Shown here piece by piece: positions 1 through 64,000 of a stretch of DNA of 64,000 nt. A program made the translations under genes and the position numbers. Source of the DNA: Micromonospora ureilytica. Its GTDB lineage: Bacteria; Actinomycetota; Actinomycetes; Mycobacteriales; Micromonosporaceae. Under the pieces are notes generated by a model. That model made no database searches and was not told the DNA's origin. It saw nothing but the letters and a program-made list of their open reading frames with translations. The stretch covers positions 248,001-312,000 of the forward strand of contig NZ_JADOTX010000001.1 in the NCBI RefSeq assembly GCF_015751765.1, written 5' to 3'. Every line of letters begins with the position of its first letter. Position 1 is the stretch's first letter.

Positions 1-26
1 CGCTGACGCTTGTCCAGCCGGGGAGA

Positions 27-1700
27 TCAGCGCGGCAGGTAGATGCGCCAGCCCTCGATCGTGACCAGGTCGAGGCTGCCCGGCGAGACCCGTTGCCGCT
101 CGTCGAGCACCTCCGCCAGCGGCGAGCCGGCCGGCGCGACCCAGGCCGGTGCCGCCGCGCTGTCCACCTCCCGCCGGTACGCGGGGTAGCGGTCGAAGCC
201 GGGGCGCAGGGTGTCGTCGACGACCGCGCAGACCACCTGCTCCGCGCTGGCGAAGGTGAGCCGGTTGCAGGTCCAGTAGCCGGCGCGTACGTGTCGTACG
301 CCGAGTTGACGCAGGGTGCTCACCAACTCGCTGTGCCGGGCCTCGGCGGCCCGGGTCGCCGGAACGGTCTCCGCTGCCCGCCAGGTGGCGTGGGCGGCGG
401 TGCCCAGCGTGGCGGCGAGCGCCACCACCGCGACCGACCGGGTCAGTGCCGACCCGATGCCGTGCCGGCCGGTTCCCGACCGACCCAGCCCGTGCCGGGC
501 CACCGTCCACACCGGCCAGAGCAGCGCCGGCAGGGAGATGAGCAGGCAGGACAGGTAGCGGGAACTCTCCACCGGGGTGAGCCCGGCTGAACTGCTCACT
601 GTGTACGCGCCGATAGTGGCCACCGCGGCCAGCACGAGCGCCAGCCGGATCGCCGCCACCACCTGGGGCGACACCGCGCCGGGGGCGACAGGGCCAGGGT
701 CGGGGGTGCGCAGGGCGCGCCAGGCGGCGACGCCGGCGAGGACCAGCAGCAGCGGCAGGACGAGCGCCCACCACAGCTGCCAGGTGGCGCACCGCCCGGG
801 GGAGCAAAAGCCCATGCCCAGCGACGGGCCGAGCACCAGGCCGCCGTGCAGCCGGTCCGCCCAGCCGGCGCTGGCGTTCGCGCCGCCGGCCGCGAGCACG
901 GCGTGCAGCGGGTTACGCCCGGTCAGCAGGCTGTGCAGCAGCAGCGGGGCCGCCCCCAGCGCGGCCGCCGCCCCGAGTAGCGCCCCGGCGGCACCCCACA
1001 GCTCCCGGCGGCAGAACCCGACGAGCACCGCGCCGATCGCCGCGACGTACGGCAGCACGAGCGGGTCGACCCAGAGCATCAGCCCGGCCAGGAACCCCCA
1101 CGTCGCCCAGCGCGCCAGCCGCCAGCCGGGTCGCCTGGTGTCGGCCGACCGGCGCTCCGGCCGACCGGTGGCCAGGTCCACGGCGAGCAGGGCCAGCGCC
1201 GCTCCGGCCGCGTTCATCTCGGGGTAGCCGCCGCCGGCGATCAACTGGTTCTTGACGATCCGGTCGGAGCCGAGGGCCAGCAGCGCCACCACCAGCAGCC
1301 CGAACCACCGGTCCCCGGTCAGCCGCAGCGTCAACCGCCAGGTCAGTAGCAGGAACAGCGCGTACAGGGCCAGCGTGGGCAACCGCAGACCGAGCAGCGA
1401 CGGCCCACCGGCCACAGCGAATACCGGCGCGGCCAGGTACGCCTCCAACGTGCCCATGTACTGCTGGCCGTAGAACCAGACCGGGAAGCCCTCACCCCGG
1501 GCGATGTGCAGCGCGGCCAGCCCCATGGTGGCCTCGTCGCTGTTCGTCGGCGGCGCGGCGTGCAGCAGCAGCCACAGCCGGTAACCCACTCCGGCGAGCA
1601 CTGCCAACCCGGTGAGCCAACCGACCAGACCGGGACGTGCGCCGGGTCGCGGGCGGGGCGAGCCCGCGCCGCGCGGCTGCTCGCGTACGCCGACGGTCAT
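27..1700 (-). CDS. Polytopic membrane protein, GT-C glycosyltransferase-like
   Basis: About 557 residues with a first hydrophobic helix near residues 28-46 and roughly ten more membrane segments. The first extracytoplasmic loop carries an acidic NSDEATMG motif (about residue 54), as expected for GT-C fold glycosyltransferases of the PMT/ArnT type that use lipid-linked sugars. A large C-terminal soluble part (from about residue 440) lacks motifs I recognise. GTG at 1703 is followed at once by ATG at 1700; ATG was chosen, and no good Shine-Dalgarno is visible for either. It precedes lipA on the same strand in reverse order but looks functionally unrelated. The sugar donor and acceptor cannot be told from sequence. 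Confidence 0.6.
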   Translation of the reverse strand: MTVGVREQPRGAGSPRPRPGARPGLVGWLTGLAVLAGVGYRLWLLLHAAPPTNSDEATMGLAALHIARGEGFPVWFYGQQYMGTLEAYLAAPVFAVAGGPSLLGLRLPTLALYALFLLLTWRLTLRLTGDRWFGLLVVALLALGSDRIVKNQLIAGGGYPEMNAAGAALALLAVDLATGRPERRSADTRRPGWRLARWATWGFLAGLMLWVDPLVLPYVAAIGAVLVGFCRRELWGAAGALLGAAAALGAAPLLLHSLLTGRNPLHAVLAAGGANASAGWADRLHGGLVLGPSLGMGFCSPGRCATWQLWWALVLPLLLVLAGVAAWRALRTPDPGPVAPGAVSPQVVAAIRLALVLAAVATIGAYTVSSSAGLTPVESSRYLSCLLISLPALLWPVWTVARHGLGRSGTGRHGIGSALTRSVAVVALAATLGTAAHATWRAAETVPATRAAEARHSELVSTLRQLGVRHVRAGYWTCNRLTFASAEQVVCAVVDDTLRPGFDRYPAYRREVDSAAAPAWVAPAGSPLAEVLDERQRVSPGSLDLVTIEGWRIYLPR

Positions 1701-1753
1701 CACAGGATCATGACACCCGGGCGCCGAACGGCCGTGCGGCGCTGCCGGCGGAG

Positions 1754-2749
1754 TCAGCCGGCGGTGACGACCGTGGCGGCGGCGCGGGCGTCGATGGCCT
1801 GCTGGTAGAGCCGACCGGCCCGGTACGACGAACGCACCAGTGGCCCGCTCATCACCCCGGCGAAGCCGATCTCCTCGGCCTCCTCGCGCAGCTCCACGAA
1901 CTCCTCCGGCTTGACCCAGCGGGTCACCGGGTGGTGCCGGGGCGAGGGACGCAGGTACTGCGTGATGGTGATCAGCTCGCAGCCGGCGTCGTGCAGGTCG
2001 CGCAGCGCCTGCGAGACCTCGGCCCGCTCCTCGCCCATGCCCAGGATGAGGTTGCTCTTGGTGACCAGACCGTCGGCGCGGGCCTGCCGGATCACGTCCA
2101 GCGAACGGTCGTAGCGGAACGCCGGCCGGATGCGCTTGAAGATGCGCGGCACGGTCTCCACGTTGTGCGCCAGCACCTCGGGACGGGAGCCGAAGACCTC
2201 GGCCAACTGCTCGGGGACGGCGTTGAAGTCCGGGATCAGCAGCTCGACGCCGCAGCCGGGCTGGAGGGCGTGGATCTGTCGGACGGTCTCGGCGTACAGC
2301 CAGGCGCCGCCGTCGGGCAGGTCGTCACGGGCGACACCGGTGATGGTGGCGTAGCGCAGCCCCATCGAGACCACCGACTCGGCGACGCGGCGCGGCTCGT
2401 CCGCGTCGAACTCGGCAGGCTTGCCGGTGTCGATCTGGCAGAAGTCGCAGCGCCGGGTGCACTGGTCACCGCCGATGAGGAAGGTGGCCTCCCGGTCTTC
2501 CCAACACTCGTAGATGTTGGGGCAGCCGGCCTCCTGGCAGACGGTGTGCAGCCCCTCGCGCGAGACGAGCCCGCGCAGCTGGGTGTACTCCGGGCCCATC
2601 TTGGCCTTGACCTTGATCCACGGCGGTTTGCGCTCGATCGGCGTCTCGGCGTTACGCGCCTCGATCCGCAGCAGGCGCCGCCCCTCGGGGGCCGCCGTTG
2701 CGGTGCGCGCTGCCTGGCCGGTCGTCGGCGCGGAGTGCTCGATCGTCAC
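1754..2749 (-). CDS. lipA: Lipoyl synthase
   Basis: Radical-SAM enzyme that inserts two sulfurs into protein-bound octanoyl groups to make lipoyl cofactor. It has both iron-sulfur signatures: the auxiliary cluster cysteines in [12 protein letters not shown] and the SAM-cluster motif CTRRCDFC. It also has the C-terminal RSSYRAG segment whose serine ligates the auxiliary cluster. Length of 331 residues is normal for the family. The start is GTG at 2749. It acts with LipB (4528-5169, same strand) on the E2 lipoyl domains such as those of SucB at 15-17 kb. In mycobacteria lipB and lipA adjoin; here a synthetase gene on the other strand lies between them. Confidence 0.95.
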
Positions 2750-2929
2750 GAAAACGAGCCTACGCCGGACGGCAGGTGTCTATGTGCGTCAGGCGACCGG
2801 CGTCACGCCCCGAACGTTGTGACGCCGGACACCGCTCGGTCAGAAAAGGGCGTCATAAAGCGGGGGATCGGGTGCTACGGTCGCCGGCAACAGCGACGAC
2901 GGAGCCGAGTAGCGCACCGCCCCGCCAGT

Positions 2930-3164
2930 GCAGAGAGCCGCCGGTGCTGAGAGGCGGTCTGGCGCCGGGGCGCGAAGACCCTCCCGAGCTGCGGGAAGAA
3001 CGGCCGCGGGCCCCCCGCGCCCAGTAGAGCCCGCCCGGCTGGCCCCGGTCATCAGGCGACGAACGAGGCCCCCGCTTCGGCGGGGGCGAAGGTGTGGTGG
3101 CACCGCGAGGTTCCCGCTCGCCCACACCTCCCTGGGGCTGATGCGACGCTTCGCTTCCCCAGGG
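2930..3164 (+). promoter_or_regulatory. T-box leader, tRNA-Asp-specific (GAC specifier)
   Basis: Leader of the aspartyl-tRNA synthetase at 3203. Stem I landmarks are visible: AGAGAG at 2932-2937, GGTGCTGAGAGGC at 2943-2955, and GAA-GAC-CCTCCCGAG at 2974-2988, where GAC (2977-2979) sits in the specifier position. The T-box core TGGCACCGCG is at 3098-3107. The antiterminator fold is complete: arm 3091-3097 pairs with 3122-3128, arm GCGAG 3105-3109 pairs with CTCGC 3117-3121, leaving the canonical 7-nt bulge TGGCACC (3098-3104). TGGC would pair with GCCA, the acceptor end of a tRNA with G73, as tRNA-Asp has. An 8-bp GC hairpin (3130-3137/3157-3164) follows, without a T-run, so termination versus translational control is unresolved. 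Confidence 0.88.
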
Positions 3165-3202
3165 CGGCGACGGCGTGGCGATCAACCGAGGAGCAGCCCG
3201 CC

Positions 3203-4489
3203 ATGCAACGAACCCTGTCCCACCAACTGCCCGCCAGGATCGGCACGACAGTGCGGATCGCCGGCTGGGTGCACCGCCGCCGACTGCTCAAGTCGGTGGC
3301 GTTCCTGATCGTGCGGGACGCCGCCGGCCTGGCCCAGGTGGTCGTCACCGACCTGGCCGTCCGCGCCGAGCTGGAGAAACTCACCGAAGAGACGGTCGTC
3401 GAGGTGGTCGGCACGGCAACGCCCAACGGCACGGCGCCCGCCGGGGTCGAGCTGACCGACCCGACGGTACGTCCACTCGGGCCGCCCGCCACGCCGCCAC
3501 CGTTCGACCTGTACCGGCCGGCGCTCACCGCGAGCCTGCCCACCCAGCTGGACAACGCGCCCACCGCGCTGCGGCACCCCACCCGGTCGGCCGCGCTGCG
3601 GATCTCGGCGGCCGCAGTGGCCGGGTTCCGGGCCACACTCGACGCCCACGACTTCGTGGAGATCCACACGCCGAAGGTGGTCAGCTCCAGCACCGAGAGC
3701 GGAGCGAACGTGTTCGCGCTGGACTGGTTCGGCCGGCCCGCGTACCTGGCCCAGTCACCGCAGTTCTACAAGCAGCTGATGGTCGGCGTCTTCGAACGGG
3801 TCTACGAGGTGGGGCCGGTCTTTCGCGCCGAGCCGCACGACACCGTCCGGCACCTCGCGCAGTACACGTCGCTCGACGCGGAGCTGGGCTTCGTCACCGA
3901 CCACCGGGACGTGATGCGCGTACTGCGCGACACAGTGGCCGGGATGCTGGACGCGGTGAACGGGCGGGCCGGCAGCGCTCTCGCGACGCTCGGCGTCACG
4001 CCGCCGCAGGTGCCGGCGGAGATCCCGGCCGTGCACTTCACCGAGGCGCTGACCATCGCCGGCGCGCCCGCCGACGAGCCGGACCTCGCGCCCGCCCACG
4101 AACGGGCTCTGGGTGAGTGGGCCCTGCGCGAACACGGTTCGGACTTCCTTTTCGTCACCGGCTACCCGATGGCGAAGCGACCCTTCTACACCCACCCGGA
4201 CCCGGCGCGGCCCGCGTACTCGAACGGTTTTGACCTGCTCTTTCGCGGTCTGGAGCTGGTCACCGGTGGGCAGCGGCTGCACCGGCACGCCGACTACCTG
4301 GCGGCGTTGGCGGCCCGGGGTGAGCCGGTCGAGCCGTACGTCGGCTACCTGGACGCGTTCCGGCACGGCATGCCACCGCACGGCGGCTTCGCCATCGGCC
4401 TGGAACGGTTCGTGGCCCGGCTGGTCGGCGCCGCCAACGTCCGGGAGGTCACCGCGTTCCCACGTGACCTGCACCGACTGACGCCGTGA
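3203..4489 (+). CDS. aspS: Aspartate--tRNA ligase, short (archaeal-type/AspRS2-like)
   Basis: Class IIb aminoacyl-tRNA synthetase of 428 residues, well short of the usual bacterial AspRS of near 590, because the GAD insertion domain is absent. The N-terminal OB-fold anticodon-binding domain covers about residues 1-105. Motif 2 reads FRAEPHDTVRHLAQYTSLD and motif 3 GFAIGLERFVARL. This is the AspRS2/archaeal form, often annotated as aspartate--tRNA(Asp/Asn) ligase; whether it also charges tRNA-Asn cannot be read here. Start ATG 3203 has GAGGAG at 3189-3193 at good spacing; upstream in-frame codons lie inside the T-box. The gene sits on the opposite strand between lipA and lipB and ends at a bidirectional terminator. 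It is probably a second AspRS besides a full-length copy elsewhere (inference). Confidence 0.9.
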   Translation: MQRTLSHQLPARIGTTVRIAGWVHRRRLLKSVAFLIVRDAAGLAQVVVTDLAVRAELEKLTEETVVEVVGTATPNGTAPAGVELTDPTVRPLGPPATPPPFDLYRPALTASLPTQLDNAPTALRHPTRSAALRISAAAVAGFRATLDAHDFVEIHTPKVVSSSTESGANVFALDWFGRPAYLAQSPQFYKQLMVGVFERVYEVGPVFRAEPHDTVRHLAQYTSLDAELGFVTDHRDVMRVLRDTVAGMLDAVNGRAGSALATLGVTPPQVPAEIPAVHFTEALTIAGAPADEPDLAPAHERALGEWALREHGSDFLFVTGYPMAKRPFYTHPDPARPAYSNGFDLLFRGLELVTGGQRLHRHADYLAALAARGEPVEPYVGYLDAFRHGMPPHGGFAIGLERFVARLVGAANVREVTAFPRDLHRLTP

Positions 4490-4491
4490 GC

Positions 4492-4527
4492 GCGGTGGCC
4501 CCCGACATCGCCGTCGGGGGCCACCGC
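4492..4527. terminator. Bidirectional terminator between aspS and lipB
   Basis: Perfect 15-bp inverted repeat: GCGGTGGCCCCCGAC at 4492-4506 and its complement at 4513-4527, with a 6-nt loop. It starts just after the aspS stop and abuts the lipB stop at 4528, so it can serve both convergent transcripts. Confidence 0.85.
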
Positions 4528-5169
4528 TCAGACCTCGACGAGGGTGGAGAGTCGGCGCTCGACCACCGGCAGCACGTCGGCGACGGTGATCGGGCGGCCC
4601 AGCTCGGCGGTGAGCGAGGTGACGCCCGCGTCCCGGATGCCGCACGGCACGATCCGGTCGAAGTACGTCAGGTCGCAGTCGCAGTTGATCGAGAAGCCGT
4701 GCAGGGTGACGCCCCGGGCCACCCGGATGCCGATGGCGGCCACCTTGCGGGCCGGCCCTCGGTCGTCCTCGGGCACCCAGACGCCGCTGCGCCCCTCGAC
4801 CCGTCCGGCGGTCAGCCCGACCTCGGCGCAGACGTCGATGAGCAGCTCTTCGGTCCGGCGTACGTAGGCGACCACGTCCACCGGGTCGGGCAGACGCAGG
4901 ATCGGGTAGCCGACGAGCTGCCCCGGCCCATGCCAGGTGATCTTGCCACCGCGGTCCACGTCCACGACCGGAGTGCCGTCCATCGGCCGGTCCCACGGCT
5001 CGGTGCGCTTGCCCGCTGTGTAGACGCTCGGGTGCTCCAGCAGCAGCACGGTGTCGCCGCGCTCGCCAGCCACCACCGACTCGTGCAGGCGCCGCTGCTC
5101 GTCCCAGGCGGCCTGGTAGTCGAGCAGGCCGGCACGGACGGCCGTCAGGCCGGGGGTCGTCGTTGTCAC
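4528..5169 (-). CDS. lipB: Octanoyltransferase LipB
   Basis: Transfers octanoate from acyl carrier protein to lipoyl domains, the step before LipA. The family hallmarks are present: the [16 protein letters not shown] region, the catalytic lysine in ARKVAAIGI, and the catalytic cysteine in [14 protein letters not shown]. About 213 residues from GTG 5169, whose protein begins [19 protein letters not shown] as in relatives. ATG at 5202 would add 11 residues and is the alternative. A TAGGCT -10-like box lies just upstream of 5169, so the transcript could be nearly leaderless. It serves the same pathway as lipA but is separated from it by the T-box-aspS unit. Confidence 0.93.
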
Positions 5170-5230
5170 GGCATCCAGCCTAGTCCCGCTACCGGCGATC
5201 ATCCCTGGTGAGCCGCCTCACCGGGCTCGG

Positions 5231-7057
5231 TCAGGCCGCTGGGATCCGCCAGAGCCAGACGTCGTCGACCCGTTGCGGCTCGCCGAACAGGGCGGTGCCG
5301 GTACGCAGCAGCGCCTCCTCGTCGACCTCGAACTTCGCGCCGTGCACCTCGTCGGCGAGCACCACCGTCTCGATGCGCCAGTGCCGCAGGTCCGACTTGA
5401 CCTCCCGGATCGTCCCGTCGGTGACGATGGGGACCAGCCCGGTGCGGCCGGCCTGGTCCATCAACGCGCTCAGGGTGCGTGGCACCGGGCCGATCCGGCC
5501 CCGCCCGTCCGGCCCGCCGGGGCCGAGAAAGAAGCCGCCGGGGATCTCGAACTCGCCCTGCCGGTGCGACAACGCGTACGCCTGCCACCGTTGGCCGTCC
5601 GGGTAGATGTCCACGGTCAGCGGCACCGGGGTCAGCACCCCGTCGGGTGAGACGTACTCCCGCCACGTGCCGGAGGTGATGAACCGCGGGATCGGTTCCC
5701 GCTCGTCGGTCAGCAGCGGGGTGGGCAGCAGCGGCACCAGGGCCACCGCGAACCCGACCAGCCAGGCCAACTCGGTGGAGCGGTGCCGGGGTGGCGCGGC
5801 GCGCAACTGGTCGACGGCGTACGCCAGCAACAGCCCGATCACCGGCGCGACCACGAGCGCCAGTCGGGCCGGTAGGGCGGCGTTCACCACCGGTAGCTGT
5901 CCGACCAGGTCGAACGGCATGGGGAGGTCGGTGCGTCGGCCGTCGACCTTGGCGATCGGCCCGAAGGAGAGCACCGTGAAGATCAGCGCGACGACGCCCA
6001 GCGCCCAGAGGGTCGCCCGGCGATGAGCGTCGGCCCGCCGCCAGAGCGCGACGAAACAGATCACTGTGAGCACCAGCAGTGGGATGCCGAAGAACGAGTT
6101 CTCCTCGGTCGGGTTCGGTGCCAGCGAGGTGCCCAACCCGGCCTCGCCGGCCAGCGAGCGGCGCGGGAAGGCGGCGAACGCCGCGATGTCCTCGGAGTGG
6201 ATCACCGGGTCGAAGCCGGTGCCGTGGAACCGTTGTGGCCCAGCGAAGTGCAACCACAACGGGTACGACAACAGCACACCGGCGACCACTGCGGTCACCC
6301 CGAGCCCGCGCAGGAAGGTGGGCAGCACGGCGCGTGCCTCCACGCGGTTGACCGGGTGCAGCGCCCAGATGGCGACGAACACGCCCAGCGCCAGCGCGGC
6401 GAAGAAGAGCCCCTCGGCGGCGATCGAGAAGGCCACCGCGACCAGCACGCCGAGGATCACCCCGTCGCGTAGCCAGTGCCCCGCGCGGCGCAGCGCGAAC
6501 AGCCGCCAGATCAGCAGCGGCACGAGCCAGCCGGCCGTCCAGTTCAGGTGCGCGTTGGCGTGCGACACCATGCCGGGGGAGTAGGCGATGAACAGGGCGC
6601 CGACCCCGGCGGCCAGTTGGCTGCGGACCAGGTGCCGGGAGAGCAGCCAGTACCAGACCAGCGCGGTGGCGAGCAGGTTCAGGGTGAGGATCACCAGGAA
6701 CGTCGCCGGCGGCCCGATCAGGTACGTGAGCGGGGCGAAGACCACCGCGTACACGGTGATCGTCGTGTTGACCGCGAGGTTCACGCCGTCCGGGACGTTG
6801 ATCAGGTAGGTGAAGAGCGGGTTTTCCCAGTGGGTGACCGCGTGCCCGCCGAAGGCCAGCAGCCACTCGAAGAGCGCCTGGTCGCTGGAGTTGACGGTGA
6901 TGGTGCGGACGTTCGGGTCCCGCCACAGCCCGCTTGTCACCCAGACGGCGAGCGCGAGGGCCACCAGCACGACGATCAGGTCGGCCCGGCGGTCCCGGAC
7001 GGTGCGCGGCGGTGACGCGGGTGCGGGCCCGGTGGCCAGCGACGGGGAGGACGGCAC
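5231..7057 (-). CDS. Polytopic membrane protein, GT-C/YfhO-like
   Basis: 608 residues with about twelve predicted membrane segments, the first near residues 28-43. The first loop contains the acidic SSDQALFEWLLAFG stretch and is followed by alternating loops and helices, an architecture like GT-C glycosyltransferases. A soluble C-terminal domain starts near residue 430 and includes an IYPDGQRWQAYALSHRQGEFEIPGG region. No catalytic motif fixes its substrate. The start is GTG 7057 with no convincing ribosome site. It stands alone between lipB (same strand) and the secreted esterase (divergent, about 220 bp away). A role in cell-surface glycosylation is only an inference from fold. Confidence 0.55.
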   Translation of the reverse strand: MPSSPSLATGPAPASPPRTVRDRRADLIVVLVALALAVWVTSGLWRDPNVRTITVNSSDQALFEWLLAFGGHAVTHWENPLFTYLINVPDGVNLAVNTTITVYAVVFAPLTYLIGPPATFLVILTLNLLATALVWYWLLSRHLVRSQLAAGVGALFIAYSPGMVSHANAHLNWTAGWLVPLLIWRLFALRRAGHWLRDGVILGVLVAVAFSIAAEGLFFAALALGVFVAIWALHPVNRVEARAVLPTFLRGLGVTAVVAGVLLSYPLWLHFAGPQRFHGTGFDPVIHSEDIAAFAAFPRRSLAGEAGLGTSLAPNPTEENSFFGIPLLVLTVICFVALWRRADAHRRATLWALGVVALIFTVLSFGPIAKVDGRRTDLPMPFDLVGQLPVVNAALPARLALVVAPVIGLLLAYAVDQLRAAPPRHRSTELAWLVGFAVALVPLLPTPLLTDEREPIPRFITSGTWREYVSPDGVLTPVPLTVDIYPDGQRWQAYALSHRQGEFEIPGGFFLGPGGPDGRGRIGPVPRTLSALMDQAGRTGLVPIVTDGTIREVKSDLRHWRIETVVLADEVHGAKFEVDEEALLRTGTALFGEPQRVDDVWLWRIPAA

Positions 7058-7274
7058 GCAGCGGACGTTACCAACCGGACCTGGACGGGCCGGTCAGACC
7101 TGCAAGGACGGGACCGTTGGGGACGGATTCGGCCGCCATGTCGACGGTCTGGCGTACACAGCGTCCGTCGTGAATGTGTGACTGTGCCCCATGTCATAGC
7201 GGCGACACATCGTCGTAACGTCTCGGCAACTCGACCGTGACCCAGTTCACAGTCCGCCCCTCCAGGAGGCCGCC

Positions 7275-8510
7275 GTGCGCCGCTCCTCGTCCACCCTCAC
7301 CCGGCTGCTCGGTGCGGTCGCCGGGCTCGCCCTCGCCGTAGCGGGCGCGGTCGCCGTCGCCGCACCCGCCCAGGCCGCCACCCTCACCCAGGTCACCGGG
7401 TTCGGCTCCAACCCCGGCAACCTCGCCATGTACGCCTACCGACCGGACGGCCTGCCGGCCAACTCCCCGGCCGTCGTCCTGCTGCACGGGTGCACCCAGA
7501 ACGCCTCCGGCTACTTCGCCAACTCCGGCTGGCAGAAGTACGCCGACCAGTGGAAGTTCACCCTGATCGTCGCCCAGCAACCCTCCGGCAACAACGCCAA
7601 CTCCTGCTTCAACTTCTTCGAGGCGGGAGACACGACCCGGGGTCAGGGTGAGGCGCTGTCGATCAAGCAGATGGTCGACCACGCCAAGGCGAACTTCGGG
7701 GTGAACGGCTCCCGGGTCTACGTCAGCGGGCTCTCCGCTGGCGGGGCGATGAGCGCGGTCATGCTGGCCACCTACCCGGACGTCTTCGCCGCCGGATCGA
7801 TCATCGCGGGGATCCCGTACCGCTGCGCCACCAGCATGGTCAACGCGTTCAGCTGCATGAACCCGGGCGCGGACAAGACCCCCGTCGCCTGGGGCGACCT
7901 GGTCCGTGGCGCGTACTCCGGCTACAGCGGCCCTCGCCCCCGGGTGGCCATCTGGCACGGCACCTCGGACCCCACGGTCGCCCCGCTCAACGGCGCCGAG
8001 TCCCGCGACCAGTGGACCAACGTGCGCGGCGTGTCGCAGACCCCGACCAGCACCTCGTCCCTGCCGGCCAACACCAGCCTGGAGGTGTACGGCAACGACG
8101 ACGTGCGGCTCTACCGCGTCTCCGGCATGGGCCACGGCACTCCGGTCGACCCGGGTTCCGGGGCCGACCAGTGCGGCACCGCAGGGGCGTACTTCCTGGA
8201 CACCATCTGCTCGACGTACCGTGACGCGCTCTTCTTCGGCCTGAACGGCGGCGGGACCAACCCGACCCCCACCCCGACCGCCACCCCCACCCCGACCCCG
8301 ACGGCCACGCCCACCCCCACGGCCACCCCGACCACGCCGCCGACCTGTGTGACGGCCAGCAACTACGCGCACGTGACGGCCGGTCGCGCGTACCAGTCCG
8401 GCGGCTACGCCTACGCCAACGGCTCCAACCAGCGCATGGGCCTCTACAACACCTTCTACACCAGCGCCCTCAAGCAGACCGCCCCCAACCACTGGGTGAT
8501 CGGCTGCTGA
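7275..8510 (+). CDS. Secreted PHB depolymerase-family esterase
   Basis: Extracellular alpha/beta hydrolase of the LpqC/esterase-PHB depolymerase family (411 residues). GTG 7275 follows AGGAGG at 7264-7269. A Sec signal peptide spans about residues 1-34, with likely cleavage after APAQA-A. The catalytic serine is Ser154 in GLSAG; the acid is probably in AIWHGTSDP and the histidine in MGHGTPVDP. A Thr/Pro linker (PTPTPTATPTP repeats, DNA 8261-8340) joins a small Cys-bounded C-terminal module (CVTASNYAHV...HWVIGC) that looks like a short substrate-binding or disulfide-closed domain. The natural substrate may be polyhydroxyalkanoate, acetylxylan or feruloyl esters; sequence cannot decide. Confidence 0.85.
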   Translation: MRRSSSTLTRLLGAVAGLALAVAGAVAVAAPAQAATLTQVTGFGSNPGNLAMYAYRPDGLPANSPAVVLLHGCTQNASGYFANSGWQKYADQWKFTLIVAQQPSGNNANSCFNFFEAGDTTRGQGEALSIKQMVDHAKANFGVNGSRVYVSGLSAGGAMSAVMLATYPDVFAAGSIIAGIPYRCATSMVNAFSCMNPGADKTPVAWGDLVRGAYSGYSGPRPRVAIWHGTSDPTVAPLNGAESRDQWTNVRGVSQTPTSTSSLPANTSLEVYGNDDVRLYRVSGMGHGTPVDPGSGADQCGTAGAYFLDTICSTYRDALFFGLNGGGTNPTPTPTATPTPTPTATPTPTATPTTPPTCVTASNYAHVTAGRAYQSGGYAYANGSNQRMGLYNTFYTSALKQTAPNHWVIGC

Positions 8511-8654
8511 CCCACCCCACCCCCTGACCCCTGTTGATCATGAGGTTATTGCCACTCGCCTCGGCGTGTCGTGGCAATAACCTCATGATCAACCCGGGCG
8601 GGGCCGGGGTAGGCGAGGCTGCGGGGTGGGGGTTAGGGGTTAGGGGGTTAGGGC
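8511..8654. repeat. Composite junction element: C-tracts, GTTGATCATG palindrome, G-tracts
   Basis: Fills the gap between two convergent genes. C-runs (CCCACCCCACCCCCTG) occupy 8511-8532. A perfect 23-bp inverted repeat follows, arms 8533-8555 and 8571-8593, beginning GTTGATCATGAGGTTATT, with a 15-nt loop. Then come G-runs (8594-8654) including consecutive TTAGGG-like units that run into the stop codon of the minus-strand gene at 8640. The hairpin is a plausible bidirectional terminator. The same three-part plan recurs at 21957-22123. Confidence 0.8.
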
Positions 8655-9536
8655 TGCTTTTAGGGCTTGGGGGAGGGTTTGGTGGTGGTAGGGGTAGGCG
8701 GCTCGGGCCAGGACGCCGGGGAGGACTCGGGTGCTGGTCAGGGCCTCGTGGGCGAAGCCGCCGAGGACCACCTTGAGCGCCAGCGCGGGGATCGGGACGA
8801 TTGCCGGGCGGTGCAGCTGCCGGGCCAGCTCGCGGGTGAACTCGGCGTTCGTCACCGGGTTCGGCCCCACCACGTTGACCGGGCCGGCGATGTCACTGTC
8901 GAGCAGGAAACGGATCGCGTCCAGCCAGTCGGCCATCGAGATCCACGGCAGCCACTGCCGGCCGCTGCCCAACCGCCCGGCGATGCCCAGCTTGAACGGC
9001 AGCAGCTGCGGCTTGAGCATCCCGCCTTCGCGGTCCAGCGGCAGGCCGGTGCGGAGCCGGACCACGCGTACCCCGGCATCCTCGGCCGGTCGGGTCGCGG
9101 CCTCCCACACCCGGCAGACGTCGGCCAGGAAGCCCTCGCCGGCCGGCGCGTCCTCCTCGACCGCCCGGTCGCCCGTGTTGCCGTACCAGCCCACGGCCGA
9201 TGAGTTGAGCAGCACCCGGGGTCGGTCCTCGGCGGGGAGCCCGGCGATGGTGGTCGCCAGCGTGGTGGTGCTGTCCACCCGGCTGGTCCGGATCAACCGC
9301 CGGTAGTCGTCGTCCCAGCGCTTGTCGCCGACGCCCGCGCCGGCCAGGTTGACCACCGCGTCGGCCTCGGTGACCACGGCCGGGTCGAGCTGCCCGGCGG
9401 CGGGGTCCCACCGCCGCTCCTGCGGGTCGCCCGGCGACCGACGGACCAGCCGGGTGATCTGGTGCCCGTCCGCCGCGAGCCGGTCGGCCAGCCGGGTGCC
9501 GAGGAAGCCGGACGCGCCGGCCAGAAGGATGCGCAT
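8640..9536 (-). CDS. TIGR01777 family NAD-dependent epimerase
   Basis: 298-residue protein of the SDR-like YfcH/TIGR01777 family. The N-terminal nucleotide-binding motif is GASGFLG (residues 7-13), and the typical NSSAVGWYGNTGD segment holds the active-site Tyr. The C-terminal DUF1731-type segment ends with the usual HHQTLPQALKAAL. ATG at 9536. Relatives (for example Rv2216 in M. tuberculosis, from memory) lie in the same sucB-lipB neighbourhood, so this is core rather than acquired. The reaction is unknown; a sugar-nucleotide epimerase is only a family name. Confidence 0.85.
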   Translation of the reverse strand: MRILLAGASGFLGTRLADRLAADGHQITRLVRRSPGDPQERRWDPAAGQLDPAVVTEADAVVNLAGAGVGDKRWDDDYRRLIRTSRVDSTTTLATTIAGLPAEDRPRVLLNSSAVGWYGNTGDRAVEEDAPAGEGFLADVCRVWEAATRPAEDAGVRVVRLRTGLPLDREGGMLKPQLLPFKLGIAGRLGSGRQWLPWISMADWLDAIRFLLDSDIAGPVNVVGPNPVTNAEFTRELARQLHRPAIVPIPALALKVVLGGFAHEALTSTRVLPGVLARAAYPYHHQTLPQALKAALTP

Positions 9537-9844
9537 ACCCCCATCTTCGTCCAGAACGCCGCCGATGGATGCGCGGGGCGGCCGACGTCACCGGCAGGCG
9601 AAGAAATGTGCGCCGGCACGCCCGACAATGGGAAAGCCCAGGTCAACAGGTGCCCCAGGCGCAGAAAAAAGCTCCGGGGCGCATTCGGTGGTTGGCGCGT
9701 TTCGGCAGGTCAGAGCGAACGTGAATGCGGTGTTCGCGATTGCTTCCCGCATCGATCTGGCTGACCATGAGCCATCCGAGAGCGCTCCCGTTTGGCGGGG
9801 TCGGCTCACCGTGCCCACCGTCAGGCGATTCCTGAGGAGGAACC
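9537..9844. other. Intergenic region between divergent reductase genes
   Basis: 308 bp between the TIGR01777 gene (minus) and the NmrA-like gene (plus). It must hold both promoters. A good ribosome site, GAGGAGG at 9833-9839, precedes the plus-strand gene. I see no RNA gene, conserved small ORF or strong inverted repeat in it. Confidence 0.5.
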
Positions 9845-10696
9845 ATGCCGATCCTGGTGACCGGAGCGACCGGAACCGTCGGAGGCAGCCTGGTCCGGCA
9901 ACTGGTGGCCGCCGGCCACGACGTACGCGCACTGACCCGCGATCCCGCGTCACCGGCGGCAGCCGCGCTGCCCAGCCGGGTGGAGGTGCTGGCGGGCGAC
10001 TTCGCCAGGCCCCACACGCTGGCGCCGGCACTGCGCGGCGTGACGCGCATGCACCTGGTCGCAATGGACGGGTCCGGACCGCTGACCACCGGTGCGGAGA
10101 TCTTGGAGCTGGCCCGGAAGGCCGGCGTCCGTCGGGTCACCCACCTCGGTCACAACGATCCGAGCCGGGCCGACGACGACCCGATCGAGGCCCCGCACCG
10201 GCCGCTGCACCGGGCGATCGAGAACTCGGGTCTGGAGTGGACGCACGTGTTCCCCGGCGAGTTCATGGCGAACACCCGGGACTGGGCGCACGCCATCCGG
10301 GCCGAGGGGGTGGTCCGGGAGCCGTTCGGTGACTGGAACAGCCCACTGGTCCACGAGGCGGACATCGCCGCGGTCATCCTGGCCGCGCTCACCCGTGGCG
10401 GCCACGCGGGCCGGGTGTACCAGCCGACCGGGCCGGAGCCGGTCCGCCGCCGGGACGCGGTCGAGATGATCGGCGCGGCGATCGGCCGTCCGGTGCGGTT
10501 CGACGAGCTGACCCCGGAGCAGGCCCGCGAGCACTGGAAGGACACCTATCCCGCCGAGGTGATCGAGTGGTTCCTGGAGATGGGCAGGTATCTCGACGGC
10601 AATGCCTGGGTCGCCCCGGACGTCGAGCAGGTGACCGGCCGCCCCGGGCGCACGTTCCGGCAGTGGGCCGCCGAGCACGCGGACGACTTCCGGTGA
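9845..10696 (+). CDS. NmrA-like NAD(P)-binding protein
   Basis: 283 residues. The N-terminal Rossmann motif GATGTVGG (residues 7-14) and the absence of a YxxxK active site place it with NmrA/atypical-SDR proteins of the NAD(P)H-binding type. These act as reductases or redox sensors. The segment VTRMHLVAMDG and the middle HLGHNDPSR are family-like. ATG 9845 follows GAGGAGG at 6-nt spacing. The stop lies 30 bp from the convergent aldo/keto reductase with no room for a large terminator. No substrate can be assigned. Confidence 0.8.
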   Translation: MPILVTGATGTVGGSLVRQLVAAGHDVRALTRDPASPAAAALPSRVEVLAGDFARPHTLAPALRGVTRMHLVAMDGSGPLTTGAEILELARKAGVRRVTHLGHNDPSRADDDPIEAPHRPLHRAIENSGLEWTHVFPGEFMANTRDWAHAIRAEGVVREPFGDWNSPLVHEADIAAVILAALTRGGHAGRVYQPTGPEPVRRRDAVEMIGAAIGRPVRFDELTPEQAREHWKDTYPAEVIEWFLEMGRYLDGNAWVAPDVEQVTGRPGRTFRQWAAEHADDFR

Positions 10697-10726
10697 CGGC
10701 GCCCGGGGCGTGGACCGGCCTGGTGG

Positions 10727-11725
10727 TCAGGCTGCGGGGGCCGGGCGCAGGTCGGCGAGCAGTCGTTCCACCTCGGCGTACGACTCGGCACTCAGTGGGC
10801 CGAGCGTCAGGGTGGCCAGGTTCTCGTCGGCCTGGGCCACAGTGCGCAGGCCGGGGATCGGCACGGTACGGGGGCTGCGCGCCAGCAGCCAGCCGAGCGC
10901 GCCCTGGGCCAGGGTGCGCCCGTCGGCGGTGAGCGCCGCGCGGACCTCGTCGACCCGGGCCGCCCAGCGTGGTGTCGGTCGGCCGTCGGTGAACCACTCC
11001 AACCACTCCGGGGCGCGCCCGCGCACATCGTCCGCCCCGACCGCCCGGGTCGACCCGGTGAGCAGCCCCATCGCCAGCGGCCCACGGTTGAGGCTGGCCA
11101 GGTCGTGTTTGTCGCAGACCGCCAGCACCGCCGCGTTGTCGCGCAGCACCGACTCGTCGTGCTGAATCGCGGCGCAGTGCGGGCCGGCGGCCGCGAACGC
11201 CTCCGCCGAGGCCGGGTCGTCGGTGCTCCAGCCGTACGCCCGGATCTTGCCCTGGTCGACCAGGGCCTCCAGGGTGTCGACCAGATCGAGCGCGGCGGGC
11301 ACCGGCAGTGCGTTGATGTGCAGTTGGTAGAGGTCGACGTGGTCGGTGCCGAGCCGGCGGAGCGACTCGTCCAGGCTGCGCACCGCGAAGGCCGGGCTGG
11401 TGTCGGTGCCGAGCGCCCGCCGGGTGGTCTCCTCGCTGACGTTGCCGAACTTGGTGGCGATCACCACGCTGTCCCGCCGCCCGGCCAGGGCTTGACCGAG
11501 GATCCGCTCGCTGTGCCCGGCGCCGTAGTTGCTGGCGGTGTCGAAGAGGGTCACGCCGAGATCGAGCGCCCGGTGGATGGTGCGGATCGACTCGGCGTCG
11601 TCCACCTCACCCCAGCCGAACGGCTGCCCGTCGTCACCCCAGAGCGGGCCGCCGATGGCCCAGCACCCCATTCCGATCGCGCTCACCGTGATGCCGCTGC
11701 GTCCCAGCGTCCGTGTCGTCGTCAT
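10727..11725 (-). CDS. Aldo/keto reductase, MerR-linked
   Basis: 332-residue NADPH-dependent TIM-barrel reductase. The catalytic tetrad is visible: Asp and Tyr in FDTASNYGAGHSE, Lys in VVIATKFG, His in LYQLHIN. ATG 11725 is preferred over an upstream in-frame TTG/ATG-type codon at 11767, because the region 11741-11760 is a MerR operator and cannot sensibly be coding. The protein then begins MTTTRTLGRSGITVS, typical of the family. It is divergent from the merR gene at 11782 and is the likely regulated target. The inducer could be an electrophile or oxidant, but this is inference. Confidence 0.9.
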   Translation of the reverse strand: MTTTRTLGRSGITVSAIGMGCWAIGGPLWGDDGQPFGWGEVDDAESIRTIHRALDLGVTLFDTASNYGAGHSERILGQALAGRRDSVVIATKFGNVSEETTRRALGTDTSPAFAVRSLDESLRRLGTDHVDLYQLHINALPVPAALDLVDTLEALVDQGKIRAYGWSTDDPASAEAFAAAGPHCAAIQHDESVLRDNAAVLAVCDKHDLASLNRGPLAMGLLTGSTRAVGADDVRGRAPEWLEWFTDGRPTPRWAARVDEVRAALTADGRTLAQGALGWLLARSPRTVPIPGLRTVAQADENLATLTLGPLSAESYAEVERLLADLRPAPAA

Positions 11726-11740
11726 GGTCACCAGCCTCCA

Positions 11741-11760
11741 ACCTGGAGCGCGCTCCAGGT
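11741..11760. promoter_or_regulatory. MerR-type operator, perfect 20-bp palindrome
   Basis: ACCTGGAGCGCGCTCCAGGT is a perfect dyad in the 56-bp gap between the aldo/keto reductase and merR. On the reductase strand it is preceded by a TTGACC -35-like hexamer that overlaps the dyad, as in MerR promoters where the regulator untwists a long spacer. On the merR side a TACGAT -10-like box (11768-11773) lies 8 nt before the start codon. Confidence 0.85.
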
Positions 11761-11781
11761 CAAGCACTACGATCTCGCGAC

Positions 11782-12168
11782 ATGAGCGGTTACGCCCCCT
11801 CGGAGGCCGCCCGCCGCAGCGGCTTCAGCCTGGACACTCTGCGGTACTACGAGAAGATCGGCCTCCTCGCGGACGTGGAGCGGACGGCAGGCGGGCAGCG
11901 GGTCTTCACCGACGACGACCTCGGTTGGCTGGTGCTGTTCCGCTGCCTGCGCGACACCGGGATGCCGATCGCGCAGATGCGCCGCTACGCGCAACTGGCC
12001 CGCGACGGCGAGCACACCGCCGACGAGCGGCACGAGCTGCTGCGGCACCACGCCGCACGGGTCGAGGAGCAGATGCGGCTGCTCCAGCACCAGTACGACC
12101 ACCTGCGGGAGAAGATCCGCTTCTACGAGCGCCTGCCCGGTGCCGTGCCGGGGTCGGTGGCTGGCTAG
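11782..12168 (+). CDS. MerR family transcriptional regulator
   Basis: 128 residues. An N-terminal winged-helix HTH (YAPSEAARRSGFSLDTLRYYEKIGLL, residues 3-28) and the AGGQRVFTDDDLGWL wing are diagnostic. A long dimerisation helix covers about residues 75-115. The C-terminus is short and lacks metal-binding cysteines, so it is of the redox/ligand-sensing group seen next to aldo/keto reductases rather than a mercury sensor. ATG 11782 is used because the operator lies directly upstream; the transcript may be leaderless. It probably represses or activates both itself and the divergent reductase. It overlaps the convergent hemerythrin gene by 4 bp. Confidence 0.9.
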   Translation: MSGYAPSEAARRSGFSLDTLRYYEKIGLLADVERTAGGQRVFTDDDLGWLVLFRCLRDTGMPIAQMRRYAQLARDGEHTADERHELLRHHAARVEEQMRLLQHQYDHLREKIRFYERLPGAVPGSVAG

Positions 12169-12683
12169 CGGGGACCGGGCGCGGTCAGGCCGAGCAGGTC
12201 CTCGGTCGTCCCCTGCCGACCGGTGAGCGCGTTCAGGGCGGTGACCAGCCGCTTCTCCTCGTAGCGGAAGTGCGACTCGAGCAGGGCGGCCAACCCGCCC
12301 AACTCGGCGCGCACCTGGGCGACCGGCACCGCCGCGTCGCCGCCCAGCAGTGCCTCGACCCGTTCCAGGATCCCCGCCACCACCTCGTGATCGGTGATCA
12401 GGTTCTCGATGACCGGGCGCAGCTCGGGGGCTTCCTCGGCCAGCAGCCGGAACGCGCCAGCGTCCTCACCGGTGTGGTGTCGGCCGAGCACGGCGCAGAA
12501 GGTCAGGCAGTGCGCCCGCAGGTCCCGGGCCGGGGTGTCGAGGCTGGCCTGGAGCCGGGCCAGTTCCGCGCTGAGCCAGAGGTGGATTTCGATCATCTGA
12601 TTGCCGACGGCGGCGAGCCGGCCGGCCGGTGAACCGGTTGGGTGCACGTTCGTCCCATGCTGTCCCCGCGCCTCCATGCCCAC
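12165..12683 (-). CDS. Hemerythrin-like (HHE) domain protein
   Basis: 172 residues folding as a four-helix bundle. Candidate di-iron ligands are spread as in HHE proteins: His in EIHLWLSAEL, His-His-x-x-Glu in LGRHHTGEDAGAF, His in LITDHEVV, and His plus Glu in ESHFRYEEKRL. Such proteins bind oxygen, NO or act in redox sensing. GTG 12683 is used, with an AAGG upstream; ATG 12677 is a near-equal alternative. The 3' end overlaps the merR 3' end by 4 bp, an unusually tight convergent pair that leaves no room for separate terminators. Confidence 0.85.
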   Translation of the reverse strand: MGMEARGQHGTNVHPTGSPAGRLAAVGNQMIEIHLWLSAELARLQASLDTPARDLRAHCLTFCAVLGRHHTGEDAGAFRLLAEEAPELRPVIENLITDHEVVAGILERVEALLGGDAAVPVAQVRAELGGLAALLESHFRYEEKRLVTALNALTGRQGTTEDLLGLTAPGPR

Positions 12684-12739
12684 GGCGGCCTTCGTGCCGG
12701 GTACACCGCGACGCTGCGCCGGAGTTTACCCCGACGCGG

Positions 12740-14077
12740 TCACGGCGTGGTCGGCTCGTCGGTCTCCCGGACGTCGTGCCAGCGCGCACGCCAGGCGGCC
12801 TCGTGGGCCTCGTGGGTGGTCCGCTCATGGAAGACGGCGGCCCGCAGGGCGTGCCGGGACTGCGCCATCACCGTCACCTCCACGGCCACCAGCGCCACGC
12901 AGATCACTGTCGCGAGGGTGAGCGCGCCCAGCGCCGGCAGGTGCTGGCCGATCGGGAGGGCCGCCGTGAGCACCACGATGACGCCGACGCGGGTCCACAT
13001 GACGGTGTGCAGGGTGCGTAGCTGGAACAGCAGGTTGACGGCGAAGTAGCAGATCAACCCGCCGAACAGCATCGGCACCGCCGGTCCCTCGACCTTCTCC
13101 GCGATCCCGCCGGAGGGGTCAGTGATCTTGTGGAGGACCTCCTCGTTGCCGATCGAGAAGAGGATCACCCCGGCGATCATCGGCAGGTAGAGGTACGCGT
13201 ACGCGTCCCGGGCCATCGCCACCCGGGGGGCACCCTCCGCCGCGTGCAGGGCGATCCGGGCGGCCGGCCCGATGAAGTCGAAGTGCGCCCACCAGAGGGT
13301 CGCGGTGACCACGATGCCGAGCGCGGCGGCCGCCACCGCCGGCCAGGTGACCGGCTTGCCGAGCAGGTTGCCGCCCACTCCGGTGGAAATGATCGACTCG
13401 CCCAGCGCGATGATCAGGATGAGGTCGTAGCGCTCAGTCCAGTGCTCGGCGCTTGTCACCCCCCAGCCCCAGGTGCCGACGATGAAGCCGGTGGCGTACT
13501 GCACCACGATCACGGTGATCCACAGCCCGTCGCGCACCATGGCGGCCTGGTCGGGGTCGGTGATCTGCGGCGGGATGAGCGCGGCGGCCAGCAGCAGCAC
13601 GATGCTCACCGCCAGCTCCGGTGCGAACCGCCGCAGTTGCCGCCGCTCCTGCGGGCTGTCCCGCACCACGTGCTGATAAAGGATCATGTGTACGGCCCGG
13701 ACCACGACGTAGCTGATGGCCACCAGCATCGGGCCGGCGGCGCTCCCCTTCGGGTCGCTGAACGCCTGCGGCAGCGCCAGCGCGAACGCGAACAGGGCGA
13801 CCATCGCGATCACCATGAGCACCGGGACGTAGCCCTCGCCGAGCCGGACCCGGGTGGCGACCAGGCTGTGTACCACCCAGATCCACCAGAGCACGGCGAG
13901 CACCAGGCCGGCGTGCAGCAGTTGGCGGCCGGAGATGTTCGCGGCGGTGGCCCGGGTGATGATGAAGAACGAGAAGACGAAGACCAGGTCGAAGAAGACC
14001 TCGAACTTGTCCACCCGGGCGCCGGGCGCGATCGGGACGGCCGGTCCCAGCTGTCCACCCCGCCGGTAGCCGCCCAC
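12740..14077 (-). CDS. Low temperature requirement protein A (LtrA)
   Basis: Integral membrane protein of the LtrA family, recognised by the KFEVFFDLVFVFSF start of helix 1 and the YDLILIIALGESII signature in the middle. About 445 residues with roughly 10-12 helices. The open frame extends to 14233, but that extension is Arg/Pro-rich, contains no helix and covers the promoter zone of the divergent SDR. GTG 14077, about 23 residues before the first helix, is therefore preferred. Function in actinomycetes is unknown; in Listeria LtrA was linked to growth at low temperature. Confidence 0.85.
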   Translation of the reverse strand: MGGYRRGGQLGPAVPIAPGARVDKFEVFFDLVFVFSFFIITRATAANISGRQLLHAGLVLAVLWWIWVVHSLVATRVRLGEGYVPVLMVIAMVALFAFALALPQAFSDPKGSAAGPMLVAISYVVVRAVHMILYQHVVRDSPQERRQLRRFAPELAVSIVLLLAAALIPPQITDPDQAAMVRDGLWITVIVVQYATGFIVGTWGWGVTSAEHWTERYDLILIIALGESIISTGVGGNLLGKPVTWPAVAAAALGIVVTATLWWAHFDFIGPAARIALHAAEGAPRVAMARDAYAYLYLPMIAGVILFSIGNEEVLHKITDPSGGIAEKVEGPAVPMLFGGLICYFAVNLLFQLRTLHTVMWTRVGVIVVLTAALPIGQHLPALGALTLATVICVALVAVEVTVMAQSRHALRAAVFHERTTHEAHEAAWRARWHDVRETDEPTTP

Positions 14078-14232
14078 GACCCCACTCTGGCAGCGTCCGG
14101 GCTGGTCGGAGGCCCGAACCGCGATGGCGACGGAGTCCGGCGTTACCTCCGGTCCGGGTCGGGGAAGCACCGGGACCCACTGCCTCCCGCAGCGGGCCGG
14201 CCGGTCCGCCCTACCCCGGACAAGGATGGACA

Positions 14233-15168
14233 ATGACGACGAACAACCCGATCACCACTTCGTTCGCCCATCACTCCACGGCCATGGACGTGATCCGGGG
14301 CGTGGACCTCGTCCGGCGGCGGGCCATCGTCACCGGCGGGTCCTCCGGGATCGGCGTGGAGACCGCCCGTGCCCTGGCCAGCGTCGGCGCGGAGGTCACC
14401 CTGGCCGTCCGCAACCCCGACGCGGGCCAGCAGGCCGCCAACGACATCACCGCCACCACAGGCAACGACCGCGTCCTGGTCGCCCCGCTCGACCTCGCCG
14501 ACCAGGGTTCGGTCGCCGACTTCGTGGCCAACTGGGACGGCCCGTTGCACATCCTGGTCAACAACGCCGGCATCATGGCCGCACCCCTGTCCCGGACCCC
14601 GCAGGGCTGGGAGATGCAGTTCGCCACCAACCACCTGGGGCACTTCGCGCTCGCCACCGGGCTACGCCCGGCCCTCGCGTCCGGCGACGGGGCCAGGATC
14701 GTCTCGGTCAGCTCCGCCGCCCACCTGCGCTCGCCTGTGGTCTTCGAGGACATCCAGTACGACAAGCGGGAGTACGAGCCGTGGCAGGCGTACGGGCAGT
14801 CAAAGACGGCGAACGTGCTGTTCGCCGTGGAGGCGTCCCGACTCTGGGCCGACGACGGCATCACTGCCAACTCGCTGATGCCCGGCGCGATCCGGACCAA
14901 CCTTCAGCGCTACGTGAGCCAGGAGGAACTGGACCGGCTGCGCGCGGGCAACGCGGCGGCCTGGAAGACCGTCGAACAGGGTGCCGCCACCTCCGTGCTG
15001 GTCGCGGCCTCGCCGTTGCTCGACGGCGTGGGCGGGCGCTACTTCGAGGACTGTCAGGAGGCCGCCCCCGCCCAGCCCGGCGGGCGGACCGGCGTCGCCG
15101 ACTACGCGTTGGACCCGGAGGCCGCCGAGCAGCTCTGGAAGGTCTCGACAGCGCTGCTCAAGAGCTGA
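14233..15168 (+). CDS. SDR family oxidoreductase, retinol dehydrogenase-like
   Basis: Classical short-chain dehydrogenase of 311 residues. The cofactor motif is TGGSSGIG, the structural motif is NNAG, and the active site combines Ser in VSVSSAAH with YGQSK (YxxxK). A 24-residue N-terminal extension precedes the Rossmann fold. ATG 14233 lies about 155 bp from the likely start of the divergent ltrA gene. It ends at a strong hairpin shared with sucB. Substrate unknown; the closest type is the light-dependent protochlorophyllide/retinol reductase-like group. Confidence 0.88.
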   Translation: MTTNNPITTSFAHHSTAMDVIRGVDLVRRRAIVTGGSSGIGVETARALASVGAEVTLAVRNPDAGQQAANDITATTGNDRVLVAPLDLADQGSVADFVANWDGPLHILVNNAGIMAAPLSRTPQGWEMQFATNHLGHFALATGLRPALASGDGARIVSVSSAAHLRSPVVFEDIQYDKREYEPWQAYGQSKTANVLFAVEASRLWADDGITANSLMPGAIRTNLQRYVSQEELDRLRAGNAAAWKTVEQGAATSVLVAASPLLDGVGGRYFEDCQEAAPAQPGGRTGVADYALDPEAAEQLWKVSTALLKS

Positions 15169-15178
15169 GGACCGCAGA

Positions 15179-15217
15179 CGAAAGGGCGCCCCGGTCGACG
15201 ACCGGGGCGCCCTTTCG
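15179..15217. terminator. Bidirectional terminator between SDR and sucB
   Basis: Inverted repeat CGAAAGGGCGCCCCGGT (from 15179) and its complement ending at 15217, about 17 bp with a 5-nt loop. It lies between convergent stop codons, with A/T runs at the base on both strands. Confidence 0.85.
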
Positions 15218-15231
15218 GCGTTGCGGGTGGA

Positions 15232-17076
15232 TCAGGCCAGGCCCAGCTCCGACTCGAAGTTGCCGGCCTCCAGCCGCTCCTTGACCGCGCTCAGGAAGCG
15301 GGCCGCGTCGGCACCGTCGATCAGCCGGTGGTCGTAGGACATGGCCAGGTAGACCATCGACCGGACCGCGACGACCTCGCCCAGGTCCGGGTCGTTGACC
15401 ACGACCGGACGCTTGACCACGGCACCCGTGCCGAGCATCGCCGACTGCGGCGTCGGCACGATCGGGGTGTCGAAGAGCGCGCCCCGGCTGCCCGTGTTGG
15501 TCAGCGTGAAGGTCGCCCCGGCCAGCTCGTCCGGGCTGATCTTGTTGGTCCGGGTCCGCTCGGCCAGGTCCGCGACCCGCTTGGCGATGCCGCCCAGGTT
15601 GAGGTCACCGGCGTTGTGGATGACCGGCACCACCAGACCCCGCTCGGTGTCCACCGCGATGCCGAGGTGCTCCGCTGCCGGGTAGGTGATCGTGCCGCCG
15701 TCCAGGTCCAACTGAGCGTTGACGATCGGGTACGTCTGCAGCGCCTCGACGGCGGCCAGGGCGAAGAACGGCAGGAAGGACAGCTTCACGCCGTGCCGCT
15801 GCACGAACGATTCCTTCGCCTGCGCCCGCAACTTGGCGATCCGGGTGACGTCCACCTCGACCACCGTGGTTAGCTGCGCCATCTCGTGCAGCGACTCGTG
15901 CATCCGCTTGGCGATGGCCTTGCGGATCCGGGGGAGCTTCTCGGTGGTGCCCCGCTTGCCACTCGGCTGCGGCTTCGCGGCCGGCTTGGCGGGAGCGGCC
16001 GACGGCGCGGCGGCCGGCTGTGCGGCCGGCGCAGGAGCGGCCTTGGCGGCCTTCGCCTTCTCGGCGGCCTCCAGCACGTCCTGCTTGCGGATCCGACCAC
16101 CCACGCCGGTGCCGTTGAGCGCGGCCAGGTCGACGCCGTGCTCACTGGCCAGCTTGCGCACCAGCGGGGTGACGTACCCGGCGGCTTCCTCGCCGGCACC
16201 CGGTGCCGGGGCGGACGGACGTGGCGGCGTCGAGGTCGACGCGGCCGGCTGCGCGGCCTGCTCGGTCTTCGCCGGCTGCGCCGAGCTCTCGGTCTCCGCG
16301 GCGGGCTCGTTGTACGACATGCCGGGGGTCGGCTCCTCGACCTTCGGCTCCGGCTTCGGCTCGGCCTTCGGCGCCGGCTTGGCCTCCGCCTTCGGCTCGG
16401 GCTTCGGCTCGGGCTTCGCCGGGGCGGGGGCCGCGCCGGCAACGCCGATGATCGCGAGGTCGGCGCCGACCGCGGCGGTCTCGTCCTCGGCGACCTTGAT
16501 CTCCAGCACCGTGCCGGCGACCGGCGACGGGATCTCGGTGTCCACCTTGTCGGTGGAGACCTCCAGCAGCGGCTCGTCGACCTCGATGGTCTCGCCGACC
16601 TGCTTCAACCAGCGGGTGACAGTACCCTCGGTGACGCTCTCGCCCAGGGCGGGCATCTTCACCGCGGTGCCCTCACCCGACGAAGCGGCGGCCGGAGCCG
16701 GCGCCTCGGCCGGAGCCTCGTCCTGGGCAACCTCGTCGGCGGTACCCTCGGCGGCGGCCGTCGGCTCGGCGGCCGGCTCGACCGACTCGGCCGGAGCCTG
16801 CTCCTGCGGAGCGGCCTCGCCACCGCCGGTCGACTCGCCCTCACCGGCGATGACGGCCAACTCGCTGCCGACCTCGGCGGTCTCGTCCTCGCCGACCACG
16901 ATCCGGCTCAGCACGCCCGCAGCGGGCGACGGGATCTCGGTGTCGACCTTGTCGGTCGAGACCTCGAGCAGGGGCTCGTCAACCTCGACCGTGTCGCCCT
17001 CCTGCTTGAGCCAGCGAGTGACGGTGCCCTCGGTGACGCTCTCGCCGAGCCGGGGCATGGTGACCGATACCGGCAT
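15232..17076 (-). CDS. sucB: 2-oxoglutarate dehydrogenase E2, dihydrolipoamide succinyltransferase
   Basis: 614 residues. Two lipoyl domains (about 1-80 and 137-215) each carry the [11 protein letters not shown] motif; lipoylated lysines are K43 and K177. Ala/Pro/Glu/Lys-rich linkers separate the lipoyl domains and lead to a peripheral subunit-binding domain (about 301-336, [17 protein letters not shown]). The catalytic core ends with [16 protein letters not shown], containing the active-site His. ATG 17076 was chosen because AAGGAG lies 8 nt upstream of it; an upstream ATG at 17094 overlaps that ribosome site. It lies just downstream of lpdA (E3) on the same strand. It may also serve pyruvate dehydrogenase, as mycobacterial DlaT does. 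Confidence 0.95.
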
Positions 17077-17142
17077 TTTCTGAGACTCCTTCATTCCCCT
17101 GGTGGGATCTTCGCCCGTCGCCGGACGCCGCGGTTTGGATGA

Positions 17143-18534
17143 TCAGGCGTGCGCGTGCAGCGGCTTGCCGGCGAGGGCCAGGTGCGCCTCGCCCAGGGCC
17201 TCGTTCTGGGTCGGGTGGGCGTGCACGAGCTGGGCGACCTCGGCCGGGTACGCCTCCCAGTTGTAGATGAGCTGCGCCTCGCCGATCAGCTCACCCACCC
17301 GGGCGCCGATCATGTGCACGCCGACGACCGGACCGTCCTCGACCCGGACCAGCTTCACGAAGCCGGTGGTCTTGAGGATCTGGCTCTTGCCGTTGCCACC
17401 CAGGTTGTAGTTGTACGTCTTGACCTTGTCGGCGCCGTACTGCTCCTTGGCCTTGGCCTCGGTGAGACCCACCGACGCCAGCTCCGGGTCGCAGTAGGTG
17501 ACGCGCGGGATGCCGACCTCGTCGATCACGGCGGGGGTCTGACCGGCGATCTCCTCGGCCACGAAGATGCCCTGCTGGAAGCCCCGGTGCGCGAGCTGGA
17601 GGCCGGGCACGATGTCGCCGACGGCGTAGACGTTCGGCACGCTGGTGCGCAGCCGCTCGTCGGTCAGCACGTAGCCGCGGTCCATCTTGACGCCCTGCTC
17701 CTCGTACCCGAGGTTGGCGGTGTTCGGGCCGCGACCAACAGCGACCAGCAGCAGCTCCGCCTCGACGGTCTCGCCGCCCTGGATGGTCAGCTTGACGCCG
17801 CTCTCGGTCTTCTCGACCTTCTCGAACGGCTTGCCGACCTTGAAGTTGATCTTCCGCTTGCGGAAGGCCCGCTCCAACGCCTTCGACGACTCCTCGTCCT
17901 CGGCGGCGACCAGCCGGGGCAGCGCCTCGACGATCGTCACGTCCACACCGAAGGACTTCCACACGCTGGCGAACTCGACGCCGATCACGCCGCCACCGAG
18001 CACGATCACCGACGACGGCACCCGGTCCATCGTGAGGGCGTGGTCACTGGTGATGATCCGCTCGCCGTCGACGTCCAGGCCGGGCAGGCTCTTCGCGTAC
18101 GAGCCGGAGGCCAGGACGATGTTGCGGCCGGTGTAGCGCTTGCCGTCCACCTCGACCACGTTCTTGCCGACCAGCTTGCCGGCGCCCTCGACGATCGTGA
18201 TCCCCTTGTTGCCCTTCAACATGCCCTGCAGGCCCTTGTACAGGCGGGAGATGACACCGTCCTTGTACGCGTTGACCCCGGCCATGTCGATGCCGATCAG
18301 CTCGGCCTTCACACCGAACTGCTCCGACTCGCGGGCCTGGTCGGCGATCTCGGCCGCGTGCAGCAGCGCCTTCGTCGGGATGCAGCCGTTGTGCAGACAG
18401 GTGCCCCCGAGCTTGCCCTTCTCGACCAGCGCGACCTTCAGGCCCAGCTGGACGGCGCGCAGCGCGGTCGCGTAGCCGCCGCTGCCACCTCCGAGAATGA
18501 CAATGTCGAAGGTCGCTTCGTTCGGCTCGCTCAC
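17143..18534 (-). CDS. lpdA: Dihydrolipoyl dehydrogenase (E3)
   Basis: FAD-dependent E3 of 2-oxoacid dehydrogenase complexes, 463 residues. FAD motif GGGSGGYA is near residue 15; the redox disulfide is C46/C51 in GGTCLHNGCIP. The NAD domain has VLGGGVIGVEFA, and the C-terminal active-site His-Glu pair is in HAHPTQNEALGEA. GTG 18534 is chosen (protein VSEPNEATFDIVILGGG) with GGGAG 6 nt upstream; the longer frame to 18591 has no family similarity. sucB follows 67 bp downstream and is probably cotranscribed. It reoxidises the lipoyl groups made through LipA/LipB. Confidence 0.95.
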   Translation of the reverse strand: MSEPNEATFDIVILGGGSGGYATALRAVQLGLKVALVEKGKLGGTCLHNGCIPTKALLHAAEIADQARESEQFGVKAELIGIDMAGVNAYKDGVISRLYKGLQGMLKGNKGITIVEGAGKLVGKNVVEVDGKRYTGRNIVLASGSYAKSLPGLDVDGERIITSDHALTMDRVPSSVIVLGGGVIGVEFASVWKSFGVDVTIVEALPRLVAAEDEESSKALERAFRKRKINFKVGKPFEKVEKTESGVKLTIQGGETVEAELLLVAVGRGPNTANLGYEEQGVKMDRGYVLTDERLRTSVPNVYAVGDIVPGLQLAHRGFQQGIFVAEEIAGQTPAVIDEVGIPRVTYCDPELASVGLTEAKAKEQYGADKVKTYNYNLGGNGKSQILKTTGFVKLVRVEDGPVVGVHMIGARVGELIGEAQLIYNWEAYPAEVAQLVHAHPTQNEALGEAHLALAGKPLHAHA

Positions 18535-18712
18535 GTCCAACTCCCAGGTCGCGTCGCTGCATCGGGGGTCACGGGGATGTAACACGGACACACCCCACCT
18601 CGGTCATCTTGTCACCACTGGGCACAGGGTGCGTACTGAGGTGCCCAACGACACGTCATCGACACGTACCCTTGGCACCGTTGTCGATGACGCAGGGTGG
18701 GGGAGAGATCCG

Positions 18713-19042
18713 GTGGGCTTGTTCCGGCGCCGCAAACAGGCGGCTGTGCCGAGCCATGACCGTGCCGCCGATCGTGGCGATCTGGACCATCTGGAGAACT
18801 TCATCCGGAGTCGGCGCGGCGTCGAGGCGTACATCGAGCCCCGGACGACCGTGACGGAGACCACTGTCATCCTGATCGCCGACGACGGGGAGTGGACCCG
18901 CCGGCGGATCGACGGCCCGGACGGGGCTCGGCGCTTCGCCCACCGGCTGGGCATCCCCGTCTACGACGTCCGGCTGATGGGCTACCCGCAGCGGATGCGC
19001 GACTTCAACGAGCGCCGCAAACGTCGCCCCGAGCGGTACTGA
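18713..19042 (+). CDS. Conserved actinobacterial small protein, unknown function
   Basis: 109 residues starting VGLFRRRKQAAVPSHDRAAD at GTG 18713, with GGGGAGAG about 8 nt upstream. The body has a short helical region (LDHLENFIRSRRGVEAYIEP) followed by a compact alpha/beta part (TETTVILIADDGEWTRRRID...FAHRLGIPVYDVRLMGYPQRM) and a basic tail. I know it only as a conserved gene placed between lpdA and leucyl aminopeptidase in Streptomyces-type genomes. No catalytic motif is visible. The longer open frame back to 18497 overlaps lpdA antisense and is not credible. Confidence 0.75.
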   Translation: MGLFRRRKQAAVPSHDRAADRGDLDHLENFIRSRRGVEAYIEPRTTVTETTVILIADDGEWTRRRIDGPDGARRFAHRLGIPVYDVRLMGYPQRMRDFNERRKRRPERY

Positions 19043-19086
19043 GATACGCGAAGGGGCCCCCTGGACAGGGGGCCCCTTCGCGTATC
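19043..19086. terminator. Bidirectional terminator, 19-bp perfect stem
   Basis: GATACGCGAAGGGGCCCCC at 19043-19061 pairs perfectly with 19068-19086 around loop TGGACA. It lies between the 109-residue protein gene and the pepA stop (19089). Confidence 0.9.
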
Positions 19087-19088
19087 CG

Positions 19089-20663
19089 TCAGCCGTTGGC
19101 GGCGACGTCCTCGACGAGCTGCACCAGCGTGCGGACCGGGACGCCCGTGCCGCCCTTGGTCCAGTAGCCGGTCGGCTCGCCCGAGTGGTAGCCCGGCCCG
19201 GCGATGTCGATGTGCGCCCAGGCCACGTCGTCGGTCACGAACTCGCGCAGGAACACGCCGCCCTGCAGCATGTGACCGGCCCGGTCCATGCCGGCGTTGA
19301 CCTGCGAGATGTCCGCCACATCCGACTCCATGCCCTTACGGACGTCGTCGGGCAGCGGCATCGGCCAGGCCGGCTCGCCGACGGCGTCGCCGACCACCTT
19401 CACCCGGTCGCACAGCTCCGGGGTGCCCATCACGCCGGCCACCCGCTTGCCCAGCGCGATGACCTGGCCACCGGTCAGCGTGGAGGTCTCGAACAGGTAG
19501 TCGGTGCCGTCCGCGCAGGCGCGGGCGATGGCGTCGCCCAGGACCATCCGGCCCTCGGCGTCGGTGTTGAGCACCTCGACCCGCTTGCCGTTGAACATGG
19601 TGATCACGTCACCCGGCCGGTAGCTGGTGCCCGACGGCATGTTCTCCGCCATCGGCAGGTACGCGCTGACCGCCACCGTCGGCTTCAGCGCGGCGATCGC
19701 CAGCATGGCCGCGCCCACCGCGGCGGCGCCCGCCATGTCGGACTTCATCTCCCACATGCCCTGCGCCGGCTTGATCGAGATACCGCCGGTGTCGAAGGTG
19801 ATGCCCTTGCCGACCAGCGCGACCCGCTTGCCGTTGCCGCCGCCCTGCGGGGTGTAGGTCAGCTTCACCAGCCGCGGCGGGGCCTCCGAGCCCTGCCCGA
19901 CCGCGACGATGCCGCCGTACCCGCCAGCGGCCAGCGCCGCCTCGTCCAGCACCTCGACGCCGAGGCCCGCCTCGCGCGCCGCGCTGGCGACCGCGTCGGC
20001 GAACGACGGCGGACGCAGCTCGTTCGGCGCGGTGTTCACCCAGTCCCGGCTGAGCCGGACCGCGCCCGCCACCGCCTGCGCCCGCGCGATTTCCGCCTGC
20101 GCGCCCGCGTCGCCGGCGTCCGGAACCGCGATGAGCACCTCGGCCACCGGCTCTCGCCGGGTCGGCTGGGGCCGGGTCTTGTAACCGGCGAACCGGTACC
20201 CACCCAGCAGCGCGCCCTCGGCGACCGCGCGCAGCTCCGCCGACGCGTCCGCGTCGTCCGGCAGCGGCAGCGCCAGCGCGACAGTGGGTGCGCCGGCCAG
20301 GGCCCGGATCGCCGCACCGGCGGCCCGGCGCAGCATCTCCGGGGCCGGGGCGGCACCCGACGGCTCCGGGCCGAGCCCGACGGCGGTGACCAGCGGGGCG
20401 GTCACGGTGCCCAGGGTGGCCAGCTTGATGACCTCACCCGGCCCGCCGGTCGCGCCGAGCAGCGCGAGGGTCTCGGTCAGCTTGCCGTCGAACGCGGCCG
20501 CGATGCTCTCCGCGCCGCTGGCGAGCAGCAGGGTGCCGGCGAGGCCGCTGGTGGCGCCCTGCTCTCCGGTCTGGCTGTGCACGCCGATCACGATCGCGTC
20601 GACGGCGAGCTCGGCCGGGTCGGTGTCGACCAGGCTCAGGTTGGTGGTGCGGGGTGAAGTCAC
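19089..20663 (-). CDS. pepA: Leucyl aminopeptidase (M17)
   Basis: 524-residue cytosolic di-metal aminopeptidase. Metal-binding and active-site motifs are intact: VGKGITFDTGG (Lys and Asp ligands), MKSDMAGAA (Asp), and NTDAEGRMVLGDA (Asp and Glu ligands plus Arg). The N-terminal 180 residues form the variable domain. GTG 20663 is preceded by GGAG at good spacing. It is divergent from gcvT with a 160-bp gap, an arrangement also known from mycobacteria (pepB-gcvT). It works in peptide turnover and possibly glutathione/mycothiol-conjugate processing; the latter is speculation. Confidence 0.95.
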   Translation of the reverse strand: MTSPRTTNLSLVDTDPAELAVDAIVIGVHSQTGEQGATSGLAGTLLLASGAESIAAAFDGKLTETLALLGATGGPGEVIKLATLGTVTAPLVTAVGLGPEPSGAAPAPEMLRRAAGAAIRALAGAPTVALALPLPDDADASAELRAVAEGALLGGYRFAGYKTRPQPTRREPVAEVLIAVPDAGDAGAQAEIARAQAVAGAVRLSRDWVNTAPNELRPPSFADAVASAAREAGLGVEVLDEAALAAGGYGGIVAVGQGSEAPPRLVKLTYTPQGGGNGKRVALVGKGITFDTGGISIKPAQGMWEMKSDMAGAAAVGAAMLAIAALKPTVAVSAYLPMAENMPSGTSYRPGDVITMFNGKRVEVLNTDAEGRMVLGDAIARACADGTDYLFETSTLTGGQVIALGKRVAGVMGTPELCDRVKVVGDAVGEPAWPMPLPDDVRKGMESDVADISQVNAGMDRAGHMLQGGVFLREFVTDDVAWAHIDIAGPGYHSGEPTGYWTKGGTGVPVRTLVQLVEDVAANG

Positions 20664-20825
20664 TGAAGCTACTCCGGGCGGGCCGGGCCGGTCGCGGCGT
20701 CGCGTACCAGCGGTGAAGGTCTCCGGCGGAACCTACCCGCCGGACGTCATGGCTGTCCCGCCGACAGCGCCAGCGGGCTCCCGCCGATGCTAACCAGCGA
20801 CGTTGCCCCCGGTAAGTTGCCACCC

Positions 20826-21956
20826 ATGACCGACGTGACCTCCGACGCCGCCGCGACCCGGCTGCGTCGTTCCCCGCTGCACGAGCGGCACACCGCCGCC
20901 GGAGCCAAGTTCGCCCCCTTCGGGGGCTGGGAGATGCCGCTGGAGTACGCCGGCGGCGGGGTGCTCAAGGAGCACACCGCGGTGCGTACGGCGGTCGGGG
21001 TCTTCGACGTGTCGCACCTGGGCAAGGCGCGGGTGAGTGGCCCCGGCGCGGCCGACTTCGTCAACTCCTGCCTCAGCAACGACCTGGGCCGGATCGGCCC
21101 GGGGCGGGCGCAGTACACGCTCTGCTGCGACGACGCCACCGGCGGCGTGGTGGACGACATCATCGCCTACCTCTACGCCGACGACCACGTCTTCCTCATC
21201 CCGAACGCGGCGAACACCGCCGAGGTGGTGCGCCGGTTGCGCGCCGCCGCGCCCGCGCAGGTGACAGTCACCGACGAGCACGAGGCGTACGCGGTGCTTG
21301 CCGTGCAGGGCCCCCGCTCGGCCGAGTTGCTGGCCGCCCTGGACCTGCCCACCGAACACGGCTACATGAGCTTCTCCGCCGCGAGCCTGGCCGGGGTGGA
21401 GCTGACCGTCTGCCGTACCGGCTACACCGGCGAGCTGGGCTACGAGCTGGTCGTGCCGGCGGAGCACGCGGTCGCCGTCTGGGACGCGCTCTTCGCCGCC
21501 GGCGCGGCGTTCGAGTTGCGCGCCTGCGGGCTGGCCGCCCGGGACACGCTGCGTACCGAGATGGGCTACCCGCTGCACGGGCAGGACCTCTCCCTGGACA
21601 TCAGCCCGGTGCAGGCCCGTTCCGGCTGGGCGGTCGGCTGGGACAAGCCGACCTTCTGGGGCCGTGACGCGTTGCTCGCCGAGAAGGCCGCCGGCCCCCG
21701 GCGTACGCTGCGCGGCCTGGTGGCCGTCGACCGGGCCATCCCGCGCCCCGGCATGACCCTGCACGTAGGCGACACCCAGGTGGGCACCGTGACCAGCGGC
21801 ACCTTCTCCCCAACCCGCAAACAAGGCATAGCGCTGGCCCTGCTCAACACCAACGCCAACCTAGCGGACGGCAACGAGGTCGAGATCGAAATCCGAGGCC
21901 GCCGAGCCCCCCTGAAGCTGACGAAACCCCCCTTCGTAACCCCCTCAGTGAAGTAA
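20826..21956 (+). CDS. gcvT: Glycine cleavage system T protein, aminomethyltransferase
   Basis: 376-residue folate-dependent T protein that takes the aminomethyl group from lipoylated GcvH and forms methylene-THF and ammonia. Typical features include [21 protein letters not shown] at the N-terminus, [19 protein letters not shown], and [15 protein letters not shown]. The C-terminal beta-barrel starts near residue 290. ATG 20826 is preferred; upstream sequence shows no strong ribosome site. No gcvH or gcvP lies in the window and I see no glycine riboswitch upstream. It is another lipoyl-dependent enzyme, matching the lipA/lipB/sucB/lpd theme. It ends in a C-tract/palindrome/G-tract junction. 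Confidence 0.95.
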
Positions 21957-22123
21957 CCCCCACCCCACCCCCACCCCACCCCCGCCCTCTCCGGCGTTGA
22001 TCATGAGGTTGACGGGACGCTGGGAGATCAAATCCCCCGCTAACCCCATGATCAACTGGGGCCGGGGCCGGGGCCGGGGCCGGGGCCGGGGCTGGGGCTG
22101 GGGCTGGGGCTGGGGTTGGGGTT
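21957..22123. repeat. Composite junction element with (GGGGCC)5(GGGGCT)4(GGGGTT)2
   Basis: Sits between convergent gcvT and DUF2314 genes. C-runs (CCCCCACCCCACCCCCACCC and more) fill about 21957-21987. An imperfect inverted repeat follows: GTTGATCATGAGGTT at 21996-22010 and AACCCCATGATCAAC at 22042-22056, one mismatch. Then eleven uninterrupted hexanucleotide units, each starting GGGG, run from 22058 to 22123 into the TAA stop of the minus-strand gene (22122-22124). The G-tract can form G-quadruplex on the plus strand. Same plan as 8511-8654. Confidence 0.85.
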
Positions 22124-23417
22124 AGCGGGAGGGGGTTGGGGGTTCGCCTGAGTCCAGGACTGCTTGGGTCCAGCCGCCTTCTGTGACGCCTGTCGCGTCC
22201 AGGATGGCCCAGTCGACCACTCCGGACGCTTCCACCACGACCGGGGCGCCGATGCGCACCGACGGATCGGTGGCCGCGTCGCTGGCGCTCACGCCGACGA
22301 TGCGCTCCGGGGTCTCCCACGAGGTGACGCCCGCCCAGACGTACTCCGGGCCGTCGTCTCCGGGCAGGCCGTACTTCACCACGAGCTGCGACTCGGTGGG
22401 GAGCTGGCCGGCGACGAACCGGGCCCGCGCGTCATCCAGCGCGGCACGGGCGGTGGCGACCGCACGGCTCATCGCGTCACCGGAGCGGGCGTAGCGCACG
22501 TCCGGCTGGATCCCGGAGAACAGGGTCGCGCAGGCGGCGGCGTAGTAGCGGCCGTCCGGGCCGGGGTGCCCGGCCGGCGGGCGCAGGCTGAGGAAAGAGT
22601 CGGCCTCCGGGTCGGTCGCCGGGTCCAGTTCGAGGCGCAGCAGCACCGGGGCGGTGGCACCGTGCTGTTCCGGGTTGCCGTACGCCACAGCGATGTCGTG
22701 CCCGGTGACCGTGGCCAGCACCGGCAGTTGCACGAACGCCGGCACCTCCTCGCCGGTGAGCCCGTCGGTCCAGTCCCGCAGCAGCCGGCGGGCCGCCCCG
22801 GTCATCACCGCACCCCAGGCGCGGGTGAGGTGGTCGGGCACCCCCTGGGTCTGCAACTCCAGCAGGCCGAAGCGGCGCAGCCCCTTGGTGGTGAACCACA
22901 GGCCCTCGGTGTCGGACGAATACGGCACCAGCACCCAGTCGACGAGTCGGATGCGGCCCTGCTCGTCGGGGAGGGAGCGCAGCGCTGTCGCCGGGTCGAG
23001 GAACTGGAGACCGAAGACGTCCACCACGTCGCTGTCGACGGATTCCGCCACGGCGGCCGCGACCGCCCGGGCGGCCCACTCGTGCGCGGGCGGCCAACCG
23101 GGCCGGTACTCGGCCTGCACGACCACCAGGTGCGTCGCCGCCGCCAGCCGGGCCAGCTGCTCCTCGGTGGCGCCGAACGCGGTGAGCAGGTCCGGTGGCA
23201 GCTCGGGGAACTCGGAGATCGGCCGGGTGTCGACGCTCATCAGCGGACTGTCGAGCATCTGCCGGGCCAGCCCGTGCACCGGCTCGGCCAGTCGGCCGGT
23301 CAGGGCCGCCACCGCGGTCTTCGCACTGACCTTCGGTAGCCCCGCCATCGGCACCAGATAGGTCGCGCTGAGCGACTCCGGCACCGGTACGGGCAGGAAG
23401 TCGTCCGTGATGAGCAT
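22122..23417 (-). CDS. DUF2314 domain-containing protein
   Basis: 431 residues, soluble. The C-terminal ~90 residues (QLVVKYGLPGDDGPEYVWAG ... SGVVDWAILD ... GGWTQAVLDSG) match the DUF2314/YegJ-type pattern of a conserved Trp, a G-V turn, a DW motif and a terminal GG-T. The N-terminal 330 residues are not recognised. ATG 23417 (MLITDDFLPVPVPES) is chosen; the open frame upstream is antisense-like noise over the 3' end of cobS. It is transcribed in the same direction as cobS and cobU/T, 67 bp after cobS, and may be in their operon, though no link to cobalamin is known to me. Confidence 0.7.
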   Translation of the reverse strand: MLITDDFLPVPVPESLSATYLVPMAGLPKVSAKTAVAALTGRLAEPVHGLARQMLDSPLMSVDTRPISEFPELPPDLLTAFGATEEQLARLAAATHLVVVQAEYRPGWPPAHEWAARAVAAAVAESVDSDVVDVFGLQFLDPATALRSLPDEQGRIRLVDWVLVPYSSDTEGLWFTTKGLRRFGLLELQTQGVPDHLTRAWGAVMTGAARRLLRDWTDGLTGEEVPAFVQLPVLATVTGHDIAVAYGNPEQHGATAPVLLRLELDPATDPEADSFLSLRPPAGHPGPDGRYYAAACATLFSGIQPDVRYARSGDAMSRAVATARAALDDARARFVAGQLPTESQLVVKYGLPGDDGPEYVWAGVTSWETPERIVGVSASDAATDPSVRIGAPVVVEASGVVDWAILDATGVTEGGWTQAVLDSGEPPTPSR

Positions 23418-23484
23418 TGTGGGTTCCCCCGGTGGCCGTGCCGGTGTTGTCGAGCCGAACGCTACCCGGCCCGCCGTGCCCGGT

Positions 23485-24258
23485 TCAGCCGGACAGCACC
23501 AGACCCAGGTAGACCAGCGTGGTGACCACCTCGACAGTCGCGCCGAGGACGTCGCCGGTGATCCCGCCGAGCCGGCGTACCACGTGGGTGAGCAGCAGGA
23601 GCGCGACGGCGATCGCGGCGACGACGGCCAGCGGCCCCTGCCACGGACGGCCCGGCACCGCGGGCACCGCCAGCAGCACGACGGCGACCGCGCCGGCGGC
23701 CAGGGCCACCGGGCCGACCGTGCCGGCGACCAGCGCGCCCAGCCCGTCCGGCCGGGCCGCCGGCACTCCCCGCCGGCAGGCCACCGTGACACCGAACCGC
23801 CCGGCTGCGGTCGCCGCGACCACCGCCGCGAGACACGCCGGCCAGGACCGACCCGCGAGGTCGGCGAGCGCCGCCGCCTGCACCAGGAGTACGACCACCA
23901 GGGCGACCACCCCGAACGGGCCGACGTCCGGCTTCTTCATGATCTCCAGGGCGGCGGCGCCCCGCCGGTACGAGCCGAGCGCGTCCACGGTGTCGGCCAG
24001 CCCGTCCAGGTGCAGCCCTCGGGTGAGCAGCGCGGCGACGCCGACCGTCACGCCGGCCGCCACCAGTGGGGGAGCGAGGGCGCCGGTCAGCAGCAGCACA
24101 CCGGCCAGTAGCGCGCCGAGCAGCGCGCCGACCACCGGGGCGAGGGCCATCGCCGTGCCGGCGACCGGGCGATCGATGCGCCCGGCCCGCACCGGCAGCG
24201 TGGTGAACGTGGTGACCGCCAGCCGGGCTCCCGCGAGCAGCCGTGGCTCAGCCGGCAC
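23485..24258 (-). CDS. cobS: Adenosylcobinamide-GDP ribazoletransferase (cobalamin synthase)
   Basis: 257-residue membrane enzyme joining adenosylcobinamide-GDP and alpha-ribazole(-phosphate), the last assembly step of the nucleotide loop. The hallmark GLHLDGLADTVDALGS with its acidic Asp pair, the KKPDVGPFG loop and the terminal ITGDVLGA motif are all present. About six to seven membrane helices. GTG 24258 overlaps the end of the cobU-cobT gene by 11 bp, implying translational coupling. Together the two genes supply all activities from cobinamide and DMB to cobalamin. Confidence 0.93.
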   Translation of the reverse strand: MPAEPRLLAGARLAVTTFTTLPVRAGRIDRPVAGTAMALAPVVGALLGALLAGVLLLTGALAPPLVAAGVTVGVAALLTRGLHLDGLADTVDALGSYRRGAAALEIMKKPDVGPFGVVALVVVLLVQAAALADLAGRSWPACLAAVVAATAAGRFGVTVACRRGVPAARPDGLGALVAGTVGPVALAAGAVAVVLLAVPAVPGRPWQGPLAVVAAIAVALLLLTHVVRRLGGITGDVLGATVEVVTTLVYLGLVLSG

Positions 24259-26185
24259 GCCAGCCCGACGCCGGCTGCTCGTCCGCCCGGGTGCTGGCGG
24301 GGCCCGGCCCGGCCGGCTCCGGCTCGACGAAGTCGGGCTCGGTCGAGTCGGGCTCGACGAAGTCGGGTTCGGTGAGATCCGGGTCGGCGTAGCTCGGGTC
24401 GGTGGACTCCGGCTCGTCGGCGCCCGGGTCGGTGTCGTCCCCGCCGTCCAGCGACGGGTGCGCCGGCAGCCCGGCGGACAGCGCCAGCACCGAGCGCAGC
24501 AGCGGCAGCGCGACAAGCGCGTTCGCGCCCTCGCCGAGATCCAACCGTAGGTCGAGCAGCGGGGTGAGGCCCAGCACGTCGGCGGCGAGCCGCACGGCCG
24601 GATGCCTGCCGTGGTCGGCCAGCAGGCACCAGTGCCGGGCCTGCCCGGCCAGGTCACGGCTCACCATCCCGGCGGCCAACCCGACCGGGCCGTCGAGCAG
24701 CACCGGCACCCGGCGGGCGGTGGCGCCGAGCAGCACGCCGGTGGCCACTGCCACGTCGCCGCCGCCCAGCTCGGCCAGGATGTCCTTGGCGCCGCGTGAC
24801 GAGCGTCGGGTGCGGTGCAACGCGTCGCGTACCGCCGCGCAGCGGATCATCCACGCCGCGTCGTCGATCTCGCCGGAGTCGGTGATCACCCGGCCCAGCA
24901 CGGCGGGCGGCTCCGCGCCCGCGGTCGCCGCGAGCACCGCCGCGGCGGCCGCCTCGGTGCCGGCGCCGCACGCCCCGAGCACCAGCAGCTGTACGCCGGC
25001 GTCGGCGGCCTGCTCGGCCAACCGCCAGCCGTAGCGCAGCGCGGACTCCACCTGGTCCGGCGTGAGGGCCGGCTGGTCCTCGATCGGCGCGGAGGCCGGA
25101 GTGTCCACCACCTGCAGACTGGCGCCGCTCTCGGCGGCCAGTCGTGCCAACGCGCCCTGGCCGGCGCGGGCCTGCGCGGCGCGGCGCGCCGACTCCCCGG
25201 CGACGGTGCCGGCCGACGCCCCGCCGGCGTGGTCGCCGTGCAGCAGCAGCACCCGCACCGAGTCCCAGGCGGCGGGGATCGAGGTGCCCTGGGTGGCGGC
25301 GGCGAAGCCCACCACCCGGTCCAGCACGCCCAGCCCGGCGCCCGGTACGTCAAGCGTGGCCAGCCGGTCCACCGCCTGCGGGCCCTCGTACTCGTTGGGC
25401 ATCGGCAGCTCCATGCCGGGCTGGATGACCAGCCCGGTGGCCACCATCGGCAGCGCCATGGTCGGTGCGGCCCAGGGGTTGCCCGCCTCCTGGGGCGGGG
25501 TGGCCGGCGGCGTGTGGGTCAGCACGTCGGGCAGTTGCACCTCGGGGGTCGGCTCGGCGTCGGCCGGGCTCGCCACGACCGCAGCGGTGGCGGTGGCCGT
25601 CGACGTGGTCGCGGGTGCGGCCTGCTCGATCGCGGTGGCGGCCGGCTTGAGCCAGACCGGCTGACCGGCGACGACCAGCACCACCGCGTCGCAGGCGTCG
25701 GCGACCGCGCGGTTGGCCGCGCCCAGCGCGTCGGTGAACGCCCGGCCCAGCGGGGTGGTCGGTACCAGCGACAGCCCCACCTCCGGGCTCACCAGCACCA
25801 CCCGGGCGGCACAGCCGCGGATCGCCTCGGCCAGCTCGGCGATCGTGGCCACGTCGTCGGCGGGCTGGTGGTCCGGGTCGAGCAGCACAGTCACCCAGCC
25901 GCCCAGGTCGTCGACGAGCAACATCTCGTTGGGCTCGGCGGACTCGAGCACGTCGGCCAGCCGGCGCGGGTCCTCGGTGGTCTCCTCGGTGGTCCAGCTG
26001 CCCGGCCGCCGGGCGCGGTGCGCCGCCAGCCGGGTCGCCCACTCGGTGTCCTCCGGGTCGCCCTCGGGCGCGGTGGCGACGTAGCGGACCACCGGCGCGT
26101 CGGTGACCAGGGACTCGGCGAACTCGGACTTGCCGGACCGGATACCGCCGAGCACCAGGACCGTGTTCCACCCGTCTACGGACAT
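24248..26185 (-). CDS. CobU-CobT fusion: cobinamide kinase/guanylyltransferase + DMB phosphoribosyltransferase
   Basis: 645 residues. CobU part (about 1-185): P-loop GGIRSGKS (13-20), the guanylylated His56 in RLAAHRARRPGSW, and the VSPEVGLSLVP...LGAANRAVA motif. Linker 186-265 is Ala/Thr/Pro-rich. CobT part (about 270-578): LLHGDHAGGAS, LLVLGACGAGTEAAA and GEG in LDLRLDLGEGANAL, which holds the catalytic Glu region of NaMN:DMB phosphoribosyltransferase. The last 66 residues are an acidic tail with repeats of (T/S)EPDFVEP. Fusion makes both GDP-cobinamide and alpha-ribazole-phosphate for CobS directly downstream. No cobalamin riboswitch is recognisable upstream. Confidence 0.9.
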   Translation of the reverse strand: MSVDGWNTVLVLGGIRSGKSEFAESLVTDAPVVRYVATAPEGDPEDTEWATRLAAHRARRPGSWTTEETTEDPRRLADVLESAEPNEMLLVDDLGGWVTVLLDPDHQPADDVATIAELAEAIRGCAARVVLVSPEVGLSLVPTTPLGRAFTDALGAANRAVADACDAVVLVVAGQPVWLKPAATAIEQAAPATTSTATATAAVVASPADAEPTPEVQLPDVLTHTPPATPPQEAGNPWAAPTMALPMVATGLVIQPGMELPMPNEYEGPQAVDRLATLDVPGAGLGVLDRVVGFAAATQGTSIPAAWDSVRVLLLHGDHAGGASAGTVAGESARRAAQARAGQGALARLAAESGASLQVVDTPASAPIEDQPALTPDQVESALRYGWRLAEQAADAGVQLLVLGACGAGTEAAAAAVLAATAGAEPPAVLGRVITDSGEIDDAAWMIRCAAVRDALHRTRRSSRGAKDILAELGGGDVAVATGVLLGATARRVPVLLDGPVGLAAGMVSRDLAGQARHWCLLADHGRHPAVRLAADVLGLTPLLDLRLDLGEGANALVALPLLRSVLALSAGLPAHPSLDGGDDTDPGADEPESTDPSYADPDLTEPDFVEPDSTEPDFVEPEPAGPGPASTRADEQPASGWRAG

Positions 26186-26352
26186 GCCCGTACCTTAGTT
26201 CTCATCCTTCGGTGCCGGGCACGTCGCCCCGACCCTGCCGAAGATCGAAAGTCCGTTCCGCGTCCATTGCGGGAAAGCGTCCAGTTCCCTTGCCTGGGCC
26301 AGATGGTCGGGTGCGGCGCGACCTCGGGCCGCTTCACCCGGCGCCGCTGGCA

Positions 26353-26397
26353 ATCTTGGACACTTTCCGTCAGCTCGGAACGGAAAGTGTCCAAGAT
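26353..26397. repeat. Intergenic palindrome, 18-bp perfect arms
   Basis: ATCTTGGACACTTTCCGT at 26353-26370 and its exact complement at 26380-26397, with a 9-nt loop. Located in the 280-bp gap between the cobU-cobT start and the end of the protein kinase gene (both minus). It can terminate the kinase-distal transcripts, but its AT content and length resemble a dispersed palindrome rather than a GC terminator. Confidence 0.8.
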
Positions 26398-26465
26398 CTA
26401 CCCTGCCAACCCCGGGCGGCGTCGCTGCGGGAGCGCGGCTGGTCGTGACGGGGCCGGCGCGGTGG

Positions 26466-28391
26466 TCAGTCGCAGTGTTCGAACCCGCTGCCGTAGCTGA
26501 CCCCGCCGGTGGCGCCGCCCCATTTCACGCACGCGCCGGCGGCGGAGGCCCGCACCGGCCCCGCGTAGTAGTCGAAGGAGCCGCTGTCGGTGCTGCGGGC
26601 CCGCCCCTGCACCTCCAGGTACGCCGACACCGCCGATTTCGCGCCGACCGCGGTGTCCTTGAGGGTGACCACGCAGTTGTTGCCGTTGCCCGCGTTGTAG
26701 AGCAGGTAGACCCGGCCCTGGGGGCGGCCGGCACTGGTCAGCGTCGCCGAGTCGATCACCTGGTAGCCGCTGCCGCACGCCTGGGCTGCCGTGTACGGGT
26801 TGGGCCGGCTCGACGGGGTGCGGGTGGGCGTCGGTCGGCTGCTGGTCGTACCGGTAGGTGTGCTGCCCGGCGTCGCGGTGCGCGGGTCCGGGGTGGCGGT
26901 CGGCGCGTCGGTTCCTCCGGCGGAGCCGGTCGGCGCGGCGGACGCGCTGCGGCTGGGCCCCGGGGTGCCGCTGGGCGTGGGTCCCGAGATGCTCGCACCT
27001 CCGCCGTCGAGCGCGCCGCCGTCCGGGGCCGCCGCCGATTCGCCGGCCAGCGCGGGCGGACCGTCCGTCCCACCCGGCTCCCCGTCGGGCCGCAGGGCCG
27101 CCACGGCCACGGCGATCAGCGCCACGAGAGCGACCGCGCCGACCCCGATCAGCAGTTGCCGGCGCCGGCCGGACGACCCCGTCCGGAACGCCTCCTCCCG
27201 GGTCGAGCCCGGCCCGGTCACCGGCGAGGCCGCCGGCATGGGCACAGCGGCGGCCCCGACCGGCGCGGGTGGCCCGGTCGGCGTCGGCCCGGCCAACGGC
27301 GTCGGCCCGGCCAACGGCGTCGGCCCGGCCAACGGCGTCGGCCCGGCCAACGGCGTCGGCCCGGCCAACGGCGTCGGCCCGGCCAACGGCGTCGGTCCGG
27401 CCAACGGCGTCGGCCCGGCCAACGGCGTCGGTGTGGGTGGCGGCGCGGGCGTCGGGACGGGCGGCGTGGCGGCCGGGGTGACCGGAAGGGCCGAGGGTGT
27501 CCCGGGAGTGGGTACGGCCAACGCCCACGGTGGGCGGGCCGAGACCGGGATGCTCGCCAGTGTCGCGTCGCGGGCATCGGCGGCGGCAGCGGCCAACTCG
27601 GCGGCGCTGCCGAACCGGTCCTCCGGACGCTTGGCCAGCGCGCGGGCCACCACGGCCGCGACCGCCGGCGGGGTGTCCGCCGGCAGCGCCGCCGGTTCCT
27701 CCTGGGCGTGCCGGAGCGCCACCGCGAGGGGGTTGTCGCCGTGGAAGGGTGGCTGCCCGGCAAGGCAGAAGTACGCCACAGCGCCGAGCGCGTAGATGTC
27801 GGTGGCGGCCGAGACCGGCTGCCCGGTGGCCTGCTCGGGGGACATGTACGAGGCGGTGCCGAGCACCATGTTCGCGGCGGTGAGCCCGGCCATGTTGCGG
27901 GACCGGGCGATGCCGAAGTCGACGAGCACCACACTGCCGTCGGCCTTGACCAGCAGGTTGCCCGGCTTCACGTCCCGGTGCACGATGCCGGCGAGGTGGG
28001 CGGTGTGCAGCGCGTCCGCGGCCTGGGCCAGCACCGACATGGTGGTGGCCGGATCCAGCCGCCCCACCGTGCGCACCCGGGCGGACAACGGCTCGCCCTC
28101 GACGTACTCCATGACCAGGTAGTCGACCCGGCTGCCGTCGTCGAGCGCGGCCTGCCCCACGTCGTGCACCGGGACCACGCCGGGGTGCCGCAGCGCGGCC
28201 AGCATCCGCGCCTCGGCCCGGAACCGGGCGGTGAACTCCGGGTCGGCGACCAGCGACGGCAGCAGCACCTTCACGGCGACCTCGCGTTCCAGCAGCACAT
28301 CCGTGCCGCGCCAGACCGCGCCCATCCCACCCGTCGCCACCCGCTCGCCCAGCCGGTACCTGTCGCCGAGCAGCACTCCCCGTGTCAGCAC
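26466..28391 (-). CDS. Transmembrane Ser/Thr protein kinase with SapA-like C-terminal domain
   Basis: 641 residues, PknB-type. GTG 28391 (VLTRGVLLGDRYRLGERVATGG). Kinase domain: glycine loop ERVATGGMGAV, catalytic Lys41, HRDVKPGNLL with Asp140, DFG at 158-160, SPEQA. A Pro-rich juxtamembrane segment contains eight exact LAGPTP repeats (about 322-370). One membrane helix lies near 409-432. An external Thr/Pro/Gly-rich stretch leads to a globular C-terminal domain (about 534-641) with four cysteines and the YLLYNAGNGNNCVVTL ... DYYAGPVRASAAGACVKWGG pattern. That recalls Streptomyces spore-associated protein SapA; this resemblance is from memory. No PASTA domains, so it is not the cell-wall PknB. 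The gene is solitary. Confidence 0.88.
   Translation of the reverse strand: MLTRGVLLGDRYRLGERVATGGMGAVWRGTDVLLEREVAVKVLLPSLVADPEFTARFRAEARMLAALRHPGVVPVHDVGQAALDDGSRVDYLVMEYVEGEPLSARVRTVGRLDPATTMSVLAQAADALHTAHLAGIVHRDVKPGNLLVKADGSVVLVDFGIARSRNMAGLTAANMVLGTASYMSPEQATGQPVSAATDIYALGAVAYFCLAGQPPFHGDNPLAVALRHAQEEPAALPADTPPAVAAVVARALAKRPEDRFGSAAELAAAAADARDATLASIPVSARPPWALAVPTPGTPSALPVTPAATPPVPTPAPPPTPTPLAGPTPLAGPTPLAGPTPLAGPTPLAGPTPLAGPTPLAGPTPLAGPTPTGPPAPVGAAAVPMPAASPVTGPGSTREEAFRTGSSGRRRQLLIGVGAVALVALIAVAVAALRPDGEPGGTDGPPALAGESAAAPDGGALDGGGASISGPTPSGTPGPSRSASAAPTGSAGGTDAPTATPDPRTATPGSTPTGTTSSRPTPTRTPSSRPNPYTAAQACGSGYQVIDSATLTSAGRPQGRVYLLYNAGNGNNCVVTLKDTAVGAKSAVSAYLEVQGRARSTDSGSFDYYAGPVRASAAGACVKWGGATGGVSYGSGFEHCD
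27283..27426 (-). repeat. 18-bp tandem repeat x8 in kinase linker
   Basis: Eight consecutive copies of GTCGGCCCGGCCAACGGC (plus strand), differing at one base in copy 7. In the kinase reading frame each encodes Leu-Ala-Gly-Pro-Thr-Pro. Near-identity at the DNA level means recent expansion and likely copy-number variation between strains. Confidence 0.95.
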
Positions 28392-28535
28392 CGAGCCACC
28401 GTACCGGCCGGTGTCGATCGGATTGATCCACCCCGGGGGTCCCGCCGAGGCGAGCGAGCGGCCGTTACGCGTCGGGCCGACTACGCTGGCGAGGGTTCGT
28501 CCCACGGGGACTTCAGCGGCGAGGGGAGACGCGGC

Positions 28536-28736
28536 ATGGCGTGGAGCTGGCGGTACGAGGGCACGGACGGCCAGACGGTCGAGGGACCGGCGGAGTCGTT
28601 CGGCAGCCAGGCCGACGCCGAATCCTGGATCGGTCAGACCTGGCGGGAGCTCGCGGCGTCCGGCGTCACCTCGGTCGCGCTCGTGGTGGACGACCGGGTG
28701 GAGTACCGGATGAGCCTGCTGCCCACGGCCGAGTGA
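28536..28736 (+). CDS. Small conserved protein of unknown function
   Basis: 66 residues beginning MAWSWRYEGTDGQTVEGP. Soluble, with a short beta start, a helix (SQADAESWIGQTWRELAASG) and a closing strand pair (TSVALVVDDRVEYRMSLLP). ATG 28536 has GAGGGGAG at about 8 nt. Its stop overlaps the start of the M50 protease (TGATG), so the two are translationally coupled. I recognise it only as a conserved actinobacterial mini-protein; it may be a partner or regulator of the protease, but that is inference from coupling. Confidence 0.75.
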   Translation: MAWSWRYEGTDGQTVEGPAESFGSQADAESWIGQTWRELAASGVTSVALVVDDRVEYRMSLLPTAE

Positions 28737-29533
28737 TGGCCTACGACCGCCCGGGCGGCGACCGGCTGGTCCTCGGCGTGCCCAGGGCGGCGTTCCGGCC
28801 CAGCCCGGTCTTCCTCGGCCTGGTCGCCCTCTTCGCGGTGAGCGGGGCACTGACCTGGAACGGGTACGGCAGCGTCCGGTTCAACGTGTTCCTCTTCGTG
28901 GTGTCCGGGTGGCTGGTGTCGCTCTGCCTGCACGAGTACGCCCACGCTGTGGTGGCCTACCGGGCCGGCGACCGGGACATCGCGCATCGCGGTTACCTGA
29001 CGCTCAACCCGTTGAAGTACACCCACCCGTTGCTGTCGATCGTGCTGCCCGTGGTGGTGGTGCTGCTCGGAGGCATCGGCCTGCCGGGTGGCGCGGTCTG
29101 GGTGGACCGGCATGCCATCCCGGGCCGACTGCGGCACACCCTGGTCAGCCTCGCCGGCCCGGCGACCAACGTCCTGTTCACGCTGGTGTTGGTGGCGGCG
29201 GTGCGGCTCGGCGCCCAGTCGGGTGGGCCGATCGAGTTTTGGGCCGGGGTGGCGCTGCTCGCCTTCCTCCAGCTCACCGCCAGTTTCCTGAACCTGCTGC
29301 CGGTGCCCGGCCTGGACGGCGGCAACATGATCCAGCCGTGGCTCAACCCGCAGTGGCGCAAGATGTACGACCTGTTCGCCCCGTACGGCTTCATTTTGCT
29401 CTTCGCGCTGCTGTGGAACCCGCGCATCGGGGGCTGGTTCTTCGACGCGGTCTTCGCGGTCGGTGACCTGCTCGGTCTGCCGTCCTGGCTCTACGCCACC
29501 GGCCTGGAGCTGATCCGCTTCTGGCAGGGCTGA
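28736..29533 (+). CDS. Site-2 protease family (M50) membrane metalloprotease
   Basis: 265 residues with about six helices. The zinc motif HEYAH (His66, Glu67, His70) lies in the second or third helix, and the third ligand Asp is in LLPVPGLDGGNMI. ATG 28736 overlaps the upstream mini-gene stop by one base. There is no PDZ domain, unlike Rip1/RseP, so it belongs to the compact group found in many actinobacteria. Substrate unknown; intramembrane cleavage of an anti-sigma factor or signal-peptide remnant is the usual role. It ends at a hairpin at 29552-29592. Confidence 0.9.
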   Translation: MAYDRPGGDRLVLGVPRAAFRPSPVFLGLVALFAVSGALTWNGYGSVRFNVFLFVVSGWLVSLCLHEYAHAVVAYRAGDRDIAHRGYLTLNPLKYTHPLLSIVLPVVVVLLGGIGLPGGAVWVDRHAIPGRLRHTLVSLAGPATNVLFTLVLVAAVRLGAQSGGPIEFWAGVALLAFLQLTASFLNLLPVPGLDGGNMIQPWLNPQWRKMYDLFAPYGFILLFALLWNPRIGGWFFDAVFAVGDLLGLPSWLYATGLELIRFWQG

Positions 29534-29551
29534 GTTGCTGACCTGACCTGA

Positions 29552-29592
29552 CCGGTCCGGTCGACGCGAAACCCTCGCGCCGACCGGACCGG
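29552..29592. terminator. Bidirectional terminator after M50 protease
   Basis: CCGGTCCGGTCG (29552-29563) pairs with CGACCGGACCGG (29581-29592). The 17-nt loop contains a smaller GCGA/TCGC pairing. It separates the convergent M50 and aldo/keto reductase genes. Confidence 0.8.
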
Positions 29593-29599
29593 AACGGCG

Positions 29600-30598
29600 T
29601 CAGGGACGCTGCGCGGGGGACTCGGTCTTCGTCGGGTCCCGCTCGACGATCGGCTCGACGATGTCGTCGATCGCCTTGAGCAGGTCGGCGTCGAGCTTCA
29701 CGCCGGCTGCCTTCACGTTGTCGTGCACCTGCTCCGGGCGGGACGCGCCGATGATCGCCGACGAGACGTTCGGGTTCTGCAGCACCCACGCCACGGCGAG
29801 CTGGGCCATGCTGAGCCCGGCCTGCTCGGCGAGGGGCTTGAGCTGCTGGACCCGGGTCAGCACGTCGTCGTTCATGAACCGGGAGATGAAGCCCGCGCCC
29901 GACTTCTCGTCGGTGGCGCGGGAACCTGCCGGCGGCGGCTGGCCCGGCAGGTACTTGCCGGAGAGCACGCCCTGCGCCATCGGCGACCAGACGATCTGCC
30001 CGATGCCCAGCTCCTCGCTGGCCGGCACGACCTCGGTCTCGATGACCCGCCAGAGCAGCGAGTACTGCGGCTGGTTGGAGACCAGCGGGATGTGCAGCTC
30101 CCGGGCGAGCGGGTGGGCGGCGCGCAGCTGGGCGGCGGTCCACTCGGAGACGCCGATGTAGTGCGCCTTGCCGGAGTGGACGACGTCGGCGAACGCCTCC
30201 ATCGTCTCTTCCAGCGGGGTGCTGCTGTCGTAGCGGTGGGCCTGGTAGAGGTCCACGTAGTCGGTGCGCAGTCGGCGCAGCGAGCCGTTGATCGACTCCA
30301 TGATGTGCTTGCGGGACAGACCACGGTCGTTGCGGCCGGGCCCGGTCGGCCAGTAGACCTTGGTGAAGATCTCCAGGCCCTCACGGCGCTCGTTCTGCAA
30401 CGCCCGGCCGAGCACGTCCTCGGCCCGGGTGCCGGCGTACACGTCGGCGGTGTCGAAGGTGGTGATCCCCGCGTCGAGAGCGGCCCGGACGCAGGCGAAC
30501 GCCGCGTCCTCCTCGACCTGCGAACCGTGGGTGATCCAGTTGCCGTACGAGATCTCGCTGACCATCAGGCCGGAACGGCCCAGGTGTCGGAATTCCAT
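29600..30598 (-). CDS. Aldo/keto reductase (Kv-beta/YghZ-like)
   Basis: 332 residues starting MEFRHLGRSGLMVSEISYG at ATG 30598. Catalytic tetrad: Asp and Tyr in FDTADVYAGTRAED, Lys in LEIFTKVYW, His in DLYQAHRYD. The C-terminal SSAIIGASRPEQV loop binds the adenine side of NADPH and places it with the voltage-gated K+ channel beta-subunit-like AKRs, which reduce methylglyoxal and related aldehydes. It differs from the MerR-linked AKR at 10.7 kb and has no linked regulator. The next gene upstream starts far away, so it has its own promoter in the 44-bp gap or is cotranscribed with the WG gene. Confidence 0.9.
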   Translation of the reverse strand: MEFRHLGRSGLMVSEISYGNWITHGSQVEEDAAFACVRAALDAGITTFDTADVYAGTRAEDVLGRALQNERREGLEIFTKVYWPTGPGRNDRGLSRKHIMESINGSLRRLRTDYVDLYQAHRYDSSTPLEETMEAFADVVHSGKAHYIGVSEWTAAQLRAAHPLARELHIPLVSNQPQYSLLWRVIETEVVPASEELGIGQIVWSPMAQGVLSGKYLPGQPPPAGSRATDEKSGAGFISRFMNDDVLTRVQQLKPLAEQAGLSMAQLAVAWVLQNPNVSSAIIGASRPEQVHDNVKAAGVKLDADLLKAIDDIVEPIVERDPTKTESPAQRP

Positions 30599-30642
30599 GT
30601 ACCGACCCTAGCTCCAGTGGATCACCGGTGGCGACCGGCGAC

Positions 30643-33600
30643 TCAGAGCACCGGGTTGGCGTCGGTGAGTAGCCGGTCGATCTCCTCCAACACCTCGGCG
30701 CGATCGCGGTGCACCGGGTCGATGAGCGGCACACCGCGCCGGTCCAGCGCACCCCACCGCCCGTTGCCGCTCTCGACCAGGAACGCCACCGGGTGGATGA
30801 CCAGCGTCGGGTGCGCCGGCGGGACCAGCACCGTGCCGGTGCGATCCACCACGCCCCGCCGACCCGCCACGTCGACCACGGCGAGCCCTTCGTCGGTGAA
30901 ACCGTCGATCTGCTGGCCGTCGGCCAACTCGGTGACGAAGCCGTGGTAGCGGGTGGGCACGACGATCCGGCCCGTCCGGTCGACCGCCCCCCACCCCTCG
31001 CGCCGCACCGCGGCCAGCCCACGCCGGAACGGTCGTACCTCGGCGAAGTTGGGGGCGACCTGCACCGCGCCGGTCGCGTCGATCGCCGTCCACCCGTTCT
31101 CGCCGACCACCCAGGCCAGGCCGTCGCTGAACGGACGCGCGGCCCGGAAGGACGGCGGGATCACCGTCGTACCGAGCAGGTTGATCAGCGACCAGCGGTC
31201 GGTGTCCGGCCGGCGGACCCAGGCCAGCCCGTCGTGGAAGGGCTGCGCCTCCGCGTACCGGGCGGGGACGACCACGTCACCGTCGTGACTGGTGTAACCC
31301 CACAGCGGTCCGTCCCGGTCCGGCAACGGGGGCCGGTCCCGGTCGAGCACCTCGTCCCGACCCCGGCGGTACGGCCCGAAGCCATCCGCCTCGGCCCGTA
31401 CGGTGACCGCGTCGAGGGCCACCCGGACCCGGTCCAGCAGTTCGGCGTCGGCAGCGCCGCGCAGGTCGAGCGCCTTCTCGAAGTGCTCGCACGCCTCCAT
31501 GAGCCGACCCTGGTCGTAACACGACCGCCCGGCGTGCTCGTGCAGCGCGGCCCGCAACCGGTCGGGCAACTCGATCGAGTTGGCCTGGGCGAAGAGCTGG
31601 TCCGCCTCGGGGAAGTCGCCGCGCCAGCGCAGCACGTGGGCCAGCCGGGCCTGGGCCAGCGCGGTCCGGCGCAGTTCGCCGGTGGCCTCCGCGTAGGTGA
31701 GGGCGAGCCGACCGTCGGCCAGCGCGTCGTCCAGGTCGCCGAGAATCCGCGAGGCCACCGCCCGCAGGCTGAGCAGCCGGGCCCGGGCGCGGTTGTCGAC
31801 CGCCGAACCCAACTTCTCGGTCAGTCGTCGCCGGATGGCCCGCAGGTCGTCCGGCTCCGTCAGCTCCTCGCGCAGGGTGACCGGGTCCAACCGCCAGCGG
31901 TACGCGGCCAGCACCTGCTCCGGGTCGCCCGGGTCGGCCAGCGACGGGCGGGTCACCACCGGTGGTGCGTCGTCGGGTGGCGCGGACACCGGCACGTTCT
32001 CCCCGTCCGAACCGCTCCTCGGGGCGGGTACGGCCGAGGCGGGTGGCCCGGACGCCGGCTCCACCGACGCCGGTGGCGCGGAGACGGGTGCTACCTCGGG
32101 CGCCGGCGGCGCGGAGACGGGCGGTGAGGTCGAGGCTGGTGGCGCCGAGACGGGCGCCGCGGAGACGGGCGCTGCGGCGGGCGCCGGCGGCGCTGTGACG
32201 GGCGGCGCGGAGACGGGCGCTGTGGCGGGCGCCGGCGGCGCGGAGACCGGTGCTGCGGACGGCGCTGGCGGTGCGGAGACGGGCGCGGTGGAGAGGGGTG
32301 GCGCGGACACGGGCGCTGTGGCGGTCGCCGGTGGCGCGGATGCGGGCGGGGCTGTTACCGGCGGTGCCGGGGGAGCGGATACCGGTGTGACCGAGGCGGG
32401 CGGTGCGGAGACGGGTGGTGCGGAGATCGGCGGGTTCGTGTCGTCCGCAGATGTCATGGACAGCGCGGCGTCGACCGGCCACTCGTCGGCCCGCGAGCCA
32501 TCCGTCGGGCTCGTGCTCCGACCGTCGGTCGCGTCTGCCGGCCCGCCACGGGGCGCGAGTTCGTCCGACGGGTCGTACTCGACCGGGTCGGCGTCCTCGT
32601 TCGGCGACGCTGCGGGGGGCCGCTGGTCGGCCTCGCCCTCGGCTTCGAGGTCGGCTTCGGCCTGCTGGTGAGGAATCGCGACGACAGGTGCGCCAGAGAC
32701 GGCACCATCCGCGGTTCCCGTGTCGAACGTCGGCTGCGGGTCGTCGTCCAGGTCGTCCGCCCAGAGACGGGGAGCACCGGAGACCGGGTGGGCGGGCGGC
32801 GCGGAGACCGGGGCGAACGCGTCGTCCGGTGTCGACCCGCTGGCGTACTCGTCGGCCACGTCGAGGTGGGCGTCGGCCGTTGACGTTTCCGTGTCCGGCA
32901 TGGCCGGTGTCGTGGAGAGGTCGGGGTCGCTGGACGTCGACTCGTCGTCGGCCGGGTCGAACGACTGCTGATCCGTCGCCGGCTCGTCCTGGTCGGATTC
33001 GCCAGGCTGAGCGGGGCTGAACCACGCTGCCGGACCGCGGACGCCGGGGACGTCGTCCGGCTCGCGAACGGGCGTCACCTGCTCTTCCGAGGGCGGCGGG
33101 GGCACGTAGCGGCGCGGCGTGCCCGGGGCCAGCGGGAGCGCCGGCGCGACGTCCTCCACCGGTGGCTGCGCGGCCGCAGGGGTCGGGGCCGTAGGCGCCG
33201 GGGCCGCAGGGGTCGGGTCAACCGGAGTCGGGTCGGCCGGGATCGGGTCGGGGCGGGTTGCCGGCGGCTCCGGCGCCCGCCAGGTGGGCGGCGGGGCGAC
33301 CGACGGGCGTGCGTCCGCCGTCGGGGCCGCCCGCTCCGGCGAGTACGGGCGCAGCGGCGCGACCGGGCGCTCCGGCGAGTGCGGCGGATCGGCGGAGTGC
33401 GGCCGCTCTGGGGAGTGCGGCCGCTCTGGGGAGTGCGAGCGGTCAGGGGAGACCGGTCGGCGGTCGGTCGGTGGGGTGCCGGCCAGCGGGTCGCCGACCC
33501 GACGGCGATCCGGGCCCGGCTCCTCGCCGCGCCGCTGGTCGGCCGGGCGGTCCCCGGTGCCTGGGCCGGGATAACGCGGCGGCGGGGTGTGGCGCGCCCC

Positions 33601-35541
33601 GGACGTCGGTGGCGGGTCGGCCAGCGGCCGGCGTTCCGACGCTGGCGGGGGATCCGACCGCTCGTCGGCGCCGGGCGGGTCCACCGGCGCCGGCAGGTAC
33701 TCCAGCCGCAGGCGCGCGGCGGGAGGCTCCGAGACGGGCCGGTCGAAGGCGGGAGAGACCGGGGCGGCGGACACCGGCCGGTCCCAACCGGGCGCGGCGG
33801 GCGAGACGGGTGCTGGTGACACCGGCCGTTCCGGGGCGGCCGACACCGGTCGGTCCCACCTGGGCGCGGCGGGGGAGACGGGCGCCGGCGGCACCTGCCG
33901 CTCCGGGGAAGCGGGGGAGACCGGGGCGGCGGACACTGGTCGGTCCCAACCGGGGGAGACGGGGGCCGGTGACACCGGTCGCTCCGGGGACACCGGTGGG
34001 GCCGGCATGGCACGACCGGAGGCGGGCGGCGCCGACGCGGCCGGGCGTACCTGTCGCTCGTCGTACCGCGTCGCCGGTCGCTCGTCGGGCCGGGACGGCG
34101 TGGCCGCCGGCCGTTCGGACCGGGCGGCCGGCCGCGCCGCGACGCCCGGCTCGGCGCTGCGGTACGGCTCCGTGGTGCGCTGCGGGTCGGGTCTGCGCTG
34201 CGGGTCTGCGCTGCGCTGCGGGTCGGTGCGGTGTGGATCCGCGGTGCGGTGTGGATCTGCGGTGCGGTGTGGATCTGCGGTGCGGTGTGGGTCGGCGCGG
34301 CGGTCCGGCTCCCGGGTGCGGTCCGGGGTGCGGTCCTGACGTACCGGACCCGGTGCCGGCCAGGGCAGACTGCCGTCCGACCGTTGGCCCGGCTGCGGCC
34401 GGGGCTCGCGGTACGCGTCCTCACGAGGCGCGTCCTCGCGGTAACCGGTCTCGCGGTACGTGTCCGGGCGGGCCTGCTCGCGGGGTCGCCGGTCCGGGTA
34501 CGCCTCGGCGCGGGCCGCCGCCTCACGAGGCTGCTGCCGGTGCGGGTCGGTGTCGGGCCGACGCCGGGCGTCGTCGAGGCGGGGCTGGTCAGGCTGATCC
34601 GGCTCGGGTCGACGCCGTCGTCCACCGTTGGGTGAGGGCGCCGCGCCAATCTCCTCGTCCGCGCGGTAGCGCGGCTCTGGGCGGCGCAGGTCGTCGGCGA
34701 CCCGGTCCGGGTACCCGTCGGCGCGGTATCGCGTCCGGTCATCCGCGCGTGCCCACGGGTCGACCCCGTCGGCGATCCGGCCGTCGTGGTCGCGGGTGGG
34801 TCGGACGCCGTACCCGTCGTCGGGGTGCCGTTCGTAACCGGCGGGTGTTCGCTCCGGTGTGCCGCGCCGGCGTGGTGGGTCGTCCGGCTCGGGCACCCAG
34901 CCGGGTTCGGGCCGGGGCGCCGGGGAGACCGGCGGCGTGCCCCGGTAACCCCGATCCCGCTCGGTGGGCTCGGGCCGGGGACGGCGACTGTCGTGCCGCT
35001 CGGGGGTGGGCTGGTCCCGGTGCCAGGCAGCTTCCCGCGCGGGTCCTCGTTCGTCGGCGGGGCGTCGGTCCGACCAGGCGGTACGCCGGTCGGACTCGGG
35101 GGAGCGGCGTTCGTCGCGGCGGGGTGGTTCGGGCAGCGGACGACGGTACGGCTCGTGGTCGTAGTGGCGGGAGTCGGCGCTGTCGGGTCGGCCGTAGGTC
35201 GACGTGTCCGCCGAGCGCTCGTCACTGCGGAGTCGGCCGTAGGCCGGTGTCTCGCCCGGCTCGTCATCCACCCAGGACCTGCCCGGGGGTGTCTGGTCCT
35301 CCGGTGGTTCGTCGGACCACGAACGGCCGAGGTAGGTGCCGTCCGGGCGGGTGGGCGCGAGTGGCGGCACCTCGGCGCGGCCGGACACCGTCGCCCGACC
35401 GCGCGGTGGCGGCTGGTGCGGCATGCCGATGTCGCCGGGGTAGCGCTGGCCGGGGAACTGGGGGTGCCATTCGGTGGTCGGTTCGACCACCCAGGACGGT
35501 TCGTTCGGGTCCGGCCACCGGTCGGTGTAGCGGCCGTTCAT
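30643..35541 (-). CDS. Giant low-complexity protein with TPR and WG repeats
   Basis: 1632 residues from ATG 35541 (MNGRYTDRWPDPNEPSW). Roughly the first 1200 residues are disordered: an Arg/Asp/Pro/Glu-rich stretch with many RRPE, DPHRTA and HSPERP repeats, then a Pro/Thr/Asp region, then a run of VSAPPA(P/S) repeats (DNA about 31990-32420). The C-terminal ~425 residues are folded: a TPR-like helical array (AYRWRLDPVTLREEL ... ACEHFEKALDLRG), then about six WG repeats (GPLWGYTSHDGDVVVPARY, GWTAIDATGAVQVAPNF, GWGAVDRTGRIVVPTRY, GRWGALDRRGVPLID). No signal peptide or membrane helix. The frame is continuous with no stops. The longer frame to 35724 lacks a good start context. Function unknown; WG beta-repeats usually mediate binding. 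Confidence 0.82.
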   Translation of the reverse strand: MNGRYTDRWPDPNEPSWVVEPTTEWHPQFPGQRYPGDIGMPHQPPPRGRATVSGRAEVPPLAPTRPDGTYLGRSWSDEPPEDQTPPGRSWVDDEPGETPAYGRLRSDERSADTSTYGRPDSADSRHYDHEPYRRPLPEPPRRDERRSPESDRRTAWSDRRPADERGPAREAAWHRDQPTPERHDSRRPRPEPTERDRGYRGTPPVSPAPRPEPGWVPEPDDPPRRRGTPERTPAGYERHPDDGYGVRPTRDHDGRIADGVDPWARADDRTRYRADGYPDRVADDLRRPEPRYRADEEIGAAPSPNGGRRRRPEPDQPDQPRLDDARRRPDTDPHRQQPREAAARAEAYPDRRPREQARPDTYRETGYREDAPREDAYREPRPQPGQRSDGSLPWPAPGPVRQDRTPDRTREPDRRADPHRTADPHRTADPHRTADPHRTDPQRSADPQRRPDPQRTTEPYRSAEPGVAARPAARSERPAATPSRPDERPATRYDERQVRPAASAPPASGRAMPAPPVSPERPVSPAPVSPGWDRPVSAAPVSPASPERQVPPAPVSPAAPRWDRPVSAAPERPVSPAPVSPAAPGWDRPVSAAPVSPAFDRPVSEPPAARLRLEYLPAPVDPPGADERSDPPPASERRPLADPPPTSGARHTPPPRYPGPGTGDRPADQRRGEEPGPDRRRVGDPLAGTPPTDRRPVSPDRSHSPERPHSPERPHSADPPHSPERPVAPLRPYSPERAAPTADARPSVAPPPTWRAPEPPATRPDPIPADPTPVDPTPAAPAPTAPTPAAAQPPVEDVAPALPLAPGTPRRYVPPPPSEEQVTPVREPDDVPGVRGPAAWFSPAQPGESDQDEPATDQQSFDPADDESTSSDPDLSTTPAMPDTETSTADAHLDVADEYASGSTPDDAFAPVSAPPAHPVSGAPRLWADDLDDDPQPTFDTGTADGAVSGAPVVAIPHQQAEADLEAEGEADQRPPAASPNEDADPVEYDPSDELAPRGGPADATDGRSTSPTDGSRADEWPVDAALSMTSADDTNPPISAPPVSAPPASVTPVSAPPAPPVTAPPASAPPATATAPVSAPPLSTAPVSAPPAPSAAPVSAPPAPATAPVSAPPVTAPPAPAAAPVSAAPVSAPPASTSPPVSAPPAPEVAPVSAPPASVEPASGPPASAVPAPRSGSDGENVPVSAPPDDAPPVVTRPSLADPGDPEQVLAAYRWRLDPVTLREELTEPDDLRAIRRRLTEKLGSAVDNRARARLLSLRAVASRILGDLDDALADGRLALTYAEATGELRRTALAQARLAHVLRWRGDFPEADQLFAQANSIELPDRLRAALHEHAGRSCYDQGRLMEACEHFEKALDLRGAADAELLDRVRVALDAVTVRAEADGFGPYRRGRDEVLDRDRPPLPDRDGPLWGYTSHDGDVVVPARYAEAQPFHDGLAWVRRPDTDRWSLINLLGTTVIPPSFRAARPFSDGLAWVVGENGWTAIDATGAVQVAPNFAEVRPFRRGLAAVRREGWGAVDRTGRIVVPTRYHGFVTELADGQQIDGFTDEGLAVVDVAGRRGVVDRTGTVLVPPAHPTLVIHPVAFLVESGNGRWGALDRRGVPLIDPVHRDRAEVLEEIDRLLTDANPVL
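34233..34286 (-). repeat. 18-bp tandem repeat x3 in WG-protein gene
   Basis: Three units of GTGGATCTGCGGTGCGGT (first unit with one change), with degenerate copies on both sides. In the minus-strand frame they encode repeats of Thr-Ala-Asp-Pro-His-Arg. This is a second locus in the window where an 18-bp unit has expanded inside a disordered coding region. Confidence 0.85.
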
Positions 35542-35923
35542 CCGTCGAGCCCGTCGCCACACCCGGCCGCTGGGCCGATCCTCGCCGGGGGTGAGCTGTC
35601 CGCAGCCGCCGCCGGGTGACCGCTGGGCGTCCGGTCGCCGCCTGCCACGCCCCGGTGGCCGGCTCGCGTCCGCTCGCTCACGCGTTGTCACCTCGTTGCA
35701 AATTGTCGCGCTGGGGCCGCACATGCCGGTCAGGTCGCCGCTCCGGCAGGCCGTGGCTGCGGATGGAGGGTAACGGCGTGGGCTCGCTCACCGCCACTGT
35801 GGTGCCGCCAACCGGGCAAACGTTATCCCATTGGTTTCGGACATTTGGTCCTATAACCGAATCTGTTCTCCGACCCTACCGCACTCGGCGATCACCTGGC
35901 TCCGGCGGGTTCGCAGCGCTCGT
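35542..35923. other. 382-bp intergenic region, locally AT-richer
   Basis: Lies between the WG-protein start and the end of the XRE-cupin gene (both minus). The part 35810-35880 is markedly richer in A/T than its surroundings (for example AAACGTTATCCCATTGG and CCTATAACCGAATCTG), so it likely holds the WG-gene promoter; TATAGGAC on the minus strand is a candidate -10. No RNA gene or conserved small ORF is visible. Confidence 0.5.
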
Positions 35924-36484
35924 TCAGGGATGCTCCATGATGAGGACGGCGAACGTGCCGGGAGCGAGCGCCTCGTAACGGTGCGGTGCGTCGCCGGGGA
36001 ACGTGGCGTAGTCACCGGGGTCGAGCTCGACAGGCGTCGCGTCGGGCCCCACCCGCAGTCGGCCGGCGGCGACCACCACGTGCTCGATGCTGCGGGGGGT
36101 GTGTCCGTGGCCGGCTCGGACCGCGCCCGGTTCCAGCCTGATCAGGTAGACGTCCCGGCGCAGGTGCGCCGCACCGGCGCTGAGCAGCGTTCCGCTGAAG
36201 TCGGCCTGCTCGGAGCGGACGTGGGGCCCGTCCCCGGCCCGGATGACCCGTACGCCGTCGTCGACGGGCTCCACCAGCCGGCTGAACGGCACACCCAGTG
36301 CGACGCCCAGGGCCCAGAGCGTCTCCACGCTCGGATTGCCGGTGCCCGACTCCAGTTGGGAGAGGGTGGACTTGGCCACCCCCGCCCGGCGGGCCAGTTC
36401 GGTCAGCGAGATGCCGACCCGTTCCCGCTCCCGGCGCAGGGCGGCGGCGATGGTGGCCAGCGGGGCAGCCGGTTCCGAAGGCAT
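35924..36484 (-). CDS. XRE-family regulator with C-terminal cupin
   Basis: 186 residues. An N-terminal HTH (about 8-65; SLTELARRAGVAKSTLSQLESG) is followed by a cupin_2 barrel (about 105-180; HTPRSIEHVVVAAGRLRVG ... YATFPGDAPHRYEAL). Metal-binding histidines are partly conserved: H126 region, H134 region and the terminal PHRY. This is the SutR/PuuR-like class that senses a small ligand and controls an amine, amino-acid or transport gene. No such target adjoins it: its neighbours are the WG gene and a DUF3043 gene. ATG 36484. The upstream gap holds short dyads such as CGAACGTTCG (36503-36512) that could be its own operator. Confidence 0.88.
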   Translation of the reverse strand: MPSEPAAPLATIAAALRRERERVGISLTELARRAGVAKSTLSQLESGTGNPSVETLWALGVALGVPFSRLVEPVDDGVRVIRAGDGPHVRSEQADFSGTLLSAGAAHLRRDVYLIRLEPGAVRAGHGHTPRSIEHVVVAAGRLRVGPDATPVELDPGDYATFPGDAPHRYEALAPGTFAVLIMEHP

Positions 36485-36559
36485 GCCTTCGCTCCATTGG
36501 GTCGAACGTTCGGTCTGGCGAACAACGGCAACCCGTTCAGCATGGTGAACGCATGCCAG

Positions 36560-36633
36560 GATCCGCGCAGTTACGGCGAAACTGCTGCCTCTGAGATGGC
36601 TGAGGCAGCAGTTTCGCTGATGTTGCGCGGATC
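36560..36633. repeat. Large two-part intergenic palindrome
   Basis: Inner arms GCGAAACTGCTGCCT (36576-36590) and its complement at 36603-36617 are perfect. Outer arms GATCCGCGCA (36560-36569) and TGCGCGGATC (36624-36633) are also perfect; the 6-nt segments between them do not pair. It lies between the XRE-cupin and DUF3043 genes, both minus, and can act as terminator for DUF3043. Confidence 0.8.
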
Positions 36634-36658
36634 TTGGGGTGCGGTGCGGAGCCCGGGG

Positions 36659-37252
36659 TCAGACCTTGTCGCCGAGCTTGACCTGGGGCGCCGGAGCGCG
36701 CATCCGCCGGAAGGTGATCGACCGCATGACCGCGTAGAGGAAAAGCGAGCCCATCCGCTGGCCGGTCTTCGGGAAACGCTCCCGGACCAGCCTGCTGATC
36801 TTGCGGCAGATCAGCACCGAGTCGACGACCACGCCGAGCGCCAGTGCGCCCCAGAGCACGTTGGAAATCAACCGGACCAGCGGCGGCATGGCCGCGTTCG
36901 ACCCGATCAGCACGATCAGCGCGCCGCCGAAGAACCAGGTGCCGACGGTACGACGGGAGTCGACCACGTTGCGGGCCAGCAGCCGCTCCGGGCCACGGTC
37001 GCGGGGGCCACCCTCACGGCGGAACTCCGAAGCGGCCTCGGCGCGCAGCTGGCGGCGACGCTCCCGCTCCTCCTCCTTGGTGAGGGGGCGGGTGGGGCCG
37101 GCCGGGCGACGGCCGACGGTCGGCCGCTTGGGCGTCTCCCGACCCTTGGCGGGGGTGTAACCCCGGGAACGCTCAGCGGTCTCCTCGGGGGTCACCGAGG
37201 AGACGGCCTCGTCGACGAGGTCGGTGGACTTGCGGCGAAAGAGCGACGGCAC
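36659..37252 (-). CDS. DUF3043 membrane protein
   Basis: 197 residues from GTG 37252 (VPSLFRRKSTDLVDEAV). A charged N-terminal half contains the GYTPAKGRETPKRPTVGRR segment typical of DUF3043 and a basic helix (TKEEERERRRQLRAEAASEFR). Two membrane helices follow (about 118-136 and 143-162), then a conserved RKISRLVRERFP and RRMRAPAPQVKLGDKV tail. The family is restricted to actinobacteria, and its function is unknown to me. The open frame to 37300 has a poorer start. It is divergent from nothing; murA ends about 115 bp upstream on the same strand. Confidence 0.85.
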   Translation of the reverse strand: MPSLFRRKSTDLVDEAVSSVTPEETAERSRGYTPAKGRETPKRPTVGRRPAGPTRPLTKEEERERRRQLRAEAASEFRREGGPRDRGPERLLARNVVDSRRTVGTWFFGGALIVLIGSNAAMPPLVRLISNVLWGALALGVVVDSVLICRKISRLVRERFPKTGQRMGSLFLYAVMRSITFRRMRAPAPQVKLGDKV

Positions 37253-37367
37253 GCGGCAAGGGTAGCCAACGTCCCGCGCCCGGTGCACATCGCGGTGCAA
37301 TGGGCGACGGCCCCAGGTCGCAGGGTCGCGAGCTGGAGCCGTCGTGACGAACGAAGAGTGACTGAGG

Positions 37368-38723
37368 TTACGGACGCTCGGCGTGCGCGCCCAGGTCGGC
37401 GAGCTTCGCCTCGAAGTCCTCGTAGCCCCGGTTGATCAGGTCCACGCCGTACACCCGGGAGGTGCCCTCGGCCGCGAGCGCCGCGATCAGGTGGCTGAAC
37501 CCGGCCCGCAGGTCCGGGATGACCAGGTCGGCGGCGTGCAGCTTGCTCGGCCCGGCGATCACCGCGGAGTGCTTGAAGTTGCGCCGGCCGAAGCGGCACG
37601 GGGTGCCGCCGAGGCAGTCCCGGTAGACCTGGATGTTGGCGCCCATCGAGTTGAGGGCCTCGGTGTAGCCCAGCCGCTGCTCGTAGACCGTCTCGTGGAC
37701 GATCGACAGGCCACGGGCCTGGGTCAGCGCCACGACCAGCGGCTGCTGCCAGTCGGTCATGAAGCCGGGGTGCACGTCGGTCTCCAGCGCCACCGCGTTC
37801 AGCTCGCCACCCGGGTGCCAGAAGCGGATGCCACCCTCCTGGCCGGGGTCGCCCAGCTTCGGCGCGCGGGCGTCGGTGACCTCGTACTCGCCGCCGACCG
37901 AGCGGAAGATGTTCAGGAAGGTCATCATGTCGGCCTGCTGCGCGCCGAGCACCTCGACGTGACCACGGGTCGCCAGGGCGGCGGCCGCCCAGCTCGCCGC
38001 CTCGATCCGGTCCGGGATCGGCCGGTGGGTGTAGCCGTGCAGCTTGGGCACGCCCTGAATCTCGATCACCCGGTCGGTGTGGACCTTGATGATCGCGCCC
38101 ATCTTCTGCAGGATGCAGATCAGGTCGATGATCTCCGGCTCCACCGCGGCGTTGCGCAGCTCGGTGACGCCCTCGGCCATCACGGCGGTCAGCAGCACCT
38201 GCTCGGTGGCGCCGACGCTCGGGTACGGCAGGGCGAACTTGGTGCCGTGCAGCCCGTTCGGCGCGGACAGGTGCAACCCCTCGGGCCGCTTCTCGACAGT
38301 GGCGCCGAACTCGCGCAGCGCCTGGAGGTGGAAGTCGATCGGGCGCGGGCCGATGTGGCAGCCGCCCAGGTCCGGGATGAACGCGTGCCCGAGCCGGTGC
38401 AGCAGCGGGCCGCAGAACAGGATCGGAATCCGGCTGGAACCGGCGTGCACGTTGATCTGGTCGGTGCTGGCGCTCTCCACGTTCGCCGGGTCGAAGACGA
38501 GCTCGCCGTCCTCGGCGCCGTCGGTGACCTTGACGCCGTGCAGGCCGAGCAGACCCCGGACCACCTCGACGTCGCGGATCTTCGGCACGTCGAACAGTCG
38601 GCTCGGGCTGTCGCCGAGGAGCGCGGCGACCATCGCCTTCGAAACCAGGTTCTTCGCGCCGCGCACGCGGATCCGCCCTTCGAGCGGAGTGCCTCCGTGA
38701 ACGACCAGGACGTCGTCGGTCAA
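37368..38723 (-). CDS. murA: UDP-N-acetylglucosamine 1-carboxyvinyltransferase
   Basis: First committed step of peptidoglycan synthesis, 451 residues. The Lys25 region GAKN binds the substrate, and the active-site loop LGGCHIGPRPIDFH contains Cys122. This is the fosfomycin-sensitive Cys form, unlike mycobacterial MurA which has Asp there. RDCLGGTPCRFGRRNFKHSAVI is in the C-terminal domain. The start codon is TTG 38723, supported by GGAGG 6 nt upstream and by family N-terminus alignment (MTDDVLVVHGGTPLEGRIRVRGAKN). Two segments (GPRPIDFHLQ and the C-terminal HLIAALAAEGTSRVYGVDLINRGYEDFEAKL) are normal, so it appears functional. Confidence 0.92.
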   Translation of the reverse strand: MTDDVLVVHGGTPLEGRIRVRGAKNLVSKAMVAALLGDSPSRLFDVPKIRDVEVVRGLLGLHGVKVTDGAEDGELVFDPANVESASTDQINVHAGSSRIPILFCGPLLHRLGHAFIPDLGGCHIGPRPIDFHLQALREFGATVEKRPEGLHLSAPNGLHGTKFALPYPSVGATEQVLLTAVMAEGVTELRNAAVEPEIIDLICILQKMGAIIKVHTDRVIEIQGVPKLHGYTHRPIPDRIEAASWAAAALATRGHVEVLGAQQADMMTFLNIFRSVGGEYEVTDARAPKLGDPGQEGGIRFWHPGGELNAVALETDVHPGFMTDWQQPLVVALTQARGLSIVHETVYEQRLGYTEALNSMGANIQVYRDCLGGTPCRFGRRNFKHSAVIAGPSKLHAADLVIPDLRAGFSHLIAALAAEGTSRVYGVDLINRGYEDFEAKLADLGAHAERP

Positions 38724-38935
38724 CGCAACCTCCAGCGCGTCGGTGCTGCAGTGTTATTGGTGGGGCGCCTGAGCTTTCTCGCTACCCCGGATGCGGCCAT
38801 ATCGAAACGGCCCGCGTGTGTCGTCGCTTGGGCAGCATAGCCCTCGGTGACGAAAAAGGACTCGGTCACATCGGCGTGTGTGGCATTAATCGGTGATCCG
38901 GCACTTTTGCGTACCAAGAGCGCTACGGATCGTGA

Positions 38936-40144
38936 TCAGGGCATCGTCGGCGGCGGAGTGTCCGCACCGGGCAGGGCGAGCATCTGATCCAGCGCGACCC
39001 GGGCGTGGTGCGCGGTGTCCGCGTCCACCGTGATCTGGTTGGCGACCCGGCCCGCGACCAGCTCCTCCAGTGCCCAGACGAGGTGCGGCAGATCGATCCG
39101 GTTCATCGTCGAGCAGTAGCAGACGGCCTTGTCCAGGAACATGATCTGCTTGTCCGGGTGCGCCAGCGCGAGCCGGCGGACCAGGTTCAGCTCGGTGCCG
39201 AGCGCCCACGCCGAGCCGGCCGGAGCCGCCTCGATCGTCCTGATGATGTATTCGGTGGAGCCGACGTAGTCGGAGGCCGTCACCACCTCGTGCCGGCACT
39301 CCGGGTGAACCAGGACGTTGACCCCGGGCACCCGCTCCCGTATGTCGTTGACGCTGTCCAGCGTGAACCGGCCGTGCACCGAGCAGTGCCCCCGCCACAG
39401 GATCATCTTCGCGTCGCGCAGCTGCTCCGGGGTGAGCCCGCCGCCGGGCTTGTGCGGGTCGTAGAGCACGCAGTCGTCCAGCGACAGGCCCATCTCCAGC
39501 ACCGCCGTGTTGCGGCCCAGGTGCTGATCCGGCAGGAAGAACACCTTCGACCCCTGCTCGAAGGCCCAGTCCAGGGCGCGCTTGGCGTTGGACGAGGTGC
39601 AGACCACGCCGCCGTTGCGACCCACGAAACCCTTGATGTCGGCCGAGGAGTTCATGTACGTCACCGGCACGGTCTCGCCGGCGATGCCCAGCTCGGTCAG
39701 CGTGTCCCACGCGGCCTCGACCTGGCCCAGGACCGCCATGTCCGCCATCGAGCAACCCGCCGCGAGGTCGGGCAGGATCACCCGCTGGGTGTCGGTGGTG
39801 AGGATGTCGGCGCTCTCGGCCATGAAGTGCACGCCGCAGAAGACGATGTACTCCGCGTCCGGGCGGGCCGCGGCCTCCCGGGCAAGCTTGAACGAGTCGC
39901 CGGTCACGTCGGCGAACTGGATCACCTCGTCGCGCTGGTAGTGGTGCCCCAGCACGAAGACCCTGCTGCCGAGCTTCGCCTTCGCGGCGGTGGCGCGGGC
40001 CACCAGATCCGGATCGCTGGGCGCCGGCAGGTCGCCCGGACACTCGACGCCGCGCTCGGTGTCGGGGTCGCTGCCCCGGCCGAGGAGCAGCAGAGCCGTC
40101 GCCGTGTTGGAGGGTTCCACCCAGGTCGAAGTCACGTAGCCCAT
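38936..40144 (-). CDS. nadA: Quinolinate synthase A
   Basis: [4Fe-4S] enzyme condensing iminoaspartate with dihydroxyacetone phosphate for de novo NAD synthesis; 402 residues. Three cluster cysteines are visible: C103 in VFCGVHFMAES, one in the central region (CSMADM or SVHGRF context) and one in CYCSTMN. Also typical are LGHHYQRDEVIQFAD, NSSADIKG and HPECRHEVV. ATG 40144 is used; GTG 40135 is a close alternative. nadB and nadC are not adjacent. The gene is divergent from glycerate kinase with a 59-bp gap, so promoters overlap. As an Fe-S enzyme it fits the nearby erpA and desulfurase genes. Confidence 0.93.
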   Translation of the reverse strand: MGYVTSTWVEPSNTATALLLLGRGSDPDTERGVECPGDLPAPSDPDLVARATAAKAKLGSRVFVLGHHYQRDEVIQFADVTGDSFKLAREAAARPDAEYIVFCGVHFMAESADILTTDTQRVILPDLAAGCSMADMAVLGQVEAAWDTLTELGIAGETVPVTYMNSSADIKGFVGRNGGVVCTSSNAKRALDWAFEQGSKVFFLPDQHLGRNTAVLEMGLSLDDCVLYDPHKPGGGLTPEQLRDAKMILWRGHCSVHGRFTLDSVNDIRERVPGVNVLVHPECRHEVVTASDYVGSTEYIIRTIEAAPAGSAWALGTELNLVRRLALAHPDKQIMFLDKAVCYCSTMNRIDLPHLVWALEELVAGRVANQITVDADTAHHARVALDQMLALPGADTPPPTMP

Positions 40145-40203
40145 GGTCCCACAGCAGGAGCGCGACGCAGCTCCGCTCGGTGTGGGCTGCCACACTGCTC
40201 GGC

Positions 40204-41343
40204 ATGCGCGTGCTGCTCTGCCCGGACAAGTTCGCCGGCACCCTGTCCGCACCGGAGGTGGCCGCCGCGGTCGCCGCCGGTTGGCGCACCGTCACCGACG
40301 GCGACGATCTGCTGATCCGGCCGCTCGCCGACGGTGGGCCGGGCTTCGTGGAGGTGCTCGCCGAAGCCCTCGGCGGTCGGCGGGTGCCGGTGCCGACTGT
40401 CGATCCGCTGGGCCGGCCGGCGGCCGGTGAGATCCTGCTCACCGCCGACGGCGCGACCGCCTATCTGGAGAGCGCGCAGGCGTGCGGCCTGCACCTGCTC
40501 TCCGCCGCCGAGCGCGACCCGAAGACCACCACCTCGTACGGGCTGGGTCTGCTGGTGGCCGCCGCGGTGGAGAGCGGCGCCCGCACGGTGGTGATCGGGC
40601 TGGGCGGCTCCGGCACCAACGACGGCGGCGGCGGAATGCTCGCCGCGCTGGGCGTGACCCCTCTCGACCAGGGCGGGGCGGCGCTGCCGTACGGCGGGGC
40701 GGCGCTCGCCGCGGTCGATGCGCTGGATGGCGCGCCCCGGCTGCGTGGCGTCCGGCTGGTCGCGGCCACCGACGTGGACAACCCCCTGCTCGGCCTGCAC
40801 GGCGCGAGCAACGTGTTCGGCCCGCAGAAGGGCGCCGACCGCGCTGACGTGCTGCTGCTCGACGCGGCCCTGGAGCGTTTCGCGGCGGTGCTGGAACGGG
40901 ACCTGGCCGGTTGCCCGGCGGGGCTGGGCACGCTGCCCGGAGGCGGGGCCGCCGGCGGCATCGGGGCGGCGCTGCTCGCCCTGGGCGGCGACTGCGAGTC
41001 GGGGATCGGCCTGGTCACCCGGGCCACCCGACTCGACGCCGCGTTGGACACCGCCGACCTGGTGATCACCGGGGAGGGGTCGTTCGACCACCAGTCGCTG
41101 CGCGGCAAGGTCGTCGCCGGGGTGGCCGGCGCCGCCCGCGACCGGGGAGTCCCCTGCGTGGTGGTGGCCGGGCAGGTCAGCACCGGCCGGCGGGAGGCCG
41201 CCTCGGCCGGGGTGACCGATGCGTACAGCCTGGTGGAGCACTTCGGCGGCGAGGAGAGCGGCGGGCTCGACGCCGCGCTGAGTCGGCCCGCGGAGGGGCT
41301 GCGCGAACTGGGCGTCCGGTTGGCCCGGCAGTGGAGCCGCTGA
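40204..41343 (+). CDS. Glycerate kinase
   Basis: 379-residue GarK/GlxK-type kinase making 2- or 3-phosphoglycerate from glycerate. Family marks: CPDKFAGTLSAPEVAAAVAAGW at the N-terminus, IRPLADGGPGFVEVL, GLGGSGTNDGGGGMLAALG, VATDVDNPLLG, and ITGEGSFDHQSLRGK. ATG 40204 is preferred over the longer frame from 40180. The 179-bp gap to the erpA-type gene contains a TACGAT -10-like box near 41430, so that gene has its own promoter. In M. tuberculosis the homologue (Rv2205c, from memory) has the same neighbours. Confidence 0.92.
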   Translation: MRVLLCPDKFAGTLSAPEVAAAVAAGWRTVTDGDDLLIRPLADGGPGFVEVLAEALGGRRVPVPTVDPLGRPAAGEILLTADGATAYLESAQACGLHLLSAAERDPKTTTSYGLGLLVAAAVESGARTVVIGLGGSGTNDGGGGMLAALGVTPLDQGGAALPYGGAALAAVDALDGAPRLRGVRLVAATDVDNPLLGLHGASNVFGPQKGADRADVLLLDAALERFAAVLERDLAGCPAGLGTLPGGGAAGGIGAALLALGGDCESGIGLVTRATRLDAALDTADLVITGEGSFDHQSLRGKVVAGVAGAARDRGVPCVVVAGQVSTGRREAASAGVTDAYSLVEHFGGEESGGLDAALSRPAEGLRELGVRLARQWSR

Positions 41344-41523
41344 GCATCCCGACCGCCCGTGTGCCCGCCGCCACTGGGGCCGACCTGGGGCGGGGGTCAC
41401 GCCACGCGGGTGAGCCCGGCCAAGGCGGCGTACGATCGGCTGAGGACCACAACCGGGAATCACTGGACGGCGCGCGACGTTGGCCAGTGCGTCCGGACCC
41501 AAACCGCGCAGGGAGACTTCCAC

Positions 41524-41892
41524 GTGACCACGCCAGCGCAGACCGAGTCGACCGAGGCCCAGGCCCCTACTTCCGTCGTCCTCACCGACGTCGCGGCGCA
41601 GAAGGTCAAGGCCCTGATCGAGCAGGAGGGCCGCGACGACCTGCGGCTCCGCGTCGCCGTGCAGCCGGGCGGCTGCTCCGGCCTGCGGTACCAGCTCTTC
41701 TTCGACGAGCGTTCGCTCGACGGTGACGTCGTGACCGACTTCGGCGGTGTAGGGGTCGTCGTCGACCGGATGAGCGCCCCGTACCTTTCCGGCGCGACTA
41801 TCGACTTCGCCGACCGGATCGACGCCCAGGGCTTCACCATCGACAACCCCAACGCGGGCAGCTCCTGCGCCTGCGGTGACTCGTTCAACTGA
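41524..41892 (+). CDS. erpA: A-type iron-sulfur cluster insertion protein (ErpA/IscA family)
   Basis: 122 residues from GTG 41524 with AGGGAGA upstream. The three ligand cysteines are C51 in PGGCSGLRY, and C115 and C117 in SSCACGDSFN. It carries or inserts Fe-S clusters into target enzymes. Likely clients close by are NadA, LipA and the Rieske protein QcrA; this is inference from context. The open frame extends upstream to 41359, but that part is not family-like. A terminator hairpin follows at 41913-41944. Confidence 0.93.
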   Translation: MTTPAQTESTEAQAPTSVVLTDVAAQKVKALIEQEGRDDLRLRVAVQPGGCSGLRYQLFFDERSLDGDVVTDFGGVGVVVDRMSAPYLSGATIDFADRIDAQGFTIDNPNAGSSCACGDSFN

Positions 41893-41912
41893 GTCACACC
41901 ACACACCAGCGA

Positions 41913-41944
41913 CGATGGGGCCGTTCTTCGGGACGGCCCCATCG
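41913..41944 (+). terminator. Terminator after erpA
   Basis: CGATGGGGCCGT (41913-41924) pairs with ACGGCCCCATCG (41933-41944) around an 8-nt loop, 20 bp past the erpA stop. No long T-run follows, as is common in high-GC actinobacteria. Confidence 0.8.
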
Positions 41945-42054
41945 CCGTACCGGTCGGCGGTCGCAGCGGCCCGGGAGCGATCCCGGAGGGTGCCGTGGCG
42001 GGCTGGTTGCCGTTGTCCGACCGAGCGGTGACCATCGGGTTGCCGTCCCGGTAG

Positions 42055-43071
<1,017 letters not shown>

Positions 43072-43100
43072 TCCCCCCACGCCCACCCCATCCCAGGGGG

Positions 43101-43328
43101 TCAGTGGGTGCGGCGGACGTCGTAGGCGGGGCCTTCGGGGCCGTTGACGGAGCCGAGGAACTCCTGGCCACGCATCCGGCACCAGGCGGGGATGTCGACA
43201 GCCGCCGCCGGATCGTCGGCCAGCACCCGGACCACAGTGCCGACCGGCACCTCGGGCATCCGTCGCGCCGCCGCGATCACGGGCAGCGGGCAGCGTTGCC
43301 CCCGACAGTCGATCACCTCGTCCGGCAT
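43101..43328 (-). CDS. TusA-family sulfurtransferase
   Basis: 75 residues, starting MPDEVIDCRGQRCPLPVIAAAR. The CPxP motif is present as QRCPLPV, whose Cys13 accepts persulfide sulfur; a second Cys (C8) precedes it and Cys50 lies in the core. ATG 43328 is used; GTG 43334 would give a 4-bp GTGA overlap with the desulfurase stop and is equally plausible, so the pair is translationally coupled. The coupling implies that the desulfurase passes sulfur to this protein. The final acceptor (tRNA thiolation, cofactor or Fe-S) is not visible. Confidence 0.88.
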   Translation of the reverse strand: MPDEVIDCRGQRCPLPVIAAARRMPEVPVGTVVRVLADDPAAAVDIPAWCRMRGQEFLGSVNGPEGPAYDVRRTH

Positions 43329-43330
43329 CG

Positions 43331-44482
43331 TCACAGCCCCACCACCCCGGCCTCGGCGCGCAGCCCGGCGACGATCCCGGGCAAGTCGGTCAGGAACCGC
43401 TCCACGTCCGCCTCGGTCGTCTCCCGGTGCAGGCTGACCCGCACGTTGCCGTGCGAGAGCACCCCCATCGCCTCCAGGACGTGCGACGGACGCAACGTGG
43501 ACGAGGTGCAGGACGAGCCGGACGACACGGCGAAGCCGCGCCGGTCCAGGGCGTGCAGCAGCGCCTCCCCGTCGACGTACAGGCAGGAGAAGGTGACCAG
43601 GTGGGGGAGCCGGAGCACCGGGTCGCCGACCACCTCCACGTCGGGCACCTCGGCCGCGACCCGCTCCCGGATCCGGTCCACCAGGGCGGCCAGCCGGGTC
43701 GCCTCGGCCGCCGCGTCGGCCGCCGCCGCGCGCAGGCTCGCCGCCGCCGCCACGACCGCGGGCAGGTTCACCACCCCGGGGGTACGTCCGCTCTCCCGCT
43801 CGTCGGCCGGCCAGGGTGACTCCCAGCGAGTGCCCTTGCGGACCGCCAGCACCCCCACCCCGGGTGGCCCGCCCCACTTGTGGGCGCTCGCGGTGAGCAC
43901 CGACCAACCGGCCGGCAGGGGCACCCGGCCCACCGACTGCGCCGCGTCCACGTACAGCGGCACACCCACGTCGGCGCACGCGGCCGCCGCCTCGGCGACC
44001 GGCTGCACCGTCCCCACCTCATGACTGGCGGTGATCAACGCGGCCAGCGCGACCCCCGGGGCCCGAACGGCTGTCGACCACGCGGTCAGGTCCAGTCGGC
44101 CCAGCCGGTCGACCGGCACCGCGGTGGCGGTCCCGCCCGCGCCGACGTGCCGTTCCGCCGCGTGCAGCACCGCCGAGTGCTCGATCGCCGAGTGCACAAG
44201 CGTCGACCCGACCCGCCGCCGCCCCGCCAGGCCCCCGAGCACCGCGCCGTGGGCTGCGGTCGTACCGCTGGGGGTGAAGGACACCTCATCGGCGCGGACG
44301 CCGAGCGTCAGCGCGGTGGCCTCGCGGGCGGCGTCGAGCAGTTGCCGGGCCCGGCGGGCCTGCGTGTACAGCTTGCCCGGGTCGGCCCAGCCGTCGTCGA
44401 GCGCGGCCAGCAGCGCCTGCCGCGCGACCGGATGCATCGGCGCGGCGGTCGCCGCGTCCAGGTAGACCGGGGATGCACTCAC
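43331..44482 (-). CDS. Cysteine desulfurase, NifS/IscS-like
   Basis: 383-residue class-V PLP aminotransferase. N-terminal YLDAATAAPMHP, PLP-binding Lys in LTASAHKWGGPPGVG, His in ITASHEVGTVQPV, and the catalytic cysteine in AVSSGSSCTSS on the flexible loop. It mobilises sulfur from cysteine. It is coupled to the TusA gene downstream and separated from ctaC by about 230 bp of divergent promoter space. The N-terminal His of the usual DNxAT motif is replaced (DAATAAPM). It is probably not the SufS of the suf operon, which has its own neighbours. Confidence 0.9.
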   Translation of the reverse strand: MSASPVYLDAATAAPMHPVARQALLAALDDGWADPGKLYTQARRARQLLDAAREATALTLGVRADEVSFTPSGTTAAHGAVLGGLAGRRRVGSTLVHSAIEHSAVLHAAERHVGAGGTATAVPVDRLGRLDLTAWSTAVRAPGVALAALITASHEVGTVQPVAEAAAACADVGVPLYVDAAQSVGRVPLPAGWSVLTASAHKWGGPPGVGVLAVRKGTRWESPWPADERESGRTPGVVNLPAVVAAAASLRAAAADAAAEATRLAALVDRIRERVAAEVPDVEVVGDPVLRLPHLVTFSCLYVDGEALLHALDRRGFAVSSGSSCTSSTLRPSHVLEAMGVLSHGNVRVSLHRETTEADVERFLTDLPGIVAGLRAEAGVVGL

Positions 44483-44712
44483 AGGCCCGCCTTCGTTCGC
44501 GGCTGCGGGGCTCGCAACCCCGGCTCACTCCTCGCACTCACAGATCAAGACGCTATCGCGGCGGTATGCCTAGGATCCCCCCGATGGGGGTCGGACAGTG
44601 ACCCCACCACGGCCGAGTCCGTCATGGTCGAGTAATCTGCGACCGTCGGTGACGCCTTTGCCGCCGGTGCTGACGAAGGACGCACCGCGGCGCGCTAGGG
44701 AGGCAGGACCAG

Positions 44713-45684
44713 GTGGTCGCAAGGAGTTCGGAGGTACGGCCGTCGGCCGTACGGCACAGCGCTTCCCCAGGGGTTGGTGGACGCCGGGGGCGTGGTGCTG
44801 GTCGCCTGACCGGGCTCGGTCTCGGTGGCGTGGCGTTGCTGGTTCTGCTCACGGGCTGTGACGTCGGTCAGACGTTCCACGGCTTCGGCTGGCCGCAGGG
44901 CGGCATCTCGCCGGAGTCCAAGCGGATGTACGACCTGTGGATCGCCTCCTGCATCGCCGCGCTCGCGGTCGGCGTCTTCGTGTGGGGCCTGATCTTCTGG
45001 TGCGTCGTGCGTTACCGCAAGCGTGGCAACGCGCTGCCGGTGCAGACTCGCTACAACATGCCGATGGAGTTCCTCTACACCATCGCGCCGATCCTGATCG
45101 TCTCCGTGCTCTTCTACTACACGGCGATCGTGCAGACCGACGTCGACAAGTTGTCGAAGAACCCGGACGTCACTGTCGAGGTCGTCGCGTTCAAGTGGAA
45201 CTGGCAGTTCAACTACCGCGACGGCCAGGGCACGGAAGCCCGCACCACCGCGTCGACGCTCGGCACCAGTGAGGTCATCCCGGTGCTGGTGCTGCCGACC
45301 AACCGGTCCATCCGGTTCGAGGAGACCAGCCGCGACGTCATCCACTCGTTCTGGGTGCCGGAGCTGCTCTTCAAGCGGGACGTCATGCCGGGCAAGATCC
45401 GCAACGTGTTCGAGGTTTCCAGCCTGGACGCCGAGGGTGCCTACGTCGGGCGCTGCGCCGAACTGTGCGGCAGCTACCACGCGTTCATGAACTTCGAGCT
45501 GCGGGTGGTCTCGCCGGAGAAGTACGACCAGTTCCTCGCGGCCAAGCAGAGCGGCAAGTCGACCCAGGACGCGCTGTCCGCGATCGGTGAGCAGCCGTAC
45601 GCGACGACCACGCAGCCGTTCGACACGCGGCGGACGCAGGACAACTTCAACCCGGACAAAGTTCCGGCCCGCACCGGAAGCTGA
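44713..45684 (+). CDS. ctaC: Cytochrome c oxidase subunit II
   Basis: 323 residues. A basic N-terminus and lipobox LLTGC (lipid attachment at C49) are followed by two membrane helices (about 75-98 and 112-135) and the CuA domain. The ligands are His in DVIHSFWVP and the GRCAELCGSYHAFM cluster (two Cys, Glu, His, Met). GTG 44713 is preceded by GGAGG. The ctaF gene starts 9 bp after the stop. The usual subunit I gene (ctaD), present between these two in Streptomyces from memory, is absent. Confidence 0.96.
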   Translation: MVARSSEVRPSAVRHSASPGVGGRRGRGAGRLTGLGLGGVALLVLLTGCDVGQTFHGFGWPQGGISPESKRMYDLWIASCIAALAVGVFVWGLIFWCVVRYRKRGNALPVQTRYNMPMEFLYTIAPILIVSVLFYYTAIVQTDVDKLSKNPDVTVEVVAFKWNWQFNYRDGQGTEARTTASTLGTSEVIPVLVLPTNRSIRFEETSRDVIHSFWVPELLFKRDVMPGKIRNVFEVSSLDAEGAYVGRCAELCGSYHAFMNFELRVVSPEKYDQFLAAKQSGKSTQDALSAIGEQPYATTTQPFDTRRTQDNFNPDKVPARTGS

Positions 45685-45693
45685 GGCAGCGGC

Positions 45694-46119
45694 ATGAAGA
45701 CCGAGTGGCGTATCTTCCTGATCATCGCCGGGTTCCTCTTCGGTGCCACGATCCTCTACGGCGCGTGGACGCACGGCGAGTCGGGCGGCGTCGAGTGGGT
45801 CGGCACCGTCGCCCTGCTGCTGTCGTTCCTGCTCTGCTCGATGTGCGGTGGCTTCTTCTGGTTCGTCTCCCGCCGCATCGACCTGCGCCCGGAAGACCGC
45901 CCGGATGCCGAGATCGCGGACGGCGCCGGTGAGGTCGGCTTCTTCAGCCCGGGCAGCTACTGGCCGTTCGGTCTGGCGCTGGCCGCCGCGATCGCCGCGC
46001 TCGGCATGGTGTTCTGGCAGTTCTGGCTGATCGGTGCCGGCCTGCTGGCCGTTGTCTTCGCCGCCTGTGGGCTCCTGTTCGAGTACTACAGCGGCACCCG
46101 GCGCACCGCCGAGCACTGA
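45694..46119 (+). CDS. ctaF: Actinobacterial cytochrome c oxidase subunit IV
   Basis: 141 residues with four membrane helices (about 5-22, 32-55, 89-105, 110-132). The N-terminus MKTEWRIFLIIAGFLFGATILYG and the loop RRIDLRPEDRPDAEIADGAGEVGFFSPGSYWPFG are typical of the actinobacteria-specific subunit IV of the aa3 oxidase. ATG 45694 follows the ctaC stop closely with GAGGCAG before it. It stabilises the oxidase within the bc1-aa3 supercomplex. Terminator at 46155-46189. Confidence 0.93.
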   Translation: MKTEWRIFLIIAGFLFGATILYGAWTHGESGGVEWVGTVALLLSFLLCSMCGGFFWFVSRRIDLRPEDRPDAEIADGAGEVGFFSPGSYWPFGLALAAAIAALGMVFWQFWLIGAGLLAVVFAACGLLFEYYSGTRRTAEH

Positions 46120-46154
46120 CACCCCGGTCGCCGTCGCGACCGACCCCGCACGAC

Positions 46155-46189
46155 GAAGGCCCGTTCCCCGAGTGGGGGAGCGGGCCTTC
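46155..46189. terminator. Terminator after ctaC-ctaF
   Basis: GAAGGCCCG (46155-46163) pairs with CGGGCCTTC (46181-46189), extended by a CCCC/GGGG inner pairing with a small internal bulge. It serves the convergent zinc-ribbon gene too. Confidence 0.8.
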
Positions 46190-46238
46190 GGTCATGGTGC
46201 CGGCAGGTCGGCGGGGCTGTGGTCGGGTGGCGCCGGGG

Positions 46239-46442
46239 TCAGGCTGCGCGGCGGCGGGCGGGCTGGCGGCGGCGGTCGGCCAGCCGGGTGACCGGGATGG
46301 CGAACGCGCTGACCACCACGGCGGCGCCGCAGTCGGTGCAGATCAGCTCTGGACAGTCGGTGCCGTGGCCGTCGACGCAGGGCGGCGCCTCGAACAGCGC
46401 CACGCCCTCGCAGACGTCGCAGTAGAGCTCGCGATGCGACAC
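46239..46442 (-). CDS. Small zinc-ribbon-like protein
   Basis: 67 residues from GTG 46442 (VSHRELYCDVCEGVALFEAP), with GGAG about 7 nt upstream. Two CxxC pairs (CDVC and CTDC) plus CPELIC and a Cys in PPCVDG form a probable zinc ribbon, followed by a basic tail (RLADRRRQPARRR). I know similar actinobacterial proteins near cytochrome oxidase genes but not a function. An upstream dyad, AACTAC (46511-46516) and GTAGTT (46523-46528), lies about 70 bp before the start and could be an operator. Confidence 0.78.
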   Translation of the reverse strand: MSHRELYCDVCEGVALFEAPPCVDGHGTDCPELICTDCGAAVVVSAFAIPVTRLADRRRQPARRRAA

Positions 46443-46608
46443 GGGCGTCTCCTCTCGATACCAGGCGAACCGCCCCCGGATGCGACAGTGACGCACCGAC
46501 GGCAGCAGAGAACTACTCAGCTGTAGTTTCCCAGACGGGTCCGACAAATCTCCGCGCACCGTCGCCCGCCCGTCGCCCGCCCGTCGGCGTCCGGCGGCGG
46601 TGGTGCGG

Positions 46609-47652
46609 TCAGGCGTTGGCGGTCTCGATCCAGCGGTCCAGGGTCGAGGCGGCCGAACCGGAGTCGATCGACTCGGCCGCGCGGGCCAGGCCGGCACGCA
46701 GCGCCTCGGTCAGGTCGCCGTCCAGCGGGCCCTGGGTGGCCAGCGCCGCCGCCGCGTTGACCAGCACCGCGTCCCGCACCGGGCCCGTCTCGCCGGCCAG
46801 CAGGCGACGGGCCACACCCGCGTTGTACGCGGCGTCACCGCCGCGCAGGTCCGCGATGGTGGACCGGGGCACCCCCAGGTCCGTCGCGTCCAGCACGGCC
46901 TCGCGTACGGTGCCGCCCTGAGCCGCCCAGACCCGGGTCGGCGCGGCGGTGGTGAACTCGTCCAGCCCGTCCTCGCCGCGCATCACGATCGCCGAGTCGC
47001 CACGAGCCGCGAACACGCTGGCCATCACCGGGGCCATCCGGAGGTCGAAGCAGCCGACCGCGCCGGCCATGGGGCGGGCCGGGTTGGTCAGCGGGCCGAG
47101 GAAGTTGAAGAAGGTGGGCACCCCCACCTCGCGGCGGACCGGGCCCGCGTGCCGCATCCCCGGGTGGAACCGGGCCGCGAAGCAGAACCCGATGCCGGCC
47201 TCCTCGACACAGCGGGCGACCTGCTCCGGGCCGAGATCCAGCGGGATGCCGAGGAACTCCAGCAGGTCGGCGGTGCCGCACAGGGAGGAGGCGGCCCGGT
47301 TGCCGTGCTTCACGACCCGGACGCCAGTGCCGGCGACCACCAGCGCCGTCATCGTGGAGATGTTGACCGTGTGGGCGAGGTCACCGCCGGTGCCGACCAC
47401 GTCGAGCGCAGTGCGGCGCAGCTCCTCGGGGAGCGCCACCGGGACCGCGCGACCCAGCATCGCCTCCACCAGGCCGGCCAGTTCCGCGGGGGTTTCCCCC
47501 TTGGCCCGCAGCGCCACGGCGAAGGCGGCGATCTGCGCCGCGCTCGCCGAGCCGGTCATGATCTCGTCCATGGCCCAGGCGGTGTCGGCGGTGGAGAGTT
47601 CGTCACCGCGCAGCAGCGCGTTGAGCAGGTGCGGCCAGGTCCGATCGCCCAT
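46609..47652 (-). CDS. trpD: Anthranilate phosphoribosyltransferase
   Basis: Second step of tryptophan synthesis, 347 residues. PRPP-binding [37 protein letters not shown], and the anthranilate-site [34 protein letters not shown] are conserved. ATG 47652 is preferred because GGGAGG lies 6 nt upstream; ATG 47670 is in frame but lacks this. It is isolated from other trp genes and sits beside ctaE on the opposite strand, as in mycobacteria (Rv2192c, from memory). Confidence 0.95.
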
Positions 47653-47743
47653 GGCGGGCCTCCCGAGCATGCGAAGTGCGGGTGGGCTGGAACCGGCGCC
47701 GAGGAGATCCGGCGCCGTGGGGGTGCCGGAGGAGCGTGGGACG

Positions 47744-48139
47744 TCAGGCGGGTGCGTGCGTCCGCAGCAGCTCGGCCACCGTGCCGCCGGTGGTCACCGG
47801 GTCGAGCGGGTGCACGAGCGTCGCGTCGACCTCGGCGTACGCGGCGAGCCATCGGTCGGCGGCGCGGGCGATCACCAGGCAGGTCGGGGGAGCGTCGTCC
47901 CGGTCGTCCTTGATCTGTCGGGCGATGCCGATGCCGCCGCCCGGGCTCGCCTCACCGTCGAGCAGCAGCAGGTCGATCTCGTAGTCGTCGACCAGCCGGA
48001 TGGTCTCCGCGTAGGTCGACGCCTCGACGAACTCGATCTGCAGACCGGGCGCGGGACGGGTGCCGACAGCCATCCGCATCCGATCACGGACCTGCGGGTC
48101 GTCGCTGTAGAGCAACACGGTGCAAAGACGATCGGTCAT
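47744..48139 (-). CDS. Degenerate response-regulator receiver-like protein
   Basis: 131 residues with only a receiver fold and no output domain. The acidic pair (D13, D14) and candidate phospho-acceptor D61 ([12 protein letters not shown]) are present. But the conserved Thr/Ser after strand 4 is replaced (CLVIARAAD) and the conserved Lys of the KP motif is His110 (LVHPLDP). It may thus not switch by phosphorylation. ATG 48139 has GGGAG at 7 nt. No histidine kinase adjoins it. It is found beside trpD and ctaG in this family of genomes, so it could act in respiratory control; that is a guess. Confidence 0.75.
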
Positions 48140-48242
48140 GCCGGAACTCCCACCTCGTAGCTGCCCGCAGATCGTACCGGTCGGCGTGACGTAGCCGACA
48201 TCCCGCCCGGGGTGACGGGTCGGGGCGTACCGTCCGGGCAGC

Positions 48243-49163
48243 TCAGGCGGGCGCGGCGTCGGCGGCGCGCTCGCGGGCCTCCTGACGGTCCAGCTCGCGG
48301 TCCACCCGGCGGGCCTCCCGCTCGGACTGCTTGACCCACTGCACGACCAGCACCGCGAGCATGGTCACACTGACGAATTCGCCACCGGCCCAGAGGATGC
48401 CGCCGGCGACCACCTGGTCCTGCCAGGGGTCGACCCAGCCGAGGTTGAGCGACGGGTACCAGTCGCCGCCGAAGAGCGTGCTGCTCTGCATGATGGTGAG
48501 ACCGAGCACTGTGTGGAACGGCACGGAGAGCAGCATCAGCAGCGCACGCGCCGGGTACGGCCAGCGGCCCGGCAGCGGGTCGAGGCCGAGCAGCGGCCAG
48601 AAGAACACGCAGCCGGTCATGATGAAGTGCGCGTGCACCAGCTCGTGCGCCCAGGCGTGTTCGAGGGTGTAGCGGTACAGGTCACTGAAATAGAGCACGA
48701 ACGGGTTGACCACGAAGATGGCGAACGCCACAAGCGGGAAGCTGTAGACCCGGGCGACGCGGCTGTGCACGATCGCGAGCAGGCGCTTGCGCGGCCGGAC
48801 CGGCAGGGTTCGCAGGGCCAGGGTCATCGGCGCGCCCAGCGCCAGGAAGATCGGCGCCACCATGGACAGCACCATGTGCTGGATCATGTGCACGGAGAGC
48901 AGCGCGGTGTCGTACGCGTGCAGCCCGCTGACCGTGACCAGCGCGATGCCGCCCAGCCCGGGGCCGAGGAAGAACACGGTACGGACGATCGGCCAACGGT
49001 CGCCCCGCAGCCGCAGCCGGTACACCCCATAGAGGTACAGGCCGGCGGCGAGCACCAGGCCGAGGGCCAGCCAGCTGTCCAGCCGGGTCTCGGTCAGCAC
49101 CGCGCCGACGGTGAACGGTGGCGGGGCCGAGGTGGCGGCGAAGATCGGATCGACGTGCAGCAC
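48243..49163 (-). CDS. Cytochrome c oxidase assembly protein, CtaG/caa3 type
   Basis: 306-residue membrane protein with about seven helices. The family pattern includes LSVHMIQHMVLSMVAPIFLALGAP and WAHELVHAHFIMTGCVFFWPLLGLDP, with conserved His residues thought to handle copper for the CuB centre. The C-terminal tail is charged (SEREARRVDRELDRQEARERA). GTG 49163 gives the family N-terminus (VLHVDPIFAATSAPPPFTV); the frame continues to 49817 antisense to ctaE and is not credible. It is divergent from ctaE with a ~110-bp shared promoter region. Confidence 0.88.
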   Translation of the reverse strand: MLHVDPIFAATSAPPPFTVGAVLTETRLDSWLALGLVLAAGLYLYGVYRLRLRGDRWPIVRTVFFLGPGLGGIALVTVSGLHAYDTALLSVHMIQHMVLSMVAPIFLALGAPMTLALRTLPVRPRKRLLAIVHSRVARVYSFPLVAFAIFVVNPFVLYFSDLYRYTLEHAWAHELVHAHFIMTGCVFFWPLLGLDPLPGRWPYPARALLMLLSVPFHTVLGLTIMQSSTLFGGDWYPSLNLGWVDPWQDQVVAGGILWAGGEFVSVTMLAVLVVQWVKQSEREARRVDRELDRQEARERAADAAPA

Positions 49164-49271
49164 GCTTTTCAGGCTAGGCCAGGCGAACCGGACCTTGACG
49201 GCCGGGCCACGGAAGGCGCAGGTTTGCCACCCCGCTGATCGCCGGCCCCGGTCAGGGGCAATAATGACGGC

Positions 49272-49871
49272 GTGACTGCGGCCCCAGCCATTGACAAGAG
49301 CCGGATCCACTCTCTGACCCGACCGAACATGGTCAGCGTCGGGACGATCGTGTGGCTCTCCAGCGAACTCATGTTCTTCGCGGCGCTGTTCGCGATGTAC
49401 TTCTCGATCCGCGCGGCTGCGCCGGAGCAGTGGGAGAAGCACACCGAGGCGCTGAACATCCCGTACGCGACCACCTTCACGGTGATCCTGGTGCTGTCCT
49501 CGGTGACGTGCCAGCTCGGCGTCTTCGCGGCGGAGAAGGGTGACGTGCACGCGCTGCGGCGCTGGTTCACCGTCACCTTCGTGATGGGCCTGATCTTCGT
49601 CCTCGGTCAGCTGAACGAGTACCGGCACCTGGTCGAGGACGGCATCAAGATCAACGGAGACGGGTACGGATCGGTGTTCTACCTGACCACCGGCTTCCAC
49701 GGCCTGCACGTGACCGGCGGTCTGATCGCCTTCGTCATCTTCATGGTCCGTACGACCATGGGCCGGTTCACGCCGGCGCAGGCGACGTCGGCGATCGTCG
49801 TGTCGTACTACTGGCACTTCGTCGACGTCGTGTGGATCGGGCTGTACGCCATGATCTACTGGCTCCAGTGA
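49272..49871 (+). CDS. ctaE: Cytochrome c oxidase subunit III
   Basis: 199 residues with five membrane helices, the short actinobacterial form. Conserved features are [22 protein letters not shown], the Glu/His-rich [10 protein letters not shown] loop, [15 protein letters not shown] and [18 protein letters not shown] 49272. A CAATAAT box 8-14 nt upstream suggests a short or absent leader. First gene of ctaE-qcrC-qcrA-qcrB, the conserved order for the actinobacterial supercomplex. Confidence 0.95.
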
Positions 49872-49941
49872 TCTTGCGCGTCACATTCCGCGCTGCTGCT
49901 CCGTCCCCTGAGACAGGTCCAACCGGTTAAGGACACCGCTC

Positions 49942-50778
49942 ATGACTTCTGACAACGACCGCCGACGCGGTCTGCTCGCGCGGTTGCGTGAGCGGCCCGC
50001 CGCGCGCAGCAGGGGCCGCCGCCGGCTGGGCGCCGCGGTCCGGCTGATCGCCGCGCTGATGCTCGCCGGCGGCGCCTACACCGTCTTCGCCCCGGGCGCC
50101 CAGGCGCAGGACAACCCGCAGCTGACCGGCGCCGCCGCAGAGGGCAAGGCGCTGTTCGACGTGAGCTGCGTGACCTGCCACGGCCGCAACGCCCAGGGTG
50201 TCGAGGGCCGCGGGCCGAGCCTGATCGGCGTCGGCGCGGCATCTGTCGAGTTCCAGGTCAGCTCCGGGCGGATGCCGCTGGCCCGCCAGGAGGCCCAGGC
50301 GCACCGTAAGCCCCCGGTCTTCACCGACGAGCAGACCCGCCAACTGGCCCAGTACATCCAGGAGCTGGGCGGCGGTCCGGTCGTGCCCGAGGGCGACGAC
50401 CTCCGCGAGGACGGCAACATCGCGTCCGGCGGCGAGCTGTTCCGGATCAACTGCTCGCAGTGCCACGCCTTCGGTGGCGGCGGCGGCGCGCTCTCCTCGG
50501 GCAAGTTCGCCCCGAGCCTGCACCCCGCGACCGACCGCCAGATCTACGCGGCGATGTTGAGCGGCCCGCAGAACATGCCGGTGTTCGGCGACAACCAGCT
50601 CCGGCCGGAGCAGAAGGCCGACATCATCGCCTACATCCAGGAGACGCTGAAGCACGACCAGGACCCGGGCGGGTTGAACCTCGGGCGGTACGGCCCGTCC
50701 ACCGAGGGCCTGGCGATCTTCCTGGTTGGCATCGTGGCGCTCGTCTTCGCTAGCCTGTGGATTGCGGGTAAGTCGTGA
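49942..50778 (+). CDS. qcrC: Diheme cytochrome c subunit of bc1 complex
   Basis: 278 residues. An N-terminal anchor (about 31-50) precedes two cytochrome c domains with heme motifs C76-V-T-C79-H80 and C171-S-Q-C174-H175. A C-terminal helix lies at about 255-275. The diheme form replaces cytochrome c1 and soluble cytochrome c, passing electrons straight to CuA of CtaC. ATG 49942 with AAGGA at 9 nt; 64 bp separate it from qcrA. Confidence 0.96.
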   Translation: MTSDNDRRRGLLARLRERPAARSRGRRRLGAAVRLIAALMLAGGAYTVFAPGAQAQDNPQLTGAAAEGKALFDVSCVTCHGRNAQGVEGRGPSLIGVGAASVEFQVSSGRMPLARQEAQAHRKPPVFTDEQTRQLAQYIQELGGGPVVPEGDDLREDGNIASGGELFRINCSQCHAFGGGGGALSSGKFAPSLHPATDRQIYAAMLSGPQNMPVFGDNQLRPEQKADIIAYIQETLKHDQDPGGLNLGRYGPSTEGLAIFLVGIVALVFASLWIAGKS

Positions 50779-50842
50779 TCGAGCAGGGCATCCGATTCAG
50801 TGCCGTGGTGCCGCTCGGCGCCACCCGTAGCGAGGTGACGGC

Positions 50843-51931
50843 ATGAGCACCCACACCGAGCACCCGGCCCCGCAGGGTCAGGAGCCGCTCGACGTGAACG
50901 ACCCCAAGCTGACCCGGTTCGACATCGTTCGTGAGGGCGCGCGCAGGGACGACATCGAGATCGTCCACTACGAGCCGCAGGTGCTTCCGGGCACCAAGGC
51001 GGAGCGTCGGCTGACCCGGGTTGTCGCCGGCTTCTTCCTGATCACCGGCCTGGCCGCGACCGCATTCCTGGCCATCTACATCTGGTGGCCGTGGCAGTAC
51101 GAGGCGGGCAGGGGTGGCGACAAGTTCTACACCCCGCTGCTCGGCTTCACCCTCGGCGTGGCGCTGCTCGCCGTCGGCTTCGGCATCCTGACCTGGGGCA
51201 AGAAGTTGCTGCCCAAGGAGGTCTCGATCCAGGACCGGCACGAGGGTCAGGTGGACTCCGAAGGCCGCACGATCACCGGCCAGACCATGCTCTACATGGC
51301 GGACGAGCTCGGCGTGAAGCGTCGCCCGCTGCTCGGCATCTCGCTGCTGGCCGGTCTCGCGCCGGTCGCCGCGGTCGCCGCGGCACCGCTGGTCGGCGGG
51401 CTGATCTCGCAGCCGCACAAGAACAACCAGATGTTCACCACCGGGTTCGCCATGCCCGAGGGCGGCCAGCGGATCCGCCTGGTCCGCGAGGACGGCCGGC
51501 CGATCCGCCCGGCGGACATCAGCACCGGTGGGCAGCTGACCGTCTTCCCCGGCATCGACCACGGCGTGAGCAACAAGCACGCCGACTCGCCGACGCTGCT
51601 GATCCACCTCCGCGACTCCGACGCGCAGGAGTCGCGCCGGGCCAACGAGCGGGTCGGCCACGGTGACTACATGTGGGGCAACTACGCGGCGTTCTCCAAG
51701 ATCTGCACGCACGCGGGATGTCCGGCAAGCCTGTACGAGCAGCAGACCAACCGGCTGCTCTGTCCGTGCCACCAGTCCCAGTTCCTGATCACCGACAACG
51801 CCCGGCCCATCTTCGGCCCCGCCAGCCGGCGGCTGCCGCAGCTGCCGATCGAGGTGGACTCCGAGGGCTTCTTCGTGGCGAAGTCCGACTACACCGAGAC
51901 CGTCGGGCCTGATTTCTGGGAGCGGCCATGA
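50843..51931 (+). CDS. qcrA: Rieske iron-sulfur subunit of bc1 complex
   Basis: 362 residues with three N-terminal membrane helices (about 55-80, 95-122, 172-195), the actinobacterial arrangement rather than the single helix of other bacteria. The [2Fe-2S] site is CTHAGC ... CPCHQS, with two Cys and two His ligands. ATG 50843. The stop overlaps the qcrB start by 4 bp (ATGA). Electrons go from menaquinol via this cluster to QcrC. Confidence 0.96.
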   Translation: MSTHTEHPAPQGQEPLDVNDPKLTRFDIVREGARRDDIEIVHYEPQVLPGTKAERRLTRVVAGFFLITGLAATAFLAIYIWWPWQYEAGRGGDKFYTPLLGFTLGVALLAVGFGILTWGKKLLPKEVSIQDRHEGQVDSEGRTITGQTMLYMADELGVKRRPLLGISLLAGLAPVAAVAAAPLVGGLISQPHKNNQMFTTGFAMPEGGQRIRLVREDGRPIRPADISTGGQLTVFPGIDHGVSNKHADSPTLLIHLRDSDAQESRRANERVGHGDYMWGNYAAFSKICTHAGCPASLYEQQTNRLLCPCHQSQFLITDNARPIFGPASRRLPQLPIEVDSEGFFVAKSDYTETVGPDFWERP

Positions 51932-53559
51932 AGCGTCGAAAGTTTGACCTTGCGGCGACGCCGGGCAAGGCCGCGGTGGGAGTGGACGACCGCTTCGCGG
52001 TGGCCACCCCGTTGCGCAAGCTACTGAACAAGGTCTTCCCGGACCACTGGTCCTTCCTGCTCGGCGAGATCGCGCTGTTCTCGTTCGTCGTGCTGCTGCT
52101 GACCGGTGTGTTCCTCACCTTCTTCTTCGAGCCGGCGATGACCGAGGTGGTCTACGACGGCAGCTACGCGCCGTTGCAGGGCACGCCGATGTCCGCCGCG
52201 TACGCCTCCAGCCTGGACATCTCGTTCGACGTCCGCGGCGGTCTGGTGATGCGGCAGATGCACCACTGGGCGGCGCTGCTGTTCATGGCCGCGATCGTCG
52301 TGCACATGCTCCGGGTCTTCTTCACCGGCGCCTTCCGCAAGCCGCGTGAGACCAACTGGATCATCGGTTCGCTGCTGTTCTGGGTCGGCTTCCTGGCCGG
52401 CTTCACCGGCTACTCGCTGCCGGACGACGGCCTCTCCGGCACGGGCCTGCGGATCGCCTCGGCGATCATGCTGTCCATCCCGGTGATCGGCTCCTGGGTC
52501 ACCTCGTCGGTCTTCGGCGGCGAGTTCCCTGGCACGATCATCATCAGCCGGTTCTTCATCGCCCACGTGCTGCTCATCCCCGGTCTGCTGGTCGCGCTGA
52601 TCAGCGTCCACCTGGGCCTGGTCTTCAAGCAGAAGCACACCCAGTGGCCCGGCCCCGGCCGGACCAACAACAACGTGGTCGGCGAGCGGATGTTCCCCCG
52701 GTACGCGCTGAAGCAGGGCGGCTTCTTCATGGTCGTCTTCGGCGTCATCGCGCTGATGGGCGGTCTGTTCCAGATCAACCCGATCTGGCTGTTCGGCCCG
52801 TACGAGGCGTGGGTGGTTTCGGCCGCCAGCCAGCCCGACTGGTACGTCATGTTCCTCGACGGGTCGACCCGACTCATGCCGGCCTGGGAGATTCCCATCC
52901 CGATCGGTGACGGGTACGTCATCCCGCCGCTGTTCTGGCCGACTGTCGTGCTGCCCGGCATCCTGGTGGGCCTGTCGACGATGTACCCGTTCCTGGAAGC
53001 CCGGCACCTGAAGGACCGCGAGAGCCACAATCTGCTCGAGCGTCCCCGGGATGCTCCGGCCCGGACCGCCGTCGGCGCCATGGCCGTCTCGTTCTACATC
53101 GTGCTGACGCTCTCCGGCGCCAACGACGTGATCGCGGACAAGTTCCAGATCAGCCTGAACGCGATGACCTGGGCGGGCCGGATCGGCCTGCTGGTGGTCC
53201 CGCCGCTGGCGTACTACGTCACCTACCGGCTCTGCCTGGGTCTGCAGCAGCACGACCGGGAGGTGCTCGCCCACGGCGTGGAGACCGGCATCATCCGGCG
53301 CATGCCGGACGGCCGGTTCGTCGAGGTGCACCAGCCGCTCAGCGCGTCCAACGGGCACGCGGACGGCCACGGCCAGTTGGACTACGTCGGCTGGGTCGTG
53401 CCGAAGAAGATGAACCGGCTGGGGGCCCTCGGCCCGGCCATCCGGGGCTTCTTCTACCCGATCGAGAAGCCGGTCGAGGCGCCGGTCTCGCCGGGGCACC
53501 CGCCGGTCGAGGCCCGACCCGAGCGCGAGGAGATCGGCAGCGGCGAGAGCCGCCGCTGA
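51928..53559 (+). CDS. qcrB: Cytochrome b subunit of bc1 complex
   Basis: 543 residues. N-terminal cytochrome b part with four helices and the two heme-ligand His pairs (HHWAALLFMAAIVVHMLRVF and HVLLIPGLLVALISVHL), PEWY-type quinol site variant SQPDWYVMFLDG, and further helices to about residue 430. A long charged C-terminal tail (about 115 residues) is typical of actinobacteria. It starts inside the qcrA stop codon. This subunit is the target of Q203-type inhibitors in mycobacteria. A strong terminator follows. Confidence 0.96.
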   Translation: MKRRKFDLAATPGKAAVGVDDRFAVATPLRKLLNKVFPDHWSFLLGEIALFSFVVLLLTGVFLTFFFEPAMTEVVYDGSYAPLQGTPMSAAYASSLDISFDVRGGLVMRQMHHWAALLFMAAIVVHMLRVFFTGAFRKPRETNWIIGSLLFWVGFLAGFTGYSLPDDGLSGTGLRIASAIMLSIPVIGSWVTSSVFGGEFPGTIIISRFFIAHVLLIPGLLVALISVHLGLVFKQKHTQWPGPGRTNNNVVGERMFPRYALKQGGFFMVVFGVIALMGGLFQINPIWLFGPYEAWVVSAASQPDWYVMFLDGSTRLMPAWEIPIPIGDGYVIPPLFWPTVVLPGILVGLSTMYPFLEARHLKDRESHNLLERPRDAPARTAVGAMAVSFYIVLTLSGANDVIADKFQISLNAMTWAGRIGLLVVPPLAYYVTYRLCLGLQQHDREVLAHGVETGIIRRMPDGRFVEVHQPLSASNGHADGHGQLDYVGWVVPKKMNRLGALGPAIRGFFYPIEKPVEAPVSPGHPPVEARPEREEIGSGESRR

Positions 53560-53577
53560 CCGCCCATTCGCACCGTT

Positions 53578-53612
53578 ACGTGGCGCCCGCCGGATTCCGG
53601 CGGGCGCCACGT
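53578..53612 (+). terminator. Intrinsic terminator of the ctaE-qcrCAB operon
   Basis: ACGTGGCGCCCGCCGG (53578-53593) pairs perfectly with 53597-53612, 16 bp with a 3-nt loop, followed by CGTTTT at 53613-53618. One of the few hairpins in the window with a T-run. Confidence 0.9.
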
Positions 53613-53752
53613 CGTTTTCCACACCCCCCGCCCATCCGACCAGGAGTCGGACGGCCACGGCGGGACCGGTCGACCCCGTGCGACGGGCGATCGCAGGAAT
53701 AACCCCGGTGAGCCGGGTATCCGTGCGGTCCAACGTCTCAAGGGGGGGAAGC

Positions 53753-54445
53753 ATGTTGGGTATCAAACGCCTCGGCCTGTTGGCCGCGCTGGTACTTGTC
53801 GGTGTCGCGCCGGCTGCGGCCGCGCAGGCCGCGGCACAGCCGTCGACGCAGGACACCCAGTACCTGCAGGCGGTACACCAGGTCAACCTGTTCGAGATCA
53901 CCGCTGGTGACCTGGCCCAGCAGAAGGGTCAGGACCAGGGGGTCAAGGACCTGGGCGCGATGCTGAAGACCGACCACACCCAGCTGGACCAGACGGTGCA
54001 GCAGACCGCTTCGCAGCTCGGGGTGGAACTGCCGAACGAGCCCAGCGCCGATCAGCAGGCGGTCATCGACAAGCTGAACAACGCCAGCGGTGCGGAGTTC
54101 GACCGGCTCTGGGTGACCAGTGAGCTGGCCGGTCACGTCCAGGCCATCCAGGCCACCCAGACGGAGATCTCGCAGGGCTCCGAGCAGTCGGTGGTCCAGT
54201 TGGCGCAGACGGCGCTTCCGACGCTGCAGACGCACTACGACGAGTTGGTGGCGCTCGCCAACAAGCTGGGCATCCCGGTTCCGCAGACCAGCGCCAGCGG
54301 TACGCCCAGCCCGGGCGGCACCGGCACTGAGTCGCCGGCTCCGGGCGGCACCGGCACCGAGTCGCCGGCTCCGGGCGGTGGCAGCACCGAGTCCCCGGCT
54401 CCGGGCGGCGGCACCACTGAGGTGCCGGCTCCCAGCGAGAGCTGA
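53753..54445 (+). CDS. Secreted DUF4142 family protein
   Basis: 230 residues. A signal peptide (about 1-26, cleaving after AAAAQA) is followed by a helical DUF4142 domain (about 35-175; QYLQAVHQVNLFEITAGDLAQQK ... DKLNNASGAEFDRLWVTSELAGHVQAIQATQTEI). That domain is ferritin-like in shape but shows no clear di-iron motif. The C-terminus is a Gly/Ser/Pro tail with four GTESPAPGG-type repeats. ATG 53753 has AAGGGGGGGAA upstream. Function unknown; DUF4142 proteins are common in the cell envelope. It follows the qcr operon but has its own space and terminators on both sides. Confidence 0.82.
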   Translation: MLGIKRLGLLAALVLVGVAPAAAAQAAAQPSTQDTQYLQAVHQVNLFEITAGDLAQQKGQDQGVKDLGAMLKTDHTQLDQTVQQTASQLGVELPNEPSADQQAVIDKLNNASGAEFDRLWVTSELAGHVQAIQATQTEISQGSEQSVVQLAQTALPTLQTHYDELVALANKLGIPVPQTSASGTPSPGGTGTESPAPGGTGTESPAPGGGSTESPAPGGGTTEVPAPSES

Positions 54446-54460
54446 CGTAGCCACAGCAGA

Positions 54461-54492
54461 CGGCCGGTCCACCCAACGCGGTGGACCGGCCG
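54461..54492. terminator. Bidirectional terminator after DUF4142 gene
   Basis: CGGCCGGTCCAC (54461-54472) pairs with GTGGACCGGCCG (54481-54492), 8-nt loop. Convergent with the RAM-domain gene, whose stop is at 54551. Confidence 0.85.
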
Positions 54493-54550
54493 CCCTGTGC
54501 GCGTCAGGCGCCGTCGTGGGGCCGGCACGGACCCCGAAACGGCGGGCGGG

Positions 54551-54838
54551 TCAGTCGGCGCTGGCCAGGCCGATCGCGAACGCCTCCTCCAGGTCGTGCT
54601 GGGAGTACGCCCGGAAGGCGATGTGCGACTCGGTGTTGAGCACGCCCGGGACCTTGGAGATGCTGCCTGCGATGACCTGGGCGATCTGGTCGAACTCGCG
54701 GACCCGGACGATGGCGATGAGGTCGACGTGCCCGGCCACCGAGTAGACCTCGCTGACACCGGGAAGGTTGGCCAGGTTTTCCGCCACCTCGGGGATCGCA
54801 TCGGTGGCGCAGTCGATCAGCACGATCGCGGTGATCAC
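54551..54838 (-). CDS. Stand-alone Lrp/AsnC ligand-binding (RAM) domain protein
   Basis: 95 residues forming only the alpha-beta RAM domain (MITAIVLIDCATDAIPEVAENLANLPGVSEVYSVAGHVDLIAIVRV ... VLNTESHIAFRAYS); no HTH. Such SARD-like proteins bind amino acids as ring oligomers and may modulate full-length Lrp proteins. GTG 54838 has GGAGAAA upstream. Transcribed away from the nucleotidyltransferase gene with about 80 bp between them. Confidence 0.88.
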   Translation of the reverse strand: MITAIVLIDCATDAIPEVAENLANLPGVSEVYSVAGHVDLIAIVRVREFDQIAQVIAGSISKVPGVLNTESHIAFRAYSQHDLEEAFAIGLASAD

Positions 54839-54917
54839 GGGGCATTTCTCCGTTCGTCGGCGTCGTCGCCCATGCTAGATGTTTCGGTCCGAGACCGGAG
54901 GCGGGAGCCGTCGGTGC

Positions 54918-55787
54918 TCAGCCCTGGGCGGGGCAGGGCACGGTCAGGTCGTTCCCGGCCCGGATCACGTTCCGCAACCGCTCGCCGGCGCGTACTGTCG
55001 CGCCCGGCCACACCACAGTGCGGAACACGTCGCCGTGCACCCGCGCCCCCGCGCCGACCACCGACTCCACGCAACGGCCGGTCACCGTCGCGGACTCCTC
55101 GACGAGAGCGCCCCCGGACGCGGCGTGCAGGTTGGCCGCCAGGTAGTCGGCCGGGGTGCCGGTGTCGAAGAAGGTGCCCGGGTAGGGCACCACCGTCAGG
55201 GCGCCCGCGGCCTCGGCCGGCCGCCACACGGCGCGGACCAGGTCCGAGAAGGCGACCGGCAGGTCCCGGACCAGCCGCCAGGGCAGCAGCGAGAAGCCGG
55301 TGAAGCAGTGCCCGGCGAAGGTGCCCGGCGCCGCCGGGTCCGCGGCCGGCTGGCCGAGCAGGCGCACGCTGCGCCCGTCCCAGCCGTCGAGCAGGGCGGC
55401 CACGTCCGGGCCCGGGGGAGCAGCCGGGTCGGCGAGGTACGCGTCGGCGTTGCCGACCAGCACCGGCCGTCCGTCGATCCAGTCCCGCAGGTTGGCCACC
55501 CCACCCGCGGTGCCCAGTGGGTCGCCCGGCTCCACCGACAGGTGCGCGCGGTCACCGACGTGCGCCACCACCTGGTCGCCGAGGTAGCAGGCGTTCACCG
55601 CGACCCGGTTGGGACCGGTCAGCCCCAGGCCGGCCAGCCGCGCCAACGCCCGATCCAGCAGGGGCACGTTGCCGACCGGGCAGAGCGCCTTGGGCACCCG
55701 TTCGGTGAGCGGGCGCAGCCGGGTGCCCTCGCCGGCGGCGAGCACCACAGCGCACAACTCGGCCGGCGCGGAGGCCCCGCCGGTCAT
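54918..55787 (-). CDS. Sugar-phosphate nucleotidyltransferase (NTP transferase)
   Basis: 289 residues. The nucleotide-binding signature LAAGEGTRLRPLTERVPKALCPVGNVPLL is at the N-terminus, with GNADAYL for the metal-binding Asp and a C-terminal left-handed beta-helix-like part (ESATVTGRCVESVVGAGARVHGDVFRTVVWPGATVRAGERL). It resembles GDP-mannose/glucose-1-phosphate nucleotidyltransferases; nucleotide and sugar are not determinable. ATG 55787 overlaps the NUDIX gene stop by 4 bp (ATGA), indicating coupling. Confidence 0.85.
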   Translation of the reverse strand: MTGGASAPAELCAVVLAAGEGTRLRPLTERVPKALCPVGNVPLLDRALARLAGLGLTGPNRVAVNACYLGDQVVAHVGDRAHLSVEPGDPLGTAGGVANLRDWIDGRPVLVGNADAYLADPAAPPGPDVAALLDGWDGRSVRLLGQPAADPAAPGTFAGHCFTGFSLLPWRLVRDLPVAFSDLVRAVWRPAEAAGALTVVPYPGTFFDTGTPADYLAANLHAASGGALVEESATVTGRCVESVVGAGARVHGDVFRTVVWPGATVRAGERLRNVIRAGNDLTVPCPAQG

Positions 55788-56326
55788 GGCAGGTCGTCGG
55801 GGATCGGGGGCGGGAACTGCCCGGCCAGCGGCCCGATGTCGTAGTAGGCGAGCAGCCGGGCGGTCGGCCAGGTCAGCTTGGGCAGGTCGTCCAGGGGGTG
55901 CCACGCGGCCTCGAAGACCTCCGCGCCGTCGACCGCCAGCTTGGTGTCGGACGCGGGCACCTCGGTCTCGAAGACCATGTCCACCCAGCCCTTGGCGTGC
56001 ACGATCGCGTTCGGCACCGCCGGGCGTAACCGGGACGGGGGGAGTCGGACGCCGGATTCCTCGAACAGTTCGCGGGCCGCACCCACCACCGGGGGCTCGC
56101 CCCGATCCAGGAGACCGGCGGGCAGCGACCAGCCCTTACCTGGCGGTTGGCGCAGCATCAGCAGCCGGCCCGCGCCCGTCGCCTCGGAATCGCGGACCAG
56201 GGTGACCGCGCCGACGATGTACTTGGGCATCGCCAGCTTGACCAGGCGCCGACGCACCGGCAGCGGCAGCCGGTAGAAAGCCTGGTAGAAGACGGCCCGA
56301 CCGGTGGCGCGGGAACGGGGGATCAT
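55784..56326 (-). CDS. NUDIX hydrolase
   Basis: 180 residues. A complete Nudix box, G-LLDRG-E-PPVVGAA-RELFEESGVRL, lies at about residues 69-91. The N-terminus (FYQAFYRLPLPVRRRLVKLAMPKYIVGAVTLV) is hydrophobic/basic and found in a group of actinobacterial NUDIX proteins. ATG 56326. It overlaps the nucleotidyltransferase, so it may hydrolyse a nucleotide sugar or by-product of that enzyme; this is inference from coupling. Confidence 0.88.
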   Translation of the reverse strand: MIPRSRATGRAVFYQAFYRLPLPVRRRLVKLAMPKYIVGAVTLVRDSEATGAGRLLMLRQPPGKGWSLPAGLLDRGEPPVVGAARELFEESGVRLPPSRLRPAVPNAIVHAKGWVDMVFETEVPASDTKLAVDGAEVFEAAWHPLDDLPKLTWPTARLLAYYDIGPLAGQFPPPIPDDLP

Positions 56327-56378
56327 GGCTCCAGGCTAGTGGTCGCGAATGTCCCTCGGACGCGCTGGGCCGCCAGGG

Positions 56379-58172
56379 TCACTGTCGATGGTCGACCAGG
56401 TCGATGAGCTGGCGGACCACGGTGTCCGGTTCGATCACCCGGTCGAAGACCGCGACCAGCAGGGTCTCCAGGTCGGGGTAGCCCAACTCCTCGGAGAGGC
56501 GCAGCAGTGGCAGGTCACTGGCGAGGCCCCGGTTGTGCTGGCGCAGGGCGAGCCCGATGGTGGCCCGGCCGAGGCGCACCTTGTCGCTGATCGTGATGCC
56601 CGGCTCGGTGTGCTCGGCGAACCACCTGTTGATCTGCATCTGCGCGTGCGGCGACTTGACGAAGCTCAGCCACTCCCGGCGGGGGCCGCGTGGCGCCACA
56701 CCTGCCTCGAAGCCGTTGTCGCCGTCGTTCTCGGTGAAGATCTCCACCACGTCGCCCTCGTCCAGCTCCGAACTGAGCGGGGCCAGCCGACCGTTGATGC
56801 GGGCGGCCAGGCAGTGGTCGCCCCGGTCGTTGCCCAGCTCGTACGCGAGGTCGACAGGTGTGGCACCGGCGGGCAGCACGACCTGCCGCCCGTCGGAGAA
56901 GACCTGGATCTGCCCCTCGGCGAGGTCGCAGCGCAGCGATTCGAGGAACTGTGCCGGGTCGGCGGCGTCCGGCTCCCAGTCGAGCACCCGGCGCAGCCAG
57001 TCCAACTGCTCGGCGCGGGCCGCGGCGCTGCTGCTGCCCGAGCGGGGGAAACGGAAGTCGGCGGCGATGCCGTACTCGGCCGAGCGGTGCATCTCCTCCG
57101 TGCGGATCAGCACCTCCACAGTGCGGTCCTGGGGGCCGCAGACGCTTGTGTGCAGCGAGCGGTAGAGGTTGTTCTTCGGTGACGCGATGAAGTCCTTGAA
57201 GCGGCCGGCCACCGGTCGCCAGGTGCCGTGGATCGCGCCGAGCGCGGCGTAACAGTCGGTGGCCGGGCCGTCGACCACCACCACGATGCGGGGCAGGTCG
57301 TACGGGGCCGTGTGGCCGCCGGCGATGGTGTCCTTCCAGATCGAGTAGAGGTGCCGGGGACGAGGGGTCACCACGGCGTCGACCCGGCCGCGGCGCAGCG
57401 CCACCCGGGCCTGGGTGACCACCGAGTCGAGGTACGAGTCCCAGCCCGGCCGGTCGTGCACGTGCCGGGCCAGCCGGGCATGCTCGTCGGGCTCAAGGTG
57501 CAGCAGCACCACGTCGTCCAGCTCGCGCTTGAGGGTCTGGATGCCCAGCCGGTCACAGAGTGGGACCAGCACCTCCTGGGTCTTGCGGGCGATCCGTTCC
57601 CGCGACGACGCGGAGCGCACCCCGAGCGTGCGCATGTTGTGCAGCCGGTCGGCGAGTTTGATGATCAGCACCCGGACGTCCTTGGCGGCCGCGACGATCA
57701 TCTTGCGGATCGTCTCCGCCTCGGCGGCCTTGCCGTAGAACGCCTTGTCGAACTTGGTCACCCCGTCGACCAGGTGGGCCACCTCGCCGCCGAAATCCTC
57801 GGAGAGCGCCTGGAGGGTGTAGCGGGTGTCCTCCACGGTGTCGTGCAGCAGCGCCGCGACCAGGGTGGTGGCGTCCATTCCCAGCTCGGCGCAGATCTGC
57901 GCCACCGCGAGGGGATGGGTGATGTACGGTTCCCCGCTCTTGCGGAACTGCCCGCGGTGCATGTTCTCCGCGATCGTGTAGGCACGGCGCAGCACCGCAG
58001 GGTCGGTGCCGGCGTGGATGCCCCGATGGGTGCGGACCAGCTGGGTGACCGGGTCGGAGTCGGTGGTCGGCCAACTGAGCAACGACCGTAGCCGGCGGGC
58101 GAGCGGCAGCTCACCTGGCTGTGTCGGCAGGGCGCCCCCCAGGGCGGCGCCGTGTCCGGCGTCGACGTCCAC
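56379..58172 (-). CDS. RelA/SpoT homologue lacking ACT domain (RshA-like)
   Basis: 597 residues from GTG 58172, chosen because GAGGAG lies 9 nt upstream; GTG 58181 abuts that site. HD hydrolase domain (about 55-205): H86, H110-D111 and D175 in KLADRLHNM are intact, as is HDTVEDT. A synthetase-like domain (about 225-380) has GRFKDFIASPKNNLYRSLHTSV and EVLIRTEEMH, but the segment around the catalytic Asp reads YDLPRIVVVV and the usual EVQIRT Gln is Leu. TGS domain about 425-490. There is no zinc-finger/ACT region. Probably a (p)ppGpp hydrolase with doubtful synthetase, like Streptomyces RshA (from memory), beside a main Rel elsewhere. Confidence 0.85.
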   Translation of the reverse strand: MDVDAGHGAALGGALPTQPGELPLARRLRSLLSWPTTDSDPVTQLVRTHRGIHAGTDPAVLRRAYTIAENMHRGQFRKSGEPYITHPLAVAQICAELGMDATTLVAALLHDTVEDTRYTLQALSEDFGGEVAHLVDGVTKFDKAFYGKAAEAETIRKMIVAAAKDVRVLIIKLADRLHNMRTLGVRSASSRERIARKTQEVLVPLCDRLGIQTLKRELDDVVLLHLEPDEHARLARHVHDRPGWDSYLDSVVTQARVALRRGRVDAVVTPRPRHLYSIWKDTIAGGHTAPYDLPRIVVVVDGPATDCYAALGAIHGTWRPVAGRFKDFIASPKNNLYRSLHTSVCGPQDRTVEVLIRTEEMHRSAEYGIAADFRFPRSGSSSAAARAEQLDWLRRVLDWEPDAADPAQFLESLRCDLAEGQIQVFSDGRQVVLPAGATPVDLAYELGNDRGDHCLAARINGRLAPLSSELDEGDVVEIFTENDGDNGFEAGVAPRGPRREWLSFVKSPHAQMQINRWFAEHTEPGITISDKVRLGRATIGLALRQHNRGLASDLPLLRLSEELGYPDLETLLVAVFDRVIEPDTVVRQLIDLVDHRQ

Positions 58173-58300
58173 GAGGGACACCTCCTCACCCCGGCTCCGC
58201 GTCGCCGGAACCCCGGCGGCGGGAGCAGGCCCACGAATCGGGCAGGACTGCACTTCTCTAACAGCCTAAGCGAGTCGACGTAGTCCGATCGGTCAGTTGG

Positions 58301-60055
58301 TCATGAGCGTTCGGTCGAGAGTTGGTGGGACGCGCCGCCCTCGGCCTTCGCCAGCAGGTCACGGAACCGACCCGCACCACTCGCCGGAGAGGACCAACCG
58401 GAGGACATCTCGACGAGTCGGGTCTCCGGTCGCTCCAACCAGGACAGGATCCGCTCGGACTCCTCGGCGGTGGCGGCCGGCACCGGACCGTGCCCGCCCG
58501 ACACCGTCTCCGCGGTGGCCCGGATCGTGGCCAACGTGGGACGCGGGTGCACGCCCGGCGGGGACACCCCCGCGCCGGCCAGCCGGCCGTGCCGGACCAG
58601 CGCCAACTCCCAGCCGCCCCGGGCGGCCGGCCGGGCCGCAGCCAGCTCGACGATCCCGGTCAGCGCGGCCAGCCGCTGCATCCGCACGGTGGCCCGCAGC
58701 ACGGCGGCCAGCCGGGACCGCACCACGGCGGCCTCCTCGTAGCGCTGGTCACGAGAGAGCGCGTCGATCCGCGCGAGGAGCGCGTCCACCACCGGCTGGG
58801 GGTCGCTGGCCGTCGCGGTCCGGAAGGGCGCGGCGGCGCTGTCGTCGTACTCCTCGGGGGTGATCTTGTGCTCGCAGGGCGCCGGGCAGCGACCCAGCTC
58901 GGCCAGCGCGCAGGCCGGCGTGACGGTGCGCAGCGAGAGCCGGTGCGTGCACTGGCGCAGCGGCACCGCGTCGTGGAAACCGGCGGCGGCCAGCTCGGCG
59001 GCTCGCCGGGAGGTGAACGGCCCGAGGTACGCGGTGTCGGTGGGGGAGAGCTCGCGGACGATCGACAGCCGAGGGTACGGACCGTCGGTCAGCTTCAGCC
59101 AGACCATCCGTTCCGGGTATTTGGACCGGCGGTTGTACGGCGGGGCGTGGGCGGCGATCAACCGCAGCTCACGGACCTCCGCCTCCAACGAGTGGGCGCA
59201 CTCCACCGCCTCGACCCGTTCGGCCGCGCCCAGCATCTCGGAGATCCGGGCGCGCTTCTCGCCGGCGGTGAAGTAGCTGCGCACCCGGGTGGCGATGTCG
59301 ACGGAGGTGCCCACGTAGAGCGGCCGGTCGTCGGCGGCCCGGAAGATGTAGACCCCGGGGACCTTGGGCAGCCCCTCGGCCAGGTGCCGCTTGCGGCGCT
59401 GGGTCGGGGTGACCGCGCGGGCGAACTCGATGGCGTCGCCGACAGTGTCCACCCGGTGCCCGCCGAGCCGACCGATCAGCCCGTGCAGCACGTCGACTGT
59501 GGCCTTCGCGTCGTCCAGCGCCCGGTGCGTGGGCTGGGTGGCGGTGCGGAAGTAGGCGGCCAGGGTGCCCAGCTTGCGGTTGGGCACCTCGTCGCGGGTC
59601 AGCACCCGGCGGGCGAGCGCAGCCGTGTCCAGTACCCGGGGGTTGGGCCAGCGGTAGCCGTGCTTCGCGCAGGCGGCCTTGAGGAAGCCCACGTCGTACG
59701 GGGCGTTGTGGGCCACCAGCACCGCCTCGTCGATGAACTCCAGGAAGCTCGGCAGCACCTGCTCGATCGGTGGCGCCGGCACCAGCATGGCCTGGGTGAT
59801 GCCGGTCAGCACGGTGATGAAGGGCGGAATCGGCTGCCCGGGGTTGACCAGGGTCGCCAACACCCCCAACTGCTCGCCACCGCGCACCTTGACCGCGCCG
59901 ATCTCGGTGATGCCGCCGCCGTCCGGTGCCCCGCCGGTGGTCTCCAGGTCGACCACCACGAAGGTCGTCGCGTAGAGCGGCAGCGCCGGGTCCACCCCGC
60001 CCACCGCCGGGTCGAGACCGGCCAGTGACTCCTGGACGTACTCCGCCTGTGCCAT
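58301..60055 (-). CDS. DEDDh exonuclease fused to GIY-YIG (UvrC-like) nuclease
   Basis: 584 residues from ATG 60055. DEDDh 3'-5' exonuclease domain (about 28-195) of the DnaQ type: D36/E38 in VVDLETTG, AHNAPYDVGFL and HRALDDAKAT. GIY-YIG domain (about 225-305): KVPGVYIFRAADDRPLYVGTSVDIATRVRSYF. A Cys-bearing region (CTHRLSLRTVTPACALAELGRCPAPCEHK) and a UvrB-interaction-like helix pair (DALSRDQRYEEAAVVRSRL) follow. There is no C-terminal UvrC endonuclease V domain, so it may cut only once, like Cho. Its promoter (60063-60085) is of the RecA-independent damage type and places +1 at or next to the ATG, giving a leaderless mRNA. Homologue Rv2191 has the same fusion (from memory). Confidence 0.9.
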   Translation of the reverse strand: MAQAEYVQESLAGLDPAVGGVDPALPLYATTFVVVDLETTGGAPDGGGITEIGAVKVRGGEQLGVLATLVNPGQPIPPFITVLTGITQAMLVPAPPIEQVLPSFLEFIDEAVLVAHNAPYDVGFLKAACAKHGYRWPNPRVLDTAALARRVLTRDEVPNRKLGTLAAYFRTATQPTHRALDDAKATVDVLHGLIGRLGGHRVDTVGDAIEFARAVTPTQRRKRHLAEGLPKVPGVYIFRAADDRPLYVGTSVDIATRVRSYFTAGEKRARISEMLGAAERVEAVECAHSLEAEVRELRLIAAHAPPYNRRSKYPERMVWLKLTDGPYPRLSIVRELSPTDTAYLGPFTSRRAAELAAAGFHDAVPLRQCTHRLSLRTVTPACALAELGRCPAPCEHKITPEEYDDSAAAPFRTATASDPQPVVDALLARIDALSRDQRYEEAAVVRSRLAAVLRATVRMQRLAALTGIVELAAARPAARGGWELALVRHGRLAGAGVSPPGVHPRPTLATIRATAETVSGGHGPVPAATAEESERILSWLERPETRLVEMSSGWSSPASGAGRFRDLLAKAEGGASHQLSTERS

Positions 60056-60062
60056 CGGCGGC

Positions 60063-60085
60063 ACGCTAGCGCCACGGTCCGACAC
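60063..60085 (-). promoter_or_regulatory. PafBC/RecA-NDp-type promoter of the DEDDh/GIY-YIG gene
   Basis: On the minus strand GTGTC (60085-60081), then 12 nt, then TAGCGT (60068-60063), matching the TTGTC-N12-TANNNT layout of RecA-independent DNA-damage promoters. The start codon follows 7 nt after the -10, which implies a leaderless transcript. It shares TGTCGKACC with the elements at 61700 and 62573. Confidence 0.72.
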
Positions 60086-60182
60086 TCCCGTCGCAGCCGT
60101 CCCATCCGTCACCATGGGGCTAGGATGAGAGATCGGCTCACTCACCGGGCGGTGGGCCCGGTCGCGGTGGGAGACTTGCCAC

Positions 60183-61679
60183 ATGCCCCTCACCGAGCCG
60201 TACGACGACCACCTCCCGCAGGAGGACACGGTCGCGCTCGACGGTGCTCTGGGCAACCCGGACGACAACGTAGTCAACAACACATCGGGCGCATCGGACC
60301 CGACAACGACGGGCGACGACCCCGGCGCCGAGCCGGCGCCGACCCTGCCCGAGCTGGAGCCGACCCTGCCCGAGCTGGAGCCGACCCTGCCCGAGCCGGT
60401 CCGGCAACGGATCGTGACGCTTACCGCGGCGGTGCTGCCCACCCTCCCTCCCGACGAGGTCCCCGTGCCGTTGCGCCGGGTGGCCAAGTTCGCCCCCAAC
60501 CGGCGTGCCCGGCTCGGCGCGCCGGTCATCGCCGCCCAGCTCACCGCCGACCCGCTGTTCCGGCAGCGGGTCACCGCGCGGGTCCTGACCGACGCCGGTG
60601 ACCTCGGTGCGGCAGTGGTCGAGGGCACCGCGCCGGCCGCCGCCGACCCGGTCGAGGTGGCCGCTCTGGCCTACCTGGCCCGGCCCCGTGGCTGGCGGGA
60701 GCTGATCGACGCCAGCGGCGCCGCCGTGCGCGCCGAGGCGGACAGCGCCGTCGTCGCCGAGTTGGTCCGCGAGGCAGAGCAGCGGGCCACCCGGGCCGAG
60801 CACGACCGCGCGGTAGCCCGGGTCGAGGCAGAGAAGCTCCGCGACGAGCTGGCCCGCGTCCGCGAGGAGCTGGGTCAGCTCCGCGAGGAGTCCCGGCAGA
60901 CCGCCCGCACCCTGCGGGAGACCCAGGCCCGCGAACGGAAGGCCACCGAGCTGCTGGCCACCGAGCGCGGCCGGGCCGCACGCGCCAGCGCCGACGTGGA
61001 CGCCGAGCTGCGCCGCGCCCGGGCCCGGCTGGCCGAGGCCGAGGCCTCCGCCGGGGTGGCCCGGGCCAGCGCCAAGGAGGCGCGTTCGGTCGACGACGCC
61101 CGGCTCTGGCTGCTCCTGGAGACCATCGGTCAGGCCGCCGTCGGGCTGCGCCGGGAGCTGGCGCTCGACCCGGTGGACAAACTCCCCGCCGACTTCGTCG
61201 CCGACGCGTTCGCCGAGCAGCCGGGCACCGCCCCGGCCGGCCCCGCCGCCCGCGCCCGCGACACCGACGACCCGGCCCGGCTCGACCAACTACTCGCCCT
61301 GCCCCGGGCGCACCTCGTGGTCGACGGCTACAACGTCACCAAGCGTGGCTTCGGTGAGATGTCCCTGGAACAGCAACGCAAACGCCTCATCACCGGGCTG
61401 GGCGGGATCGCCGCGCAGACCGGCGACGAGGTCACAGTCGTCTTCGACGGCGCCGAGCGGATGCACGGGCTGCCGCCCGCGCCGCGCGGCGTGCGGGTGC
61501 TCTTCTCCCGCAAGGGTGAGACCGCCGACGAGCTGATCCGGCGGCTGGTCCGCGCCGAGCCGGCAGGTCGGCCGGTGGTCGTGGTCTCGTCGGACCGCGA
61601 GGTCGCCGACGGGGTACGCCGGCACGGGGCGTACCCGCTGGGCGCGGACTCGCTGCTGCGGCGGCTCGCCCGCTCCTGA
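60183..61679 (+). CDS. NYN-domain (YacP-like) putative RNase with coiled coil
   Basis: 498 residues from ATG 60183. The N-terminus has three near-exact PTLPELE repeats (21-bp DNA repeat near 60340-60400), then a helical region, then a long coiled coil (about 195-310; AEKLRDELARVREELGQLREESRQTARTL). The C-terminal NYN domain (about 378-498) has HLVVDGYNVTKRGFG, VVFDGAE, SRKGETADELIRRL and VVSSDREVADG, giving the acidic residues of a PIN/NYN nuclease. Known in actinobacteria as an RNA-binding/NYN protein next to the DEDDh gene; the two are divergent across 127 bp. Confidence 0.85.
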   Translation: MPLTEPYDDHLPQEDTVALDGALGNPDDNVVNNTSGASDPTTTGDDPGAEPAPTLPELEPTLPELEPTLPEPVRQRIVTLTAAVLPTLPPDEVPVPLRRVAKFAPNRRARLGAPVIAAQLTADPLFRQRVTARVLTDAGDLGAAVVEGTAPAAADPVEVAALAYLARPRGWRELIDASGAAVRAEADSAVVAELVREAEQRATRAEHDRAVARVEAEKLRDELARVREELGQLREESRQTARTLRETQARERKATELLATERGRAARASADVDAELRRARARLAEAEASAGVARASAKEARSVDDARLWLLLETIGQAAVGLRRELALDPVDKLPADFVADAFAEQPGTAPAGPAARARDTDDPARLDQLLALPRAHLVVDGYNVTKRGFGEMSLEQQRKRLITGLGGIAAQTGDEVTVVFDGAERMHGLPPAPRGVRVLFSRKGETADELIRRLVRAEPAGRPVVVVSSDREVADGVRRHGAYPLGADSLLRRLARS

Positions 61680-61699
61680 CCCCGTCTTGGCCTAACCGG

Positions 61700-61722
61700 T
61701 TGTCGTACCCGAACGTTAGCGT
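61700..61722 (+). promoter_or_regulatory. PafBC/RecA-NDp-type promoter of the DinB-like gene
   Basis: TTGTC (61700-61704), 12-nt spacer GTACCCGAACGT, then TAGCGT (61717-61722). The start codon is 30 nt further down at 61753. Best match in the window to TTGTC-N12-TANNNT. Confidence 0.78.
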
Positions 61723-61752
61723 CGCTGCTGTCGCTGACGGGAGGGAGTCGCC

Positions 61753-62472
61753 ATGGCTCAGGACGAGGTCACGGTCTTCGTCGACAAGGACCTGCGGGGT
61801 GCCCGGTTCAACAGGTCGACACTGGCGGGTGCGGTGATGCGGGGCGTCGACGTGGATGGCCTGGACATCGACGCGCCGTGGCTGGCCGAGGGCACGCTCC
61901 TGGTCAACGGCGTCGATGTCGTGCCGCTGGTCGAGGCCGAGCTCAACCGACGGTTCCCCGGGCGCGATCTCCGGCTGGCCAAGGACCCGGACGACCTGCG
62001 CCTGGCGTGGACGGCGATCGAAGGAGCCTGGGCGTCCGTGGTCGACCGGGTCCGGTCCATGCCGCAGGGCGCGGTCGACGTCTCGATCGACGGTGAGTGG
62101 TCGTTCGCGCAGACCTTGCGTCACCTCGTGTTCGCCGCCGACGCGTGGTTGGGCAAGGCGATCCTGCGCCTGCCCCAGCCTTTCCACCCGCTCGGTCAGT
62201 CGCACGTCGAGTACGAGACCGACGGCTTCGACATGTCGGTCTTCGCCACCGGGCAGCCGACCTTTGAGGCGGTCCTCCAGGTGCGGGCCGAGCGACAGGC
62301 AATGGTGCGCGACTTCCTCGCGACGGTCACGCCGGAGCTGCTCGCCGAGTCTCGGCCGAGCGCCTGGTGGCCGGAGCACGTCGTTTCCGTCCTGCACTGC
62401 CTTCACGTGATCCTCGGCGAGGAGTGGCAGCACCTCCGCTTCGCCCTGCGTGATCTCGACGCCCAGGGCTGA
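61753..62472 (+). CDS. Pentapeptide-like N-terminus + DinB-family protein
   Basis: 239 residues. The first ~40 residues (VDKDLRGARFNRSTLAGAVMRGVDVDGLDID) follow an A(D/N)LxG-like pentapeptide rhythm. A DinB/YfiT-like four-helix bundle follows (about 85-235), with histidines in SFAQTLRHLVFAADAW and VLHCLHVILGEEWQHLRFALRDL that can bind a metal. DinB-family enzymes are thiol transferases; in actinobacteria the cosubstrate is often mycothiol. GGGAGGGAG precedes ATG 61753. The damage-type promoter makes it a likely DNA-damage-induced gene, in line with the family name. Confidence 0.82.
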   Translation: MAQDEVTVFVDKDLRGARFNRSTLAGAVMRGVDVDGLDIDAPWLAEGTLLVNGVDVVPLVEAELNRRFPGRDLRLAKDPDDLRLAWTAIEGAWASVVDRVRSMPQGAVDVSIDGEWSFAQTLRHLVFAADAWLGKAILRLPQPFHPLGQSHVEYETDGFDMSVFATGQPTFEAVLQVRAERQAMVRDFLATVTPELLAESRPSAWWPEHVVSVLHCLHVILGEEWQHLRFALRDLDAQG

Positions 62473-62572
62473 GACGTCGCCCCAGCGGCCGGGGGTTCCG
62501 GTCGAGTGGGATACCCCGATTTCGCTGATCTGGAGTGGATCTAGCCCTGAAACGGGCGGTCGGACGGGGTTC

Positions 62573-62595
62573 CTGTCGTACCCGGTGGTTAGTGT
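62573..62595 (+). promoter_or_regulatory. PafBC/RecA-NDp-type promoter of the Cys-rich mini-protein
   Basis: CTGTC (62573-62577), 12-nt spacer GTACCCGGTGGT, then TAGTGT (62590-62595). It shares CCTGTCGTACCC/GGTTAGTGTCG context with 61700-61722. The start codon at 62669 leaves a leader of about 67 nt. Confidence 0.72.
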
Positions 62596-62668
62596 CGATG
62601 TCACCGACGGTGCTCGGTCGGCGACGAAAGGGCGTTTACCGAGCACCGAGAGCCGATCAGGAGGCACG

Positions 62669-62887
62669 ATGCTCATCGACTGCGACGGGTGCGCGAAGCG
62701 GGCCGACGGCTGTTCCGGCTGCCCGCTGACTGCCCTGTTCGACGAGACGTCCCCGGCGGCCGGGCTGGTCGCCGCCGAGGTCGAGGCCATCGAGGTGTTC
62801 GCCCGGGCCGGCTTCGACGTGGAGGTGCTGACCGCGCCGGCGCGCCCGGAGGCGGCTCGCCGTCGTGCCACCCGCCGCGTCGCCTGA
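62669..62887 (+). CDS. Cys-rich mini-protein, unknown function
   Basis: 72 residues from ATG 62669 behind an AGGAGG site. The N-terminus MLIDCDGCAKRADGCSGCPLTAL holds four cysteines as CxxC-x6-CxxC, suited to one zinc or Fe-S site. A helix follows (AAEVEAIEVFARAGFDVEVL), then an Arg-rich tail (PEAARRRATRRVA). No family recognised. Transcribed from a DNA-damage-type promoter and closed by an intrinsic terminator at 62900-62917, so it is a single-gene unit. A small DNA- or RNA-associated zinc protein is a reasonable guess only. Confidence 0.75.
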   Translation: MLIDCDGCAKRADGCSGCPLTALFDETSPAAGLVAAEVEAIEVFARAGFDVEVLTAPARPEAARRRATRRVA

Positions 62888-62899
62888 GCGCGACACCGC

Positions 62900-62917
62900 G
62901 CCCGGAAGCGGGCTTTT
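62900..62917 (+). terminator. Intrinsic terminator after Cys-rich mini-gene
   Basis: GCCCG (62900-62904), loop GAAG, CGGGC (62909-62913), then TTTT (62914-62917). It begins 13 bp after the stop codon. Confidence 0.85.
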
Positions 62918-62960
62918 CGCGGGCCATAGGATGAGCGGTCACGGCGGGAGGAGCGGTGCG

Positions 62961-62993
62961 ATGAGCGGGGAACAACGGGCGGTGACGCGGTGA
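62961..62993 (+). CDS. Putative 10-codon leader ORF coupled to M48 protease
   Basis: ATG 62961 opens MSGEQRAVTR and ends at TGA 62991-62993, which overlaps the GTG start of the protease (GTGA). GGGAGGAG at 62946-62953 is placed ideally for this ATG, while the protease GTG has no good ribosome site of its own. A TAGGAT -10-like box lies at 62927-62932. This suggests translational coupling through a leader peptide; its sequence has no obvious sensor codons. Confidence 0.5.
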   Translation: MSGEQRAVTR

Positions 62994-64000
62994 CCCCGCG
63001 CGGCTGGGCGCTTGTGGCCCTGGCCGGGCTGACCGTCGCCCTGGTCGTGCTGGCCGCCCTGCTCATCCCGTGGCACCGCCCGCCGGCGCCCCGGGCCGAC
63101 CAGCTCGCCGCGCTCGGTGACCTGCCGGCCGAGCAGGTGGCCAAGGGCCGGGAGTTCCGGTCCGCGCTGCGCCCCGGCGGCTATGCCGCGCTCGCCGTTG
63201 GGCTGCTGATCGCCCTCGCGCTCGGGTTGACCCCGCTGGGCAGCCGCCTGGTCGAGCTGGTGGGCCGGCCGTTCGGCGGGCACTGGGCCGCGCAGGCGGT
63301 GCTCGGCGGGCTGGCGGTGGTGCTCGTCGCCGACCTGGTGACGCTCCCGTTCGCCGCCTGGCGGCAGAGCGTGCTCACCCGCTACGAGTTGAGCACCAAC
63401 GGCTGGAGCGGCTGGGCCGTCGACCTTCTCAAGTCGTACGCGGTCAGCGCGGTGATCGGCGCGGTGGCGCTGTTCGGGTTCTACGCGGTCATCCGACTCG
63501 CGCCACGCTGGTGGTGGGCGTTCGGCGCGGCCGGCGCCGCGGTGCTGGTGGTGCTGCTGTCGTTCGTGCTGCCGGTGCTGGTGGAGCCGGTGTTCAACAG
63601 GTTCACCCCGATGGAGCAGGGCCCGCTGCGCACCGAGCTGATGAGCATGGCCGCCCGCGACGGGGTGCCGGTGCGTGACGTGCTGGTCGCCGATGCCTCC
63701 CGCCGCACCAGAGCGGTCAACGCGTATGTCTCTGGTCTCGGGCCGACCCGGCGGGTGGTCGTCTACGACACGCTGCTGCGCGAGGCGACCCCGGCCGAGG
63801 TGACCGCCGTCGTGGCGCACGAGTTGGGGCACGCGAAGGACTCCGACGTGGCGGCCGGCACGCTGACCGGGGCGCTGGGTGCTGCGGCGGCCGTGGTGGC
63901 GCTCTACCTGCTCGGCTCGTGGGGGCCGTTGCTGCGGCTGGCCGGTGTCGACTCGGTAGCCCAACCGAGAGCGTTCCCGCTGTTGGTCGCCCTGGTCACG
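62990..64000 (+). CDS. M48 family membrane metalloprotease (partial, runs off window)
   Basis: First 337 residues of a Ste24/HtpX-type protease, starting VTPRGWALVALAGLTVALVVL at GTG 62990; no in-frame start exists upstream. Five or so membrane helices alternate with loops, and the zinc motif HELGH lies in VVAHELGHAKDSDV (about residue 280). The segment VLVADASRRTRAVNAYVSGLGPTRRVVVYDTLL is typical of CAAX-prenyl-protease-like M48B enzymes. The second metal site would be past the end of the window. Translation probably depends on the upstream 10-codon ORF. Confidence 0.88.
   Translation, partial: MTPRGWALVALAGLTVALVVLAALLIPWHRPPAPRADQLAALGDLPAEQVAKGREFRSALRPGGYAALAVGLLIALALGLTPLGSRLVELVGRPFGGHWAAQAVLGGLAVVLVADLVTLPFAAWRQSVLTRYELSTNGWSGWAVDLLKSYAVSAVIGAVALFGFYAVIRLAPRWWWAFGAAGAAVLVVLLSFVLPVLVEPVFNRFTPMEQGPLRTELMSMAARDGVPVRDVLVADASRRTRAVNAYVSGLGPTRRVVVYDTLLREATPAEVTAVVAHELGHAKDSDVAAGTLTGALGAAAAVVALYLLGSWGPLLRLAGVDSVAQPRAFPLLVALVT

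Follow-up and report, generated by a model that had tools for sequence, protein, structure and literature searches.

A second gene for aspartyl-tRNA synthetase, aspS2, lies within a 64,000-nucleotide stretch of the Micromonospora ureilytica genome (hereafter the window), and it raises the question of which signal controls this gene and when the cell would call on its product, AspRS2, given that an ordinary bacterial AspRS of 604 aa (AspRS1) is also encoded in the genome. The initial annotation had assigned a tRNA-Asp T-box to a short AspRS that it took to be the second synthetase, and our results bear this out: the leader matches the Rfam T-box model RF00230, the protein scores above the cut-off of family NF003483, the tRNA-Asp of this genome carries G73, and AspRS1 is found beside AspRS2. 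The leader combines a codon-bearing specifier loop, a UGGN bulge that matches the discriminator base and a downstream gene for the same amino acid (Table 1). From these sequence features, we consider it likely that the leader is an aspartate-specific T-box riboswitch, which would raise the second AspRS as uncharged tRNA-Asp accumulates.

Table 1. Features of the aspS2 locus (window positions).
Feature	Position	Strand	Evidence or remark
lipA, neighbour	1754..2749	-	TIGR00510, 324.2 vs 310.25
Possible -10 element TACGGT	2876..2881	+	just 5' of leader; weak
T-box leader RNA	2887..3128	+	RF00230, 39.7 bits
Full-length Stem I	2895..2991	+	model R1, 91.4 bits; R1 alignment includes the window sequence itself
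Stem I basal helix	GGAG 2901-2904 / CUCC 2981-2984	+	invariant motifs, covariation
Stem I motifs	AGUA 2908-2911, AGAGA 2932-2936, distal GCUG 2946-2949	+
Specifier triplet GAC (Asp)	2977-2979	+	directly after GAA 2974-2976, one base before CUCC 2981-2984
Stem II, GCGGG/CCCGC with S-turn-like GAAGAA ... AGUAGA	2991..3034	+	assigned by hand on Rfam alignment
Stem IIA/B pseudoknot, CGG/CCG, loop GCC with GGC	3036..3057	+	assigned by hand after Rfam alignment
Stem III, GCCCCCGC UUCG GCGGGGGC	3068..3087	+	Rfam alignment, folding
Antiterminator/antisequestrator	3091..3128	+	A1 3091-3097/3122-3128, bulge 3098-3104, A2 3105-3109/3117-3121
T-box bulge UGGCACC	3098-3104	+	flanked by GGUGUGG 3091-3097 and GCGAG 3105-3109
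Anti-Shine-Dalgarno strand CACCUCC	3125..3131	+	family-wide pairing; weak in window sequence
Extra hairpin CCCUGGGG...CCCCAGGG	3130..3164	+	between A1 and Shine-Dalgarno; only part of related leaders
Shine-Dalgarno GAGGAG	3188..3193	+
aspS2, archaeal-type, probably non-discriminating AspRS, 428 aa	3203..4489	+	NF003483, 525.3 bits vs cut-off 353
lipB, neighbour	4528..5202	-	NF010925, 355.6 vs 155

A covariance model search with RF00230, by which the initial annotation had proposed to check its T-box, gave a match over all 219 model positions (1-219), but its score of 39.7 bits is below the gathering score of 93 bits, and a gathering-level scan of the window therefore came out empty. The match had an E value of 2.4e-7 for the 601 bases searched and of 6.7e-7 in the 7.1 Mb genome, where it was the top of three. 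None of 16 aspS2 leaders tested reached Rfam's own curated cut-off, which thus misses all 16; at an E value of 0.01, sub-cut-off matches were obtained in 5 of 11 aspS2 loci, and the six without a match include all five ultrashort leaders (see below) of this set. The folding stability of the leader did not exceed that of dinucleotide shuffles (z -0.01), so the case for a T-box rests on the covariance match together with conservation. In Stem I, 14 of 19 predicted pairs had at least one sequence in which both sides were changed and the pair was kept, among 28 aligned sequences; these were chosen from the 38 representatives left after 111 leaders with a full Stem I had been clustered. The strands of helix A1 covary between lineages. 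The span first proposed, 2930..3202, had to be corrected: the leader begins near 2887, about 43 bases earlier, and that span had missed the 5' strand of Stem I, including the AGUA motif. TA...T words similar to TACGGT were seen by eye before some other leaders, and no sigma-70 consensus site was found near the leader.

The specificity for aspartate follows from the codon and the bulge. The initial annotation had read GAC as the specifier, UGGCACC as the bulge and UGGC as the complement of a GCCA acceptor end in tRNA-Asp, and each of these readings held. The position of the bulge could be read off and agrees with the RF00230 match, and the specifier is backed by the RF00230 alignment and by the register of other leaders. 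In aligned aspS2 leaders, a single C or A separates GAC from the basal helix strand (CUCC in the window); in ileS leaders found with the Stem I model R1, AUC is followed by one base and then mostly CCCC. Since the spacing to the basal helix is equal, the two groups share the same specifier register, and the open reading frames behind the ileS leaders scored best with the ileS family where tested. The tRNA-Asp of the genome has the anticodon GUC and, as it ends in G73, its GCCA end can pair with the bulge UGGC. The tRNA-Asn of the same genome also has G73, so the bulge alone cannot tell the two tRNAs apart, and it is the codon that separates them. Among 175 distinct leaders, the bulge was UGGCACC in 163, UGGUACC in 6, UGGCACA in 5 and UGGCAUC in 1, the search pattern admitting only such forms. 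UGGCACA was seen at loci L189, L195, L196, L284, L285 and L208, and UGGCAUC at L104, where the aspS2 match is limited to residues 1-405; at L052, the 3' half of the T-box is missing. A second tRNA-Asp gene, with G73 and an encoded CCA end, lies in an array of 19 tRNA genes in the M. ureilytica genome (C1:3631735-3633609; L169:3735-5610).

In the mechanism that we propose, GAC in Stem I is placed to read the GUC anticodon, and the UGGC bulge matches the G73CCA end; other actinomycetes have both features in their leaders as well. Uncharged tRNA-Asp would stabilise the antisequestrator helix A1; with A1 formed, CACCUCC would be kept off the Shine-Dalgarno sequence and AspRS2 would be translated. 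Charged tRNA-Asp could not fill the bulge, in which case CACCUCC would pair with GGAGG and translation would fall. With the housekeeping AspRS1 blocked or lacking aspartate, AspRS2 would thereby bring charging back, and induction upon failure of AspRS1 is the likely role of aspS2.

Whether such a role amounts to a producer's shield can be judged from the distribution of the gene. aspS2 was present in 201 of 250 genomes of the family (E 1e-50), with AspRS2 93 to 96% identical in the closest named relatives, all Micromonospora. Among 80 named loci compared, lipA stood just upstream of aspS2 on the opposite strand in all 76 from Micromonosporaceae, with 260 to 1069 bases between its near end and the start of aspS2. 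lipB was found downstream in 72 of these 76, at most 1.7 kb from the aspS2 start in 30 of the 72 and up to 4.3 kb in the others; at the four loci that lack it, the sequence available downstream is shorter than 1.5 kb. The remaining four loci, from Nonomuraea and Actinacidiphila, have neither lipA nor lipB by aspS2. The conservation of the lipA-aspS2 locus speaks for old inheritance within the family, and the presence of the gene in most family genomes, beside lipA at every locus examined, argues that aspS2 is not a self-resistance gene of one cluster. The suggestion of a self-protection AspRS, made in the initial annotation, was not supported: a producer's shield agrees less well with these data than a general back-up that would step in when AspRS fails, be it through inhibitors or for want of aspartate. 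Protection from inhibitors by AspRS2 is plausible.

The alternative that survives best, to which we would give not quite an even chance, is plain nutritional feedback, with AspRS2 as a second housekeeping enzyme that is raised in aspartate shortage and has no link to inhibitors. The wide occurrence of aspS2 in the family, at one locus, agrees with this reading, and no link to an inhibitor or a gene cluster was met at the aspS2 locus itself. Against it stands the retention of AspRS1. Thirty genomes were compared, and each of the 27 that encode a second archaeal-type AspRS (26 with a close aspS2, and genome G430) had an AspRS1 match with an E value of at most 1.6e-152, and AspRS1 was also kept in two family members without aspS2. 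The second archaeal-type AspRS of G430 is 38% identical to AspRS2 and stands behind a T-box of the same type. In G443, the archaeal-type AspRS has no T-box, and no AspRS1 match was better than 4.5e-22. Thus, in the genomes examined, T-box control goes with a spare copy of AspRS. Furthermore, of 394 genomes from the class, 36 matched AspRS2, 21 of them at 62 to 100% identity (3 from the same genus and 18 from elsewhere) and 15 at 33 to 38%; in one genus of another family, aspS2 was patchy, with 66 of 196 genomes. Close aspS2 genes are thus rare outside the family and scattered, as for an optional function. The nutritional reading is also opposed by the T-box on a second serS gene. Three aspS2 genes, at L187, L197 and L287, have no recognisable T-box, which counts against the main reading and indicates that this control can be lost; none was recognised at L191 either, where only 237 bases lie upstream.

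The serS observation comes from locus L218 (genome G472), where a serine T-box with codon UCC, a full-length Stem I and the bulge UGGCACC precedes the second serS. At L217 (G306), a full-length Stem I with UCC precedes a short serS remnant, and no bulge was found. The M. ureilytica genome itself has two ileS genes, and the leaders of both give T-box matches of 28 to 29 bits, below the threshold (L007, C1:2030558-2030739; L008, C1:6995518-6995688). The T-box on the second serS and the T-box-like leaders of both ileS genes lend some support to the idea of AspRS2 as a back-up.

To our knowledge, no inhibitor has been described for the AspRS1/AspRS2 pair. Second synthetases that shield producers include SerRS for albomycin, IleRS for mupirocin and TrpRS for indolmycin, according to PMC9437257. 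Like these, AspRS2 is an extra, divergent copy beside the housekeeping enzyme; the difference is that its control is a T-box. Microcin C shows AspRS to be a natural target, and its inhibition leaves tRNA-Asp uncharged (PMC7136475), so inhibition of AspRS would give the very signal that the aspS2 leader would read. Should AspRS2 prove tolerant of AspRS inhibitors, the leader would be the sign of an inducible tolerance that is otherwise concealed, and it might lead to natural inhibitors of AspRS.

The step by which the T-box would act on expression is the least certain part of the explanation, as the sequestrator pairing is weak in the window. The 3' strand of A1 runs into CACCUCC, which is able to pair with GGAGG before the start codon. 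No terminator was found on the + strand of 2740-3260, and a U-tract terminator as the output was accordingly discarded for the region around the leader. With A1 disabled in folding calculations, the partner of the Shine-Dalgarno sequence was the 3' strand of A1 with the nucleotides behind it (p >= 0.5) in 20 of 37 leaders; the 37 include L125, L126 and L128, with a misplaced start or Shine-Dalgarno sequence. It was paired with any partner at 0.70 or above in 21 of the 37. The window leader is outside the 20: its Shine-Dalgarno pairing was 0.58, mostly with another partner, and in several leaders (e.g. L117, L119 and L124) another local hairpin pairs this sequence. Since Shine-Dalgarno pairing differed by 0.1 or less between A1 free and A1 disabled in 32 of the 37 leaders, the folds show that sequestration is possible and do not show a switch. 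In a permutation test with 40 hand-chosen leaders, uncorrected for relatedness, the duplexes of anti-Shine-Dalgarno strands with their own Shine-Dalgarno sequences had a mean of -12.7 kcal/mol, vs -11.0 (sd 0.3) for permuted pairs, and 0 of 5000 permutations were as low. The duplex of the window had -8.4 kcal/mol and ranked 30th of 40 possible Shine-Dalgarno partners. From the missing terminator and the pairing in the 20 leaders, the folding models suggest that the control of aspS2 is probably translational.

Actinobacterial ileS T-boxes are likewise thought to act on translation (PMC1262725), and sequestration of the Shine-Dalgarno sequence, proposed here for the aspS2 leader, is the output that they would share (PMC1262725, PMC7583486). 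They differ from the aspS2 leader in codon and bulge, with AUC vs GAC and UGGU vs UGGC, and Stem II would not fit into some of the related aspS2 leaders. The window leader has a full-length Stem I, as do only few of the translational T-boxes described in PMC7583486. That a GC-rich hairpin lacking a U tract attenuates transcription, if only in the group of leaders that shares the extra hairpin of the window, is unlikely in our judgment. This hairpin is stable, and the weakness of the window's sequestrator would suit such an output. However, no terminator-like site was detected on the + strand. The hairpin occurs where some 107 bases separate the bulge from the start and is missing where this distance is about 73, and relatives that lack it keep a strong sequestrator, such as the nine consecutive anti-Shine-Dalgarno/Shine-Dalgarno pairs in L127 and L130.

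AspRS2 could also serve the supply of asparagine, as a non-discriminating enzyme that makes Asp-tRNA-Asn for GatCAB, with a T-box that follows tRNA-Asn; we regard this as improbable. The enzyme itself would suit the role. AspRS2 belongs to NF003483, the archaeal-type aspartate--tRNA(Asn) ligase family, its score with TIGR00458 (336.8) is under the cut-off of that family (368.4), and the closest solved structure is Thermus AspRS2 (1n9w). In favour of the main reading, all 15 aspS2 enzymes compared have preserved their catalytic motifs 2 and 3; the G430 and G443 enzymes deviate in motif 3. The His of Thermus AspRS2 occurs in 14 of the 15 aspS2 enzymes and the Pro in 15 of 15; we take these residues to be markers of relaxed specificity, and AspRS2 is probably non-discriminating. 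One search of the genome for AsnRS found none at E <= 0.001, and the G73 of tRNA-Asn would suit the bulge. However, the triplet is GAC and not AAC in leaders with both types of Stem I, by which tRNA-Asn was rejected as the ligand, and the neighbours of aspS2 in the window are lipA and lipB rather than gat genes. Moreover, AspRS1 presumably already serves tRNA-Asn, since no AsnRS was found. A precedent for a T-box that follows tRNA-Asn is reportedly the AspRS2-GatCAB operon of Clostridium acetobutylicum, which contains gatCAB and has Asn/Glu codons. There too, one of several aspS genes is under a T-box (PMC4206432, PMC2494555), the difference being that the aspS2 gene studied here is a single gene with GAC.

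Chance resemblance in a GC-rich leader, to which the sub-threshold Rfam score and the lack of excess folding energy might point, is practically out of the question, as the same motifs precede aspS2 in several families and their helices covary.

The aspS2 leaders of relatives differ in architecture. From 199 loci, 16 duplicates and 8 without a recognisable bulge were set aside, leaving the 175 leaders that were classed; L194, at a contig end, was left out of the T-box assessment. A full Stem I with a gap of at least 90 bases between specifier and bulge, which holds Stem II, was found in 88, as in the window, whose full Stem I with AGAGA and GCUG places it outside Class II (short Stem I). In 23 leaders with a full Stem I, the gap is at most 70 bases and leaves no room for Stem II, a class drawn by gap length from the full Stem I leaders, whose members thus have Stem I by definition. 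Gap lengths fall into two groups (56-66 vs 95-192). A further 57 leaders are ultrashort candidates, 54 of them with a GC-rich hairpin, and 7 are others. The constancy of GAC within classes is partly built in, as the class patterns contain GAAGAC (full) or GAC hairpins (ultrashort). Independent checks come from model R1, which found other codons before other genes, and from counts of hairpin tetramers: UGAC sits in a correctly spaced hairpin of four pairs in 51 of the 57 ultrashort candidates, the next-best UNNN tetramer in 3 of 57, and mononucleotide shuffles gave a mean of 0.9 and a maximum of 5. The stem of the UGAC hairpin varies (GAGG/CCUC, GGGG/CCCC, GGAG/CUCC, GGGA/UCCC and others). A stretch resembling Stem IIA/B matched, as a sequence pattern only, in 48 of 58 ultrashort candidates, and a Stem II with an S-turn was seen by eye only in L126 among them. 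The statement that every leader has at least one of the two modules was given up, with L277 lacking a clear hairpin and L278 lacking the IIA/B-like stretch.

Model R1, run over 71 loci, gave 8 matches with E <0.1, all to a full Stem I or to a piece of one (L121, at a contig end). A 27-base match in L126 (16.3 bits, E 0.2) spans the two ends of the model, as expected if the middle of Stem I was deleted. On a tree of 61 AspRS proteins, with changes counted without direction, the ultrashort label required four changes, all forced by well supported branches, among 10 rows so labelled, of which L132 and L202 are weak examples. The label of a full Stem I without Stem II required seven changes, five of them forced. 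Clearer hairpins back three ultrashort origins: L126, Catellatospora (L103 and L106) and the f29/f39 clade. L126 and its sister L128 differ in leader architecture within one family, and replacement of leaders by recombination may lie behind such differences.

Parallels for these forms are known from other T-boxes. Actinobacterial ileS T-boxes have a long, intermediate or ultrashort Stem I, and the short ones carry the codon in the apical loop (PMC7583486). Glycine T-boxes lack Stem II, which has been explained by the strong pairing of codon and anticodon, GGC:GCC (PMC7583486). The glyQS T-boxes described there resemble the Actinoplanes-type aspS2 leaders in having a full Stem I without Stem II. 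They differ in ligand and output, being glycine-specific and transcriptional, and GAC:GUC would not match the pairing strength of GGC:GCC. The aspS2 leaders suggest that an explanation of Stem II loss by the strength of the glycine codon does not reach far enough. We tentatively put forward a wider reading, which is possible and would be the less expected outcome: that one orthologous tRNA-Asp riboswitch has been rebuilt repeatedly, with the elbow-gripping Stem I cut to a UGAC hairpin in several lineages and Stem II dropped in others that keep a full Stem I, so that the grips of the T-box are interchangeable. This riboswitch and the T-boxes on the second serS and on both ileS genes would then belong to a scheme general among actinomycetes, with spare synthetases that tolerate inhibitors being turned on by uncharged tRNA.

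The initial annotation had called an aspartate T-box unusual in actinobacteria, and we met none from this group in the literature searched, although one survey counts 32 T-boxes in actinobacteria. For TBDB, a model of translational T-boxes was run on the genomes of actinobacteria (PMC7778990), and its entries may include the leaders described here. Loss of Stem II with an Asp codon was likewise not met in the literature searched. Studies of T-boxes have drawn mainly on those for glycine and isoleucine. In the aspS2 leaders, gene and codon stay constant and the architecture ranges from a full Stem I with Stem II, through forms too short to hold Stem II, to a minimal hairpin, so that the contribution of every grip on the tRNA becomes measurable in orthologues that share a ligand. 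Finally, inspection by eye showed a repeat of the GGAAGGGCCCC type in the region of Stem II in the Micromonospora leaders L051, L064, L069, L084, L090, L093, L095 and L096, in all of which the bulge is kept.
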